Source of the DNA: an uncultured Nitrosomonadaceae bacterium
GTDB lineage: Bacteria; Pseudomonadota; Gammaproteobacteria; Burkholderiales; Nitrosomonadaceae
DNA length: 64,000 nt
Direction of reading: 5' to 3'
Assembly (NCBI GenBank): GCA_943787405.1
Contig: CALSMH010000001.1
Location: 62,001 to 126,000, forward strand
In this document: in pieces, positions 1 to 64,000 of the stretch
How positions within the stretch are numbered: position 1 is the stretch's first letter
Layout: every line of letters starts with the position of its first letter
Made by a program: the position numbers and the translations under genes
Notes under the pieces: model-generated
The model's database searches: none
What the model was told of the DNA's origin: nothing
Seen by the model: the letters and a program-made list of their open reading frames with translations, nothing else

Positions 1-119
1 ACCGCATAAACCTTACACTCTATAAAATAGACCAAATTATGGATGGTGATTTAAACGAATTATGCTCTACGCTAGCTTCAGAACATCAAGCAGAACAACT
101 GGCGGCAATGGGAGAGTAA
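1..119 (+). CDS. prfA: Peptide chain release factor 1, C-terminal end (partial)
   Basis: The reading frame is open from the window edge (first full codon at base 3) to a TAA at 117-119. It encodes the conserved RF1 tail beginning [17 protein letters not shown] and ending [14 protein letters not shown]1 recognises UAA and UAG stop codons on the ribosome; the domains with the GGQ and PxT motifs lie upstream, outside the window. prmC, whose product methylates the Gln of that GGQ motif, follows 71 bases downstream on the same strand, the usual proteobacterial arrangement. Confidence 0.93.
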
Positions 120-190
120 AAGGCCGCTCCACTCCGAAACACTCCTGATCTCGAATCCGGAGCCTTCTATCTCCGATCTGGCACCATAAA

Positions 191-1051
191 ATGAATTTCG
201 AAAATCAGCAATACATTACAACAGAAGATGTTCTGAGTCAGGCACATATTCTTATTTCCTGTAATGACGCGCGAATATTATTACAACATGTTCTTAAAAC
301 AAATCATGCCCACATAATTACCCACCCCGAACAAAACCTAACTCCGATTCAAATACATACGTTTCAATTACTGGTTAAGCGACGTGCCAGTGGCGAGCCA
401 ATCTCTTATATTCTTGGTGAGTGTGAGTTTTACAGTATAAAATTTAAAGTTACACCTTCTGTACTAATTCCTAGGCAAGAAACCGAACTACTCGTAGACT
501 TAGCATTAGAGAAAGTTTCCTCAAGCATGTCATGCAAAATACTAGACCTTGGTACTGGTAGCGGAGTAATCGCAATAACCATTGCAAAATACCGGATTCT
601 ATCCAATACTACCGCAGCTGATAATTCTGCAGATGCCATAGCTATCGCCAAAATAAATGCAGAGCGTCTTAGCGTAAACAACGTCAATTTTATCAAGAGC
701 GACTGGTTTCAAGCGTTAACTAAAAGAAAATTTGACCTTATCATTTCTAACCCGCCCTATATTGCCCTGAATGATCCCCATCTAAATCAGCAGGACCTAC
801 GTTTTGAACCAAAATTAGCTCTGGTTGCTGGGCAAGATGGGATGGTTTGTATCCAAACGATCATTTCTTCCGCTACTTCATACATAAATGCAGGCGGATG
901 GCTACTATTAGAACATGGTTACAATCAAGCTAAAATAACCAGACAATTACTAAAAGAAGCTGGCTTTATCAGTATCTTTTCTCGCTCAGATTTAGCAGGA
1001 ATACCAAGGGTCAGCGGTGGAAGATATGCCCCCCCTTTAAAAAGCTGTTAA
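191..1051 (+). CDS. prmC: Release factor glutamine methyltransferase PrmC (HemK)
   Basis: SAM-dependent N5-glutamine methyltransferase that modifies the GGQ motif of release factors RF1 and RF2 in the cytoplasm. The 286-residue protein has the small helical substrate-binding N-terminal domain, then a Rossmann methyltransferase fold with the SAM-binding GTGSG at residues 121-125 and the diagnostic NPPY at 187-190, which holds the target glutamine. Length is normal for the family. It follows prfA, its substrate gene, on the same strand, and grxD comes next after about 100 bases. The older name HemK reflects a withdrawn haem-synthesis assignment. Confidence 0.96.
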   Translation: MNFENQQYITTEDVLSQAHILISCNDARILLQHVLKTNHAHIITHPEQNLTPIQIHTFQLLVKRRASGEPISYILGECEFYSIKFKVTPSVLIPRQETELLVDLALEKVSSSMSCKILDLGTGSGVIAITIAKYRILSNTTAADNSADAIAIAKINAERLSVNNVNFIKSDWFQALTKRKFDLIISNPPYIALNDPHLNQQDLRFEPKLALVAGQDGMVCIQTIISSATSYINAGGWLLLEHGYNQAKITRQLLKEAGFISIFSRSDLAGIPRVSGGRYAPPLKSC

Positions 1052-1103
1052 ACTATTAGAATTGGCTAGCTAATCAAGTTGAGAAGAACTTTTTTAGATC
1101 AGC

Positions 1104-1130
1104 ACTAATTTCATTGCATATGAAATTAGT
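1104..1130. repeat. Perfect 11-bp inverted repeat upstream of grxD
   Basis: The arms ACTAATTTCAT (1104-1114) and ATGAAATTAGT (1120-1130) are perfectly complementary around a 5-base loop. The element lies between prmC and grxD, ending about 10 bases before the grxD ribosome binding site (AGGAGAG, near 1141-1147). It could be a protein operator or an mRNA hairpin affecting grxD translation. It has no following T-run, so it is not a standard terminator. Confidence 0.5.
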
Positions 1131-1154
1131 AATTAATATGAGGAGAGGTTCGGT

Positions 1155-1463
1155 ATGAATACGCAAGAAATTATCAGTGAACAAGTAACCACTAACTCTG
1201 TGGTTCTCTATATGAAAGGTACCCCGGAAAATCCACAATGTGGCTTCTCAGCACATGCTGTAAAAATACTAGATGCTTGTGGGGCAAGTAATATCTTTAC
1301 TGTTGACGTACTCCCTAACCCAGAAATTAGACAGGGTATTAAAGAATACTCAAATTGGCCAACTATCCCACAACTCTATATCGATGGTAGTTTTATCGGT
1401 GGCTCGGATATCGTAGCAGAAATGTACGAGAACGGAGAATTACAAAAATTAATTAAGAAATAG
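1155..1463 (+). CDS. grxD: Monothiol glutaredoxin, Grx4 type
   Basis: The 102-residue protein carries the monothiol glutaredoxin active site CGFS at residues 29-32. It also has the glutathione-contacting WPTIPQLY and the GGSD turn near residues 76-90. CGFS glutaredoxins bind a glutathione-ligated [2Fe-2S] cluster as dimers or with BolA partners and pass it to apo-proteins, rather than mainly reducing disulfides. A strong ribosome binding site (AGGAGAG) supports the ATG. It sits third in the prfA-prmC-grxD neighbourhood common in beta- and gammaproteobacteria. Confidence 0.95.
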   Translation: MNTQEIISEQVTTNSVVLYMKGTPENPQCGFSAHAVKILDACGASNIFTVDVLPNPEIRQGIKEYSNWPTIPQLYIDGSFIGGSDIVAEMYENGELQKLIKK

Positions 1464-1514
1464 ACCTCATCATTTGGCTAAAACTAATTATAAAAAATAA
1501 ATTCAATCGTTCTT

Positions 1515-1937
1515 CTAATTGCTTAAAAACTCCGCAATTACCCAGTAACGTGCAAATTTACCAACTGCCATAAACAATAGGACCCATAGCCAGTTGACCC
1601 GAAGCCAGCCTGCCGCAACACACAACACATCACCTATTAGAGGAACCCATGACAGTAATATCACCGGGCTTCCGTAACTACGTACCCACTCAAGTCCTCG
1701 TCTACTGCCACTGTATTTCTTGAGAAATGCCTTTTCATCTGGCAAGAGCCTCCCAATTAAATAAGAGCTTATGCCGCCCAAGGTATTACCAAGTGAAGCA
1801 ACCCCCAAAGCAGGCCAATATAACTGGGGATAAGCTTTTAATACTCCAAACAATACTGCTTCTGACCCACCTGGGAGCAATGTGGCAGCAAAGAAACTAC
1901 TGGCAAATAAAGCTAATAGGCTTGACTGCTCATCCAT
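1515..1937 (-). CDS. YqaA/DedA-type small integral membrane protein
   Basis: A hydrophobic protein of about 140 residues with several membrane helices and the conserved segments LLPGGSEAVLFG, NTLGGISSYLIGR and SWVPLIGDVLCVAAGWLR, typical of the YqaA branch of the DedA/SNARE-associated (VTT domain) family. DedA proteins are linked to membrane homeostasis and lipid-carrier flipping, but no specific substrate is established for YqaA. I use the ATG at 1937, which has a GGA about 10 bases upstream; an in-frame GTG at 1964 would add nine residues. It is transcribed away from the CADD-like gene. Confidence 0.8.
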   Translation of the reverse strand: MDEQSSLLALFASSFFAATLLPGGSEAVLFGVLKAYPQLYWPALGVASLGNTLGGISSYLIGRLLPDEKAFLKKYSGSRRGLEWVRSYGSPVILLSWVPLIGDVLCVAAGWLRVNWLWVLLFMAVGKFARYWVIAEFLSN

Positions 1938-2067
1938 AAATATATCCAAATTTAAACACGCCACAGTTTAGCGTTAAATTAGCCCATAATGAAATATACA
2001 AGCAAAATATTTTTACCATAATTTAATTTTCACTATAAATTTCTGCTATTTAAATTTACTATAGCCT

Positions 2068-2095
2068 TTGTACCTAACTCTACCTGAGATATGAT
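2068..2095 (+). promoter_or_regulatory. Candidate sigma-70 promoter for the CADD-like gene
   Basis: TTGTAC (2068-2073) and TATGAT (2090-2095) are separated by 16 bases. The -10 matches consensus at five of six positions; the -35 is weak. Transcription would begin near 2102, leaving a leader of about 85 bases before the ATG at 2187. The upstream ATG at 2091 falls inside this -10 box, which argues against its use as a start codon. Confidence 0.35.
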
Positions 2096-2103
2096 CTTTC
2101 ACC

Positions 2104-2123
2104 CGCCAAAATTTTACTTGGCG
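2104..2123 (+). other. Leader hairpin upstream of the CADD-like gene
   Basis: CGCCAA (2104-2109) pairs perfectly with TTGGCG (2118-2123) around an 8-base loop. It would sit almost at the 5' end of the transcript from the candidate promoter at 2068-2095. Stem-loops there often stabilise mRNA; I see no riboswitch-like structure beyond it. Confidence 0.35.
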
Positions 2124-2186
2124 ATATTATTAGGTAGTGATATGCTTATTAATACTCCATATCCTGTTAAAAAAAAGAGGAAAATT

Positions 2187-2927
2187 ATGAAAGAAAAATT
2201 AACTTTCAAGCAAGATGTCGACTCAATTATTGGATCTAAAAGTCTCCTGAAACACCCATTCTATGTCGCTTGGACTGAAGGAAAACTTTCAAAGCATCAG
2301 CTACGTAAATACGCTGAACAATACTTTCATAATGTTTTAGCTGAACCAACTTATTTAAGTGCAGTACATTTCAATACTCCTCATTTCCATACTGAAACTA
2401 ATAGTGGCGATATCAGTGTTCGACAAGAGGTATTAGAGAACCTAATCAGTGAAGAATATGGTGAAAAAAATCATCCTGGCCTATGGAAAAACTTTGCATT
2501 AGCTTTAGGTTCAAGCGAGAAAGAATTAGCTAATGCAACTGCCTTACCTGGTACAGAAAATCTTGTTACAACTTTTCGGGATATTTGCCTGAATCAACCA
2601 TTCTATGCTGGCCTAGCAGCTATGCATGCATTTGAATCACAAGTACCAGAAATTGCCGCAGTAAAAATTGATGGTTTAGCAAAATTCTATGGGATGAACA
2701 ATCCTGATAGCTATGAATTCTTTACAGTACACCAGGAAGCTGATATCCATCATTCAAGGGCAGAATGGGCCTTAATTGAAAGGTTCGCTGATACCCCAGA
2801 GAAAAAAGCTGAGGTTCTGGCTGCTACTACCGAAGCATGTAATGCTCTTTGGAAATTCCTTGATGGAATCTATGAAAATTACTGTTCGGATCTCAATATT
2901 GAATGCAAAGAAGTGACAATGCATTAG
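2187..2927 (+). CDS. CADD-like metalloenzyme, probable p-aminobenzoate synthase
   Basis: The 246-residue protein has the all-helical TenA/PqqC/haem-oxygenase-like fold and aligns along nearly its whole length with Chlamydia CADD (CT610) as I recall that sequence. The CADD metal ligands correspond to E89, H96, E150, H182, D186 and H189 here. Also present are Y26 and K160, equivalent to CADD Tyr27 and Lys152, proposed to supply the ring and amino group of p-aminobenzoate in a self-sacrificing reaction. A homologue from Nitrosomonas europaea (NE1434) was reported to support p-aminobenzoate synthesis. The product would feed folate synthesis in the cytoplasm. I chose the ATG at 2187 because GAGG precedes it; the in-frame ATG at 2091 adds 32 unrelated residues and lies in a -10 box. 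No thi or pqq context supports a TenA or PqqC role. Confidence 0.82.
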   Translation: MKEKLTFKQDVDSIIGSKSLLKHPFYVAWTEGKLSKHQLRKYAEQYFHNVLAEPTYLSAVHFNTPHFHTETNSGDISVRQEVLENLISEEYGEKNHPGLWKNFALALGSSEKELANATALPGTENLVTTFRDICLNQPFYAGLAAMHAFESQVPEIAAVKIDGLAKFYGMNNPDSYEFFTVHQEADIHHSRAEWALIERFADTPEKKAEVLAATTEACNALWKFLDGIYENYCSDLNIECKEVTMH

Positions 2928-2932
2928 AGAAT

Positions 2933-2985
2933 CAGGATACGATTACAAACTATAAGTATCTCTATATAGTGTGAATTCTATCCTG
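2933..2985. terminator. Weak nested hairpin between convergent genes
   Basis: CAGGATA (2933-2939) pairs with TATCCTG (2979-2985), and inside it ACTATA (2949-2954) pairs with TATAGT (2965-2970). It lies between the convergent CADD-like gene and glnD, where a bidirectional terminator is expected. There is no T-run, so the call is tentative. Confidence 0.25.
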
Positions 2986-3013
2986 GCCTCATCTTAGTTA
3001 ATTTATTTGGTAT

Positions 3014-5602
3014 CTACAGTATACTTAGAATCTCTTCTTGTAGTTTGATTAATGTCTTTGTTTCATTTAATATTTTTCCTGTAACAAGAAAAATATCTTC
3101 TACACGTTCGCCCATCGTATTTACCTTGGCGCCATGTACTCTGACATCAGAACCCACCAAAACTTGAGCAACACGTGACAGTAACTTTGGCTGGTCTCCG
3201 GCAACAATTGATAGGACATGATGGGCCCCTCTTTCATCTGGCTCAATACCAACCTCAGGTGTAATTGGAAAATGCTTAAGGTGGCGGCTTATTCGCACTT
3301 GTGAGGGAAATTTAAGAGGTAGCTGTTGTTCCAATTCCTGTTTTAATCCATACTCCACAATACGAGTCACATCACGATATTGCCCTGCCGTGAATGGATT
3401 CAATACTAAAAAACTATCAAGTGCGTAACCATTCTTTGTAGTATGAATTTTAGCTTCAACAATACTGCAATCAATATGCTCAAAAAATCCACAAATACGC
3501 GAAAATAAGTCTTTTTGGTCCGCAGTATATACCATTACATGGACACCATCTCCGGCAGGAATAGCTCGAGCTTTAACAACCGGCGCGAGAGTATTAATCC
3601 TGTAGTAGAGCTGTCGTGTATGCCACGCGATTTCTTGTGGGTCATTCTGTAAAAAATATGTTGTATCTAGCTCTGACCAGAACTGTTTATGTGCGTCTTT
3701 AGGAATAGAATCATGTTGCAATAATTCTAATACCCTAATTTTATGAGTTTCTAGGGTCCCGCCAGCATATGATTCACCGCATAAATAACGCCACGTCTTC
3801 CAAAACAAATCCTCTAATAACTTACCTTTCCAACTATTCCATAGCTTAGGGCTGGTACCGCGTATATCTGCAACTGTAAGTAAATAAATTGCGATGAGCC
3901 GACGCTCATTCCTTACATGCGAAGCAAAATGAAGTATTATTCTTGGGTCTGATAAGTCTTTTTTCTGTGCTGTGACTGACATTATCAAATGATTCTCTAC
4001 CAGCCATGATACTAATTCCATATCTTCTGCAGATAGCCTATGCTGCATACAAAACCTCTTGACCTCTTTCTTCCCAAGCAGAGAGTGGTCTCCATTACGC
4101 CCTTTAGCAATATCGTGGAATAAACCTGCAAGATAAAGAGTTTCAGGCCGATCAAATTCACTTATGAGTTGGCTACACAGTGGATACTCATGCGCAAAAT
4201 CAGAAACCATAAAACGACGTAGATTTCTTACAACCATTAAAATATGCTCGTCTACTGTGTAAATGTGGAACAAGTCATGCTGCATTTGACCAATAATTCG
4301 CCCAAATGCCGGAATATAACGCCCTAATATTCCGTAGCGGCTCATGAAACGTAACTCCCTGGTAAGCCCACGTGGCTGACGTAAAATCTCCATAAATAGG
4401 TTGCAATTATGTACGTTTAACCGGAAATCCGAGTTAATAAGAGATGTTGCATGCCAGAGTGCTCTCAGTGTAGTGGCACTAAGAGCTTTTAATTCAGGAT
4501 GCTGCTGTAGCATTAGAATACTTTCTAGAATAACACTCGGCTCTTTCCTGAAAATACATTCATCTCTTACCTCAAGCAATTCATTGCGTTTCTGAAAATA
4601 TTTATTTAATATTACAGGTGTTACGTTTACATACGGGAAAATTTCTGTTCGTAAAGTAAGCAAAAGAATAGTATTAATTTGGGCTACAGATTTTGCAGCA
4701 CGGTAGTAACGCTGCATTAATATTTCGCCCGCTAAACGTGGTGATTTATCAGCAATTTTGTATTCTTTAGCAAGCAAGGTCTGGAAATCAAACAACAGCC
4801 TGTCTTCACGGCGTCCTGTAAGATAATGAAGTCGAATACGAAGGCCCTGTAAGATTTTCTCATTCCGCTTTGTAAGTCGAGCCTCCTCTCTTGTTATAAA
4901 CCCTCTCTTGACAAGATCAGACCAGGATCTCCCATATCCAGCAGCACGACTAACCCATAAAATATTTTGTAAGTCACGCAGACCGCCGGGGCTTTCCTTT
5001 AAATTAGGCTCAAGATTATAGGTTACTTCATGATAACGGCCATGACGCTGCTGTTGCTCAAACTGTTTAGCGTTGAAGAACTCTCGTGGATTTAACCCAG
5101 ATATTATTACTTGTGAGTAAATTCTGAATAATTTACTGCTTCCTGCAAGCCGACGCGCCTCAAGTAAGCTTGTCTGTACCGTAATATCTTTTGCCTCTTC
5201 TGTACATTCAGTTAGTGTACGGACGCTATGACCCACCTCTAATCCCATATCCCACAACAAATGTACCCAGCTCTCTAGCTTCGATTTTGTAACAGCATCC
5301 ATTGCTTCCTGCTTATTTCCTTTAGCAGGAAGCAGAACCACTAAATCTATATCTGAATTAGGGAAAAGATATCCACGACCATATCCACCCACAGCCAATA
5401 AGGTAATTGAAACTGGGAGCGCCATTTCTTTCCATGCCTGGCGCAATACAATATCAACTAACCTACAATGACCACGAAGTAATACCGTGCTGTTCGCATT
5501 TTTATTAAATTGTTCACGTAATACTTTACGACCTTGTATCAGTGATTTTTTTCCGTTTATGGAATTTAACGGGCTTGGTAAAGACCTTACCTCAATATCC
5601 AT
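3014..5602 (-). CDS. glnD: Bifunctional PII uridylyltransferase / uridylyl-removing enzyme
   Basis: GlnD is the nitrogen sensor that uridylylates PII proteins when glutamine is low and removes UMP when it is high, thereby controlling glutamine synthetase and NtrB/NtrC. The 862-residue protein has a nucleotidyltransferase domain with GGYGRG at residues 72-77 and the metal-binding DID at 84-86. An HD domain follows, with FHDIAKGRNGDHS near residue 495, and two ACT domains lie in the last 170 residues (SRICGFFEHIDCSIVEAKI and LLSRVAQVLVGSDVRVHGAKV). Length is normal. It starts 9 bases after the map stop, so the two are almost certainly cotranscribed. Confidence 0.96.
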   Translation of the reverse strand: MDIEVRSLPSPLNSINGKKSLIQGRKVLREQFNKNANSTVLLRGHCRLVDIVLRQAWKEMALPVSITLLAVGGYGRGYLFPNSDIDLVVLLPAKGNKQEAMDAVTKSKLESWVHLLWDMGLEVGHSVRTLTECTEEAKDITVQTSLLEARRLAGSSKLFRIYSQVIISGLNPREFFNAKQFEQQQRHGRYHEVTYNLEPNLKESPGGLRDLQNILWVSRAAGYGRSWSDLVKRGFITREEARLTKRNEKILQGLRIRLHYLTGRREDRLLFDFQTLLAKEYKIADKSPRLAGEILMQRYYRAAKSVAQINTILLLTLRTEIFPYVNVTPVILNKYFQKRNELLEVRDECIFRKEPSVILESILMLQQHPELKALSATTLRALWHATSLINSDFRLNVHNCNLFMEILRQPRGLTRELRFMSRYGILGRYIPAFGRIIGQMQHDLFHIYTVDEHILMVVRNLRRFMVSDFAHEYPLCSQLISEFDRPETLYLAGLFHDIAKGRNGDHSLLGKKEVKRFCMQHRLSAEDMELVSWLVENHLIMSVTAQKKDLSDPRIILHFASHVRNERRLIAIYLLTVADIRGTSPKLWNSWKGKLLEDLFWKTWRYLCGESYAGGTLETHKIRVLELLQHDSIPKDAHKQFWSELDTTYFLQNDPQEIAWHTRQLYYRINTLAPVVKARAIPAGDGVHVMVYTADQKDLFSRICGFFEHIDCSIVEAKIHTTKNGYALDSFLVLNPFTAGQYRDVTRIVEYGLKQELEQQLPLKFPSQVRISRHLKHFPITPEVGIEPDERGAHHVLSIVAGDQPKLLSRVAQVLVGSDVRVHGAKVNTMGERVEDIFLVTGKILNETKTLIKLQEEILSIL

Positions 5603-5611
5603 TGATTTGAA

Positions 5612-6412
5612 TCAGACACGAAATACGGGTTTTGGTGGGGCGCCTTCAGATAGTGTCAGAATTTCATACCCTGTATTAGTAACTAACACTGTATGCTCCC
5701 ACTGAGCCGATAGACTATGATCTTTAGTAACTATAGTCCAGCCATCTGCCATTTGACGAATGGATGCCTTACCTGCATTAATCATTGGCTCTACTGTAAA
5801 AATCATACCCGCCTTTAATTGCAAGCCGGTTCCAGCGCAACCATAATGGAGGACCTGCGGGTCGTCATGAAATTTGGTGCCTATACCATGACCACAAAAT
5901 TCTTTTACTACACTACAACCCAAATTCTCAGCAAAGCTCTGAATAGCGTAACCTATATCACCTAAATGCTTATTTGGTTTAATTTCGTCTATTCCACGCC
6001 ACATAGATTCATAAGTAATCTCACACAAACGTTTAGCTTGAATCGGCGCCTCACCCACATAATACATACGACTTGTATCACCATGATAGCCGTCTTTAAT
6101 TACCGTTACATCAATATTAACAATATCGCCTGCTTTCAGCCTTTTCTCACCGGGCACACCATGGCATACCTGATGATTAACTGAGGTACAAATTGATTTT
6201 GGATATGGCTTATGTCCTGGTGGTGCATAATTAAGTGGAGCAGGAATCGTATTCTGCTCATTTAACATATAATCATGACATAGCTTGTCAAGTTCACTGG
6301 TTGTTATTCCAGGCTTAACAAAAGGCGTAATGAAATCGAGAACCTCTGATCCAAGTCTCCCAGCAACCCGCATTTTTTCAATCTCTTGCGGGGAATTAAG
6401 ATGTACCGTCAT
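5612..6412 (-). CDS. map: Methionine aminopeptidase type I
   Basis: Cytosolic dinuclear-metal peptidase that removes the initiator methionine from nascent proteins with small second residues. The 266-residue protein has all five type I metal ligands: D101, D112, H175, E208 and E239. The substrate-contacting H84 is also present. There is no N-terminal zinc-finger extension, as usual in bacteria. It is cotranscribed with glnD, which begins 9 bases downstream, a pairing common in proteobacteria. The usual neighbours rpsB and tsf are not seen; a small membrane protein gene lies upstream on the same strand. Confidence 0.96.
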   Translation of the reverse strand: MTVHLNSPQEIEKMRVAGRLGSEVLDFITPFVKPGITTSELDKLCHDYMLNEQNTIPAPLNYAPPGHKPYPKSICTSVNHQVCHGVPGEKRLKAGDIVNIDVTVIKDGYHGDTSRMYYVGEAPIQAKRLCEITYESMWRGIDEIKPNKHLGDIGYAIQSFAENLGCSVVKEFCGHGIGTKFHDDPQVLHYGCAGTGLQLKAGMIFTVEPMINAGKASIRQMADGWTIVTKDHSLSAQWEHTVLVTNTGYEILTLSEGAPPKPVFRV

Positions 6413-6488
6413 AATATTCCCTATTTAAATAAATATTATTTATAGCAAAAATAGCAATATGAGTTTGTAAAATAATTTACTAACTACT

Positions 6489-6704
6489 TCAACTACACCT
6501 ACTAATGTTTAATTTTGCAGACTGTAAATCAGAGTAAAACTGACCGTCCCTTGCAAGGCGGACTGTCGGCGTTGACAGTAGCTTAATTTTTTCCGGCTTA
6601 AGCTCTGGTCGTAATTGAACTTCCCTATCAGAATTAGTGTCAAATTTGATATGAAATAAAAATACCAAATTGGCTACTAATAGTAGAAAGAAAAATACTT
6701 TCAT
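6489..6704 (-). CDS. Small single-helix membrane protein, unknown function
   Basis: A 71-residue protein with a hydrophobic N-terminus (MKVFFFLLLVANLVFLFHI) followed by about 50 polar residues containing LKPEKIKLLS. It resembles the N-terminal part of membrane-anchored SPOR-domain proteins found in betaproteobacteria, in which a stretch like PEKIKLL follows the anchor. The C-terminal SPOR domain is absent, so it could be a shortened relative; this likeness is from memory and weak. It lies between map and the divergent cytochrome c4 gene and may be cotranscribed with map. Confidence 0.5.
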   Translation of the reverse strand: MKVFFFLLLVANLVFLFHIKFDTNSDREVQLRPELKPEKIKLLSTPTVRLARDGQFYSDLQSAKLNISRCS

Positions 6705-6737
6705 TATGGGTATACTTTCATTGTTAGTCGTTTATTG

Positions 6738-6766
6738 TTGTTAACAGACGCGGGCCTTGTTAAAAT
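6738..6766 (+). promoter_or_regulatory. Candidate promoter for cytochrome c4
   Basis: TTGTTA (6738-6743) and TAAAAT (6761-6766) are separated by exactly 17 bases, giving 4/6 and 5/6 consensus matches. Transcription would start near 6773, 38 bases before the preferred start codon at 6811. In-frame start codons further upstream would overlap this promoter. Confidence 0.45.
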
Positions 6767-6810
6767 GCTCCGCTAATCTAACTTATGCTATTCTTCTCGA
6801 GGCTCCTGAA

Positions 6811-7485
6811 ATGCAAGGTATGAAAGTAGTATCAAACTTAATAATATTAATTCCACTACTATTGTCTAGTCAGATTTTTGCTGAAAATTCAACAAAAACT
6901 GATTCCCAGGACAATACTATTGTCAACGGCGATCCTAATAAAGGAGAAAAAATTGCAAGCAAAGTTTGTGCCGGTTGTCATAGCGCTGATGGCAATAGCA
7001 TTATTCCATCAAACCCAATTCTAGCTGGACAACATCCAGAGTATATCACTAAGCAATTACTAAATTTTAAATCACAAGATAATAAGCCTGCCGAAAGAAA
7101 AAATTCGGTCATGGCCGCAATGGTTGCTCCTCTCTCAGCTGAAGACATGAAGAATATTGGTGCTTATTACGCCCAACAGGAACCTACTCCTGGTGCAGCA
7201 AAAGACAAAGAACTTGCTGAGCAAGGCGAGAAAATTTATCGTGGCGGAAATATAGAATCTGGCCTACCTGCATGCTCTGGATGTCACTCTCCAAATGGAA
7301 GTGGTATCCCGCCTCATTATCCGCGCCTTGCTGGACAACATGCTGTATACACAGCAGCACAACTTCGATCCTTTCGAACTGAACAGCGGGCTAATGATAC
7401 TAACAAAGTAATGAGAGAAATTGTTTCCCGCATGAGTGAAAAGGAAATGGAAGCAGTAGCTGAATTTATAAGAGGCTTAAACTAA
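6811..7485 (+). CDS. Diheme cytochrome c4
   Basis: Periplasmic electron carrier with two class I cytochrome c domains. A Sec signal peptide (hydrophobic core VVSNLIILIPLLLSSQIFA) is followed by haem-attachment motifs CAGCH at residues 53-57 and CSGCH at 155-159, each followed by a LAGQH segment typical of cytochrome c4. Candidate distal Met ligands lie in VMAAMVAPLS and VMREIVSRMS. Cytochrome c4 shuttles electrons from the bc1 complex or other donors to terminal oxidases. The start at 6811 is chosen for the CGAGG eight bases upstream and because earlier in-frame starts lie inside the candidate promoter. Confidence 0.93.
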   Translation: MQGMKVVSNLIILIPLLLSSQIFAENSTKTDSQDNTIVNGDPNKGEKIASKVCAGCHSADGNSIIPSNPILAGQHPEYITKQLLNFKSQDNKPAERKNSVMAAMVAPLSAEDMKNIGAYYAQQEPTPGAAKDKELAEQGEKIYRGGNIESGLPACSGCHSPNGSGIPPHYPRLAGQHAVYTAAQLRSFRTEQRANDTNKVMREIVSRMSEKEMEAVAEFIRGLN

Positions 7486-7524
7486 GCTCATAATAAATTA
7501 AAGCCATACTCTAACTGGATAACA

Positions 7525-8820
7525 TTACTTCCAAGTGCTAAATACTCTCTCAGCCGCTTGTAATGTTTTTCTGATTACCATATCACTATGGGCAGAAGAA
7601 ACAAATCCAGCTTCAAAGGATGATGGTGCAAAATAAATACCTTCTTCTAGCATCGCATGGAAAAATCGATTAAAAGATTCTACATCGCACTCCATTACCT
7701 CAGCGTAACTTGACGGTATGTCTCCTCGAAAATAAAGACCAAACATCCCTCCTAATGATTGCGCGCAGAATGGAATCTCATATTTCTTTGCTATGCCAGT
7801 AAGACCATTAGTAAGTTGCTGAGTACTACTAGTAAGCTTTTCGTAGAATCCAGGAGTTTGTACCATCTGTAAAGTAGCAAGCCCGGCACTAACAGCTATC
7901 GGGTTACCAGATAGTGTTCCTGCCTGATATACTGAACCTACGGGAGCAAGACATTGCATGATTTCTCGTTTGCCACCAAAGGCCGCCATTGGCATCCCGC
8001 CACCAATCACTTTACCTAATGTAGTAAGATCTGGCTTAATATTATAAACCCCTTGGGCGCACCCCAGTCCAACACGGAAGCCAGTCATCACCTCATCAAA
8101 AATTAATACACTGCCATACTTCGTACATAACTCACGTAGTGCTGGTAAAAACTTAGGGTTTGGTGTTACAAAATTCATATTACCTGCAACCGGCTCTACA
8201 ATAACTGCAGCGACTTCTCTACCGGCCTTACTGAATATTTGTTCTAGCTCTTCAAGATCATTGAAGTTTAATACAGTAGTACTATTTGTAACTTCTGCAG
8301 GGACCCCTGCAGAACTTGGACAACCAAGAGTAAGTGCTCCAGAACCTGCTTTTACTAGTAATGCATCATCATGGCCATGATAACAACCCTCAAATTTGAT
8401 GATGCGATTTCTGCCAGTATAACCCCGTGCGAGACGAATCGCAGTCATGGTGGCTTCAGTACCTGAGCTTACAAGCCTCACTTGCTCAATGGATGGAACC
8501 AGCTTGCATAATAGCTCGGCTATTTCCAACTCAGCCTCAGTTGGAGCACCGAATGTTAACCCATCTTTTATTTTATTTTGTACGGCTTTAATTACTTCTG
8601 GATGAGCGTGACCCAGAATCAGTGGCCCCCAAGAGCCCACATAATCTATATAGCTCTTATTATCTGCATCCCATACATATGCCCCCTTTCCTTGCTTAAA
8701 AAATACAGGCGTACCACCAACTGATTTAAAAGCACGTACCGGTGAATTAACTCCACCTGGGATAAATTCTTGAGAGCGTTGAAATAGTTTCTGATTAAGT
8801 GAAGTCATTTGATAGCTCAT
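7525..8820 (-). CDS. hemL: Glutamate-1-semialdehyde 2,1-aminomutase
   Basis: PLP enzyme that converts glutamate-1-semialdehyde to 5-aminolevulinate, the last step of the C5 route to haem. The 431-residue protein has the class III aminotransferase fold with catalytic Lys270 in [10 protein letters not shown]. It also has the PLP-binding FDEV at 241-244 and the family N-terminus with [11 protein letters not shown]. The start overlaps the end of thiE by 26 bases, suggesting translational coupling in a thiD-thiE-hemL operon. ATG codons at residues 1 and 5 are both possible starts. Confidence 0.96.
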
Positions 8821-9469
8821 TTAAATTATTAATGGAATATTTAGTTTGTTTGAATATACAGGATAGTTTTTTGGTTTCAAGTTGAATATTTATGGAGTTA
8901 AAAATAGAACTGCTAACCGCTACTGCATCAGCCCCCTTATATACTAGTTCTACAATATTTTCTGAATCAATTCCTCCGATTGCAACAACTGGGATTTGTA
9001 GGCACTGTTTTGCCTTGCACAATAAATTTATAGGTGCGGAGACTGCACCAGGTTTTGTACTAGAAATATAAAAAGACCCGAATGCTACATAATCTGCGCC
9101 ATAGTTTTCTGCTTCAATAGCGTATCTGAGTTTATTGTAACAAGAGGCCCCAATGATTTTTCCTGGCCCTAATCTACGTCGAGCTTCAACTACCGTTATA
9201 TCCTCTATTCCAAGGTGCACACCATCTGCGCCAACTTTAATTGCAAGATCCAGGTCATCATTAATAATCAATGGCGTATTAAATTCATGGCAAAGAGTAG
9301 AAAGCAAAGCTGCCTGTTCCAACTTTAGAGCATTGTCAGCTATCTTGTTACGATATTGAATTAGCTGCACACCACTAATAAGTACTTGCTGCGTTAACAT
9401 AACCAAATTAGTAGTATCAATTAGGTCTGGAGTTATTGCATATATACCGCTAATCCTTGGGCTCGACAT
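8795..9469 (-). CDS. thiE: Thiamine-phosphate synthase
   Basis: Joins hydroxymethylpyrimidine diphosphate with the thiazole phosphate to make thiamine monophosphate. The roughly 224-residue TIM barrel shows GIYAITPD at the N-terminus, QYRNK, the phosphate-binding [19 protein letters not shown], and GAS and AIGGI motifs. I chose the ATG at 9469 because AGGAGG lies nine bases upstream; an ATG nine bases earlier abuts that site with no spacing. The 5' end overlaps thiD by 20 bases. Grouping with thiD fits, because ThiD makes the pyrimidine diphosphate that ThiE uses. Confidence 0.94.
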
Positions 9470-10304
9470 CCAGCTCATCCTCCTCTTTAGAGTCATGCTC
9501 ATTACGCGCCCAAAATAAACGATCCGGTAAATATTGCCCCATCCCCGGATGAAAACCAGATTTTAGAGCCTGCCAAGTATATTCTTGAGCCTCATACACT
9601 CCGTCAGAAACAGGTAGGCCATTGGCAATCATTGCCGCAATAGCAGAAGCCAAGGTACACCCTGATCCATGATATGAGCCAGTTAGTCGCTGCCATACAT
9701 CTGACCTAACAACACCTGAACCTGTATAAAGGGTATTCGTCACCTGACGAGTATTTTCATGGGCTCCTGTTATTAACACGTACTCACAGCCCATATGTAG
9801 AATCCGTTCACTACATTGCCCCAGATCCAACTCATCTGAATCTTCCATCTCATCCTGCGCCAATCGACGAGCCTCTATGCTATTTGGAGTAATGATAGTA
9901 GTCTGAGGAAACAATAATTCACGCATTGCTAAGATCATATCCTCATTCGCGAATTCGTCACCACGGCCTGAACTAAGGACGGGATCCAGAACTACTGGAA
10001 TATTCGGATAGTCCGACACTATTTCAGCAATAGTGGCTATATTTTCAACACTACCCAACATTCCAATTTTGAATACATGTACTGGCATATCTTCAAGCAC
10101 TGCACGGGCTTGGTCTGCTACCCACCCTGGGTCTAGTGCCATCACATCATCCACTCCAACAGTATCTTGTACCGTAATTGCAGTAATTACTGACAAAGGA
10201 TGGCAGCCCATACTTGCAAGGGTGAGAGTGTCTGCCTGAATCCCAGCACCACCGCTAGAATCGTTGGCAGAAAAAGAAAGCACTATTGGGGGTGGCTGAA
10301 GCAT
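9450..10304 (-). CDS. thiD: Hydroxymethylpyrimidine / phosphomethylpyrimidine kinase
   Basis: Ribokinase-fold enzyme that phosphorylates HMP and HMP-P to the diphosphate used by ThiE. The 284-residue protein starts with the family segment SFSANDSSGGAGIQADTLT. It includes DPVLSSGRGDEF and the anion-hole GSGCTLASAIAA motif near residue 215. The acidic C-terminal tail ([13 protein letters not shown]) is dispensable-looking and overlaps thiE. The gene is divergent from rubredoxin, with only 45 bases between the start codons. That is too short for a TPP riboswitch, so thiamine control is not visible here. Confidence 0.95.
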   Translation of the reverse strand: MLQPPPIVLSFSANDSSGGAGIQADTLTLASMGCHPLSVITAITVQDTVGVDDVMALDPGWVADQARAVLEDMPVHVFKIGMLGSVENIATIAEIVSDYPNIPVVLDPVLSSGRGDEFANEDMILAMRELLFPQTTIITPNSIEARRLAQDEMEDSDELDLGQCSERILHMGCEYVLITGAHENTRQVTNTLYTGSGVVRSDVWQRLTGSYHGSGCTLASAIAAMIANGLPVSDGVYEAQEYTWQALKSGFHPGMGQYLPDRLFWARNEHDSKEEDELDVEPKD

Positions 10305-10316
10305 ACGTTAATACCG

Positions 10317-10331
10317 TAAAATGACATTTTA
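10317..10331. promoter_or_regulatory. 15-bp palindrome in the thiD/rubredoxin divergent gap
   Basis: TAAAATG (10317-10323) and CATTTTA (10325-10331) form a perfect inverted repeat around one central base. It lies 13 bases from the thiD start and 18 bases from the rubredoxin start, where an operator for a dimeric regulator could control both. The regulator is not identifiable from the sequence. Confidence 0.3.
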
Positions 10332-10349
10332 ACCTAAAATACAAATATT

Positions 10350-10538
10350 ATGCCTACTACTGAAACTCCTGCATTCCGCAGCTACATGTGCCTTATTTGC
10401 GGTTACGTATATGACGAAAGCGAAGGATCTCCAGAAGAGGGCATCCCTCCTGGCACACGTTGGGATGATGTACCGATAAACTGGGTCTGTCCTGAGTGTG
10501 AGGCTCGTAAAGAAGACTTTGAGATGATTGAAATTTAA
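10350..10538 (+). CDS. Rubredoxin
   Basis: A 62-residue mononuclear iron electron carrier. The iron is held by C14, C17, C47 and C50 in MCLICGY and VCPECEA, with the conserved aromatic core in between (YVYDESEG, PPGTRWDDVPINWVCP). A short N-terminal extension of about ten residues precedes the canonical domain. The physiological partner is unknown. The stop codon is immediately followed by the gloA start, so the two genes are probably cotranslated. Confidence 0.95.
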   Translation: MPTTETPAFRSYMCLICGYVYDESEGSPEEGIPPGTRWDDVPINWVCPECEARKEDFEMIEI

Positions 10539-10931
10539 ATGAGAATTCTACATGCCATGCTACGGGTTGGAAACCTGGAGAACTCAATCGGGTTTTATTC
10601 TCAAGTTCTTGGAATGAGAGTACTTCGCCGCAAAGACTATCCTGAGGGAAGATTTACTTTGGCATTTGTTGGCTATCAAAATGAGAGCGATGCCACAGCA
10701 ATTGAATTAACCCACAACTGGGATACAAAAGAATACGATTTAGGGGCTGGCTTCGGCCACATCGCAATTGAAGTAGATGATGCATATATAGCGTGTGAAA
10801 TGGTTAAAAAACGTGGGGGAAGGGTTACACGTGAAGCAGGGCCTATGAAACATGGCCTCACAGTAATTGCTTTCGTGGAGGATCCTGACGGCTATAAAAT
10901 TGAGTTTATCCAGAAAAAAGTATCCGGGTAA
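10539..10931 (+). CDS. gloA: Lactoylglutathione lyase (glyoxalase I)
   Basis: Converts the methylglyoxal-glutathione hemithioacetal to S-lactoylglutathione. The 130-residue protein has two beta-alpha-beta-beta-beta modules and all four metal ligands of the bacterial nickel-type enzyme: H5, E56, H74 and E122. The segments FYSQVLGMRVLRRKDYPEGRFTLAF and DPDGYKIEFIQ are characteristic. It begins directly after the rubredoxin stop codon. A short AT-only palindrome near 10940-10960 separates it from the convergent rsmB. Confidence 0.96.
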   Translation: MRILHAMLRVGNLENSIGFYSQVLGMRVLRRKDYPEGRFTLAFVGYQNESDATAIELTHNWDTKEYDLGAGFGHIAIEVDDAYIACEMVKKRGGRVTREAGPMKHGLTVIAFVEDPDGYKIEFIQKKVSG

Positions 10932-10973
10932 TAGCCCAATTAAAAATAATTAAATTATTTTATAGATAAATTA

Positions 10974-12236
10974 CTAATCATTTCTGGCAAGCATTAACGC
11001 AGCCGCAAAAAAACTATCTGTATTATGCTCCCCTGGGTATAACTGCAAAAACATACCAGTATCAAGTGGGATCTTCTGCTGCATAAACAATTCTGCACAA
11101 TTTAGTAATGTGAATTTAGTATGCGCAGCAAGAAAATTCTCAATTATCTCTTGATTCTCCTCTGGCAAAAAACTACAAGTGGCGTATACCAGTCTGCCTC
11201 CTGGTTTTAGTAATTTTGCCGCTGATACAAGAATTGCTTCTTGACCCCGCCTTGCTTCTTCAATATTTTCTGGTGTTTGACGTAATTTTATATCTGGGTT
11301 TCGGCGCAATGTTCCTAGTCCGCTACATGGTGCATCTACAATAACTCGGTCAACTTTCCCGGCCAATCGCTTTACCTTGACATCATTTTCATTGCTTATC
11401 CATCTCGGAAATAGATTGGAAAGGCCTGATCGCTTCAGACGTGGCTTCAATCTATTTAATCTTCTCTCAGAAACATCAAATGCATATATGCGCCCTTTTG
11501 AGCCCATCAGTGCACCCATCATTAGCGCTTTACCGCCTGCTCCAGCACAAAAATCTACTACTATTTCCCCTCGCTTTGGCTGTAACAAATATCCCAGAAG
11601 CTGGCTTCCCTCATCCTGTATTTCAATATGGCCAGTAATAAACATCTCATGACTCTGAATCGTTGATTTCCTAACAAGACGAATACCGATAGGTGAATAG
11701 CTCGTTGCGCTTGCATCAATGCCATCCTTGCTTAATCTCGTAAGTACATCATTACGATTCGCTATTAACGTATTTACTCTCAAATCAAGCGGCGCCTGTT
11801 TCTGAAATGAGAGGCCCAAAGCAAGAATATTCGTATCTAGCATCTTCGCTTGAATCTTTTCAACCAGCCACTCAGGAAACTCCGTCCGAATAGTTAGTGG
11901 CAACGAATCCAGTTCCATTTCTTTTATTTTTATGAGCTGCTTTATTTCAGCTTCAGTGATAAATGGCTTTAATTCTCGCAAATTCATACCTAGAAATTTT
12001 GCAAGGTATGCAAGAATCAATAGGCGGGGAATAGTTGTACCAGTTATATATTTAAGAGAGAAGAAATGCCGAAGAACACCGAACACAGTGTCCGCTATAA
12101 ATGTACGGTCATTTACACCAAGCTTATTATTTTCACGAAAAAAATTTCTCAGCACCCCATCAGCAGGGCCTTTTAATTGCTGTACTGCACGTAGTGCTGC
12201 AATAGCCATGTCCAACTGATACAGAGCAAGGCGCAT
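10974..12236 (-). CDS. rsmB: 16S rRNA (cytosine-967 C5) methyltransferase
   Basis: Methylates C967 of 16S rRNA. The 420-residue protein has an N-terminal NusB-like RNA-binding domain (about residues 1-140) and a Rossmann domain with DFCAGAGGKALMMGALM for SAM. It has the two cysteines typical of m5C RNA methyltransferases, in APCSGLGTLRRNPD (about 304) and ATCSFLPEENQ (about 355). In many genomes rsmB pairs with fmt or def; here it is followed on the plus side by convergent gloA, and purN lies upstream on the same strand. Confidence 0.95.
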   Translation of the reverse strand: MRLALYQLDMAIAALRAVQQLKGPADGVLRNFFRENNKLGVNDRTFIADTVFGVLRHFFSLKYITGTTIPRLLILAYLAKFLGMNLRELKPFITEAEIKQLIKIKEMELDSLPLTIRTEFPEWLVEKIQAKMLDTNILALGLSFQKQAPLDLRVNTLIANRNDVLTRLSKDGIDASATSYSPIGIRLVRKSTIQSHEMFITGHIEIQDEGSQLLGYLLQPKRGEIVVDFCAGAGGKALMMGALMGSKGRIYAFDVSERRLNRLKPRLKRSGLSNLFPRWISNENDVKVKRLAGKVDRVIVDAPCSGLGTLRRNPDIKLRQTPENIEEARRGQEAILVSAAKLLKPGGRLVYATCSFLPEENQEIIENFLAAHTKFTLLNCAELFMQQKIPLDTGMFLQLYPGEHNTDSFFAAALMLARND

Positions 12237-12303
12237 CTTTTATAAACCCTTGCGATAAAAATAAATAAATAAATCACTCATGTGATTCTGATGAATATAA
12301 AAC

Positions 12304-12912
12304 TTAATTTTCAGAAATTTCATTACATACTTTAACGCTATTTCCTGAAATTTTTAAGCGGCCTTCCACAAATAAATGCACAGCCTCTGGAAATATACGG
12401 TGCTCCTGTAACAGGACCCGTGCAGCTAGCGTTTCATTAGTATCATCAGGCAGTACCGGAACTGTTGCCTGAATAATAATTGGCCCATGATCCACCTCTG
12501 ACGTAACAAAATGTACTGTACAACCATGTATTTTTACGCCTTCTTTTAATGCTTTTTTGTGAGTTCCTAGCCCAGGAAAAGCAGGCAATAATGAAGGATG
12601 AATATTTATTAATCTATCTTTATATTTGTTAACAAAATCACCTCCTAACACTCGCATAAAACCAGCTAATACAATAAGAGATGGCCGATAAAGATTAATC
12701 TTATCTGCGAGCAACAGATCAAATTCTGCACGATCCGAATATTTCCTATGATCTACTACACATGTTTCAATATTATGTTTTTTTGCTATCTCCAGCCCGG
12801 CCGCATCAGGATTGTTACTAATAACAGCAGCTATTCTGACTGGCAGCGCCGCCTCAATTAAGGCCTGCATATTACTACCACGACCAGAAATAAGAATAAC
12901 AATCGATTTCAT
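12304..12912 (-). CDS. purN: Phosphoribosylglycinamide formyltransferase
   Basis: Transfers the formyl group of 10-formyl-THF to GAR in purine synthesis. The 202-residue protein has the N-terminal ILISGRGSNMQALIEA. Its catalytic residues N103, H105 and D141 lie in LINIHPSLLPAFPG and EVDHGP. It lies 36 bases downstream of purM on the same strand, so the two form the usual purMN pair encoding two neighbouring steps of the pathway. Confidence 0.95.
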   Translation of the reverse strand: MKSIVILISGRGSNMQALIEAALPVRIAAVISNNPDAAGLEIAKKHNIETCVVDHRKYSDRAEFDLLLADKINLYRPSLIVLAGFMRVLGGDFVNKYKDRLINIHPSLLPAFPGLGTHKKALKEGVKIHGCTVHFVTSEVDHGPIIIQATVPVLPDDTNETLAARVLLQEHRIFPEAVHLFVEGRLKISGNSVKVCNEISEN

Positions 12913-12948
12913 TAGATTAATTGTAATATGGATGAAATTAAACGCTAA

Positions 12949-13968
12949 TCATTCAACGAGAATCTGCTCTTCCCCTTCACCACGTCTTTGTATTGTGCCA
13001 ATATGCCATACAACTTCTCCTGCATTACGTAATTCCTTCATTGCAGCTTCAACATGTTCATTAGAAATAATTATTGCCATCCCTATACCGCAATTAAATA
13101 CACGATGCATTTCACAATCCGTGATTTTTCCTTTCTGCTGTAACCAGCTAAATAACTCCGGCATATCCCAGGCTGATCTTTCCAATACAGCAGCAAGGCC
13201 TTCGGGTAAAATGCGTGGAATATTTTCCACTAGCCCGCCTCCTGTGATATGTGCCATACCTTTTACTGGGAAATGTTTCAATAAATTAAGTAACGGTTTT
13301 ACATAAATACGAGTCGGTTCCATGATCGTATCCATCAATAACTTACCATTTAGGCTGGCAGCTATATCGATATGACTTTCTTCCAAAATCTTACGAATTA
13401 AAGAGTACCCGTTTGAATGCGGACCACTAGAAGCAAGGCCAAGGACAGCATCACCTTCCGTAATAGACTGGCCATCTATGATTCGATCCTTCTCAACAAC
13501 CCCTACGGCGAAGCCTGCGAGATCATATTCATGATCTGGATACATCCCTGGCATTTCAGCTGTTTCGCCACCAATTAAAGCGCATCCCGCTTGCTCGCAC
13601 CCTGAAGCAATACCTTTAACTATTCGAGTAGCGATATCAACATCCAATTTGCCACAGGCAAAATAATCAAGAAAGAATAGTGGCTCTGCCCCCTGTACCA
13701 GAATGTCGTTAACACTCATTGCTACTAGATCTATACCAATAAAGTCATGCTTCTCAAGTTTAAATGCAAGCTTCAGCTTTGTGCCAACACCATCCGTGCC
13801 GGATACCAACACCGGGTTTTTGTAATTTTTTGAGATCTCAAACATCGCACCAAAACCACCAATCCCGCTAAGAACTTCCGGGCGTATAGTGCGCTTAACA
13901 TATGGCTTAATGTTTTCTACTAAACGATAGCCTGCATCAATATCAACGCCTGCATCATAGTAAGACAT
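12949..13968 (-). CDS. purM: Phosphoribosylformylglycinamidine cyclo-ligase (AIR synthetase)
   Basis: ATP-dependent closure of FGAM to aminoimidazole ribotide. The protein has the family N-terminus [28 protein letters not shown] and [12 protein letters not shown], and C-terminal [14 protein letters not shown] chose the ATG at 13968 (339 residues, near the usual 345). A TTG at 14007 would add 13 unconserved residues, though a short extension also exists in some relatives. The gene is divergent from perM with about 100 bases between start codons, and is cotranscribed with purN. Confidence 0.94.
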
Positions 13969-14068
13969 TCTTTTTGTGTCCGAATTTCCCCGATTAGATG
14001 AAGTCAAGTTGAGTTCTCACGTTGTAGCAGTTAGAGTATAGTTTATAGGGACAACAATTTTACCGTAA

Positions 14069-15133
14069 ATGGACAATAAACACTCTGCCAATTTACATTA
14101 TCTATTGTGGCTGGCCTTAGCTACCATAGCAGGTTTATTAATTTATCTTCTAAGCCCGATACTCACGCCATTTCTTTTGGCGGGAATCATTGCCTATATC
14201 TTTAATCCGCTGGTAACAAAAATAGAGCTATGGAAAATTAACCGCTCTCTGGGCGCGATATTAATCATGGCATTTTTACTATGCATACTTACAGCATTGA
14301 TTATTATCATTACTCCCTTATTCGAAAGAAAAATTTCCCTGTTAATTGAGAAAATGCCAGTTTATCTTGAAACCATTAGAAGCGGTCTGGTTCCTTGGCT
14401 AGAAACACAGCTAGGCACCAATTTACAACTAGATGCCGCCCAACTCAAACTAGTATTACAAGAACACTGGCAAGACACTGGTGGAGTTCTTGCCAAGCTA
14501 ATACCTTCAATCCAAAGTAGTGGCGTAGCTACAATGGAATTTGTCCTGAATATGTTACTTATGCCAGTAGTGTTATTTTATTTATTACGAGACTGGGCGC
14601 ATTTGATTAAACTTATTGACGAAACAATTCCGCGTGACTGGCACGAACAAGTAAACGAGCTAGCAAATGCATCAGATAAGGTATTGGCTGAGTTTTTGCG
14701 AGGACAGCTTTCTGTAATGTTAATAATGAGTTTCTGTTATGTGACAGGGTTATGGATGGTGGGGCTTGAGTTTGCACTGCCAATTGGCATAATAGCTGGA
14801 ATATTAGTGTTTGTTCCTTACCTTGGTCTAGGCATTGGTCTTGTTTTAGCAACCTTAGCAGCACTTATACAGTTTCAAGACTGGAATGCTCTTCTACAAG
14901 TTTGGCTTATTTTTGGTATCGCACAGCTACTAGAAAGTATGGTAATAACACCTTGGTTGGTTGGAAATCGTATAGGACTCCATCCGGTAATAGTCATCTT
15001 TGCGCTACTTGCATTTGGCCAGCTATTTGGGTTTGTTGGCCTGTTGCTGGCGTTACCAGCAAGTGCTGTACTACTAGTCTGGTTACGACATGTTCGCAAG
15101 CAGTACTTGGAAAGCAATCTCTATAATCCTTAG
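14069..15133 (+). CDS. AI-2E family transporter (PerM/UPF0118)
   Basis: A 354-residue polytopic inner-membrane protein with about eight hydrophobic segments. The central soluble loop and PxxxxxxxxRD-like sequence (MPVVLFYLLRDW) are typical of the family. The C-terminal helices include FVPYLGLGIGLVLA and ITPWLVGNRIGLHPVIVIFALLAFG. Members are described as exporters of autoinducer-2 or as sodium/proton antiporters; the substrate here cannot be inferred. The gene stops one base before the hda start, matching the purM/perM-hda arrangement common in betaproteobacteria. Confidence 0.88.
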   Translation: MDNKHSANLHYLLWLALATIAGLLIYLLSPILTPFLLAGIIAYIFNPLVTKIELWKINRSLGAILIMAFLLCILTALIIIITPLFERKISLLIEKMPVYLETIRSGLVPWLETQLGTNLQLDAAQLKLVLQEHWQDTGGVLAKLIPSIQSSGVATMEFVLNMLLMPVVLFYLLRDWAHLIKLIDETIPRDWHEQVNELANASDKVLAEFLRGQLSVMLIMSFCYVTGLWMVGLEFALPIGIIAGILVFVPYLGLGIGLVLATLAALIQFQDWNALLQVWLIFGIAQLLESMVITPWLVGNRIGLHPVIVIFALLAFGQLFGFVGLLLALPASAVLLVWLRHVRKQYLESNLYNP

Positions 15134-15823
15134 ATGAAGCAGCTACTCCTGGATATTTCTCCCCCTTGCTTACCTACATTAGAAAACTTTGTACCGGGAC
15201 GCAATCTTGAGCTATTTGAAACCTTGAAGAACATCCTTGGGGGGCACGAGCAAGAGCGCTTTATATACCTATGGGGAGTGAATGGGTGCGGAAAAAGTCA
15301 TTTATTACAAGCAGTGGTTGAATCATTTATACAAAATAAATTAAACGCAGATTATATTAACTGTGGTATAACGCAAAACTTTAAAATGGATTTTTCTGTA
15401 GTCGATAAAATTAACTGTTTAACAATAGACAATGTAGACCGCCTAAACGCGTCAACACAAATTGATTTATTTAATCTCTACAATCATATTCGAGATGAGT
15501 GCCAATCATTTATGTTGGTAAGTGGTTCTGTTGCTCCGTCACAACTAAAATTACGTGAGGATTTAGTTACACGTTTGGGATGGGGGTTAATCTATCAGGT
15601 TCACGAATTATCTGATAATGAAAAAATACAAGCCATGAAAAAACATGCTAAAAGAAAGGGGTTTGAATTGACTCAGGATGTATGTAATTATTTACTACGA
15701 CATGTAAAACGTGATTTGCCTTCACTGCTCGTCACGCTTGATGCTCTTGATCTTCACTCACTTAGAGAAAAACGCCCAATTACTATTCCTATGTTGCGCG
15801 AACTACTGCTTCCAGCATCATGA
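15134..15823 (+). CDS. hda: DnaA-related regulatory protein Hda
   Basis: The 229-residue protein is a AAA+ paralogue of DnaA without the DNA-binding domain. In E. coli, Hda bound to the sliding clamp stimulates hydrolysis of DnaA-ATP and so limits re-initiation. The Walker A loop GVNGCGKS is at residues 48-55 and the Walker B-like LTIDNVD near 95-100. The N-terminal QLLLDI at residues 3-8 looks like a clamp-binding motif, as in E. coli Hda. It directly follows perM and overlaps the next gene by four bases (ATGA), implying one transcript. Confidence 0.92.
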   Translation: MKQLLLDISPPCLPTLENFVPGRNLELFETLKNILGGHEQERFIYLWGVNGCGKSHLLQAVVESFIQNKLNADYINCGITQNFKMDFSVVDKINCLTIDNVDRLNASTQIDLFNLYNHIRDECQSFMLVSGSVAPSQLKLREDLVTRLGWGLIYQVHELSDNEKIQAMKKHAKRKGFELTQDVCNYLLRHVKRDLPSLLVTLDALDLHSLREKRPITIPMLRELLLPAS

Positions 15824-16482
15824 ATTTGGCCTTATTTGATCTTGATAATACGCTTCTAATTAGTGACAGTGACTTTGAGTGGTCTCAATTCCTGATTGAG
15901 AAAAAAGTTCTTGGTCGCAAAGAATATGAGTCACGTAATTTAGAATTTTATGAGCAATATAAGTCTGGAACATTAAATATAAATCAATTTTTAGATTTCC
16001 AGTTACAACCATTATCTCTCTATCCCCGTACCCAACTTGATGACTGGCATAATGAATTTATGGCAAAAAAAATTATGCCGCAGATTGCACCGGGCGCATA
16101 TAAACTGATCAATGAACATATGCTAGGGGGTGACTTGTGTATTATTATCACTGCCACGAACCGTTTTGTTACCGAGCCAATTGCAAGAATACTTGGGATT
16201 AATAATCTAATTGCAACTGAACCTGACCAGGAAGATGGTGAGTTTAACGGCCAAGTTTTTGGCACCCCATGCTTTAGAGAAGGAAAAATTACAAGACTGG
16301 AAGACTGGATGGATGAACACAATCTTACTTGGTTATCTTTCCTTGAGAGCTGGTTTTATAGTGATTCTCTTAATGATATTCCGTTACTTAAAAAAGTAAC
16401 CAATCCTGTAGCAGTAGACCCAGACTCAACTCTAGAAAAATACGCAAAAGAAAATAATTGGCCAATTATTAGCCTAAGATAG
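15820..16482 (+). CDS. HAD-IB family phosphatase (SerB/CicA-like)
   Basis: A 220-residue haloacid dehalogenase-fold hydrolase with DxD motif DLDNTLL (D7 nucleophile, D9 acid/base). Motif II is IIITATNRFV, and the C-terminal FYSDSLNDIPLL is motif IV. The helical cap falls between the first two motifs, as in subfamily IB. Relatives dephosphorylate phosphoserine or other small phosphates; the substrate is not assigned. It overlaps hda by four bases, and this perM-hda-HAD order is widely conserved in betaproteobacteria. Confidence 0.88.
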   Translation: MNLALFDLDNTLLISDSDFEWSQFLIEKKVLGRKEYESRNLEFYEQYKSGTLNINQFLDFQLQPLSLYPRTQLDDWHNEFMAKKIMPQIAPGAYKLINEHMLGGDLCIIITATNRFVTEPIARILGINNLIATEPDQEDGEFNGQVFGTPCFREGKITRLEDWMDEHNLTWLSFLESWFYSDSLNDIPLLKKVTNPVAVDPDSTLEKYAKENNWPIISLR

Positions 16483-16559
16483 AGTTTTTGTTAAAAACTC
16501 TAGTTCTATTTAATCCTATTAAATTATGTATCGTAATTCTTATTTTTATTTCCGCTGCA

Positions 16560-17102
16560 ATGAATTCTAATCAATTTTTAAGATGGCATCCTGTGCCTTT
16601 AACCATATCACCCAGAATTCGTAGCTGGTTACAGAATAGCGGATCCCTGACACGCCGTATTCAACAACGTTGCAATAATTTTCGTGTAGAACCAGTCTTC
16701 CAGTCTCTTACAACAGCATGTAACGATGAGCTCGCTATACTGAAATTACGTCCTGGAGAACTAGCACATGTCCGCGAAGTATATTTGTATTGTGGCAAAA
16801 CACCTGTAGTGTTTGCTCACTCTGTCGTAGCGAGAAAAGACTTACGGGGGGCATGGTGTGGATTGAGTAAACTTGGTAATAAATCTCTGGGCACGATGCT
16901 ATTTACTAGCCCCATTACTAAACGAACGCCATTTGAATTCAGGAAATTAAACCCGACGCACCCGCTCTTCTATCAAGCTTGCAAAAATATAACCATATTG
17001 CCGGATAAATTATGGGCTCGACGCTCCTTATTTACCTTAGATGGACAACCTATATTAGTTACCGAGGTCTTTTTTCCTGCGATCTTGGAATTGGTTAAAT
17101 GA
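16560..17102 (+). CDS. ubiC: Chorismate pyruvate-lyase
   Basis: Cleaves chorismate to 4-hydroxybenzoate and pyruvate, the first committed step of ubiquinone synthesis. The protein has the UbiC landmarks WL....SLTRRIQQ, LRPGELAHVREVYLYCGKTPVVFAHSVV and LGTMLF. I prefer the ATG at 16560 (180 residues, the normal size). A TTG at 16488 would add 24 hydrophobic residues that E. coli UbiC lacks, though no strong ribosome binding site supports either start. The stop codon overlaps the ubiA start (ATGA). Confidence 0.88.
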   Translation: MNSNQFLRWHPVPLTISPRIRSWLQNSGSLTRRIQQRCNNFRVEPVFQSLTTACNDELAILKLRPGELAHVREVYLYCGKTPVVFAHSVVARKDLRGAWCGLSKLGNKSLGTMLFTSPITKRTPFEFRKLNPTHPLFYQACKNITILPDKLWARRSLFTLDGQPILVTEVFFPAILELVK

Positions 17103-17959
17103 TCAGCTTTAAGCGTCTAGATTATTACAGACAGCTTATGCGACTTGATAAGCCTATTGGTATTTTACTTCTTTTATGGCCTACATTATGGGCCTTGTGG
17201 CTAGCAGCAAAAGGTACGCCTGATTCAATCATTTTGTGGGTATTTATACTTGGTACGGTTCTTATGCGCTCTGCTGGCTGTGTAATAAATGACTATGCAG
17301 ATCAAGACTTCGACGCGCACGTTGAACGTACTAAAAACCGCCCGCTTGCCACAAGGGTAGTGAGCTCTAAAGAAGCGCTATTACTAGCTACGGGACTTAG
17401 TTTTTGTGCATTCCTTTTGATTCTTAATCTAAACTCCCTTACGATTTTATTGTCAATATGTGCGCTGTTTCTAGCCGCAAGCTATCCGTTCACAAAGAGA
17501 TTTTTTGCAATACCACAAGCGTACCTAGGCATTGCTTTTAGTTTTGGTATCCCAATGGCATTTGCCGCACAAACTAATGCTATTCCAGTAATTGCATGGT
17601 TGCTAATGGCTGCTAATTTACTCTGGGTAATTGCATATGATACCGAGTACGCCATTGTGGATAAAACTGACGATCTAAAAATTGGCATTAAGACTTCCGC
17701 CATTACTTTTGGGCGCTTTGATGTGGCTGGGATCATGCTGTGTCATATAATTTTTATTAGCCTTATGTTTTGTGTAGGGCAGCTACAGAATCTTGGTGTA
17801 GCATACTACCTGAGTCTTAGTATCGCGTTAGGCCTTATAATGTACCAATATTATCTGATCAGAGATCGAAAACCGGCTGATTGTTTCAAAGCTTTTCTTC
17901 ACAATAACTGGGTAGGGGCAATTATTTTTATCGGTATTGCTCTTGATTATTTTATATAA
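17099..17959 (+). CDS. ubiA: 4-hydroxybenzoate octaprenyltransferase
   Basis: Integral membrane prenyltransferase that attaches the polyprenyl tail to 4-hydroxybenzoate, the product of UbiC. The 286-residue protein has about eight membrane helices and the two aspartate-rich motifs that hold magnesium-diphosphate: NDYADQDFD at residues 64-72 and DTEYAIVDKTDD near 180-191. It also has the family N-terminal MRLDKPIGILLLLWPTLWAL. Its start overlaps the ubiC stop by four bases. ubiD follows after 22 bases. Confidence 0.96.
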   Translation: MISFKRLDYYRQLMRLDKPIGILLLLWPTLWALWLAAKGTPDSIILWVFILGTVLMRSAGCVINDYADQDFDAHVERTKNRPLATRVVSSKEALLLATGLSFCAFLLILNLNSLTILLSICALFLAASYPFTKRFFAIPQAYLGIAFSFGIPMAFAAQTNAIPVIAWLLMAANLLWVIAYDTEYAIVDKTDDLKIGIKTSAITFGRFDVAGIMLCHIIFISLMFCVGQLQNLGVAYYLSLSIALGLIMYQYYLIRDRKPADCFKAFLHNNWVGAIIFIGIALDYFI

Positions 17960-17981
17960 ATAATTTTTAAATGCGCATGCG

Positions 17982-19445
17982 ATGAAATATAAAGATCTAC
18001 GAGAGTTCCTTGCACAGTTAGAAAGTAAGGGAGAATTAAAACGAATTACAACTGAGGTCAGCCCATATCTGGAAATGACTGAAATTTGTGATCGACTATT
18101 AAAATCTGAGGGCCCTGCCGTCATATTTGAGAACCCTAAAGGGCACAATATTCCTGTACTTGGAAATCTGTTTGGCACACCCAAACGTGTGGCGATGGGA
18201 ATGGGTCAAGAGTCAGTTGAAACGCTACGTGAAATAGGCAAACTCCTAGCTTATCTAAAAGAACCAGATCCCCCTAAAGGATTGAAAGATATGTGGAGCA
18301 AGCTACCAATACTTAAGCAAGTCTTGAACATGGCGCCAAAAATTCTTACAAGCGCACCATGTCAGGATATTGTCTGGGAAGGAAATGACGTTGATCTTTA
18401 CAAATTACCTATTCAAACATGCTGGCCTGAGGATATCAGCCCCCTAATTACCTGGGGATTAACTGTCACCAAAGGCCCGAAAAAAACACGGCAGAACTTA
18501 GGTATTTATCGTCAGCAGCTACTCTCTTCTAATAAATTAATCATTCGTTGGTTAGCTCATCGTGGAGGTGCTTTAGATTTTCAGGATTTTTGCCTTGCAA
18601 GTCCCGGCAAACCCTATCCGCTTGCAATAGCATTAGGAACTGATCCTGCAACCATGCTTGGTGCAGTTACACCGGTGCCGGACAGTCTTAGCGAATACCA
18701 ATTCGCAGGATTATTACGTGGTACAAAAACAGAAATAGTGAAATGTCTAAGCCATGATTTACAGGTTCCAGCTAGTTCGGAAATTGTACTGGAAGGATTT
18801 ATTTATCCTGATGAGACAGCTCTTGAAGGACCGTTCGGTGATCATACAGGATACTACAACGAACAAGAAACATTTCCGGTGTTTACTGTTGAACGTATTA
18901 CCATGCGACATAACCCAATTTACCACTCAACTTACACCGGCAAGCCACCGGATGAACCAGCAATTCTGGGCGTAGCATTAAACGAAGTATTCGTACCGCT
19001 ACTACAAAAACAATTTCCTGAGATTACTGATTTTTACTTGCCACCTGAGGGCTGCTCCTATCGAATGGCGGTAATAAGCATGAAAAAACAATATGCAGGT
19101 CATGCAAAACGCGTAATGTTTGGCGTATGGAGCTTCTTACGTCAGTTTATGTATACAAAATTTATTATTGTTACCGATGATGATGTTGATATCCGTGACT
19201 GGAAAGAGGTCATCTGGGCAATAACAACCCGTGTTGATCCGGCACGTGACACTCTGATCGTCGAGAATACGCCTATAGATTATCTGGATTTTGCCAGCCC
19301 CATATCCGGGCTAGGTGGGAAAATGGGCTTAGACGCGACTAATAAATGGCCAGCAGAAACCACCCGCCCTTGGGGAAAACCAATCACAATGGACCCGGCA
19401 ATAAAAACCCGTGTAGATAAGCTATGGAAAGAGATGGGGATGTAA
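17982..19445 (+). CDS. ubiD: 3-octaprenyl-4-hydroxybenzoate decarboxylase
   Basis: Prenylated-FMN-dependent decarboxylase that acts after UbiA in ubiquinone synthesis. The 487-residue protein starts with the family [22 protein letters not shown]. It carries QNLGIYRQQ, the catalytic-region [11 protein letters not shown] and the C-terminal [11 protein letters not shown]. UbiD needs the prenylated flavin made by UbiX, which is not in this window. Together with ubiC and ubiA upstream it forms a three-gene ubiquinone operon. Confidence 0.96.
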
Positions 19446-19492
19446 TTTTCATCTCTCAATAATTTCTGAATATGCTTTAAATAATTAAAAAT

Positions 19493-19750
19493 CTACTTAC
19501 AACCCTCCATCTTGTAAATAAAATAGCCATCCGTATTAATTGCATCTTCAACATTTTTTGGTGCGTCCTGACTGTGGCAAAATCTGCATTCCTTGCTGGA
19601 GATTGCCGCATCACCTTCATCGATTGAAACTAACCATTGTCTTGCGTATTCTATGGCTTTTTGATCATCTCTTACCGCAGTAAATACATCAAAATGCATA
19701 GTATGGCCATCTTTTGATTTGACATAAGTATCATAAACATGAATTTCCAT
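19493..19750 (-). CDS. DUF2024 family protein
   Basis: An 85-residue soluble protein beginning MEIHVYDTYVKSKDGHTMHFDVFT, the hallmark of DUF2024, whose function is unknown. It has cysteines in CRFCHS (residues 56-61) and a final Cys-Lys, which could bind metal; this is only a possibility. A GAG-rich ribosome binding site (GAGGAAAGAG) precedes the ATG. It is convergent with ubiD and divergent from the DUF3565-DUF1971 gene, and appears to be a single-gene unit. Confidence 0.82.
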   Translation of the reverse strand: MEIHVYDTYVKSKDGHTMHFDVFTAVRDDQKAIEYARQWLVSIDEGDAAISSKECRFCHSQDAPKNVEDAINTDGYFIYKMEGCK

Positions 19751-19881
19751 TCTCTTTCCTCATAAAATTTTAAAATTGGTATTCTACTTGTAAAATCCAA
19801 AAAAGTACTAAGACCAATTATATTTGGTAAAATTTAATTTGTTAGATTATTTTTAGAAATATTTGATGAGCAATACCAACT

Positions 19882-20349
19882 ATGAAGCGACCAATCATAC
19901 GATTTGGGCATGACGATATTGGAGATTGGGTTGCTACTTTAAATTGTGGCCATCTGCAGCATGTGCGGCATTCCCCTCCGTTCATCAATCGACCCTGGGT
20001 AATAACAGAATCTGGGCGCAAAAATAAGATAGGGGAAACACTTAACTGTGTTCGGTGCGATAAATTTGAATTCCCGGGGAATTTTATACCCTATAAAAAA
20101 ACACCAGTTTTTACTGAAGAATCATTACCATCTGGACTAAAAAATGACCATTCGACGAAAGCTGGAGTCTGGGGAAAGATTATCCTTATAGAAGGGACGC
20201 TTCAATATCGTGTTAATAGCTTAGAAACAGATATAGTATTATCTCCTAATAAGCTAGGAATTATTCTGCCCGAGATACTACATAGTGTAGCTCTTTTAGG
20301 CCCCGTTAAATTTTATGTAGAATTTTACAAAGAACCTGATTTCGCCTAG
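19882..20349 (+). CDS. DUF3565-DUF1971 (TehB-like cupin) fusion protein
   Basis: A 155-residue protein with two recognisable parts. Residues 1-65 match DUF3565: IIRFGHDDIGDWVATLNCGHLQHVRHSPPF and CVRCDKF, with Cys/His residues that may bind a metal. Residues 68-155 match DUF1971, a small cupin-like domain also found at the N-terminus of some TehB proteins: KTPVFTEESLPSGLKNDHSTKAGVWGKI and GPVKFYVEFYKEPD. Both functions are unknown. The cupin's HST and the later LHSV may form a metal site. No tellurite methyltransferase domain is present, so tellurite resistance should not be inferred. Confidence 0.8.
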   Translation: MKRPIIRFGHDDIGDWVATLNCGHLQHVRHSPPFINRPWVITESGRKNKIGETLNCVRCDKFEFPGNFIPYKKTPVFTEESLPSGLKNDHSTKAGVWGKIILIEGTLQYRVNSLETDIVLSPNKLGIILPEILHSVALLGPVKFYVEFYKEPDFA

Positions 20350-20494
20350 CGATTCTATCAACAGCAGTATAAATTCTGCTTAAATTTCTCGCCTGTAACT
20401 GAATATATTTTAGACTATCCGGATACTCTGCACCAATCCTCTCAAGATCGCCTATTCTTACCAAAAGTATACAGATAATGCCGAATAAATTATT

Positions 20495-21301
20495 CTATCG
20501 TAGCCCAAGGACATCTTGCATATCAAACAAGCCCTCGTCCTTGCCTGCTAAGAAATGGGCTGCACGCAATGCTCCGTTAGTAAATGTTGCACGACTACTA
20601 GCTTTATGCGAAATCTCAATTCGCTCTCCTGTGCCTGCAAACATAACCGTATGATCACCAACTATGTCACCGCCGCGTATAGTAGAAAACCCAATAGTTC
20701 TGGATGAGCGCTCACCTGTTACCCCTTCGCGCCCATATATGGCAACTTCCGAGAGGTTATTCCCAGTTGCTTTCGCCATTATTTCACCCATATGTAATGC
20801 TGTACCTGATGGCGCATCTACTTTATGGCGATGATGGGCTTCGACAATCTCAATATCATAACCCTCGCCTAACACTTTAGCAGCTATGTCTAAAAGTTTG
20901 AAAGTAACGTTCACTCCCACACTCATGTTAGGTGCCACTACGAGTGCAATATCTTCTGAGGCCACCTTGAGTGCTTCTTTCTGCTCTACAGAGAAACCCG
21001 TCGTGCCAATCACCATTTTTATTCCCTCAGCACGACAAACAGATAGATGTTTAATTGTTCCTTCTGGCTGCGTAAAATCAATCAGAACATCACACCCGGG
21101 AAGGGCGGCGGAAAAATTATCAGTAATAACAATACCGCCGAGATCGCCAGTTAATTCGCTCACGTCCTTTCCAAGATAAGGGCTATCATCCATTTCTAAC
21201 GCTGCTTGTAGATGCAAACCTGAATCTTTCATAATAGCCGCCAACAGCGCTCTCCCCATTCGGCCAGAACTACCAGCAACTGCAATATTTAATATTGTCA
21301 T
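20495..21301 (-). CDS. dapB: 4-hydroxy-tetrahydrodipicolinate reductase
   Basis: NAD(P)H-dependent reductase of the lysine and diaminopimelate pathway, supplying both protein and peptidoglycan precursors. The 268-residue protein has the Rossmann loop GSSGRMG at residues 10-16. Its catalytic segment EAHHRHKVDAPSGTA carries H154, H155 and K158. Length is that of the family. It lies 42 bases downstream of bamE on the same strand, a pairing often seen in betaproteobacteria. Confidence 0.96.
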   Translation of the reverse strand: MTILNIAVAGSSGRMGRALLAAIMKDSGLHLQAALEMDDSPYLGKDVSELTGDLGGIVITDNFSAALPGCDVLIDFTQPEGTIKHLSVCRAEGIKMVIGTTGFSVEQKEALKVASEDIALVVAPNMSVGVNVTFKLLDIAAKVLGEGYDIEIVEAHHRHKVDAPSGTALHMGEIMAKATGNNLSEVAIYGREGVTGERSSRTIGFSTIRGGDIVGDHTVMFAGTGERIEISHKASSRATFTNGALRAAHFLAGKDEGLFDMQDVLGLR

Positions 21302-21343
21302 TTATATACTCACAAAATTATATAGTCTTCTTTAGAAGTTATT

Positions 21344-21937
21344 TTAATCTGCCTCTATGCCATCTGAAATTCCGGGTGGCGGTGGCGGCATCCCCAGTTC
21401 AATATCAAGTGTATCCTGGTATTGTGATGATATTGTATCGTCCTCTATAGCAATAATAGTAGGCGTACCCTGTTCTCCAGGAGCAGCTTCCTCTAAGGTG
21501 GATTCTTCTCCCTGCTCCGTACCAGAGACAATTGATTTTGGTATTAATTTCGTACCGTTCTCTTCTCTGGCAGGATGTTTATCTAGCCCAATATATTTTA
21601 GTGAAATAGAGGCAAGAGAGTCTGAAAAATCACCAGCCGTCCTTACCAGCTTATCATCCTCGAAAAACACTGTTAGCTTATATTCTTCAACTAGATTACC
21701 ATGTTGTACGAGTCGATAAACATAATCCCATCGATCTTTATGGAATACATCGCCAATTAATGCTGTGCCAAGTACGAAACGGACCTGCGACTTACTCATA
21801 CCAGGCTTTAATTTATCAACCATGTCCTGAGTTATAATATTTCCTTGCTGCACATCTATTTTATAGAGTACAGATGGTATTGAAGAACACCCAGTTATAA
21901 ATAATAAAATAAGCAGCGTAAGTTTTTTTGCATGCAT
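21344..21937 (-). CDS. bamE: Outer membrane assembly lipoprotein BamE
   Basis: Lipoprotein component of the BAM complex that inserts outer-membrane beta-barrels. The signal ends in the lipobox FITGC; the SmpA/OmlA domain follows with QGNIITQDMVDKLKPGMSKSQVRFVLGTALIGDVFHKDRWDYVYRL. After the domain comes an acidic and Pro-rich C-terminal extension of about 80 residues (ending in MPPPPPGISDGIEAD) that E. coli BamE lacks. I chose the ATG at 21937 (MHAKKL); a TTG at 21958 would add seven residues. The gene is divergent from fur, a conserved pairing. Confidence 0.92.
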   Translation of the reverse strand: MHAKKLTLLILLFITGCSSIPSVLYKIDVQQGNIITQDMVDKLKPGMSKSQVRFVLGTALIGDVFHKDRWDYVYRLVQHGNLVEEYKLTVFFEDDKLVRTAGDFSDSLASISLKYIGLDKHPAREENGTKLIPKSIVSGTEQGEESTLEEAAPGEQGTPTIIAIEDDTISSQYQDTLDIELGMPPPPPGISDGIEAD

Positions 21938-21951
21938 CACGGTAACATATG

Positions 21952-21980
21952 TTTTCAAAGCAGATTCAGCATTATATGAT
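21952..21980 (+). promoter_or_regulatory. Candidate promoter for fur
   Basis: TTTTCA (21952-21957) and TATGAT (21975-21980) are 17 bases apart. The -10 is a five-of-six match and the -35 is moderate. Transcription would start near 21987, giving a short leader before the fur ATG at 22012. The region lies between the divergent bamE and fur genes. Confidence 0.4.
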
Positions 21981-22011
21981 ACAGTAATTAATTTGCTGGG
22001 CGGATATAACT

Positions 22012-22440
22012 ATGAACAAGTCAACCGATCTTAAAACTATGGGACTTAAGGCCACGCTGCCAAGGTTACGAATACTAAGTTTATTTGAAAATACTGTGAT
22101 ACAACATTTGTCGGCTGAAGATGTATATCGTTCTTTGATAAGCGAAGGAGAAGATATCGGCCTTGCTACCGTTTATCGTGTCCTGACTCAGTTTGAGCAA
22201 GCTGGAGTTTTGAAACGCCACCACTTTGAGAGTGGTAAAGCTGTATTTGAACTTAATCGGGGCGATCATCATGACCATCTTGTATGCATACAGTGCGGCC
22301 ATGTTGGTGAATTTTATGACGAAGAGATTGAAAGCCGTCAAATTCAAATCGCTAAAGATAGAGGCTTTGTCATTCGGGAACATTCGTTGTCACTTTATGT
22401 GGAATGTGTGAAAGAGACATGCGAATATCGTAAAAATTAA
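22012..22440 (+). CDS. fur: Ferric uptake regulator
   Basis: Iron-responsive repressor that, with Fe(II), binds Fur boxes near iron-uptake genes. The 142-residue protein has the winged-helix domain ([42 protein letters not shown]) and the dimerisation/metal domain with [18 protein letters not shown], containing the His-rich site and the CxxC zinc ligands. A second Cys pair is in [11 protein letters not shown]. These features fit Fur rather than Zur or PerR, though metal preference is not certain from sequence. Confidence 0.94.
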
Positions 22441-22537
22441 AATTTAACAATGATCGTCCTATTTATTCGATGTTTTGTAAGGCATCGACAGAATGTAGCA
22501 AGCTCTAAACCTCTTTCTTATATTTAGGTGTGTTTCT

Positions 22538-23785
22538 GTGCTTTCCTATGAATTATTTATTGGTCTCCGCTACACGCGTGCTAAACGCCGCAATCATTAT
22601 ATTTCTTTTATCTCGTTAATCTCTCTTCTGGGTATCACACTTGGCATGACAGCTCTGATCACGGTGATGTCAGTTATGAATGGGTTTCAGGAGGAAATAA
22701 GGACACGTATTTTAGGTGTTGCTTCACATATCCAGATTAATGGCGTTAATGAGAAATTATCTGACTGGCAGGGAGTAGCAAATGAGGCGATTAAACACCC
22801 ACAAGTAGAGGCTGCTGCTCCATACGTTAGTGCACAAGGTATGGTTTCTTTCAATCAGATTGTGCGCGGTGTATTAGTACGTGGCGTCTTTCCGAGTAAG
22901 GAGGAAAAGGTTGCCGATTTCTCACAGATGATGATAAGTGGGGAATTAAATAACCTCGTACCCGGTGAATTTGGTATCGTTGTTGGTGCAGAATTAGCGA
23001 AATCCTTAGGTGCGTCAAAGGGAGACAAGATCGTATTAATATCTCCACAAGGACAAATGACACCAGTAGGGATACTGCCACGTCTTAAACAATTCACCAT
23101 TACCGGTATATTTAAGGCAGGTCATTTTGAATATGACTCCACATTAGTATTAATCCATATGGCAGATGCACAAAAGCTATATCGAATGAGAAATACTCAG
23201 GTATCAGGCGTCAGGCTTAAATTACAAGATCTATTTCAATCGAAACAAGTGGTCCAAGAATTACTACCAATGATTTCTGATACAACATTCATTAATGATT
23301 GGACTAGCCAGCACGCGAATTATTTTCGTGCCATCCAGATTGAAAAACGGATGCTCTCTCTTATTCTTGCATTGCTTATTCTAGTAGCTGCTTTTAATAT
23401 TGTTTCAACCTTGGTAATGGCCGTGACAGACAAGCAATCTGACATCGCAATTCTCCGTACTCTTGGAGCAAGTCCACGAAGCATCATGAAAATATTTATT
23501 ATTCAAGGCACCCTAATTGGTCTTCTTGGTACGATTCTGGGAGTATTAGGAGGAGTATTACTTGCATTCAATGTGGACTCGGTCATTGCATCTATTGAAT
23601 ATCTATTTAATGTTCAATTTTTATCGCGTGAAGTTTATTATATAAGCGAAGTCCCATCAGACCCTCACCTTATAGATATAGTAACAGTTGCAATTTTATC
23701 ATTTGGGCTAACTATTCTAGCAACGATTTATCCTAGCTACCGAGCATCTAAGATTAATCCTGCAGAAGCACTAAGATATGAATAA
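22538..23785 (+). CDS. lolC: Lipoprotein-releasing ABC transporter permease LolC/E
   Basis: Inner-membrane permease that extracts outer-membrane lipoproteins and passes them to LolA. The 415-residue protein has one N-terminal helix (after YELFIGLRYTRAKRRNHYISFIS), a large periplasmic MacB-like domain, and three C-terminal helices. It also has the conserved TDKQSDIAILRTLGASPRSIMKIFIIQG coupling segment. A single LolC/E gene is followed by lolD with an eight-base overlap, and no lolE is seen downstream. One permease may therefore serve both roles, as in LolDF-type systems; that is inference. Confidence 0.93.
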   Translation: MLSYELFIGLRYTRAKRRNHYISFISLISLLGITLGMTALITVMSVMNGFQEEIRTRILGVASHIQINGVNEKLSDWQGVANEAIKHPQVEAAAPYVSAQGMVSFNQIVRGVLVRGVFPSKEEKVADFSQMMISGELNNLVPGEFGIVVGAELAKSLGASKGDKIVLISPQGQMTPVGILPRLKQFTITGIFKAGHFEYDSTLVLIHMADAQKLYRMRNTQVSGVRLKLQDLFQSKQVVQELLPMISDTTFINDWTSQHANYFRAIQIEKRMLSLILALLILVAAFNIVSTLVMAVTDKQSDIAILRTLGASPRSIMKIFIIQGTLIGLLGTILGVLGGVLLAFNVDSVIASIEYLFNVQFLSREVYYISEVPSDPHLIDIVTVAILSFGLTILATIYPSYRASKINPAEALRYE

Positions 23786-24455
23786 AGAGATTATTTCTTG
23801 CAATAATTTACATAAAAGTTTTTTCCAGGCGGAGCTGGAAGTACCTGTATTAATGGGTATAGATTTACATATAGCGGCAGGAGACTCCCTTTCTATTGTT
23901 GGTATATCTGGCTCAGGGAAGAGCACATTACTGCACCTCCTTGGCGGGCTAGATGCACCCACTGCTGGAGATATCCAGATTATGGGCCAAAGTATTTCTT
24001 CTATAAATGAAGAGGAGAGATGCTGGCTTCGAAATCAGTCACTTGGTTTTATTTATCAATTCCATCATTTATTGCCTGAATTTAGTGCCCTAGAAAATGT
24101 TGCTATGCCACTGTTAATCAGAAAAATTAACAGTGATGAATCATATGATCGTGCGGCAGACCTGCTAACTCAAGTTGGCCTGAACCATCGCATGTCTCAT
24201 ACGCCAGGAGAGCTTTCAGGTGGAGAACGTCAACGTGCAGCAATTGCTCGCGCTTTAGTTACTAAGCCATCGTGTATCCTTGCTGATGAACCTACTGGTA
24301 ATCTTGATCGACATACTGCCGGCGAGGTTTTTAAATTAATGTTGGGCCTTAACCGTGATGCCGGTGCGAGCCTTATCATTGTTACTCATGATCCATTTTT
24401 GTCTAAACAAACTGATCGTACATTACAATTAGTTGATGGGATGCTTATAGAATAA
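23778..24455 (+). CDS. lolD: Lipoprotein-releasing ABC transporter ATPase LolD
   Basis: ATPase subunit powering lipoprotein release. The 225-residue protein has Walker A GISGSGKST at residues 42-50, the Q-loop in GFIYQFHHLLPEFSALENV, the ABC signature LSGGERQRAAIARAL, and Walker B CILADEPTGNLD. YQFHHLLPEF is typical of the LolD/MacB group. The gene overlaps the end of lolC, so subunits are translationally coupled. A 42-codon open frame between here and the next gene (24493-24621) is not recognisable and is left uncalled. Confidence 0.95.
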   Translation: MNKEIISCNNLHKSFFQAELEVPVLMGIDLHIAAGDSLSIVGISGSGKSTLLHLLGGLDAPTAGDIQIMGQSISSINEEERCWLRNQSLGFIYQFHHLLPEFSALENVAMPLLIRKINSDESYDRAADLLTQVGLNHRMSHTPGELSGGERQRAAIARALVTKPSCILADEPTGNLDRHTAGEVFKLMLGLNRDAGASLIIVTHDPFLSKQTDRTLQLVDGMLIE

Positions 24456-24632
24456 AATAGATGATTATTATAAGAGAAGGATTCTGTTAAATATGTTCTT
24501 CTCGGATTTATGGTCGCTCAATAACTGGAAACTCTACACCCCCTACTCCGACAATATTTTTTCTGAACGCACAAACAGATTAATTACAAATACCTATTTA
24601 TTCAGTAATAGCAAAAGATAGATTAACCGAAA

Positions 24633-25250
24633 TCAGTATTCTACTGGCAACGAATCTAGACTGCGCCACAAATACCACGTTGCCACAGAACGCCACGGCC
24701 TCCATAGATCAGAAATTATATACATTTCATTCTTACCTATAGGTTTACCGTCATTATATTGTATGCTTAACGCTCGTTTTAGGCCAAGATCGTTTATTGG
24801 AAATATATTTGGACGTAACATATGGAAAATCAAAAACATCTCAGCAGTCCAACGTCCAACTCCTTTTACCCTTGTCAACTCCAGGATAAGAGTTTCATCA
24901 TCCATTTCATGCCAAGTTATTTCCTTTAAATCATTTTGTATAAAATGTAATGATAGATCCCGCAAATAATCTGTTTTTCTCTGCGATAAACCGCAGCCTC
25001 TTACCACATCATTTTCTAAGCTATAAACTGCTTGCGGTATCATTTCTGGGACACTAACAATTAATCTATGCCAGACACTCTCTGCTGCTTTTACAGAAAT
25101 CTGCTGGCTAACAATAGAACGCGCCAATGTAGCAAATGCATCACCATATGAATGTAGCATGGTTCCCTTGATACCTAATATAAGGTTACCCATTACCTGA
25201 TCATTTTTAACAAGCTCTTTAGTAGCTTGCTCCCAATATTCAGGGATCAC
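24633..25250 (-). CDS. DNA-3-methyladenine glycosylase II-type (HhH-GPD) base excision enzyme
   Basis: A 205-residue enzyme of the HhH-GPD superfamily that removes alkylated bases such as 3-methyladenine from DNA. It shows ATLARSIVSQQISVKAAESVWHRL, the helix-hairpin-helix LTRVKGVGRWTAEMFLIFHM, and the catalytic Asp in FPINDLGLKRAL about 19 residues later. It lacks the N-terminal domain of E. coli AlkA and the C-terminal Cys cluster of MutY or Nth. The start is a GTG at 25250. It stands alone between lolD (convergent) and apt (divergent). Confidence 0.9.
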   Translation of the reverse strand: MIPEYWEQATKELVKNDQVMGNLILGIKGTMLHSYGDAFATLARSIVSQQISVKAAESVWHRLIVSVPEMIPQAVYSLENDVVRGCGLSQRKTDYLRDLSLHFIQNDLKEITWHEMDDETLILELTRVKGVGRWTAEMFLIFHMLRPNIFPINDLGLKRALSIQYNDGKPIGKNEMYIISDLWRPWRSVATWYLWRSLDSLPVEY

Positions 25251-25837
25251 AATAATCTAGTCATAGAAATAGTTCCACTTTGATCGTTTGTGTCATAATT
25301 AAATTATATGTAATCATCAATTTCCATGTTTTATGAAACACTACGTTACTGAAAATAATATTCCCCAAACAAATGTTCCAACCAACAGAATTCTTCCCAA
25401 AGAAGCCATCTATTCAATCACAGCAGGAAGCTATTCAAGAATATTTCTAGTATACTTAACTCTAATTGTAATATCTAAATTGCAGCGCTATCAGTCACAA
25501 AGTCATCGGCAGAATATATATCAAGATAAATTGGCACAATAAGTAAGGGGGTTCAAATATAGTGCGTTCTATACTAGCATTAGACAACAACACCTCTAAA
25601 TACTGTGAAACATAATAGCAAAAAATTAAGCTAGATTTCTTTTTGGGGTTAGGCAGCCAAATAAACTACAGCTCACTCCTCCTAAGCTACGATTAAGACC
25701 GCCACAAATTATTTTGATACAGTAATTTCCCAACAAATTATATTAAGCAGCCATTTCTTAGAATTTTTTTCAGCATCGGGATTATTTATTTATAGTAACT
25801 CTTCTATTAATCAGCTCTCATCTTCTGGAATAAAACC
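25251..25837. other. Long intergenic region between the glycosylase gene and apt
   Basis: This 587-base, AT-rich stretch separates divergent genes and is much longer than other gaps in the window. A 69-codon open frame (25333-25542, plus strand) shows no recognisable domain, has no clear ribosome binding site, and is probably not a gene. I see no tRNA, terminator hairpin or repeat. It must contain the promoters for both flanking genes, and it may hold a decayed gene. Confidence 0.5.
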
Positions 25838-26365
25838 ATGCCCATTAAATCAAAAATTAGGACCATTCCGCATCATCCTAAACAAGGAATAATGTTTAGG
25901 GACATTACAACACTATTAAAAGATCCTACTGGTTTTCGCACTACCATCAACAAATTTACTAATCATTATACTGATGTGAAAATTGATAAAATAGTAGGAA
26001 TAGAAGCACGTGGATTTATTATTGGTGCAGCGCTTGCATTCAAACTTGGGGTCGGCTTTGTACCAATTCGTAAGAAAGGAAAACTACCGGCAAAGACCCG
26101 TAGCCAAGACTATAAATTGGAATATGGTACCGACTGTATTGAAATTCATGTAGATGCCATATCTCAAGGAGAACACATACTTCTTGTTGATGATTTGATA
26201 GCAACTGGAGGTACAGCAGAAGCTGCTGTTAATCTGATTAATGCTATGGGCGGTAAAATTGTAGAGTGTTGTTTTGTTATCGACCTACCTGATCTAGGCG
26301 GTAGTTCACGGCTAAAAAAACAAGGACAAAAGGTCTTCTCACTCTGTAAATTTGAAGGGAATTGA
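25838..26365 (+). CDS. apt: Adenine phosphoribosyltransferase
   Basis: Purine salvage enzyme that makes AMP from adenine and PRPP. The 175-residue protein has [24 protein letters not shown] at its start. It also has the family-specific [14 protein letters not shown] and the PRPP-binding loop [16 protein letters not shown] in the second half. Length is normal. It is a single-gene unit, convergent with the rng operon. Confidence 0.95.
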
Positions 26366-26427
26366 GTCTAGCCATTCATAGTAATGAAGATATTTTTATG
26401 GAAAAATTAATCCTGATAAAATAATAT

Positions 26428-26445
26428 CTAGCTGTGGCTAGTTTT
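26428..26445 (+). terminator. Weak terminator-like hairpin after apt
   Basis: CTAGC (26428-26432) pairs with GCTAG (26437-26441) around TGTG, followed by TTTT. It lies 63 bases past the apt stop and just before the end of the convergent rng gene. The stem is short, so termination would be inefficient. Confidence 0.3.
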
Positions 26446-26452
26446 GTCTAGG

Positions 26453-27907
26453 CTACATCAATATTACATCATAGTGTTCTTGTGCATAAGTATTTTCAAC
26501 TTGCAGACTAATGGGTTTTGCAATGAAATCTCCAAGTTGCGTAATCCTTTCGGACTCCTCATCAAGAAACAAATCAATTACCTGTTGTGATGCAAGAATA
26601 CGAAATTCACGGGCATCAAACTGGCGAGCCTCTCGCAGCAATTCACGTAGAATCTCATAACAAATTGTTTGTGCTGTCCTCACTTCTCCGCGACTTTGGC
26701 AAGTTGGACAGGACTCACACAGCGTATGTGCAAGGCTCTCTCTGGTTCGCTTCCGCGTCATCTCTACAAGGCCCAATTCTGTGAAACCGTTAATAGTCAT
26801 TTTTGTTCGGTCTTTCAATAAAGTTTTCTTAAACTCTGCAAGAACAGAATTCTTATGCTTTTCATTCTCCATATCAATAAAATCTATGATAATGATCCCG
26901 CCCAGGTTTCGTAATCGTAACTGGCGTGCAATTACTTGAGCTGCTTCAAGATTATTTTTGAAAATGGTATCATCAAAATTTCGTATACCAACAAAACCAC
27001 CTGTATTAACATCAATGGTAGTTAATGCCTCCGTCTGATCAAAGATCAGATAGCCTCCAGATTTTAAATTAACTCGTCTTGCTAGAGATCTCTCTATTTC
27101 ATCTTCTACTCCCTTCAGATCAAATAATGGGCGCTCTCCAGCATAATGCTCCAACCGTCTTTTCACATCTGTCATATACTCATCAGCAAACGAAGACATT
27201 CTCTGAAATGTCTCGCGAGAATCTACTAAAATACGAGCTGTGTCATCGGTCACAAAATCACGTAGTGCCCTATAACTTAAATTTAATCCCTGGTAAATTA
27301 GTGCCGATGAAGAAGCAGTTAAAAACTGATCCTGAATATTTAACCACTGTCTTCCAAGATATTTTATGTCTGTTTGTAAATCATGCTCGCTTGCATTTTC
27401 TGCCATTGTGCGAACTATATACCCGCCTTTCTCATCAGCTGTAAGTATCTGCATTTTTTCTCTGAGTAATTCACGTTCAATTTTATCTTCAATACGCTGA
27501 GAAATACCAATATTAGATTCTTGTGGAAGATATACCAACATTCTCCCGGCAATACTAATCTGGGTAGACAGCCGGGCACCTTTGCTGCTAATTGGGTCCT
27601 TAATAACCTGGACCAAAATATCTTCACCTTCATGTAGTAGTTTTTCTATAGGTTTATCGCTAGCTTCTCCATCCTGATGAGCTCCCCAAATATCAGCTAT
27701 ATGCAGAAAAGCAGCGCGATCAAGACCTATATCAATAAAAGCAGACTGCATTCCCGGTAACACCCGTCTGACACGACCATTGTATATATTTCCAACCTTA
27801 CCAAGGCTGCTAGCGCGCTCAATGTGCAGTTCTTGAACCACTCCCTGTTCTATCACTGCAACACGGGTCTCTTGTGGAGTTATGTTGACAAGAATTTCTT
27901 TACTCAT
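26453..27907 (-). CDS. rng: Ribonuclease G
   Basis: Endoribonuclease of the RNase E/G family that matures the 5' end of 16S rRNA and turns over mRNA. The protein has an S1 domain near its N-terminus (GKVGNIYNGRVRRVLPGMQSAFIDIG). The catalytic aspartates lie in TTIDVNTGGFVG and IIIIDFIDMENEKH. A zinc-link-like CESCPTCQSRG sits near the C-terminus. It lacks the long degradosome scaffold tail of RNase E. I chose the ATG at 27907 (MSKEILVNITPQETRVAV), giving 484 residues; a TTG at 27928 lies inside maf. It ends the nadD-rsfS-rlmH-maf-rng cluster. Confidence 0.95.
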   Translation of the reverse strand: MSKEILVNITPQETRVAVIEQGVVQELHIERASSLGKVGNIYNGRVRRVLPGMQSAFIDIGLDRAAFLHIADIWGAHQDGEASDKPIEKLLHEGEDILVQVIKDPISSKGARLSTQISIAGRMLVYLPQESNIGISQRIEDKIERELLREKMQILTADEKGGYIVRTMAENASEHDLQTDIKYLGRQWLNIQDQFLTASSSALIYQGLNLSYRALRDFVTDDTARILVDSRETFQRMSSFADEYMTDVKRRLEHYAGERPLFDLKGVEDEIERSLARRVNLKSGGYLIFDQTEALTTIDVNTGGFVGIRNFDDTIFKNNLEAAQVIARQLRLRNLGGIIIIDFIDMENEKHKNSVLAEFKKTLLKDRTKMTINGFTELGLVEMTRKRTRESLAHTLCESCPTCQSRGEVRTAQTICYEILRELLREARQFDAREFRILASQQVIDLFLDEESERITQLGDFIAKPISLQVENTYAQEHYDVILM

Positions 27908-27917
27908 AGATACGAAA

Positions 27918-28529
27918 TTATTTATCAACTTGCTGTAGAATTTTTATATTAAATTTTTCTAATAACTGCGCTGTCTCAAAAATCGGCAATCCCAATGCAC
28001 CGCTATAGCTTCCTGATATTTTTATTATAAAAACTGCTGCTCTCCCTTGCATTGCGTAGGAACCTGCCCTGTCATGTGATTCGGTACCATTAAGATAATT
28101 AGTTATTTCACTCTGACTAATATCACGAAATCGTATTGTAGTGGTAGATAAGGATTCTTGTATCTTATTCTTTGAAATTATAGCCACTGCTGTCAATACT
28201 TTGTGAGTCTGCCCTGAAAGGACACTCAACATCTTTCTTCCATGAGCTAGGCTATCCGGCTTGCCAATAATTTTACCCCTGAGCACAACTACAGTATCAG
28301 CTGCCAACAGCGGCCTCAGAGGCAATTTTCTCTGCATTAAGTTCAGCCATCCCTGCTCTGCTTTAGCCCGGGCCATGCGGCAAACATAATCAGTTGGGGT
28401 TTCTCCCTTTTCCATCATTTCATCAATACTCACCGGTCTCATTTCAAAATTTATCCCAATCTGCTTTAATAGCTGACGGCGACGAGGGCTACGAGAGGCA
28501 AGATAAATTTGATTTACTGGATAAGTCAT
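27918..28529 (-). CDS. maf: Maf-like nucleoside triphosphate pyrophosphatase (YhdE type)
   Basis: House-cleaning pyrophosphatase that hydrolyses non-canonical or excess nucleotides to monophosphates. The 203-residue protein has the N-terminal YLASRSPRRRQLL, ARAKAEQGW, ADTVVVL, KMLSVLSGQTHKVLTAVAI and KISGSYSGALGLPIFET. These resemble E. coli YhdE (dTTP/UTP) more than YceF (m7GTP); substrate choice is inference. The stop is 10 bases before the preferred rng start and rlmH ends 17 bases upstream, so the genes are cotranscribed. Confidence 0.92.
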   Translation of the reverse strand: MTYPVNQIYLASRSPRRRQLLKQIGINFEMRPVSIDEMMEKGETPTDYVCRMARAKAEQGWLNLMQRKLPLRPLLAADTVVVLRGKIIGKPDSLAHGRKMLSVLSGQTHKVLTAVAIISKNKIQESLSTTTIRFRDISQSEITNYLNGTESHDRAGSYAMQGRAAVFIIKISGSYSGALGLPIFETAQLLEKFNIKILQQVDK

Positions 28530-28546
28530 TCAAATTATATTTACTA

Positions 28547-29017
28547 TTAATTCCGATGATACGGATGCCTTTTAATAAATGATACTGCACGGTATAACTG
28601 TTCTGCTAGCAATACGCGCACCAAACCGTGTGGCAGTGTTAGCGCAGATAATGCTAAAATTTCATCTGCAGATTTTTTAATTTTTGAGTCTAACCCATCA
28701 GCGCCACCAATAATAAAAGCCGTATCCCCTCCATTTCTCATCCAACTAGAAATAGAATCAGCTAGCTTGACCGTACTCCAATGTCGTCCACACTCATCCA
28801 TTACAATCGTACGACATTTTGGTGGAAGCACTGCATGAATACGTTTAGCTTCAGCAGAAAGCAACTGGCTAATTTTTATATTTTTACTACGTTTCTCCGG
28901 CTTAATTTTTAGTAATTCTATTGTCACCTCTTGTGACATGCGCATTGCATAATCTGTAAAACCATCATCTACCCATTTTGGCATTTTGTTACCTACCGCC
29001 AAGATGAATAATTTCAT
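28547..29017 (-). CDS. rlmH: 23S rRNA (pseudouridine-1915 N3) methyltransferase
   Basis: SPOUT-class methyltransferase that modifies pseudouridine 1915 in helix 69 of 23S rRNA on assembled ribosomes. The 156-residue protein starts MKLFILAVGNKMPKWVDDGF, contains FIIGGADGLD (SAM-binding knot) and ends with the family's LPHGLVRVLLAEQLYRA and HPYHRN. It lies between rsfS (21 bases upstream) and maf, as in most proteobacteria. Confidence 0.96.
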   Translation of the reverse strand: MKLFILAVGNKMPKWVDDGFTDYAMRMSQEVTIELLKIKPEKRSKNIKISQLLSAEAKRIHAVLPPKCRTIVMDECGRHWSTVKLADSISSWMRNGGDTAFIIGGADGLDSKIKKSADEILALSALTLPHGLVRVLLAEQLYRAVSFIKRHPYHRN

Positions 29018-29038
29018 AATAAAAACACTACAAATTAC

Positions 29039-29446
29039 TTAATGAGCCAACAATCTATTTGACTCCAAAGTAGCGTCATTTTTAGATTGGTTAGAAGTTA
29101 TCTTTTGCTCAACGACTCCTGTTTCTAATTCACTCCATAGGCCCTCAAGATCGTAATGCGTGCGCACAGCCGGTAACATTATATGTACTAGCACATCCCC
29201 TAAATCTACCAGCACCCATTCTCCGGAACCTTCTCCCTCTGTCCCATAAGACGTGCCCCCTGATTCTTTTACTTTATCATTTACATTATTTGCTATGGCC
29301 CTTGCTTGGCGAGTTGAAACTGCGCTTGCAATTATCATACGATCAAAAATAGTTGCCCTCTTTGTTACATCTAATATTTCTATATCGTTTGCTTTAATAT
29401 CCTCTAATGCAGAAATGATAATTTTAATTAACTGGTTGAGATTCAT
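29039..29446 (-). CDS. rsfS: Ribosomal silencing factor RsfS
   Basis: Binds ribosomal protein uL14 and blocks subunit joining when nutrients are scarce. The 135-residue protein has the Iojap domain: DIEILDVTKRATIFDRMIIASAVSTRQARAIANNV, GEGSGEWVLVDLGDVLVHIMLPAVRTHYDLEGLW. About 20 variable residues follow the domain. It starts five bases after the nadD stop, and rlmH follows closely. Confidence 0.95.
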   Translation of the reverse strand: MNLNQLIKIIISALEDIKANDIEILDVTKRATIFDRMIIASAVSTRQARAIANNVNDKVKESGGTSYGTEGEGSGEWVLVDLGDVLVHIMLPAVRTHYDLEGLWSELETGVVEQKITSNQSKNDATLESNRLLAH

Positions 29447-29451
29447 ATATT

Positions 29452-30117
29452 TTATAAATACAATTTGTTTTTTGAAATATAATTTACAGTTACGCTAGGA
29501 ACTAAATGCCGTATATTTCTCCCAACAGCAATATGTGCACGAATACTGGTTGCAGAAATATCTAGCATAGTTGTCGATGCAATAAAGATCAAGCCACTCG
29601 TTTCTTTTCTTAAACTCTTAGTATTAGATACCCATCGTTGAGAACACTCTTCTCTCAACTCTTTTGACAATAACTCTTTAATTAGGGTAAAAGTGTATCC
29701 TGGACGGGTAGAAACTATAAAATGACATAAATTAAAAAGCTCTTTCCAATTATTCCACTCCGGAAGCTTTATAAAAGCATCTGCTCCCAGCACAAGACAT
29801 AGCCTAATTTCTTCCCCAAATTCCTGCTTAAATTCACGTACCGTGTCTATGCTATAACTAACGCCATCACGATAAATTTCACGGCCATCCAAAACAAAAT
29901 CTGGATTTTTTTGAATTGCTAAGCGGACAATTTCTACTCGATGTTGTGGAGATGCTACAGGAGAATGCCGCAATCTTGGTATACCAGCAGGCACAAAATA
30001 CATTTTCTGTAGACCGACAGTTTCTAAAATTTCTTCAGCTATTCTTAGATGACCATAGTGTATGGGGTCAAACGTTCCCCCAAAAATACCAACAAGAGGG
30101 GAACCAGAGTTAGACAT
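29452..30117 (-). CDS. nadD: Nicotinate-nucleotide adenylyltransferase
   Basis: Adenylates nicotinate mononucleotide to deamido-NAD. The 221-residue protein has GIFGGTFDPIHYGHLRIAEE, where the first His pair of the nucleotidylyltransferase HxGH motif (HYGH) is seen. The second motif is in STTMLDISATSIRAHIAVG. It is the first gene of the nadD-rsfS-rlmH-maf-rng run. aceF ends about 90 bases upstream on the same strand, so read-through is possible. Confidence 0.94.
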   Translation of the reverse strand: MSNSGSPLVGIFGGTFDPIHYGHLRIAEEILETVGLQKMYFVPAGIPRLRHSPVASPQHRVEIVRLAIQKNPDFVLDGREIYRDGVSYSIDTVREFKQEFGEEIRLCLVLGADAFIKLPEWNNWKELFNLCHFIVSTRPGYTFTLIKELLSKELREECSQRWVSNTKSLRKETSGLIFIASTTMLDISATSIRAHIAVGRNIRHLVPSVTVNYISKNKLYL

Positions 30118-30210
30118 CGGCCCTTAAGCGAAAGCAGTATAGAAATAAGAAAAAAGCACTGATTAATGTCATTTTTATATTAAATTCCTTAATACTGTAA
30201 TAGCTCTTTC

Positions 30211-31515
30211 TCACGAAAGGGCCTTAGACATGTTAGCAAGTTCCTTACTAATAAATGTAGTAAAACGTGCAGCTGATGCACCATCAATTACTCTGTGATC
30301 ATATGACAACGACAGTGGCAACATTAATCTTGGAACAAACTTACCATCAAAATATACCGGTTTAATATTTGCACGGGAAGCGCCAAGAATGGCAACCTCT
30401 GGCGCATTGATAATGGGTGTAAAAGCTGTCCCTCCAATACCCCCGAGACTGGAAATAGTAAAACTAGACCCCTGCATCTCAGCAAGCTTTAATTTTCCTT
30501 CACGCGCACGTTCTGCAAGATCTCCCATTTCTTCTGCAACAGTAACTATTTTTTTCTGATCTGCATCCCGAATCACAGGAACCATTAACCCATGTGAAGT
30601 ATCAACTGCAAAACCTATATGATAGTAATTTTTAATTATCAGATCTATATTGTCGCCTCCTCCGCCAAGTGAGGAATTAAAATTTGGGAACTCCTTTAAC
30701 GCAGCTACTATCGCCTTCATCAAAAAAGCCAATATCGTTAGTTTGGATTCATCTTTCTTCTTAATTTTATTGAGCTTTTTTCTTCCAGCCTCGAGTTCGG
30801 TAATATCCGCCTCATCAAACTGAGTAACGTGTGGGATCATTACCCAATTACGGTGTAGATTCGCACCCGATATCTTTTGGATACGTAATAATGGCTTTAT
30901 TTCTATCGGCCCAAATTTAGCGAAATCAACCTCAGGCCATGGCAAGAGATTTAACTCAGAATTATTATTGCCACTAGGTGATTTCAAGATTACGGTCTTG
31001 ACATAGGCCTTTACATCATTTTTAAGTATGCGTTGTTTCTTACCGCTGCCACTTACCAAATTAAGATTCACGCCCAACTCTCTAGCAAAACGTCGGACGG
31101 ATGGGCCCGCGTGCGCCATGATAAGCGAGGTCTCACTTGATAGCATGAAAGTGGCCGGCTTAGTTTCCGGTTGCAAGCTAACGGCTCGATCTGAATTAGA
31201 AGTAATTTCTATAGGAACGATGGGAGAACTAGCTTGTTTAGGTGGGGGAGAGACCTTAACCGGGCTATCGGTTTGATTAATTTCTAATTCTAAGATGACA
31301 GCGCCTTCAGAAACCCTATCACCTGCTCTAACCTTTACTTCTTTGACTACCCCTGCAAAAGGAGAAGGTATTTCTATTGTTGCTTTATCCGATTCTAATG
31401 AAATCAGAGCCTCCTCCTTTTTAATCTCGTCTCCTGGTTTTACCAGCAACTCAACTATAGGAATATTCTTAAAATCACCGATATCAGGAACTAATACCTG
31501 TTTAACTTCTGCCAC
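30211..31515 (-). CDS. aceF: Pyruvate dehydrogenase E2 (dihydrolipoyl acetyltransferase)
   Basis: Core subunit of the pyruvate dehydrogenase complex. The 434-residue protein has a single N-terminal lipoyl domain with the lipoylated Lys44 in ESDKATIE. A Pro-rich linker follows, then the peripheral subunit-binding domain (about 130-170, PSVRRFARELGVNLNLVSGSGKKQRI). The acetyltransferase domain has catalytic His near 407 in YDHRVIDG. E. coli AceF has three lipoyl domains; one is common in other bacteria. The start is GTG. It lies downstream of aceE. No lpd (E3) follows; nadD does. Confidence 0.95.
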   Translation of the reverse strand: MAEVKQVLVPDIGDFKNIPIVELLVKPGDEIKKEEALISLESDKATIEIPSPFAGVVKEVKVRAGDRVSEGAVILELEINQTDSPVKVSPPPKQASSPIVPIEITSNSDRAVSLQPETKPATFMLSSETSLIMAHAGPSVRRFARELGVNLNLVSGSGKKQRILKNDVKAYVKTVILKSPSGNNNSELNLLPWPEVDFAKFGPIEIKPLLRIQKISGANLHRNWVMIPHVTQFDEADITELEAGRKKLNKIKKKDESKLTILAFLMKAIVAALKEFPNFNSSLGGGGDNIDLIIKNYYHIGFAVDTSHGLMVPVIRDADQKKIVTVAEEMGDLAERAREGKLKLAEMQGSSFTISSLGGIGGTAFTPIINAPEVAILGASRANIKPVYFDGKFVPRLMLPLSLSYDHRVIDGASAARFTTFISKELANMSKALS

Positions 31516-31578
31516 ACTTTATCCTTCACCTGTACATCAATGTTTAAAGGTCAACATTTATTCTGCAGACTAAAATCT

Positions 31579-34251
31579 TTATACCTTGATCGGATTTGGT
31601 TTGTCTGGATCAATGTTGTATTTATTTATTGCCTCCACTACTTTCTCCGGCGATATCTTCCCATCTTCTGCCAAAGATTTCAGTGCGGCTACAGTAACAT
31701 AGTAACGATCTACTTCGAAAAATTGTCGTAATTTTTCACGCGTATCAGAACGCCCAAAACCATCCGTCCCCAACACCCTGTATTTTCCTGGTACAAATTC
31801 ACGTATCTGATCTGCAAAGATTTTCATATAATCTGTTGCTGCCACCACTGGCCCTTCCTGCTTCTCTAGACAGGATCTTACATAAGATTTCTTTGGCTTC
31901 TCTGTAGGATGCAACATATTCCAACGTGTTACATCTAGCGCCTCTCTGCGTAACTCATTAAAACTAGTAACACTCCATATGTCAGAAATAACTCCATATT
32001 CTTCTTTTAAGATATCTGCTGCTGCAATAACTTCACGTAGAATAGTTCCTGAGCCAAGGAGCTGTATTCTTAAATTTGAATTCTTCTCTCCTTCCCCATT
32101 ACCCTCACGAAATAAATACATGCCTTTTAGGATTCCTTCCTCTGAACCTTTAGGCATTTCTGGGTGAGAATAATTTTCGTTCATTACGGTTATGTAGTAA
32201 TACACATCTTCCTGCTCTTGATACATTCGGCGCATGCCATCTTGGATAATAACTACAAGTTCATAGGAAAATGTGGGGTCATAAGATATACAATTAGGGA
32301 TGGTCGAAGAAACTAGATGACTGTGTCCATCCTCATGCTGTAAACCCTCTCCATTCAGAGTAGTACGCCCGGCTGTCCCCCCCATCAGAAAACCGCGACA
32401 ACGCATATCACCTGCTGCCCAAGCAAGATCACCAATACGTTGAAACCCAAACATCGAATAAAATATAAAGAAAGGTATCATCTGTACACCATGGGTACTA
32501 TAAGCAGTTGCTGCTGCTATCCATGACGACATAGCTCCAGCTTCATTAATCCCCTCCTGCAGGATCTGCCCATCTTTATCTTCCTTATAATACATAAGCT
32601 TATCAGCATCCTCTGGCGTATAGAGCTGTCCTTTTGAAGACCAGATACCCAATTGCCGGAACATCCCTTCCATCCCAAACGTACGCGATTCATCTGCAAC
32701 AATCGGCACTATTCTTTTTCTAATAATTTTATCTTTTACCAAGATATTTAGTATACGAACAAATACCATGGTAGTAGAAGACTCCCGTTCTTCGCCGCTA
32801 GCTTTAAGCAATGTATCAAACGCTGATAAGGCCGGTATTTGCAGTGCCTCTGTATTCTGCCTCTGATTTTTATGAAGAAGCCCTCCCAGCGTATTACGCT
32901 TCTCTTTCATATACGCTAACTCTGGCGAACCTTCTTCAAACATAAGATATGGTAAGTCTTCTATTTCATTGTCTGAAACTGGCAAGCGGAAACGGTCACG
33001 AAATGATTTTAGAGAAATAGTGCCCATTTTCTTTTGCTGATGAGTAATGTTCTGGGCTTCACCTGCTTCACCCATGCCATAGCCTTTGATCGTCTTTGCA
33101 AGTATCACTGTTGGTTGCCCAGTATGACTTACTGCAGAAGCATATGCGGCATACACCTTGTGAGGATCGTGACCCCCGCGATTTAGCCTCCAAATATCGT
33201 CATCAGACATATTGGCTACCATGTCTAGCAATTCTGGATACTTCCCAAAGAAATGCTTCCGAACATACGAGCCATCTCTAGATTTGAATGTTTGATACTC
33301 GCCATCAACACATTCCATCATTCTTTTTTGTAGCAACCCTTTCGTATCTTTTGCTAACAGCGGGTCCCAATAAGAGCCCCAAACCACTTTGATAACATTC
33401 CAACCAGCTCCACGGAAACAACCTTCCAGCTCTTGAATAATCTTACTATTTCCACGCACAGGCCCATCAAGACGCTGAAGATTGCAATTAACAGTAAATA
33501 TTAAGTTATCCAGATTCTCACGTGATGCCAATGAAATTGCACCTAATGACTCAGGCTCATCCATTTCGCCATCACCCATAAAAGCCCAGACTTTGCGGCC
33601 TTTAGTCTTTGCTAAACCTCGACTATCAAGATATTTCATAAAGCGAGCCTGATAGATAGCCATCAATGGCCCTAATCCCATTGATACTGTTGGGAACCTC
33701 CAGAAATCAGGCATTAGCCACGGGTGTGGATAGGAAGACAATCCTTCTCCCTCTACCTCTTGGCGAAAATTATCTAACTGCTCCTTAGTTAGCTCTCCCA
33801 GCATAAAAGCACGCGCATAAATTCCTGGAGAAGAGTGCCCCTGTACGAGCACTAAGTCACCCCCATGATTCTTACTAGCAGCATGCCAGAAATGGTTATA
33901 GCCCACGTCATATAATGTTGCAGCAGATGCAAAAGTTGAGATATGACCCCCAACATTTGTTTTTCTGTTTGCACGTAATACCATTACCATGGCATTCCAA
34001 CGGACGTAAGAACGGATGCGGTGTTCAAGCGCATGATCCCCTGGGGATTTTTCTTCCTTACCAGGAGGGATAGAATTTATATATGCAGTAGTTGCGCTAT
34101 AAGGAAGATAGGCTCCAGATCCACGGGCTCTTTCTACTAATTTCTCCAGTAAATAATGTGCTCTCTCTGTTCCCTCAAGAGCCATTAAAGAGTCCAGCGC
34201 ATCAAGCCATTCCTGGGTCTCCTGTGGATCAATATCCGGCGTATGTTCCAT
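31579..34251 (-). CDS. aceE: Pyruvate dehydrogenase E1, homodimeric type
   Basis: Thiamine-diphosphate enzyme that decarboxylates pyruvate and acetylates the lipoyl group of E2. The 890-residue protein is full length, with IDPQETQEWLDALDSL and GGHISTFASAATLYDVGYNHFWHA near the start. The ThDP-binding GDGEMDEPESLGAI and NLIFTVNCNLQRLDGPVRGNSKI follow, then the transketolase-like pyrimidine domain. AAGG precedes the ATG. It begins 18 bases after the folD stop and is followed by aceF 63 bases on, so folD-aceE-aceF may be one transcript. Confidence 0.97.
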   Translation of the reverse strand: MEHTPDIDPQETQEWLDALDSLMALEGTERAHYLLEKLVERARGSGAYLPYSATTAYINSIPPGKEEKSPGDHALEHRIRSYVRWNAMVMVLRANRKTNVGGHISTFASAATLYDVGYNHFWHAASKNHGGDLVLVQGHSSPGIYARAFMLGELTKEQLDNFRQEVEGEGLSSYPHPWLMPDFWRFPTVSMGLGPLMAIYQARFMKYLDSRGLAKTKGRKVWAFMGDGEMDEPESLGAISLASRENLDNLIFTVNCNLQRLDGPVRGNSKIIQELEGCFRGAGWNVIKVVWGSYWDPLLAKDTKGLLQKRMMECVDGEYQTFKSRDGSYVRKHFFGKYPELLDMVANMSDDDIWRLNRGGHDPHKVYAAYASAVSHTGQPTVILAKTIKGYGMGEAGEAQNITHQQKKMGTISLKSFRDRFRLPVSDNEIEDLPYLMFEEGSPELAYMKEKRNTLGGLLHKNQRQNTEALQIPALSAFDTLLKASGEERESSTTMVFVRILNILVKDKIIRKRIVPIVADESRTFGMEGMFRQLGIWSSKGQLYTPEDADKLMYYKEDKDGQILQEGINEAGAMSSWIAAATAYSTHGVQMIPFFIFYSMFGFQRIGDLAWAAGDMRCRGFLMGGTAGRTTLNGEGLQHEDGHSHLVSSTIPNCISYDPTFSYELVVIIQDGMRRMYQEQEDVYYYITVMNENYSHPEMPKGSEEGILKGMYLFREGNGEGEKNSNLRIQLLGSGTILREVIAAADILKEEYGVISDIWSVTSFNELRREALDVTRWNMLHPTEKPKKSYVRSCLEKQEGPVVAATDYMKIFADQIREFVPGKYRVLGTDGFGRSDTREKLRQFFEVDRYYVTVAALKSLAEDGKISPEKVVEAINKYNIDPDKPNPIKV

Positions 34252-34269
34252 GCTTCTACCTTATAGTTA

Positions 34270-35157
34270 TTACGTAATATTTTCCGAGTTAATTTTTGGT
34301 GCAATTTCGGATTGAATACGCCTTGCTGCCTCAATGGTATTACAAAGTAACATAGCAATTGTCATTGGCCCTACTCCGCCTGGCACGGGTGTGATATATC
34401 CTGCTTTCTCCCTGACAGTATCAAAATCTACATCACCTGCTAATTTACCGTCCGGCATACGATTTATACCCACGTCTATAACCGTTGCACCAGACTTAAC
34501 CATTTTGGCTGTAATCATTCTCGGCTTACCAGTAGCGACTACTAAAATATCTGCCCGTCTCGTATGCTCTTCAAGGTTGGCTGTTTTTGATGTGCAAATA
34601 GTAACGGTCGCACCTTTCTCCAACAACATTAGTGCCATTGGCTTCCCAACAATATTGCTGCGCCCTACCACTACTGCATGCTGCCCCTCAATCTGAATAC
34701 TATTTTTCTCCAGCATTTTCATCACACCATAGGGCGTGCAGGGTGGATATACAGCATAACCGGTAACGAGCGCACCTATATTGTTTAAATGGAAGCCATC
34801 CACGTCTTTTTCCACTCCGATAGAGGCAATTATTTTCTTGTCCTCAAAGTGTCGTGGCAATGGTAACTGTACTAATATGCCATGTATTCTGGGATTTTTA
34901 TTTAATTCCTGAATACATTGTAAAACCTCAATCTGTTTAGTTTTTTCAGAGAATTCGTGTGCTTCCGAATATATGCCGGTTTCACTACAGGCCCTGATTT
35001 TGTTGCGTACATAAATACTGGAAGCCTGATTATCCCCAACAATAATCACTGCCAATCCTGGTTGTATACTTTTCTCTTGTAACTGCTCAGCACGAGTCTT
35101 CCATTCAGCTCGTAGCGCCTTAGCAATTTCTTTCCCATCTATAATCACAGCACTCAT
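34270..35157 (-). CDS. folD: Methylenetetrahydrofolate dehydrogenase / methenyl-THF cyclohydrolase
   Basis: Bifunctional one-carbon enzyme interconverting methylene-, methenyl- and 10-formyl-THF, the formyl donor for PurN. The 295-residue protein shows [29 protein letters not shown], with the catalytic Lys of YxxxK, and [11 protein letters not shown]. It also has [13 protein letters not shown], the dinucleotide-binding [17 protein letters not shown], and [13 protein letters not shown]. It precedes aceE by 18 bases on the same strand. Confidence 0.96.
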
Positions 35158-35285
35158 AATTTTCTCTAAATTCTCAGGTTTCTAAGTAATTCTAATTTTT
35201 TAATCACAGCACCTAACCCTGCCATTTATTCTGTTAGGAGCACAATTCAAGATTAAGATCATGACTGCGGCGAAGCTTTACTAAA

Positions 35286-35918
35286 TTATTTTTTAAATTT
35301 TACCCGGTATATCAAAGCTCCAATGATAAATGTTGGCACTACAACCAATGCAGCGGCAAGTAATCCCATTGTCAATGCACTCATTAAACTACCTGATGGT
35401 GAATATATCGTAGAAAAAAACAATGCCAGAAATCCAGCACCCCCTCCGCCAAGGAGCATGAATTTCTTACCCCGGCTATAAAATCGCCAGAGGGCCCCGG
35501 AAACACGCGTCTCATCTCGATACTCGTCAAATATCATGTCTAAGCTATTGTCATCCTGCTCAGCCTCATAACCAGCAGCCAAAGCAAGTGTTTCGCTACT
35601 CTCTTCCCCCCGAGAAAGGTCTTTCAAAAGTGCGATTCTTTTCGCCGCATTCTTATTACTCATTCCGGTTTTTAGCAGCATCTTATACAATGATTCCATC
35701 GCATGCTCACGTGGGTTTGATACTGAATCTAGGCTTTCACCATGGCGCCACATAACCCCAATTAAATAAAGATGAATCGTCATTATTTTAAATGGGGGCG
35801 CAAAATCATATCCCTTGCTTTCAACATGAGATAACTGCGAAGCTAATATTTTTTCGCCATGCAGCACACAAATATCGTGCGTTGAAACGTCAGTTTCCAA
35901 TTTATTGTCCAATATCAT
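35286..35918 (-). CDS. Unknown protein with C-terminal two-helix membrane anchor
   Basis: I do not recognise this 210-residue protein. Residues 1-140 are hydrophilic, probably helical and rich in charged residues (MIFDEYRDETRVSGALWRFYSRGKK). Residues about 145-205 form two membrane helices (GGGGAGFLALFF and MGLLAAALVVVPTFIIGALIY). It ends in a basic RVKFKK, so both termini are likely cytoplasmic. There is no signal peptide, enzyme motif or cysteine cluster. It lies alone between folD and a divergent exported protein gene with a 352-base gap. Confidence 0.65.
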   Translation of the reverse strand: MILDNKLETDVSTHDICVLHGEKILASQLSHVESKGYDFAPPFKIMTIHLYLIGVMWRHGESLDSVSNPREHAMESLYKMLLKTGMSNKNAAKRIALLKDLSRGEESSETLALAAGYEAEQDDNSLDMIFDEYRDETRVSGALWRFYSRGKKFMLLGGGGAGFLALFFSTIYSPSGSLMSALTMGLLAAALVVVPTFIIGALIYRVKFKK

Positions 35919-36270
35919 TATATTGAGCTATGTTAGGCACAATTTATAGTTTATTAAAGGACCCCTATTATAACTGACACGCAAGCTCTTAAAGCAAGAT
36001 GGATCAATCTTAATTTTTCCGCTAAATAGACTTTATGCTACAACCATGTAATTAGATTCTGCCATAAGAAGCTTATAAATTTTTTCAAAGAATCTGTGTC
36101 TTGCGCCTACTAAATAGTGATGTCTCATGCTTATTATCTGTAGATTGCTATATCTTATTCCTATAAGCCGCTCCCATTCTTGATTTAATTGCGATACAAT
36201 CGTCCGATTAAACTACTCAGTAATATCGCAGGATAACTGGCTGATCAAAATATAAAATTATGGAGACACT
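35919..36270. other. Divergent intergenic region, 352 bases
   Basis: Separates two divergent genes of unknown function. I see no credible open frame, tRNA or strong hairpin. Just before 36271 a good ribosome binding site (GGAGAC) is present; no sigma-70 promoter with good spacing stands out. It presumably holds promoters for both genes. Confidence 0.4.
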
Positions 36271-37032
36271 ATGAATAAAGCATATGGATGGACTTTACAT
36301 CTAAAATGGATCGCTGTGCTGATATCAATGATGGCGATGCCGGCTTATGGGCAATTAATGATTGGTCATATGGGCCATTCTTCAGGCGATGACTGTAATA
36401 TTAAAACAGGTCCCATCCCTTTAAATTACAGTGTCTATGAAAAACCAAAGGGGGCGCTTCCACCGACAATGGCCCATTGTAAACATGTGCCAAATATGGG
36501 AGAACATTTTGTAACGGTTGACCTTCAGGGTAATAAGTACCGTGTAATACCAATTGGTATCCGCCTAGTCTTAGTAGAAGGGGGACAGAATAAAACTATC
36601 ATGACCAAGGCTCCAGAAAAATATACGTCTGGAACTATTAATTTTGGACTCAATTTTAAAGAGTTGGGTCAATATAATATACTATTAGAGACTCTAGAAA
36701 ACGGCAAAATGACTACTAAAGTTACCCTTCCTTTACATGTTGGTGAAGGCGGTGGCCATGGCGGCCACTCTGGTTTTGGTATGCTTGAGATTGGTCTATT
36801 GTTAGGCGTAGGAGGTATTGCTGGCTTCTTCTGGCTCCGTCGCAAATCAAGTAAGGATGAGGAAAATACGCACCTCCTTGCAGAAGCAGAAGCTAAGGCT
36901 AAGGCAGAAGCTAAGGCTAAGGCAGAAGCTAAGGCTAAGGCTAAGGCAGAAGCAGAAGCTAAGGCTAAGACAGAAGCAGAAACCAAGTCAGAAGCAGAAA
37001 CCAAGTCAGAAGCAGAAACCAAGACAGAGTAG
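36271..37032 (+). CDS. Membrane-anchored periplasmic protein with His/Met-rich site and Ala/Glu/Lys-repeat tail
   Basis: The family is not recognised. The 253-residue protein has a signal peptide ending near AYG; the mature N-terminus QLMIGHMGHSSGDDC is rich in His and Met, and a second cluster is TMAHCKHVPNMGEH. About 100 residues that look like a beta-sandwich follow, then HGGHSG and one membrane helix (about 167-188, MLEIGLLLGVGGIAGFFWL). A basic stop-transfer RRKSSK puts the C-terminus in the cytoplasm. The last 50 residues are near-perfect repeats of AEAKAK then AETKSE. Copper binding is a reasonable guess from His/Met/Cys content. GGAGAC precedes the ATG, and a terminator follows, so it is a single-gene unit. 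Confidence 0.75.
   Translation: MNKAYGWTLHLKWIAVLISMMAMPAYGQLMIGHMGHSSGDDCNIKTGPIPLNYSVYEKPKGALPPTMAHCKHVPNMGEHFVTVDLQGNKYRVIPIGIRLVLVEGGQNKTIMTKAPEKYTSGTINFGLNFKELGQYNILLETLENGKMTTKVTLPLHVGEGGGHGGHSGFGMLEIGLLLGVGGIAGFFWLRRKSSKDEENTHLLAEAEAKAKAEAKAKAEAKAKAKAEAEAKAKTEAETKSEAETKSEAETKTE
36880..37029 (+). repeat. In-frame tandem repeats encoding an Ala/Glu/Lys tail
   Basis: Degenerate 6- to 18-base repeats: first units of GCAGAAGCTAAGGCTAAG (AEAKAK), then units of GCAGAAACCAAGTCAGAA (AETKSE). All repeat lengths are multiples of three, so changes in copy number would keep the frame. Encoded residues alternate acidic and basic and should form a long charged helix. Confidence 0.9.
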
Positions 37033-37057
37033 CCTTTTTATTAGCTTTGAATCTTAT

Positions 37058-37110
37058 AACACTGTAGCGGAAATTATCTTCTGATAAAAATATTTGCTAC
37101 AGTGTTTTTT
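37058..37110 (+). terminator. Rho-independent terminator after the anchored periplasmic protein gene
   Basis: AACACTGTAGC (37058-37068) pairs perfectly with GCTACAGTGTT (37096-37106), and the T-run extends to 37110. The 27-base loop contains an inner stem (TTATC/GATAA). It lies 26 bases past the stop codon at 37032. Confidence 0.75.
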
Positions 37111-37236
37111 GGTAAGTTATTACTGACGCCACAGAGTTCTTGGAATAACTAATCAAAAAAACTCTTCTTTTAGCTATCCCTCTTAAGTCTTTTAGCATAT
37201 CTTTTGCTGATAACTAGGAGCTCCATCACCGCCTGT

Positions 37237-39327
37237 TTATTTATCTGCCATACCACAATGTTGTAATAATGCATCTATTTTTGGCTCCCGCCCACGCAAC
37301 GCTATAAACGACTCTAATGCCTTACGGCTACCGCCCACAGCAAGAATTTCATCACGGAAACGGGTGCTAATTTTCTTATTTATCGTCCCTTCTGCACTTT
37401 CCTCAAACATACTATAAGCATCTGCAGATAATACTTCTGCCCACTTATAACTATAATAACCAGCTGCGTATCCTCCTGCAAAAATATGTGAAAAACTATT
37501 CGGGAAGCGATTAAATTCTGGTGGAATAATAACTGCCACTTTCTTGCGAATGCTATCCAGTAAATCTAATGCTGTCTTGCCCTCTTCTAGATTGAAATCA
37601 AAATGTAAGTGCATATCAAACAATGAAAATTCTATTTGACGTAGTGTCTGCAGGCCGCTCTGATAATTTTTTGCGGCAATCATTTTATCGAATAATTCCC
37701 GAGGCAGTGACGCTCCGCTATCGATATGTTGCGTCATACCAGACAATACATCCCATTCCCAACAAAAATTTTCCATATACTGACTAGGTAGTTCCACTGC
37801 ATCCCATTCCACTCCATTGATCCCAGAAACACCTAATTCCTCTACCTGAGTAAGCAAATGATGCAGGCCATGGCCAAATTCATGGAATAAGGTTATGACT
37901 TCATCATGAGTAAAAAGTGCCGGCCGTATTTGACCATTCATATTTACCGGTTTTGCAAAATTACAATTAAGATATGCCACCGGGGTTTGAATATTATTTT
38001 CAATTCGCCTACGGGTAACAGCATCATCCATCCAAGCGCCACCTTGTTTACCAGGACGAGCATACAGATCAATATAAAATTGTCCTATCAGTTCTTCATT
38101 AGTATCTTTTATGCTGAAAAATTTTACATCAGGGTGCCAGAATTGAGGGTCAAATCCTTCCTTTGAAGAAGTAATGGTAATCTGGTAAAGATCTTTAACT
38201 AACCCGAACATACCCTCTAATACTTTGGACTCAGGGAAATATTTCTTAATTTCTTCATCAGAAAAAGCATAACGATCAACCCGCAGCTTCTCACTAATAT
38301 ACGCCAAGTCCCATGCCTCAAGGTCTTCCAATCCAATCTGGTCGGAGGCAAAACGTTGAAGCATCTCTAAATCATTCTTAGCATAGGGCTTAGCTTTAAC
38401 TGCTAGGTCGCTTAAAAACTCTAAAACTTGCTTAGGTGTTGAGGCCATTTTTGGCGCCAATGATACTTCAGCATAGCTGTTAAATCCGAGTAGCAGCGCT
38501 TCCTCTTTACGTAATTCAAGTATTTTTCTTATAAGTGAGGTGTTGTCCCAGTCAACCTTGCAACCAGAATGAGTCTCAGCATTCGCCCCTACTTCACTAG
38601 CACGTGTAGAATAAGCTTGGTACATTTTTCTGCGCAACTCTCGATTATCAGCATACTGCATAATTGGCTGATAAGATGGGGCATGCAACGTGAATTTCCA
38701 GCCAGAAACACCATCCTTTTTGGCTATTTCTTTTGCTGTTTGAAGCACATCATCTGGAATACCAGATACCTCTTCTACATTTCCTATATGCAGTATAAAA
38801 TCGTTAGTGGCATCCAACAGGTTATCGCTAAACCTTGAGGTGAGTGCAGATAATTCCTCCTGGATATTAAGAAATCGTTTTTTTTGCTCAGACTTTAGTT
38901 CTGCGCCACCTAGCTGAAAATCTCGTAACTCATTTTCAACTATCATTTTCTGAGCACAACTAAGGTTCTTAAATTCACTACTATTATAAAGTTTTTTAAA
39001 TTTCTCATACAGCGCCTGATTTTGCGCTAGTCCTGCGTAATATTTTGTAACTATTGGTAGAGTAGTGTTATATGCCTCACGCAATTCCGGGTTATTCATT
39101 ACCGAATTTAAATGCGACACCTGTCCCCATGCACGAGATAATTGTTCATGAGCATCTGTCATTGGCTGAACAAAATTTATCCATGTTGTCTCAGAAGAAT
39201 CACTAAGAACCATTTCAACAATTGAACAACTGCGATCTAATAGCTCTTGTACGGCTGGGGCAATATGTCTAGTTTCAATGTCGGCAAAGTGCGGCAAATC
39301 AGAAAAATTAAGCAATGGATTGGTCAT
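37237..39327 (-). CDS. prlC: Oligopeptidase A (M3 metallopeptidase)
   Basis: Cytosolic zinc endopeptidase that degrades signal peptides and other short peptides. The 696-residue protein has the M3 active-site motif HEFGH near residue 481 (FHEFGHGLHHLL), with the third zinc ligand Glu expected about 25 residues later in the region GVEWDAVELPSQYMEN. The N-terminal helical half resembles E. coli PrlC. It ends the minus-strand run following the pyrimidine genes, with a 50-base gap to pyrC'. Confidence 0.95.
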   Translation of the reverse strand: MTNPLLNFSDLPHFADIETRHIAPAVQELLDRSCSIVEMVLSDSSETTWINFVQPMTDAHEQLSRAWGQVSHLNSVMNNPELREAYNTTLPIVTKYYAGLAQNQALYEKFKKLYNSSEFKNLSCAQKMIVENELRDFQLGGAELKSEQKKRFLNIQEELSALTSRFSDNLLDATNDFILHIGNVEEVSGIPDDVLQTAKEIAKKDGVSGWKFTLHAPSYQPIMQYADNRELRRKMYQAYSTRASEVGANAETHSGCKVDWDNTSLIRKILELRKEEALLLGFNSYAEVSLAPKMASTPKQVLEFLSDLAVKAKPYAKNDLEMLQRFASDQIGLEDLEAWDLAYISEKLRVDRYAFSDEEIKKYFPESKVLEGMFGLVKDLYQITITSSKEGFDPQFWHPDVKFFSIKDTNEELIGQFYIDLYARPGKQGGAWMDDAVTRRRIENNIQTPVAYLNCNFAKPVNMNGQIRPALFTHDEVITLFHEFGHGLHHLLTQVEELGVSGINGVEWDAVELPSQYMENFCWEWDVLSGMTQHIDSGASLPRELFDKMIAAKNYQSGLQTLRQIEFSLFDMHLHFDFNLEEGKTALDLLDSIRKKVAVIIPPEFNRFPNSFSHIFAGGYAAGYYSYKWAEVLSADAYSMFEESAEGTINKKISTRFRDEILAVGGSRKALESFIALRGREPKIDALLQHCGMADK

Positions 39328-39377
39328 ATTGATCTATAAATAGTTGCTACACATGAATACTTATCTCGAGTTAGAAT

Positions 39378-40652
39378 TTAGTCTTCGTATACGATAATGC
39401 CGTTTGCCAAAGTATATTTCACCTTTCCCTGCAATTCCATACCAAGAAACGGTGTATTCTTACCTTGGCTTCTAAGCGTTGAAGCCTCAACTCTCCAGTG
39501 CTGCTCTGGATCGAAAATACATAAATCAGCTCCCGCACCTACAGACAAATCACCGGCCTCAATACCAAGTATTTTAGCTGGCTCTGAGGTAACTTTGGCC
39601 ACCGCCACAGCAAGAGGAATATTTTTTTCTTCAGCCCATTTTAATACAAGCGATAACAATAACTCTATGGAGGTAGCGCCTGCCTCAGACTCGCCAAACG
39701 GGACTAGTTTTGCATCTTCATCAACTGGGGCATGATCAGAACATACTGCATCTATAGTTCCGTCGGCTAAACCAGAACGTAATGCATCACGATCACTTAT
39801 ACCTCTCAGTGGCGGAATAAGATGGCAGTTAGAATCAAAAAAACTAATATCCATTTCTGAAAGATGTATGTGGTTAACCGCCACATCACAAGTAATAGGT
39901 AACCCTTGCTGTCTTGCCTCTCTAACCATAGCAACTCCTTCTGCACTGGAGATACGACAGAGATGAACCTTAGCACCAGTTCCTTTTGCTATTAAAATAA
40001 TTTTCGACAGCGCTATTGTTTCAGCACATACAGGGACCGCTGGCAAACCTAAACGGGTTGCCACCTCACCATCATGGGCCACCCCGCTATCAGCAATGCC
40101 GTCATCCTCCGGACGCAACCAAACTCTAAAATTAAAAGTAGAAGCATACTGCATTGCCTGCATCATCACTCTTGAACCGAGTAATAACTTATCAGATTGA
40201 CTGAATGCAACACAGCCAGCGTCATGTAATTCAGCCATTTCCGTCAACTGCTCTCCCTTCAACCCCTGCGTCAGGGCGCCAATAGGGTAGACATGAGCCT
40301 GATTCAGGCTTCTGGCACGATCCTTTAACATCTCAACTAAACCTGGCTCATCTAGCGGCGGATCTGTATCAGGAGGACATGCAAGACTAGTAACCCCCCC
40401 TGCGGCTGCCGCTTTCATTTCAGACTCAAGTGTAGCCTTATACTGAAGCCCCGGCTCACGTAGCCGTACAGATAAATCTACAAGACCAGGGCATACCACT
40501 AACCCCCTAGCATTTATAACGTGATTAGCCTGAAAAGAATCTGGCCCATCACCTACAGCAACGATCTTTCCTGCAACGATGTACACATCATTTACGGTAT
40601 CCATACCGTTTTCAGGATCAATTACTCGCCCATCTTTAATAAGGATTCTCAT
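39378..40652 (-). CDS. Catalytically dead dihydroorotase homologue PyrC' (PyrX)
   Basis: A 424-residue protein with the class I dihydroorotase fold but without its metal site. The HxH normally found before REPG is changed to SVR (GLVDLSVRLREPG). The FSDDG aspartate region reads FSQSDK, the HAED histidine is LRPED, the later His is Arg in HLCRIS, and DHAPH becomes DHAPV. In Pseudomonas such PyrC' proteins do not hydrolyse dihydroorotate but hold the PyrB dodecamer together (class A aspartate transcarbamoylase). Position directly downstream of pyrB fits that role. An active pyrC must lie elsewhere. Confidence 0.9.
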   Translation of the reverse strand: MRILIKDGRVIDPENGMDTVNDVYIVAGKIVAVGDGPDSFQANHVINARGLVVCPGLVDLSVRLREPGLQYKATLESEMKAAAAGGVTSLACPPDTDPPLDEPGLVEMLKDRARSLNQAHVYPIGALTQGLKGEQLTEMAELHDAGCVAFSQSDKLLLGSRVMMQAMQYASTFNFRVWLRPEDDGIADSGVAHDGEVATRLGLPAVPVCAETIALSKIILIAKGTGAKVHLCRISSAEGVAMVREARQQGLPITCDVAVNHIHLSEMDISFFDSNCHLIPPLRGISDRDALRSGLADGTIDAVCSDHAPVDEDAKLVPFGESEAGATSIELLLSLVLKWAEEKNIPLAVAVAKVTSEPAKILGIEAGDLSVGAGADLCIFDPEQHWRVEASTLRSQGKNTPFLGMELQGKVKYTLANGIIVYED

Positions 40653-40730
40653 AAGATTCTATTCTAGATTCCGTAACAAACCATAAATTACTCTACGCAT
40701 TATGCAAAATATTTCCTCTTATTAATAAAT

Positions 40731-41678
40731 TCAATTCCCAGCCAAAATTGCCATTACCGCCATCCGTACCGCAATTCCAAAAGTTACTTGTGGAAGAATT
40801 ACCGATTGCTTCCCGTCAGCTACAGCTGAGTCTATCTCAATACCACGGTTCATTGGACCAGGGTGCATGACGATAGCATCATGTTTGGCTAAGGCTAATT
40901 TTTCCTGTGTAAGCCCATAATGCTTAAAATATTCTTCAGCACTAGGAAGACGTGCACCCAACATACGCTCATTCTGTAAACGCAGCATTAAGACAACATC
41001 TACATCTTTAAGACCCTGCTCCATATCGTGATATACGTGCACACCAAGTCGCTCAACTTTAGCTGGCAAAAGAGTCTTGGGCGAGATTACTCGTACCTCA
41101 GGTACACCCAGAGTAGTTAGTGCATGAATTTGTGAGCGGGCAACCCTTGAATGCAAAATATCGCCAACAATAGCCACGCGTAAATTATGGAAATCTTTCT
41201 TGTAGCGGCGAATGGTAAACATATCCAACAATGCTTGCGTAGGATGGGCATGACGCCCATCACCAGCATTTATAACGTGAATTTCAGGACGCACATGACG
41301 CGCTATCAAATGAGCCGCCCCACTTTGTGAGTGTCGCACAATGAACATATCAGCATTCATTGCAGAAAGATTGTTCACTGTATCTAGCATAGTCTCCCCC
41401 TTAGACTGAGAGGAAGCAGCAATATTAAGGTTCACAACATCTGCAGATAGTCGCTTAGCAGCAATCTCGAATGTGGTACGAGTACGAGTACTAGGTTCAA
41501 AAAAAAGATTGAATATAGCCTTACCTCTGAGCAATGGTACTTTCTTAATATCACGCTGAGTTACACCAACAAATGATTCTGCTGTATCAAGTATTTTTAA
41601 TAAAATGGGCGCAGGGAGCCCCTCGGTAGTAAGGAGGTGTTGTAACTTACCATTTTTATTTAACTGGGGATTATTCAT
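40731..41678 (-). CDS. pyrB: Aspartate carbamoyltransferase catalytic subunit
   Basis: Forms carbamoyl-aspartate, the first committed pyrimidine step. The 315-residue protein has the carbamoyl-phosphate-binding STRTRT at residues 63-68 ([13 protein letters not shown]). It also has [14 protein letters not shown] and [12 protein letters not shown]. No pyrI regulatory subunit is present; instead PyrC' follows, implying a class A enzyme. The ATG shares one base with the pyrR stop codon, so translation is likely coupled. Confidence 0.96.
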
Positions 41679-42184
41679 TACTCTGAAGATATTTTATTAT
41701 ATAAATTCAAACTAAGTTTTCTATTATCTTTCTGCTCTAAAGCCAACATTTTATCCTCCGGCAAAACAATATCTGCCCCAACATAATTCGCCGCAATAGG
41801 CATCTCACGCGCACCCCGATCTACTAGAGCGGCAAGGCGGATGCTAGCAGGCCGTCCATAGTCAAATAGTTCATTAATTGCAGCACGAATAGTCCGCCCA
41901 GTATAGAGCACGTCATCTATTAATATGATATGGCGACCCTCTACCTCAAACGGAATATTTGAAGGTTTAACCTGAGGGTGCAGCCCAATTTCATGAAAAT
42001 CGTCACGGTAGAATGAGACATCTAATGTCCCTAGAGGGAGTGTGCACTCCAAGTCTTTATGTAATCGCTCTGCTAACCAAACCCCACCAGTATAAATACC
42101 AACCAACACAGTGTCTTTAGTAACGTCTGATCGAATTTTATCAGTCAGTTCAGCTAGCAGCTGTTCGGCATCAGGTAAGTTCAT
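41678..42184 (-). CDS. pyrR: PyrR bifunctional pyrimidine regulator / uracil phosphoribosyltransferase
   Basis: A 168-residue phosphoribosyltransferase-fold protein with the PRPP loop [22 protein letters not shown] and the N-terminal [14 protein letters not shown]. In Firmicutes PyrR is an RNA-binding attenuator of pyr operons; in proteobacteria of this synteny its regulatory mechanism is less clear. I see no attenuator hairpin in front of pyrB, since the genes overlap. It overlaps ruvX by four bases. Confidence 0.92.
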
Positions 42185-42654
42185 TTTTCTCTATCAAAAT
42201 ATGATTGTAATATTTGTTGAGCCGCTACTTGATCAATAACAAACTTTTGTTTTTTCCATTTAATACCTGCTTCTCTCAATCCCATACTTGCAGTAGCTGA
42301 AGTATAGCGTTCATCCACAAGCCTAGTCCCAATTTTAAAGCGGCCTTCTAATTGACGTGCAAAACGCTTACTCAAGTTTGTCAGTTTATGTTCAGCACCG
42401 TCAGGATGAACAGGCAGCCCCACTATTAACCGTACCGGCTCCCATTCCTCAATTAACTTAGCAATGGCATCAAATCTATTTTTTGTAGCTTCTCCACTTA
42501 CTGTAATGAGTGGGTGAGCTAAACCCAGCTCTAATTCACCAACCGCCACACCAATACGTTTCTCACCAAAATCAAAAGCCAGAACAGTTCCAACAGAGGG
42601 CTCTACGCTACAAACAAAACTCTCTGGTTTTATATTAGCTATAGGACTAATCAT
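42181..42654 (-). CDS. ruvX: Holliday junction resolvase-like protein RuvX (YqgF)
   Basis: RNase H-fold protein of 157 residues with VLAFDFGEKRIGVAVG near residue 25, VGLPVHPDGAEHKLT, and VDERYTSATA with DQVAAQQILQSYF at the C-terminus. Acidic active-site residues are present. YqgF proteins act in pre-16S rRNA 5' end processing and may resolve Holliday junctions; the rRNA role is the better supported. An N-terminal extension of about 20 residues precedes the domain. It sits between yqgE and pyrR with tight spacing. Confidence 0.94.
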   Translation of the reverse strand: MISPIANIKPESFVCSVEPSVGTVLAFDFGEKRIGVAVGELELGLAHPLITVSGEATKNRFDAIAKLIEEWEPVRLIVGLPVHPDGAEHKLTNLSKRFARQLEGRFKIGTRLVDERYTSATASMGLREAGIKWKKQKFVIDQVAAQQILQSYFDREK

Positions 42655-42668
42655 TAAATATAATGCTC

Positions 42669-43229
42669 CTAGGCATGCCCTACCTCGCCAGATAAACTAG
42701 AAAGATCTATACCAAGCATTTGCATAGCCACAGGCAATCTTTCAGCCGGTGATAAATCGAAAATTATGCTGGGTGAAGCAGTAACCGTAAGCCAATCATT
42801 CTGAGATAGCTCATGCTCAATTTGACCTGGCCCCCAACCTGAATACCCTAGTGTAACTAGCGCCTTCTCTGGACCTTTTCCATCAGCAATGGCCTGCAGA
42901 ATATCAGGTGAGGTTGTAAGCCCCAATTCATGATTTATTGATAGCGTAGCCTGCCAGTTACCGATTGGCTGATGTAGCACAAAGCCACAATCTTGCTGAA
43001 CCGGCCCCCCAAATAATACAGGAAGATTTTTAGGGTCTGAATTGTTACAAGGAATTTCAAGCTGATCAAACAAATTTTCCAAAGTTAGGTCAACAGCACG
43101 GTTTATTACTATTCCTAGCGCACCTTGCTCATTGTGCTCACAGATATAAGTAAGAGTTCTGGAAAAACAGGTGTCTGCCATGGCCGGCATGGCAATCAGA
43201 AAGTGATTGGTTAGATTAATGCTTTGCAT
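42669..43229 (-). CDS. YqgE/AlgH family protein
   Basis: A 186-residue conserved protein of unknown biochemical function (UPF0301). Typical segments are [56 protein letters not shown] and [21 protein letters not shown]. In Pseudomonas the homologue AlgH affects alginate and virulence regulation, but the mechanism is unknown. It is the first gene of the yqgE-ruvX-pyrR-pyrB-pyrC' run, which is conserved in many beta- and gammaproteobacteria. Confidence 0.94.
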
Positions 43230-43458
43230 GGATAAGCTATGACCATACCCTCTATTGTAAACTGGTTACTGCTTATCTACAATTATTCCGGACAAAAATT
43301 AATAACAATTCATATTTTCCTAGGTATAGAATGCTTGGAAATCTTTAGGGAATTAAAGAGAGAGCATAAAATGAGAGCTGATTTTTCTCGCCTTCATGCT
43401 AAATTTTACTACTTTCATTTTATCATTATCTGTCCTCATTCCGTCTTGTACATCAGCA

Positions 43459-43836
43459 CTAGGCACTTTTTAATCGATCCAATTCCGAATCTAGGAATGC
43501 ACAAATATCGTCAGACTCATATAACCATCTAATATTTTTAGCATCCGTCTCAATGCGCAGACATGGAACCATATGCTTTCCGCCTTCCCTGACTAATTCA
43601 TTCTTAATTTCAATATTATCCCTAGCATCTCTTAGCTCAATATTTAATGAACGTCTGCGTAGGTGCCTCCTAACTTTTACACAAAAAGGACAAGCCCTGA
43701 ATTGATAAAGAGACATTCCTGACATTGCCGCATCAATTTTAGCCTGCTCCACCTGACCCCGGAGTACTGGTTTAGGTCTGGTAAGAAAATTTGCTAAAAG
43801 CAAGATTCGACCAACCACATATCTAATTAATTCCAT
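43459..43836 (-). CDS. Glutaredoxin-like protein with N-terminal hydrophobic segment
   Basis: A 125-residue protein with a short hydrophobic N-terminus (IRYVVGRILLLANFL) and a glutaredoxin/GST-N thioredoxin fold. The redox motif CPFC is at residues 49-52 (QFRACPFCVKVRRHLRRRSL), with cis-Pro in HMVPCLRI and YESDDICAFL at the end. Such proteins resemble the glutathione-using thiol-disulfide group; the substrate is unknown. The N-terminus could anchor it to the membrane with the active site in the cytoplasm. The gene stands alone. Confidence 0.82.
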   Translation of the reverse strand: MELIRYVVGRILLLANFLTRPKPVLRGQVEQAKIDAAMSGMSLYQFRACPFCVKVRRHLRRRSLNIELRDARDNIEIKNELVREGGKHMVPCLRIETDAKNIRWLYESDDICAFLDSELDRLKSA

Positions 43837-43937
43837 TTTTACCTTATCCTTTCATCTCGCTGTAATGGGACATATGACAGAATTGCTTATGTACTTTGCT
43901 TACAGTCTCTGTTTTTAAATCCTTTATGTGATTTTTA

Positions 43938-44384
43938 TTACAGCGCTCCTTCTAAAATGTACTTTAATATCCTAACAACCTGACCCTGATCTTTTGCTAC
44001 TGCACAGGCAGATGCATCCACCTCTTTAAGCGCATGCTGATGTTCATCGTTATGAATAACAATAATTGACTTATTTAACGCTGAAGCATAACCCGTATCA
44101 AAAGCAGCATTCCATTGCTTAAATTTTTCCCCAAATTTAACAACTACCACATCACAGTCTTTGATATATTTTTTGGTTCTAATAGAATTAATTTTTGCAC
44201 TTTTGCTATCTTTCCAAAAGTTCTTTTCCTCAGATCCAAGAATTTCAACTCCACAATTATCTGAAGATTCATGATTTGTATTTGGCGAAGAAAATTTAAT
44301 ATTCAGATTCTCTTCTTCACAAAGTTGAATAATTTCCTCTCTCCAATCGGAATGGATCTCGCCTGATAAATACACATTTAACAT
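43938..44384 (-). CDS. YtoQ family protein
   Basis: A 148-residue cytosolic protein beginning LNVYLSGEIHSDWREEI, the YtoQ signature. It also has CDVVVVKFGEKFKQWNAAFDTGYASALNKSIIVIH, which resembles the nucleoside 2-deoxyribosyltransferase/TIR-like fold (SGxx near the N-terminus and an acidic FDTGYA helix). YtoQ function is unknown. A nucleotide- or nucleoside-derived ligand is plausible from the fold, but this is inference. It is flanked by the glutaredoxin-like gene and a MORN-repeat gene. Confidence 0.83.
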   Translation of the reverse strand: MLNVYLSGEIHSDWREEIIQLCEEENLNIKFSSPNTNHESSDNCGVEILGSEEKNFWKDSKSAKINSIRTKKYIKDCDVVVVKFGEKFKQWNAAFDTGYASALNKSIIVIHNDEHQHALKEVDASACAVAKDQGQVVRILKYILEGAL

Positions 44385-44466
44385 TTAACACTCCCTTCTA
44401 TACTTTGCTTCATTTTTTAGGGCCCTGAAACAGTGGGATTGAAATTCCCTTTACCTATCAGATTAG

Positions 44467-44817
44467 TTAATCGTCCCACTCACCCTTCATCACTCCGTTC
44501 TTGTAAATCCCTTTTTCCCTTACCTGCCCATTTGAATAATAAATAATCCACTCGCCTTCTTCTTTTCCATTCTTAAAACTTACTTTACTCATTAGCTGTC
44601 CATTACTCCAATACCCAACCCATTCACCTTCTTTTTTTCCGTCCTTTATATTTCCTTGTTCTTTCCCCGTTACTTTCCCTGTAAAAGGAGTTTTACTGGA
44701 TTTCTCATAATAAAGACCATCTCGTTTCACCAGTTCACCCATAGTTTCACTAAAACAAGGAGTAGAAATAAGTGACAAAAAAAATATTGGAAATAGGAAT
44801 AGTGTTTTTATTTTCAT
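44467..44817 (-). CDS. Exported MORN-repeat protein (YwqK-like), short form
   Basis: A 116-residue protein with a Sec signal peptide (FLFPIFFLSLISTPCFS) and about two and a half MORN_2-type repeats with the pattern G.W..Y..NG....KV.FKNGKEEGEW. It is clearly related to the protein at 45482-45958, sharing LIS, PFTGKVTGKE.G..KDGKK and the repeat core. Relatives are often labelled YwqK antitoxin family, but no toxin gene is adjacent, and export argues against a cytosolic antitoxin. The C in TPCFS is less convincing as a lipobox than in its paralogue. Confidence 0.8.
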   Translation of the reverse strand: MKIKTLFLFPIFFLSLISTPCFSETMGELVKRDGLYYEKSSKTPFTGKVTGKEQGNIKDGKKEGEWVGYWSNGQLMSKVSFKNGKEEGEWIIYYSNGQVREKGIYKNGVMKGEWDD

Positions 44818-44991
44818 AGTTTACCTAACTCGATTAAGGAAATTATTTAACAATTTAGTTTATGCGGTGTAGGGTATTCTTCACCACTGATGCAACATTT
44901 AATTTCTCTATTACCTGCCGCTCTCTTCGGCAATCAATATTCCTCCAACAGACTATTTCTGGGCATCATAATTATATTAATGCAATCAAAC

Positions 44992-45276
44992 TTATGAAGG
45001 AATGGGTTCAGGTCGATACAGGACAGTAATGCCGCCGATCTGATGCACCACCTCGGCATTCAACTGGCGCTCTATTTGCGCACATTGCTCAATACGTTTA
45101 TTTTTATCTGCGCCTCTGATACGAACTTTAATCAATTCATGAGCATTGAGAGCAACATCAATCTCTGCGAGGACAGCATCAGTAAGGCCGTGTTGACCAA
45201 TCATGACAACCGGCTTTAGTGAGTGTGCTTTTTTTCGTAACGTTTTTTTTTCAATATTCGAAAGATTCTCTTTCAT
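44992..45276 (-). CDS. yhbY: YhbY family RNA-binding protein
   Basis: A protein of about 94 residues with the CRM domain: LRKKAHSLKPVVMIGQHGLTDAVLAEIDVALNAHELIKVRI, followed by GGITVLYRPEP. The GxxGLT loop and KVR strand are typical. E. coli YhbY associates with the 50S subunit precursor. I chose the ATG at 45276; a TTG at 45285 would add three residues. In most relatives it is divergent from rlmE/ftsH, but here it lies between two MORN-repeat genes. Confidence 0.93.
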   Translation of the reverse strand: MKENLSNIEKKTLRKKAHSLKPVVMIGQHGLTDAVLAEIDVALNAHELIKVRIRGADKNKRIEQCAQIERQLNAEVVHQIGGITVLYRPEPIPS

Positions 45277-45481
45277 GGTAAGCAACTAAATTATGTATGC
45301 GTTGGATGCTATCCAACAGTTAAAGATTTTGCAAGATTACGAGGTTGGTTATTATACAGAGGTTTGATCAAACTTCGGTATGGAGGTTGTCGACAAGCCT
45401 ATGTCGATGAGTGATTTTAACCTATGAAGAAAATGAGGTAAGCGATAGAAGAAGTATCAGAATTGGGAATTTAGTTTTCAT

Positions 45482-45958
45482 TTAATTACTAACCTTCTCT
45501 CCATTCTTGTAATTTCCTTTACTACTTACCTGTCCATTGTCGTAATAATAAACCCAATCACCATCCCCCTTTCCGTTCTTGTAATTTCCTTTGCTACTTA
45601 TCTGCCCATTATCGTAATAATAAACCCAATTGCCATCTCCCTTTCCGTTCTTGTAATTTCCACTATATTTTAACTGTCCATTGTCGTAATAATAAACCCA
45701 ATCACCTTCCTCTTTCCCGTTCTTGTAACTTCCTCTATATCTTAAATCTCCATTGTCGTGATACCCAACCCACTTACCTATTTTTTTTCCGTCCTTTACT
45801 TTACCTTTTTCTTTCCCAGTTACTTCCCCGGTAAAAGGTAATCCACTAAAACCGGATTCTGCATAATGAAGACCATTTCGTTCAACCACAGAATCTGTTT
45901 CAATCGAACAAGAGATAAGAGATAGAAGAAATATCGGAAGTAGGAATAATATTTTCAT
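45482..45958 (-). CDS. MORN-repeat lipoprotein (YwqK-like), long form
   Basis: A 158-residue protein with an N-terminal signal ending in the lipobox SLISC, so it is probably lipid-anchored. After PFTGEVTGKEKG come four 24-residue MORN repeats of the form YKNGKGDGDWVYYYDNGQ. The repeat DNA is nearly identical between copies. It is a longer paralogue of the protein at 44467-44817, on the other side of yhbY. Function is unknown: MORN_2 repeats in exported proteins are usually considered binding or scaffold modules. Confidence 0.82.
   Translation of the reverse strand: MKILFLLPIFLLSLISCSIETDSVVERNGLHYAESGFSGLPFTGEVTGKEKGKVKDGKKIGKWVGYHDNGDLRYRGSYKNGKEEGDWVYYYDNGQLKYSGNYKNGKGDGNWVYYYDNGQISSKGNYKNGKGDGDWVYYYDNGQVSSKGNYKNGEKVSN
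45509..45796 (-). repeat. Four tandem 72-bp repeats within the MORN lipoprotein gene
   Basis: Units begin at 45509, 45581, 45653 and 45725 with GTAATTTCC or GTAACTTCC on the plus strand. The spacing is exactly 72 bases, equal to 24 codons. The first three are nearly identical and the fourth is diverged, suggesting recent duplication from one end. Confidence 0.92.
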
Positions 45959-46161
45959 TTAAGATTTATGGCAGAGAATGGCGGTCAGGTCTTTCATACA
46001 AGAATGATGACAGATTGAAGGAAATCAGGGAATACCACTAAATCCGCCATATCAAATTTACCCCATAGCAAAAATGCTAACGAGTCACTCTGTACAGGCA
46101 ATTTTTACCCCATATATCAACAATTTATTCGACTGTAACCGAGTGGATCTGAAGAGCCTCA

Positions 46162-46701
46162 TCAATTAACCATTGAATTTTTTATTTTCTCAATAAATAA
46201 TTTTTTACCCATGGAAATATTTTCTACCCACTCCTCATTCGCACCAGCATCAGCATTATCAGAAATATATTTAAAACATTTAAACTTTACACCCTTGATA
46301 TAGCAAATTTTGGCAATAGCATATGCCTCCATATCAACTAAATCTGTTTCCAATCTTGGAGCTTGTGTCACAAAAGAGTCTCCTGTTCCACAACTGTATC
46401 CGGTATTTCCAAAATTTATTTCTCCAATATCATCAAATGGAGTTTGACCAATCTTAAAACCTAGCGATGTAGCATCCATGTCTCTCTGGAAAAATCGAGT
46501 TACTTCTACCAGCCCTTTCAATTTTTTATTTAAACTGCCAGCTGTTCCATAATTAATTATTAGGGATGGGGAATAATCTTTAATAATTTCTAAAGTTTTG
46601 ATTGCGGCATTTATCTTGCCAACACCAGAATAATGAATTTGGAGATCAGGTAGGTCTTTTTCGCTGAGTTCTTCTTTCACAGCAACGAGTATTAAAGTCA
46701 T
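46162..46701 (-). CDS. Compact nucleoside phosphorylase/nucleosidase-like protein
   Basis: A 179-residue protein with the PNP/MTA-SAH nucleosidase pattern. VAVKEEL is at the N-terminus, YSGVGKINAA and INYGTAGSL form the phosphate/ribose loop, LVDMEAYAIAKI has the substrate-binding Glu, and YISDNAD has the catalytic Asp. It is about 50 residues shorter than E. coli MTAN, mainly between strands early in the fold. It may act on 5'-methylthioadenosine, S-adenosylhomocysteine or another nucleoside; specificity is not assignable. It lies upstream of the MORN lipoprotein and downstream of glmS on the same strand. Confidence 0.82.
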   Translation of the reverse strand: MTLILVAVKEELSEKDLPDLQIHYSGVGKINAAIKTLEIIKDYSPSLIINYGTAGSLNKKLKGLVEVTRFFQRDMDATSLGFKIGQTPFDDIGEINFGNTGYSCGTGDSFVTQAPRLETDLVDMEAYAIAKICYIKGVKFKCFKYISDNADAGANEEWVENISMGKKLFIEKIKNSMVN

Positions 46702-46752
46702 ATTATTTCTTTATAGTAGACTTTCTTATTAGAAAATAAACACTCTTCTGAA

Positions 46753-48600
46753 CTACTCTACGGTCACTGATTTAGCTAGATTTCTGGGCTTATCAACGTC
46801 GGTACCCTTCTGTAAGGCAACATGGTAAGCGAGCAGTTGAAGGGGTACAGTATGAAGAATCGGGCTAAGCAATCCTGCATTCTCAGCCATAGGAATAACA
46901 TGGAGTCCCTCGCTTTCCTGAATTCTGGAACCAGCATCTGCAAAAACATAAAGCTCCCCGCCACGTGCGCGCACTTCCTGTAAATTTGATTTTAGTTTCT
47001 CTAGTAACGTATCGTTGGGAGCAATTGCAACTACAGGCATGTCCTTGTCTATTAGGGCAAGGGGCCCGTGCTTCAGTTCACCTGCGGCATATGCCTCTGC
47101 ATGAATATAGGAAATTTCCTTGAGCTTGAGCGCACCCTCCATAGCAATTGGATAATGCATTCCACGCCCGAGAAATAGGGCGTGACTTTTCTGGGAAAAA
47201 TTCTCGGCCCATAATTTTACCTGTTTCTCTACTTCAAGCACATGCTGCAATGCAACAGGCAAATGTCGTAGCGTAGTAATCATTTCAAGTTCACGTTCAA
47301 CTGACAACTTTCCACCTAATTTTGCTAGCGTCATAGTAAATAGCATCAGTGCTGCTAACTGCGTAGTAAATGCTTTAGTAGACGCCACTCCAATTTCTGG
47401 CCCCGCACGTGTGAGAAAACATAAATCTGCTTGTCTCACAATCGTACTTTCTGCAACATTGCAAATCGCAAGATTATGAGTATTTCCTAATGATTTAGCA
47501 TAATTGAGTGCGGCAATAGTATCTGCTGTCTCTCCAGACTGTGATATTCCAACTACCAATGTATTGGGTCGAGAGACTGGATTACGGTAACGGTATTCAC
47601 TTGCGATCTCAACATTACAAGTGATCCCAGCTACAGATTCAAGCCAGTAACGAGCAACCAGACCCGCATGATAACTAGTGCCACAAGCAAGTATCAGGAT
47701 ACCATCAGTAGATTTAAGAATATCCTCTGCTTTACTCCCAAACAATTTTGGGGAAATCGAATGAGCATTGAGCACCATTTCTAATGTGTTAGCTACTGCG
47801 CTGGGTTGCTCGAATATTTCTTTTTGCATGAAATGATCATAGGGGCCCATTTCTACAGATGCAGTTGTGAGATCACTCTCATGTACCTCACGTGTGACTT
47901 TTACATACGGTCCGGCGCCTAAATAATTTACAATGCGATAGCCATCTTGGTATAACTCTGCAACATCGCCTTCTTCAAGATAAATCATGCTCTTGGTAAC
48001 TTGTAACAATGCCGAAGCATCTGAGGCGGCATAATTTCCATTCTCTCCTAAGCCCAATATCAATGGGGCACCATTACGAGAAACAATGATACGTTCAGGA
48101 TGAGTTTCCTCCATTACAGCAATCGCGTAAGCACCTTGCAAATCAGAAATAGAGAGAATAACTGCTTTAAATAAATCAAGCTCCTTCTTTAAATAAAACG
48201 TAATAAGGTGAGCTATAACTTCAGTGTCTGTATCAGAATGGAATTCAAACCCTTCATCTTTCAATCGTTGATGTAACGCCTCATAATTCTCAATAATGCC
48301 ATTATGTACTACTGCGACCTTCGACATGTCGCCTGAAAAATGCGGGTGAGCATTACGCTCAGATGGCTCCCCATGTGTAGCCCAACGTGTATGAGCAATA
48401 CCAATCTTACCTTGATATTTCTGGTCATTTACAAGCTTACTCAGTTCGGTTACGCGCCCGGTAGTACGTAACCGATTAAGCCTTCCATTTAGTAACGCTA
48501 ATCCAGATGAGTCATAACCACGGTATTCAAGGCGATGCAAACCTTCTAACAATACAGGAACAATATTATCCTGGGCTACTGCGCCTATTATTCCACACAT
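46753..48600 (-). CDS. glmS: Glutamine-fructose-6-phosphate aminotransferase (isomerising)
   Basis: Makes glucosamine-6-phosphate, the entry to UDP-GlcNAc for peptidoglycan and LPS. The 615-residue protein has the N-terminal nucleophile glutaminase domain ([10 protein letters not shown], with Cys2 as nucleophile). Two SIS sugar-isomerase domains follow ([17 protein letters not shown] and [36 protein letters not shown]), and the protein ends [13 protein letters not shown]. It lies 68 bases downstream of glmU on the same strand, forming a glmU-glmS operon. Confidence 0.97.
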
Positions 48601-48668
48601 GGAAGTTTTTCCTTATTGTTCTTATCTATATACAACTACAAGACATTAGAAATTTATAATGCCACATT

Positions 48669-50036
48669 TTATTTCTTGGCTGGTCTCTTCCACCCAGTAA
48701 TACTTCTTTGTTTAGAACGTGACAAAGTTAATTTCTCTGGAAGAGTGTCCACTGTAATAGTTGATCCTGCTCCTATGGTAGATCCGCTAGTTATTTTCAC
48801 AGGTGCTATTAATTGTGTATCTGAACCAATAAATACGTCGTCTTCAATAATTGTCTGGAATTTATTTACTCCATCATAATTACAAGTAATCGTCCCCGCA
48901 CCTACATTAACTTTTTTTCCGACCGTTGCATCCCCGATATAGCTCAAATGGTTAATCTTACTGCCAGAATTAATACTACTTTTTTTAATCTCTACAAAAT
49001 TACCAATATGAATCTCATCGGCCAAATTCGTTCCTGGGCGTATACGAGAAAATGGTCCAACTCTACAGTTTTTTCCTATGCCAGCATCTTCAATAAGACT
49101 AAATGGAAGTATTGTTGTACCTGCGTCTATTTCTACATTCTTTAATATACAGTGAGCACCAATTTTCACTTCATCACCCAGCTTAACTTCCCCCTCAAAA
49201 ATACAATTAATATCTACTTCTACATCCCTTCCACAATTTAATTCTCCACGAATATCAGTTCGTGAAGGGTCAGCTAACGTCACACCTTGTTCAAGTAACT
49301 TTTCTGCATAATTTCTTTGATATGTTCGTTCAAGTGCAGCTAATTGTACTTTGCTATTCACACCGAGAACCTCCCAATTATTAGATGGATGTGCCGCCTC
49401 TATTTTTTCTCCAGCCTTAGCTGCTATTGCTACAATATCGGTAAGATAATATTCTTTTTGAGAATTTTTATTCTGGAGCTTAGGTAACCACTCATGTAAA
49501 TTAACATTTGGAATCGCCATAATACCAGTGTTAATTTCTTTAATCTTCTGCTGATCTTTATTTGTATCTTTGTCCTCAACAATTGCAATAATATTATTAG
49601 CCTCAGTATCTCGCACAATTCTTCCATAGCCAGTCGGGTCATCTGCCCTCATTGTTAATAATGCTAAATTTCCTTTTAAGGAATCTGATAATAGTTCTTT
49701 AAGTGTTTCAGAACTGATTAAAGGCACATCACCATATAAAACTAGCGTTAATCCTTTTTTATCTAAATGAGGTAGAGCCTGCATCAACGCATGCCCCGTA
49801 CCAAGCTGTGGCTTTTGTTTTACCCATATTAGCCCATCATTAACTATAGCATTCCGAACAGCATCATTACCATGTCCGTATACCACACAAATTTTATGCG
49901 GTAATAATAAGTTAGCTGTGTCAAGCACATGAGATAGCAGTGATTTTCCTGCCAATGAATGTAAAACCTTTGGTAAAGACGAATTCATGCGCTTACCAAG
50001 CCCAGCCGCTAATATAATGACATTAAGTTCTTTCAC
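48669..50036 (-). CDS. glmU: Bifunctional GlcN-1-P acetyltransferase / GlcNAc-1-P uridylyltransferase
   Basis: Catalyses the last two steps to UDP-GlcNAc. The 455-residue protein has an N-terminal pyrophosphorylase domain (ILAAGLGKRMNSSLPKVLH, YGDVPLISSETL) and a C-terminal left-handed beta-helix with hexapeptide repeats (residues about 250-440). The acetyltransferase-site YIGDATVGKKVNVGAGTITCNYDG lies there. It starts with GTG at 50036. A strong terminator separates it from the ATP synthase operon upstream, so it needs its own promoter. Confidence 0.97.
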   Translation of the reverse strand: MKELNVIILAAGLGKRMNSSLPKVLHSLAGKSLLSHVLDTANLLLPHKICVVYGHGNDAVRNAIVNDGLIWVKQKPQLGTGHALMQALPHLDKKGLTLVLYGDVPLISSETLKELLSDSLKGNLALLTMRADDPTGYGRIVRDTEANNIIAIVEDKDTNKDQQKIKEINTGIMAIPNVNLHEWLPKLQNKNSQKEYYLTDIVAIAAKAGEKIEAAHPSNNWEVLGVNSKVQLAALERTYQRNYAEKLLEQGVTLADPSRTDIRGELNCGRDVEVDINCIFEGEVKLGDEVKIGAHCILKNVEIDAGTTILPFSLIEDAGIGKNCRVGPFSRIRPGTNLADEIHIGNFVEIKKSSINSGSKINHLSYIGDATVGKKVNVGAGTITCNYDGVNKFQTIIEDDVFIGSDTQLIAPVKITSGSTIGAGSTITVDTLPEKLTLSRSKQRSITGWKRPAKK

Positions 50037-50066
50037 GTGTTAATAGGTAATTATTATTGTGACAAG

Positions 50067-50095
50067 AGGATATAAAGTTTAACTTTAATTTTCAA
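50067..50095 (-). promoter_or_regulatory. Candidate promoter for glmU-glmS
   Basis: On the minus strand TTGAAA (50095-50090) and TATCCT (50072-50067) are 17 bases apart, matching consensus at 5/6 and 4/6. It lies between the atp terminator and the glmU start, placing transcription start near 50060 and a leader of about 25 bases. Confidence 0.35.
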
Positions 50096-50123
50096 TTTAT
50101 GCTCAAAATTATATTGATAAAAT

Positions 50124-50151
50124 AAAAAAGGCGACCTAAGTCGCCTTTTTT
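50124..50151. terminator. Rho-independent terminator of the atp operon
   Basis: GGCGAC (50130-50135) pairs with GTCGCC (50140-50145) around CTAA, flanked by A-run 50124-50129 and T-run 50146-50151. The symmetrical A and T runs make it work on both strands. It lies 20 bases past the atpC stop and ends the nine-gene operon. Confidence 0.9.
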
Positions 50152-50171
50152 CTACGTTCAAATAGCATCCC

Positions 50172-50597
50172 CTAGCGCGGATTTTTTCTTATTTTTTCAA
50201 TTGCTGCTATTTGAGCAAGAGACTCTGCTAATTCTGCTTGAGCTTTAGCATAATCTATTTTAGAAGACTTATCTTTCATAGCCTCTTCTGCACGAACTTT
50301 AGCTTCAAGAGCCTTAGCTTCATCCAGATCAGCCCCTCGAATAGCAGTATCAGCAAGAATAGTCACAATACTAGGCTGAACTTCTAACATTCCACCAGAA
50401 ACATAAATTAATTCATCTTCAGTCTGCTCAGGAATTTTAATCCGTACTGACCCTGGTTTTATTCTTGTAATCATTGGCGCATGACGTGGATAAATACCAA
50501 CTTCACCCATTTGCGCCGGTACAATGACTACCTCAGCAAGCCCAGAAAAAATCTCCTGCTCAGCACTTACCACATCTACATGTATTGACATTGCCAT
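50172..50597 (-). CDS. atpC: ATP synthase epsilon subunit
   Basis: Central-stalk subunit that couples and inhibits F1. The 141-residue protein has the N-terminal beta-sandwich ([44 protein letters not shown]) and a C-terminal helical hairpin ([20 protein letters not shown]). ATG codons at residues 1 and 3 are both possible starts. It follows atpD by 13 bases as the last gene of the operon, before a strong terminator. Confidence 0.96.
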
Positions 50598-50610
50598 ATA
50601 TTAATTTTTA

Positions 50611-51996
<1,386 letters not shown>

Positions 51997-52018
51997 TCAA
52001 TTACTAAATCGAAAATTA

Positions 52019-52927
52019 TTAAACCGCTGCAGCGCCCGCAACTATCTCAGAAAGTTCTTTAGTGATGGCTGCTTGACGGGTCTTGTTGTAAACCAATGTA
52101 AGCTCGTTAATTACGTCACCCGCATTATCTGATGCGGCCTTCATTGCTACCATCCGAGCGGATTGCTCAGAGGCTATATTCTCTGTCAAAGATTGATAAA
52201 TGAGTGCCTCTATATATCTCACCATTACGTCATCAATAACAGTTTTAGCATCCGGTTCGTATATGTAGTCCCATGTTCCAGCCGGTCCCTCATGATTCTT
52301 ACCATCGCTTTCTTGCCCTTCTTCACTACTGCCCTGTAGCTGTTCATCAGATAATGGAAGTAACTGCTCCATTATGGGCTCTTGTTTCATAGCATTAATA
52401 AATTTGGTATAGAAAAGGTAAACCCGATCAAAACGATCTTCATTGTATCCATCGAGCACTACTTTAACTGCACCGATAAGGCTATCAATATTTGGTGTAT
52501 CACCCAACCCAACGACATTAGAAACTACATTAGCCCCAATTCGCGTCATGAAACCCAAGCTTTTACTGCCAATACAGCAGACTTCTATCTGCTCTCCTTC
52601 ACCTTCCCACTCTTTAATCTTTGCAGTAGCCAAGCGCAGGATGTTTGTATTAAGCCCCCCACATAAGCCTTTATCGGAAGTAACAACAATGATTCCAATA
52701 CGCTTTACTGTGTCTCTTTCTACTAAAAATGGGTGCTTATATTCACTACTAGCACGACTCATATGCGCCGCCACATTCCGGATCTTATCTCCGTATGGAC
52801 GCGCCTTTTTCATCCGCTCTTGCGCCTTTCTCATTTTAGAGGCGGCAACCATTTCCATCGCACGAGTGATCTTTTGCGTATTTTTTACGCTACTGATCTT
52901 AGTCCGTATTTCTCTACTTCCTGCCAT
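52019..52927 (-). CDS. atpG: ATP synthase gamma subunit
   Basis: Rotor shaft of F1. The 302-residue protein has the N-terminal helix ([35 protein letters not shown]), a central Rossmann-like domain with [11 protein letters not shown], and the C-terminal helix [25 protein letters not shown]. An acidic, low-complexity insertion of about 15 residues ([15 protein letters not shown]) lies near residue 205, before the C-terminal helix. It starts three bases after the atpA stop. Confidence 0.96.
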
Positions 52928-52930
52928 GGC

Positions 52931-54472
52931 TTAATAAGACCCACTCGATGTAAAGTCTTGAACTGCCGCATCGAGCGCTTTATCAGTTTCAGCGTCAAGC
53001 TCACCACTTGTTTGAATCTTATCCATGATGTCGCTATATTTACTCCGCATATGGCCCCTAAGTGCAGATTCAAATGCTAGCGCGCGACTTACTTCTACAT
53101 CATCTAAGTATCCCTTGTTAACTGCAAACAATGTGAGCGCCATTTCTGCCACACTTAAAGTAGCATATTGTGCTTGCTTCATTAGCTCTGTTACCATTTT
53201 TCCACGCTCTAATTGCTTTCTGGTAGCCTCATCAAGATCAGAAGCAAATTGTGCAAATGCTGCAAGTTCGCGATACTGGGCTAAAGCCAAACGTACACCA
53301 CCGCCTAGTTTTTTAATTACCTTGGTTTGTGCTGCACCGCCAACACGAGATACCGAAACCCCTGCATTAATTGCAGGACGAATACCAGCATTAAACAAAT
53401 CAGTTTCTAAGAATATTTGTCCATCAGTGATTGAAATTACGTTAGTAGGAACAAAAGCTGTAACATCACCAGCTTGGGTTTCAATGACTGGCAATGCTGT
53501 TAGTGACCCCGTTTTACCCTTAACCTTGCCTTCAGTATATTTTTCAACATAATCTTCACTGACCCGAGCTGCTCTTTCGAGTAAGCGTGAATGTAGATAG
53601 AACACATCACCCGGATAAGCTTCACGACCCGGCGGCCTACGAAGCAACAATGATATTTGACGATATGCCCAAGCTTGTTTAGTTAAATCATCATAAATAA
53701 TTAGCGCGTCTTGGCCGTTATCACGGAAATATTCTCCCATTGTACAACCAGAGTAAGGCGCAATAAATTGCATTGCTGCTGATTCAGATGCTGTAGCTGC
53801 AACTACAATCGTGTATTCCAACGCACCGTGCTCTTCTAGTTTACGTACTACATTTGCAACAGAAGATGCTTTTTGTCCGACCGCAACATAGATGCAGGTC
53901 ATGTTCTGACCCTTCTGATTAATAATGGTATCAATCGCTACAGCTGTTTTACCAGTTTGACGATCGCCAATAATCAATTCTCGTTGTCCTCGTCCTACAG
54001 GAACCATGGCATCAATTGATTTCAATCCAGTTTGTACAGGCTGATCAACAGATTTACGCCAGATTACGCCTGGAGCGATTTTTTCAATTGGCTCGGAACC
54101 CTTTGCCTCTATTGGTCCTTTCCCATCTATTGGCTGGCCAAGTGAGTTAACAACCCGCCCCATTAGCTCTTCGCCTACAGGTACCTCTAAAATACGACCG
54201 GTACACTTGACAATATCGCCTTCGGTTATGTGTTCATATTCACCTAGAATCACTGCGCCCACAGAGTCCCGCTCAAGATTTAGCGCGAGCCCGAAAGTGT
54301 TACCGGGAAACTCAAGCATTTCTCCCTGCATCACATCAGACAGGCCATGAACACGCACAATTCCGTCAGTTACCGAAACTACGGTTCCTTGAGTCTTGAC
54401 CTCCGATGTGGCATCAAGTCCTTCTATCTTATTTTTAATCAGTTCGCTAATTTCAGATGGATTTAACTGCAT
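52931..54472 (-). CDS. atpA: ATP synthase alpha subunit
   Basis: Non-catalytic nucleotide-binding F1 subunit. The 513-residue protein starts [16 protein letters not shown] and has Walker [10 protein letters not shown] near residue 170 and [10 protein letters not shown]-like [16 protein letters not shown]. The arginine-finger region [11 protein letters not shown] (here [11 protein letters not shown]) is present. Length matches E. coli AtpA. It lies between atpH and atpG. Confidence 0.97.
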
Positions 54473-54484
54473 TTCTTATAACTC

Positions 54485-55045
54485 CTAGCTTTTAAGCGCA
54501 ACAGACATGGCTTCCAGTTTTCCGCGTACAGAGGCATCTAACACCTCGTCGCCAATCTCAACCTTTACCCCACCTATTAATTTGGGATTTACATCTACCT
54601 TGGCCTCTATTTTGCACTTAAACTTAGACTCGAGGCCTGTTACTAAGTCATTTAGTTGCTGTTTAGTTATGGCAAATGCGGAAGTAATTTTTGCTTCCAA
54701 CACGCCATCTTCTTGTGTTTTCAGTTGCTCAAATAATTCGCTCACCTCAGGCAATACTGCAACCCGCTTTCCTTCAGTCAACAATAAGATAAAAGTGCAA
54801 TTATCTTTATTAAGCTTTTTCCCACATATGGCATGATTTAAAATCTCGCATATTTCTAATAGTATTTCGCCCAATCGTTTAGCAGGTACCGATGGATTGC
54901 CTAGAAGAGAGCGTATGCGTTCATCATTTGCCACAAACGCAGCTATTTTAAGCATGTTTGACCAGTCTGATAATTTATTACTGGTCTTAGCAAGCTTAAA
55001 TGCCGCTTCCGCATATGGACGCGCTATTGTTAGTGCTTCAGCCAT
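54485..55045 (-). CDS. atpH: ATP synthase delta subunit
   Basis: Links F1 to the peripheral stalk. The 186-residue protein starts ARPYAEAAFKLAKTSNKLSDW and ends with KIEAKVDVNPKLIGGVKVEIGDEVLDASVRGKLEAM, the conserved C-terminal signature of delta/OSCP. It follows atpF by three bases and precedes atpA by 12. Confidence 0.95.
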   Translation of the reverse strand: MAEALTIARPYAEAAFKLAKTSNKLSDWSNMLKIAAFVANDERIRSLLGNPSVPAKRLGEILLEICEILNHAICGKKLNKDNCTFILLLTEGKRVAVLPEVSELFEQLKTQEDGVLEAKITSAFAITKQQLNDLVTGLESKFKCKIEAKVDVNPKLIGGVKVEIGDEVLDASVRGKLEAMSVALKS

Positions 55046-55048
55046 ATA

Positions 55049-55519
55049 TTATAGCTCTGCCTTAATATTTTTAAGTAGATCAGCATGAGCTTTAGCATCT
55101 ACTTCTCGGTCCAGAATCTTTGCTGCACCAGCTACAGCTAAATCAGCCACATTCTGACGCAACGCTTCTCTAGCACGAACGATCTCTTGCTCAACCTCAG
55201 CTTTAGCCATAGAAACAATGCGATCCCCTTCTTCTTGAGCGAGGCCTTTTGCTTCCTCGACAACTTGAGATGACCGTTTTTCTGCTTGAGCAAGTATTTC
55301 AGCAGCTTTCTGTTTTGCTATAAGCATTTCATCAGCAGCGCTCTTAGAGGCCTGTTCTAATTCTTGTTTACCGCGCTCTCCCGCCGCCAAACCATCAGCA
55401 ATTTGTTTCTTACGATCACTAAGTGCTTGCATGATTGGCGGCCATACAAATTTCATACAGAACCAGACAAACAATATAAACATGATCGTTTGTGCGATTA
55501 AGGTAGCATTGATATTCAT
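55049..55519 (-). CDS. atpF: ATP synthase b subunit
   Basis: Peripheral stalk of F0F1. The 156-residue protein has one N-terminal membrane helix ([25 protein letters not shown]). A long charged coiled-coil helix rich in Ala, Glu, Lys and Gln follows. The length and position between atpE and atpH are standard; no b' paralogue is present. Confidence 0.95.
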
Positions 55520-55555
55520 GTACGAACCTTTTTAATGATTAACAATGTCGGAGAT

Positions 55556-55801
<246 letters not shown>

Positions 55802-55824
55802 CTATAAATAAAATATTACAAAAA

Positions 55825-56733
<909 letters not shown>

Positions 56734-57099
56734 TTAATTATTTCTATTCTCGCCTTGTAGCGGAGCAATTATCCACGCCAACTGACTCGCTACAAAACCA
56801 ACTAAAACCGCCAATGGAACAAGTGCGCCCATCCCTATAGCTAAAAGTATACTTAGTACCAAAAAACGCTCCACTCCGGAGCGATAAAATATCCACAAAT
56901 GCTGCTGCGCTTCTTTCAGGGTTTTGTTTTTACTACTTTGCATACGCCAAAGTAACAACAGCGTACCAACCAAAGCAACTACCCCACCATATATTGCAGC
57001 TCCTGCCTCGGCTTCACCTTCTAAAGCATAAGCAACTATTCCGACTATTACGGAAATTACTATTTGCAGTACTGCTGTACGGTGTACGCTGGATTTCAT
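56734..57099 (-). CDS. atpI: ATP synthase subunit I (AtpI)
   Basis: A small membrane protein of about 121 residues with four hydrophobic segments (AVLQIVISVIVGIVAYAL, AAIYGGVVALVGTLLLLW, VLSILLAIGMGALVPLAVLVGFVASQLAWI). It is implicated in c-ring assembly and is not part of the mature enzyme. I use the ATG at 57099; a GTG at 57105 is also possible. As the first gene of the operon, it lies just downstream of a near-consensus promoter. Confidence 0.92.
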   Translation of the reverse strand: MKSSVHRTAVLQIVISVIVGIVAYALEGEAEAGAAIYGGVVALVGTLLLLWRMQSSKNKTLKEAQQHLWIFYRSGVERFLVLSILLAIGMGALVPLAVLVGFVASQLAWIIAPLQGENRNN

Positions 57100-57149
57100 T
57101 ACCACATCTCAACGCATGATTTCCGAAGTCCAACGTTGGAAAAAGCGAG

Positions 57150-57178
57150 AGTTTAATGTTTCATTGAAAGACTGTCAA
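57150..57178 (-). promoter_or_regulatory. Promoter of the atp operon
   Basis: On the minus strand a perfect -35 TTGACA (57178-57173) is followed after 17 bases by TAAACT (57155-57150), four of six matches to -10. Transcription would start near 57143, giving a leader of about 40 bases before atpI. Confidence 0.65.
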
Positions 57179-57337
57179 GAGACAACTCTTGGGGATTTCA
57201 GGCCATATATCTTGATAACCTTTATCCACAGTAAATTAGAGAAGTTAAAACAATGAAACCATAACATATTTAACAGATAAAATTCTTGTTTCCATTGTCT
57301 TTTAAGATCATTCCCTCCCGCAATTTAACTCTATTTC

Positions 57338-57366
57338 TTGACCACAATGTTGAGTAGTTTTACTAT
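57338..57366 (+). promoter_or_regulatory. Candidate promoter for yggS
   Basis: TTGACC (57338-57343) and TACTAT (57361-57366) are separated by 17 bases, matching consensus at 5/6 and 4/6. The start point near 57373 would leave a leader of about 150 bases, so a closer promoter is also possible. Confidence 0.35.
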
Positions 57367-57523
57367 GCCCATAAAATAACTTAGGGGCTTTTTTATCTTT
57401 ATTTCTGGCAAATGCCTCTTAAAGATTCACTAAATTATGCTATTTATACCCAAAATTAGATATTATATTGGGCCAATACATTTAGCACGAACTGATGTGA
57501 GCAATTAATTTAATTAATTTATT

Positions 57524-59530
<2,007 letters not shown>

Positions 59531-59583
59531 AGATAAAGAATTTAAGAGAGTACGCTTACAGATTAATTATTTAGCTAAAGATT

Positions 59584-60924
59584 TTATTCTTTTTCTATAG
59601 CTCCCACCACAACTGCCACCATCCTTTCTGGAGGAATGCGCCGCTGAAATGCATCTTTTATCTGTGCTACTGTAACATTATCAACAGCACTTACGTAGTC
59701 ACCCAAATAGGTAAGCGGAAGATTATAGAATCCTATCACGGCGAGATATTCCATGATTTTCTTATTACTATCTATACGTAAAGGGAACCCACCAACAATA
59801 TTTCCCTTGGCTGCAGCTAATTCCTTCTCAGTTGGGCCTTCCGCAACAAAATCAGATAATACTTTTTGCGTAATCATTAAAGCTTCTTCGGATTGCTCTT
59901 TTTTAGTTTGCAGACTAATCTGAAAAGGGCCCGCCTGCTTCAATGGATAAAAGCCACTATAAACACTATAGGCCAATCCACGTTTCTGTCTAATTTCTTC
60001 CATTAAGCGGGACGCGAACCCACCCCCACCAAGTATGTAATTTCCTACCAACAGCGGATAATAATCTGGGTCATTACGCTTTAGCCCAGGATAAGCCAAT
60101 AAAATATGGCTTTGAGTTGCTGGATGAACAATTCTTTTGGTACCTGATACGGGCTCTGTCACCGGAGGTGATATATTTAAAGTTCCTCCCTGTGGCAAAT
60201 TTTTTGATAACGCTTCCGCAATGGCAGCTGCCTCAGAACGACTAACATCCCCCATAATTGAAATTACAGAATTTACAGCAGAGTAGTTTGCCTGATAAAA
60301 ATCTACTAAATCATTACGTTGTAATTCGTTTAATGTATCTACTTCACCAGAACTACGTAGCCCATAGGGGTGAATTCCGTATAACATATTATTTAGCGTG
60401 CGGCGTGCAATATAACCAGGCTTAGTTTTTGCTTCTTTCAACCCAGAAATTACTCTTGCTTTTTCTCTTTTTAGCGCATTTTCTGGGAATTCTGGGTACT
60501 GTATTACTTTAGAAAATATATCTAGCGCCTTGTTACGTTCATTTTTATTACTTAGCGTTCTTAGTAAAACACCTGCACGATCCCGGTCGAATCGAGCGCT
60601 CAATTGTGCGCCAACATCAGCCAAAGACTTAGAAATCTTGTCCTCCGACAAGCCTCCTGCCCCAAGGTCAAGAAGCTGTAGAGTCAGGCTGGCACAGCCT
60701 GACTTTTCAGGTATGTCAGCACTGCTTCCTGCACTGAAATCTACACTTATATCAAGTATCGGTAGCCCATGACTCTCGACAAAATATACCTGGGCACCAG
60801 AAGAGGCTTGCCAATGCTGAATAGGGAGCGCCGCCAGCGTCCATTGAGAATAAATGCCAAAGAACAAAGCCAAAAAACAACCAATAGATTGCAGCAAAAC
60901 CATTTTTCTAAGTGTTTTTTTCAT
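59584..60924 (-). CDS. M16 family peptidase-like protein, non-catalytic partner
   Basis: A 446-residue exported protein (signal near LLQSIGCFLALFFGIYSQWTLA) with the M16 fold but no HxxEH zinc motif: the equivalent helix reads GCASLTLQLLDLG. It keeps the substrate-binding RGLAYSVYSG Arg/Tyr segment of the C-terminal domain. Such proteins form heterodimers with an active M16 subunit, the product of the gene immediately upstream (20-base gap). Together they should be a periplasmic oligopeptide-degrading peptidase like PqqL/mitochondrial processing peptidase relatives. Substrate unknown. Confidence 0.9.
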   Translation of the reverse strand: MKKTLRKMVLLQSIGCFLALFFGIYSQWTLAALPIQHWQASSGAQVYFVESHGLPILDISVDFSAGSSADIPEKSGCASLTLQLLDLGAGGLSEDKISKSLADVGAQLSARFDRDRAGVLLRTLSNKNERNKALDIFSKVIQYPEFPENALKREKARVISGLKEAKTKPGYIARRTLNNMLYGIHPYGLRSSGEVDTLNELQRNDLVDFYQANYSAVNSVISIMGDVSRSEAAAIAEALSKNLPQGGTLNISPPVTEPVSGTKRIVHPATQSHILLAYPGLKRNDPDYYPLLVGNYILGGGGFASRLMEEIRQKRGLAYSVYSGFYPLKQAGPFQISLQTKKEQSEEALMITQKVLSDFVAEGPTEKELAAAKGNIVGGFPLRIDSNKKIMEYLAVIGFYNLPLTYLGDYVSAVDNVTVAQIKDAFQRRIPPERMVAVVVGAIEKE

Positions 60925-60944
60925 CTGAATTTAATTTAATATAT

Positions 60945-62345
60945 TTAATGGCGCAATCTAATGGAAGAAGGAATAACAGACCTTTGCTCTAGTGGCTGTG
61001 GATCAAGGACCGCCACTGTCAAACTGTCATCTATTAAATATTTTATTGCCACCTCTCGAACCTGTTCAGCAGTAACGGCCTGTAGTTTCTTTATAATTGT
61101 ATCTAGATCACGATACGATAACCCAACAGATTCTAACTGGCCAATCTGCATCGCCTGGTAAAACATCGAATCAAGCTGAAAAACGTGGCTAGATACTACC
61201 TGAGCTCTTACACGCCTAAGCTCCTTTTCGGTCACCCCTGCATCTATTAGTCTTTCAATTTCGATACGTAGAGCAGACTCTAGTTCTGCTGCCGACCTCC
61301 CTTCACTTGGGGTTCCACTCAGAAAAAACATACCGGGGCCACGCCCCGTAGAATCGTAGTCAGCATTTATCGAGCTAGCAATTTGCTGATTCCGTACCAA
61401 TTCTTTATTTAGTCGTGCAGAGCCATTACCGTCTAATACTCCTACTAGCATCTGCAATGCGTATGGCTCCCAGTCAGCACTTGCATCATGTAACACTGGT
61501 GCATGATACCCCATGACTAGATACGGCATTTGTGCAGGGGCTTTTATTTGCAATCGCTTGATTCCCGCTTGCGTTACCTCCGTCTGCGGTTTACGTACAG
61601 CCAAAGAAGCTATCGGGCGAGACTCAATCTCGCCATAATATTTTTGTGCTAAAGAATATACTTCTTTTGGGTCCACATCTCCGACTAATACCAATACAGC
61701 ATTGTTAGGAGCATACCAACGGTCATACCACTCCTGGGCATCACCAACGGTCATATTCTCCAAATCATTCATCCAACCAATAATCGGGCGTCTATATGGG
61801 TGAGACTGATACGCAACAGACATCATTTTCTCATATACAAGCGCATGCGGTTGATCATCAGTACGTAATCGACGCTCTTCCATTACCACCTTGATCTCTT
61901 TGGCGAATTCTTCTTCTGTTAATATGAGATTACGCATCCGGTCAGCTTCTAACTTCATAGCTAACGCTAACTTAGATTTGTGTAATTGTTGAAAATAACC
62001 AGTGTAATCACGGCTTGTAAATGCATTATCACGCCCACCTACTGCTGCTATTTTCTTAGAAAACTCACCACTGCTAATATTTTTAGTCCCCTTAAACATC
62101 ATATGCTCCAGTACGTGAGCTACGCCCGTAGTACCATTCAACTCATCAATGCTGCCGACCTTGTACCATATTTGAGAGATAACGACTGGGGAGCGGTGGT
62201 CTTCTTTAACAACTATTTTAAGACCGTTAGCAAGCATATATTCGTGTGGGTTGGCGAAAACCTCAAATGAGATTAATGAAACCAACATAAACATGAAAGC
62301 TGGTAATCTACAAATATAAAAGGTAGGGCCAGAATTAAATTTCAT
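60945..62345 (-). CDS. M16 family zinc metallopeptidase, catalytic subunit
   Basis: A 466-residue exported peptidase. After a signal peptide (AFMFMLVSLISFEVFA), the inverzincin motif HVLEH is at residues 77-81 (H77 and H81 metal ligands, E80 catalytic). The third ligand Glu lies near 154 in VVMEERRLRTDD. The C-terminal M16 domain follows. It is transcribed divergently from ftsY and is directly followed by its non-catalytic partner. Location should be periplasmic. Confidence 0.92.
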   Translation of the reverse strand: MKFNSGPTFYICRLPAFMFMLVSLISFEVFANPHEYMLANGLKIVVKEDHRSPVVISQIWYKVGSIDELNGTTGVAHVLEHMMFKGTKNISSGEFSKKIAAVGGRDNAFTSRDYTGYFQQLHKSKLALAMKLEADRMRNLILTEEEFAKEIKVVMEERRLRTDDQPHALVYEKMMSVAYQSHPYRRPIIGWMNDLENMTVGDAQEWYDRWYAPNNAVLVLVGDVDPKEVYSLAQKYYGEIESRPIASLAVRKPQTEVTQAGIKRLQIKAPAQMPYLVMGYHAPVLHDASADWEPYALQMLVGVLDGNGSARLNKELVRNQQIASSINADYDSTGRGPGMFFLSGTPSEGRSAAELESALRIEIERLIDAGVTEKELRRVRAQVVSSHVFQLDSMFYQAMQIGQLESVGLSYRDLDTIIKKLQAVTAEQVREVAIKYLIDDSLTVAVLDPQPLEQRSVIPSSIRLRH

Positions 62346-62523
62346 TTTTTAATAGCCTAAGATTAAGATAATGGAATAGAATTTCACTTGTGAAAGCCTA
62401 CGATAAACCAATTCTAATATGACATCCTATCAAAATGAAAAGTTTCATAAAATATAATAATAAATCGACCTCAGACACATTTTTATTTGCCTATTGGACG
62501 ACCAACATCAGACGAGACTTCTC

Positions 62524-63417
62524 ATGATCTGGGGAAAGCTGGGAAAGCGCTTATCCGGCATCCTTGGTGGCGGCAAAATAGATGAAAATCTCTATGAAGA
62601 GCTGGAAACGGTCTTAATTACTGCCGATGTAGGTATAGATGCAACTACCTGGTTACTTAGCACGTTACGTAAACAAGTAAAAAAAGAGGGCTTAACTGAC
62701 GCAACACAACTAAAAGAGGCCCTAAAAGAATCCCTGCTTATATTACTTGCGCCACTTATACGGCCTTTAGATTTAAGTATAGAAAAACCATTCGTTATCA
62801 TGATAACCGGTGTAAATGGCGCAGGAAAAACAACTTCTATTGGCAAACTTGCTCATTATTTTCAATCTCAAGAAAAATCTATACTACTCGCTGCAGGAGA
62901 TACATTCCGAGCGGCGGCTCGCGAACAACTTATTATTTGGGGCAAACGAAATAATATTTCTGTTGTCTCACAGGATAATAATCATCAGCAAAAAGGTGAT
63001 TCAGCAGCGGTTATATTCGATGCAGTTAACGCTGCTAAGGCTCGCAATATAGATATTTTATTAGCAGATACTGCCGGTCGTCTCGCCACACAATTACACC
63101 TTATGGAAGAAATTAAAAAGGTGAAGCGGGTTATCTCAAAAGCAATCCCTAGTGCACCACATGAGGTGCTGTTGGTTCTGGATGCCAATACCGGCCAGAA
63201 TACGGTTAACCAAGTAAGGGCATTTGATGATGCACTTGGAATTACCGGACTTATACTTACTAAACTTGATGGCACAGCTAAAGGCGGTGTAATTGCTGCT
63301 ATTGCCATGCAACGCCAACAGAACCCCATTCCACTGTACTTTATTGGGACAGGTGAAGGCATTGAAGATTTACAGCCTTTTGATGCAAGAAAATTTGTAG
63401 AAACTTTATTCGATTAA
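62524..63417 (+). CDS. ftsY: Signal recognition particle receptor FtsY
   Basis: GTPase receptor that delivers SRP-bound ribosomes to the Sec translocon. The roughly 297-residue protein has the N-domain four-helix bundle and the G domain with GVNGAGKTTSIGKL (96 on), GDTFRAAAREQL, LADTAGRL, and TKLDGTAKGG. It lacks the acidic A domain of E. coli FtsY. I chose the ATG at 62524; a TTG at 62494 would add ten residues. It is divergent from the M16 genes and followed by ftsE after about 50 bases. Confidence 0.95.
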   Translation: MIWGKLGKRLSGILGGGKIDENLYEELETVLITADVGIDATTWLLSTLRKQVKKEGLTDATQLKEALKESLLILLAPLIRPLDLSIEKPFVIMITGVNGAGKTTSIGKLAHYFQSQEKSILLAAGDTFRAAAREQLIIWGKRNNISVVSQDNNHQQKGDSAAVIFDAVNAAKARNIDILLADTAGRLATQLHLMEEIKKVKRVISKAIPSAPHEVLLVLDANTGQNTVNQVRAFDDALGITGLILTKLDGTAKGGVIAAIAMQRQQNPIPLYFIGTGEGIEDLQPFDARKFVETLFD

Positions 63418-63465
63418 TTTTGCAATATTTCACTATACCTCTCTGTAGTTTGGAACTATTTCTAT

Positions 63466-64000
63466 ATGATTAGCTTCAGTAATGTCTATAAGCGTTATCC
63501 AAATGGGTTTGAAGCGCTAAAAAATATTGCTTTTACCATTAAGCAAGGTGAGATGGTTTTTATAACCGGGAATTCTGGCGCCGGCAAAAGTACACTCTTA
63601 AAATTGATTGGGGCTATCGAGCGCCCAACAACCGGTGGCATCATTGTCAATGATCAGAATATTAGCAAACTAAAGAACAGTGCGATTCCATATCTACGAC
63701 GCAATCTCGGCATGGTTTTCCAAGGCCAAAAGATTTTGTTTGATCGCTCAGTATTTGACAATGTTGTATTACCATTACAAATCTGTGGTTTTGAACATCA
63801 GTCAGCAGCTGGAAGAGTCCGAGCAGCTCTGGATAAAGTGGGATTGCTGGACAAAGAAAAGGCTCTCCCCATTACGCTATCAGGTGGTGAACAGCAAAGA
63901 TTATGTATTGCCCGAGCTGTAGTCAATCGCCCATCCATTCTCATTGCCGACGAACCAACTACATATCTTGATCCCAGCTATACCAAGGACATCATGAATA
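63466..64000 (+). CDS. ftsE: Cell division ATP-binding protein FtsE (partial)
   Basis: The frame is open from ATG at 63466 to the window edge (178 complete codons). The protein begins MISFSNVYKRYPNGFEALKN. It has Walker A GNSGAGKST, Q-loop LGMVFQGQKILFDRSVFDNV, ABC signature LSGGEQQRLCIARAV and Walker B ILIADEPTTYLDP. LF and FDNV after the Q-loop are typical of FtsE. With FtsX, expected next, it regulates septal peptidoglycan hydrolases. It follows ftsY as in E. coli. Confidence 0.94.
   Translation, partial: MISFSNVYKRYPNGFEALKNIAFTIKQGEMVFITGNSGAGKSTLLKLIGAIERPTTGGIIVNDQNISKLKNSAIPYLRRNLGMVFQGQKILFDRSVFDNVVLPLQICGFEHQSAAGRVRAALDKVGLLDKEKALPITLSGGEQQRLCIARAVVNRPSILIADEPTTYLDPSYTKDIMN

Follow-up and report, generated by a model that had tools for sequence, protein, structure and literature searches.

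What is the role of an exported, membrane-anchored protein of an ammonia oxidizer that carries copper-type residues at both ends of its periplasmic part, but whose gene stands apart from those for ammonia monooxygenase (AMO)? To our knowledge, the routes by which copper and electrons reach AMO are unsolved, and a protein of this kind might act on either of them. The gene in question (Table 1) lies in a stretch of 64,000 nucleotides, hereafter the window, from an uncultured Nitrosomonadaceae bacterium (contig CALSMH010000001.1, positions 62,001 to 126,000). An original prediction, made from the letters of the window alone, described an anchored periplasmic protein with His-, Met-, and Cys-bearing ends, a single helix with RRKSSK, and a charged cytoplasmic tail, and it raised the possibility of metal binding coupled to sensing or delivery across the membrane. 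The motifs that it quoted, the helix, and the tail are all present in the open reading frame as given.

The reading frame begins with ATG and encodes 253 amino acids. It is a genuine gene and not a chance reading frame, because a whole-protein search of 61 related genomes gives matches in 37, which are all 37 members of the host's family, and no match in the 24 that belong to the order's other families. Inspection of the ortholog alignment places an A-Y-G cleavage site directly before QLMIGHMGH, and thus the signal peptide is presumably cut before Q28. RRKSSK (residues 190-195) directly follows the sole hydrophobic helix; by the positive-inside rule, the C-terminus is expected to be cytoplasmic.

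Table 1. Features of the gene and its product (positions are those of the window)
Feature	Residues	Position	Strand	Basis
Whole gene, stand-alone paralog of the AmoD/PmoD family	253 aa	36271..37032	+	Profile, fold, distribution
Signal peptide	1-27	36271..36351	+	A-x-A/G site of orthologs, by alignment inspection; model helix 4-32
Mature N-terminal arm, QLMIGHMGH	Q28-H36	36352..36378	+	Conservation; pLDDT <50 in model
Stretch between the family's two invariant cysteines	Cys42 to Cys70	36394..36480	+	Alignment of family members
TMAHCKH loop	T66-H72	36466..36486	+	Ortholog comparison
Cupredoxin-like periplasmic domain (predicted)	~40-157	36388..36741	+	Predicted model, Foldseek, fold comparison
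Juxtamembrane linker, GGGHGGHSG	160-168 (GGHGGHSG, 161-168)	36748..36774	+	Ortholog alignment
Single transmembrane helix and RRK	about 171-189; 190-192	36781..36846	+	Helix in models
A/E/K tail, coded by tandem repeats		36847..37029	+	Repeat analysis, ortholog survey

The layout recalls PmoD/AmoD, an already known family of accessory proteins whose function is unsettled (PMC6189053). As a single sequence in phmmer, the window protein gives a weak, co-linear match to PmoD of Methylocystis sp. Rockwell (6cpd, Met49242_1452; E = 0.047, residues 39-149). A profile of 22 orthologs matches the same chain with E = 1e-9, and the next chain has 0.21. The mature part was modeled with AlphaFold2 (mean pLDDT 80.2, pTM 0.66). 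This model retrieves 6cpd first in Foldseek (E 4.6e-9) and also as the top entry in a fold comparison, at Z 14.3 (116 residues aligned with an rmsd of 3.2) against 9.8 for the next entry, and in these fold comparisons 6cpd scores well above unrelated chains. Because the ortholog profile and the predicted model both pick out 6cpd, the window protein is assigned to the PmoD/AmoD family. The likeness that the original prediction had noticed, while being unable to establish homology, is therefore one of common descent.

The other hallmarks of the family are also present. An N-terminal signal peptide is indicated by the model helix together with the cleavage-type site of the orthologs, C42 and C70 are invariant both in 19 family members and in 25 orthologs, the predicted model has the cupredoxin-like PmoD fold, a single C-terminal transmembrane helix (144-166 of the mature model) is followed by RRK, and the genome encodes a copper membrane monooxygenase, with four amoC genes and two amoCAB clusters. 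The 19 family members include AmoD and AmoE of the host and the Methylocystis PmoD, and their only invariant columns are C42, C70, G77, and R91. The window protein thus shares with 6cpd the signal peptide, two cysteines, cupredoxin-like domain, and C-terminal anchor, but it is only 22% identical to it in the structural alignment, and it has an added Met- and His-rich N-terminal arm and juxtamembrane His residues.

Other assignments fared less well. The original prediction had named CopC and PCuAC among families for remote-homology comparison; neither these nor the blue-copper cupredoxin profiles of Pfam are among the four families listed at E ≤ 10, where HMMER filters hide most matches above 0.1, and membership in CopC or PCuAC was dropped for want of a profile match. 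Pfam and NCBIfam scans produced only sub-threshold matches, those of NCBIfam mostly to the tail. PHROGs matches likewise lie mostly in the tail, and the three best matches of a PDB sequence search are ribosomal eL29 chains aligned to the tail. All of these were dismissed.

The family profile detects five PmoD-family genes in the host: two in one amo locus (L035), one beside a lone amoC (L037), one at L036, and the window gene. Two of the host's amoC genes belong to amoCAB clusters (L035 and L038), and two stand alone (L037 and L039). The order at L035 is amoCAB-amoE-amoD-copCD, in which amoA, amoB, copC, and copD were named by inspection. Because this cluster sits elsewhere, the window gene is a paralog separate from the AmoD and AmoE of the operon. 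These two proteins share with the window protein the family, the layout, and both aligned cysteines, but are only 26% and 19% identical to it; by inspection, they have an AHG-type mature end and Met and His residues after the first Cys. The L036 paralog resembles the window protein by inspection in its FPVGFNAY...FC core and C-terminal helix, but it has no His/Met arm, starts with a lipobox-like LISC, and is 24% identical.

In a tree of 41 members (the over-long reading frames at L159 and L161 and the duplicate at L054 were left out), AmoE-like (100/99) and AmoD-like (92/92) proteins each form a separate branch. Opposite this AmoD/AmoE side falls the ortholog group, together with the L036 type and four proteins from Nitrosospira-type genomes, across a weak split (74/96). 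The tree does not recover the group as one clade (two changes), and we relied only on the AmoD and AmoE branches. The L036 gene (3879-4445, minus strand) has as nearest tree neighbors two proteins from Nitrosospira-type genomes. The second amoCAB of the host (L038, 3116-6184, minus strand) is not followed by amoE, amoD, or copCD, and the amoC of L039 (4755-5573, plus strand) stands alone. Beyond copD at L035 lies a gene (2420-2983, minus strand) for a 187-aa His-rich protein that is probably exported and has no NCBIfam match at E 0.001.

The gene is a near-universal, stand-alone, single-copy paralog of the Nitrosomonadaceae. An ortholog at E ≤ 1e-35 is present in 113 of 120 genomes sampled from this family, and in 95 of the 99 better ones. 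The remaining seven have weaker matches only (best 1.3e-21), which we read as paralogs, and these negatives may reflect gene loss or assembly gaps. Across the phylum, the ortholog profile detects 3 of 299 genomes, namely the host, one of Nitrosomonas type, and G245, in which the L162 protein includes the 6cpd sequence. The gene is retained even though the host genome is just 1.45 Mb. AmoD and AmoE are often present in multiple copies within repeated amo operons, which makes genetics hard. A knockout of this stand-alone gene, which has a single match in 112 of the 113 positive genomes, would probe the role of the family directly. In the literature searched, we noticed no account of the ortholog group, its invariant arm, or its hao adjacency (see below), although members may be part of the data set of PMC6189053.

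If the protein binds a metal, the residues involved should be conserved among orthologs. Two alignments bear on this point. One contains the window sequence and 24 of the 29 other ortholog loci obtained by the motif-free whole-protein search (five were left out), and it is the unbiased set for the arm. The other contains 52 mature domains, of which 51 rows derive from a search whose patterns include the N-terminal motif. That search yielded the 80 named loci (the best 80 of 97), among which motif frequency is consequently biased; 29 of the 80 were omitted from the alignment by no fixed rule, save L060, which has a run of N. In the unbiased alignment, M30, H33, H36, C42, C70, and H163 are invariant in all 25 rows, Q28 is Q in 24 and V in one, and the second linker residue H166 is conserved in 23, with gaps in the other two. 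In the motif-biased alignment Q28, L29, M30, H33, G35, H36, C42, C70, and H163 are all invariant, and the arm positions L29, M30, H33, G35, and H36 are invariant in both sets. Thus, the His, Met, and Cys residues singled out by the original prediction are the conserved ones.

The pattern differs from that of the best-studied metal site of the family. The CuA ligands of PmoD are Cys41, Met49, and His51; among the homologs tested, CuA formed only with the motif Cx7MxHxnC, in a dimer, and a PmoD with no motif past CxnC bound copper without forming CuA (PMC6189053). The window protein has no Cx7MxHxnC. Instead, P50 and N52 stand where PmoD has Met49 and His51, and these positions are P or S and N, A, S, or T across the 25 rows of the unbiased alignment. 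In 76 orthologs among the best 80 of 97 loci, the inter-cysteine stretch is free of His and Met as far as four residues ahead of the second Cys, and none of the four exceptions (L119, L124, L125, and L131) restores M-x-H. Because the CuA ligands are missing, a PmoD-type CuA dimer is most likely not formed.

In having both cysteines with no ligand residues between them, the window protein resembles the CxnC-only class, which makes up 29.0% of PmoDs and whose genes typically adjoin copC or genes of unknown relevance (PMC6189053). What sets the orthologs apart from this class is an invariant arm ahead of the first Cys, L-M-x-x-H-x-G-H, and a His or Met three positions before the second. At this last position, 77 of the 80 loci (best 80 of 97) have H and three have M, as does the window protein; at the position immediately before Cys70, 77 have Y or F and three have H, again like the window protein. 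Such an exchange of H plus Y/F for M plus H is what a retained metal ligand would predict, and it suggests a possible ligand on the same loop. The swap in the window subgroup was probably a single evolutionary event. Nitrosomonas orthologs have, in addition, an extra large His-rich loop. In the mature model, pLDDT is below 50 at residues 1-12 (the arm) and 134-143 (the juxtamembrane linker), and clustering of these residues into a metal site is accordingly not visible there. The conserved Met/His arm, the cysteines, and the juxtamembrane His support metal binding as far as sequence can indicate it, although their invariance could come instead from export, folding, or protein contacts.

The cytoplasmic tail has a different history. 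It comprises 64 residues, counted from the end of the 19-residue segment of highest hydrophobicity, and its coding DNA consists of tandem repeats with periods of 6, 18, 24, and others (within 36880-37028). Only 2 of 81 proteins (the best 80 of 97 loci plus that of the window) have a long tail, namely the window protein and L055, with 61 residues; the others have 0-17. Of the 81, 79 reach a true end, and the values for L060 (0, run of N) and L056 (7, contig end) are uninformative. L055 belongs to a sister genome, and its tail is unlike that of the window protein in length and order, whereas the preceding domains are 99% identical. The tail is best seen as a young, lineage-specific extension that would have no conserved role.

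A genomic link to hydroxylamine oxidation exists in part of the family. At two Nitrosomonas-type loci (L049 and L050), the gene is followed on its own strand by genes for a 570-aa multihaem protein, HaoB, CycA, and a NapC/NirT-like cytochrome. The haoB and cycA calls exceed the NCBIfam cut-off at L049; we read the 570-aa protein as hydroxylamine dehydrogenase (HAO) though its NCBIfam matches, like those of the NapC/NirT-like protein, are below the cut-off. Of 14 Nitrosomonas-type genomes that comprise four contigs or fewer, hao lies within 410 bases downstream in 11 (G010, G019, G022, G031, G361, G377, G390, G391, G397, G399, and G410). Of the three others, G432 has only a 40-residue hao fragment, G425 has none, and the nearest hao of G016, an N. 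europaea/eutropha-type genome, is ~48 kb away. Among the 80 named loci (best 80 of 97), hao is seen directly at L107, L113, and L133, and 33 more Nitrosomonas-side contigs end less than 700 bases from the gene. Of these 33, 26 have sequence in common with DNA that precedes a hao copy or with the interval between gene and hao at a linked locus, and the other seven do not; contig ends so near the gene would fit a repeated hao copy that follows.

The linkage need not mean cotranscription. A promoter-like TTGACAG element occurs in the gap at three of four linked loci inspected (L049, 7313; L050, 7230; L170, 3109; but not L169), and the identical stretch that linked hao copies share with other copies of the same genome extends 0-243 bases upstream of hao and does not span the gap in any of the four genomes compared. 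For these reasons, the hao cluster probably has its own promoter, and the gene and hao need not form an operon. Moreover, the link concerns one of usually three hao copies, and the idea that the gene generally forms an operon with hao is contradicted by G016, by the host, where no hao adjoins the gene, and by the few-contig Nitrosospira-type genomes, in which adjacency is found in none of six (G015, G027, G033, G035, G368, and G372). The neighborhood hints only weakly at some role at the AMO-HAO step.

In the reading that we favor, with a probability of roughly 55%, the membrane-tethered protein carries copper in the periplasm for use in ammonia oxidation; that it binds copper, hands it over, and has AMO as its client are all parts of this proposal. 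The exported protein would be held at the membrane by its one C-terminal anchor, with the cupredoxin-like domain in the periplasm. The flexible Met/His arm, the Cys42/Cys70 pair with its flanking His and Met, and the juxtamembrane His would probably capture periplasmic copper, which might then be held or passed to copper sites in the machinery of ammonia oxidation, chiefly those of AMO.

An unlikely alternative is that the protein transfers electrons, with the Cys pair and the N-terminal His/Met forming a copper redox center, possibly dimeric, that passes hydroxylamine-side electrons to AMO. Family members with Cx7MxHxnC do form dimeric CuA (PMC6189053), and the adjoining hao of most few-contig Nitrosomonas-type genomes would suit such a role. 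However, the absence of the CuA ligands, which extends to nearly all orthologs, is an argument against a PmoD-type electron carrier, tested homologs without the motif made no CuA (PMC6189053), and the hao link is limited to one lineage. The cysteines might instead serve as a disulfide only, in a metal-free protein that supports the structure or assembly of AMO or of internal membranes. The Cys41-Cys65 disulfide of crystalline PmoD offers a precedent, and stabilization of pMMO in the membrane is one role that its authors weighed (PMC6189053); this reading is nonetheless improbable, as it leaves unexplained both the invariant M30, H33, H36, and H163 and the His-rich loop of the Nitrosomonas orthologs.

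Copper might also be bound for buffering or detoxification in the periplasm and not for delivery. His-rich insertions and His/Met termini would serve this purpose as well, but a membrane anchor and near-universal single copy suggest a dedicated component, and no copper-resistance gene was recognized by eye among the neighbors, so that we regard this explanation as quite doubtful. Least credible is a sensor in which the periplasmic domain detects copper and the tail signals. The full-length model does predict one unbroken helix (171-249) that runs from the membrane into the tail. However, the sensing across the membrane by way of the tail that the original prediction entertained is not supported, as the tail is a lineage-specific tandem repeat missing from all but one of the other orthologs seen complete. 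Its rarity and repeat origin, as well as its divergence between sister genomes, speak against signaling by the tail, a role that we rejected, and no signaling gene was recognized by eye nearby.

The carrier proposal can be extended, tentatively and with considerably less confidence, to a third kind of AmoD protein that lacks CuA. Such a protein, present as one copy in nearly all betaproteobacterial ammonia oxidizers, would have its own ligand set (the N-terminal Met/His arm, the Cys pair, and the His or Met beside Cys70) and, through its tie to the hydroxylamine dehydrogenase cluster in part of Nitrosomonas, might connect the supply of copper or electrons to AMO with HAO. A protein in which the CuA motif is gone and copper-type residues are kept could help to separate electron transfer from copper delivery.

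Among the neighbors of the gene at 24-50 kb of the window, no copper gene was recognized by eye. In the host and its genus-mates, the gene lies between what we take, by inspection, to be a folD/aceE-side block and a peptidase-pyrC-pyrB block. The divergent neighbor (35286-35918, minus strand) encodes a 210-aa protein with a hydrophobic C-terminal part, whose Pfam and NCBIfam matches are far below cut-off; it adjoins the gene in the genus of the window but not in the other genera compared. The two hao copies of the host are elsewhere (L173, 4448-7179, and L174, 2548-6821, both on the minus strand); haoB follows each of them, accompanied at one copy alone by two cytochrome genes that are cycA- and cycB-like by inspection. 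Farther along the window, two genes on the minus strand (44467-44817 and 45482-45958) encode related small exported or lipoprotein-like proteins that form one sequence cluster and are present in sister genomes too.
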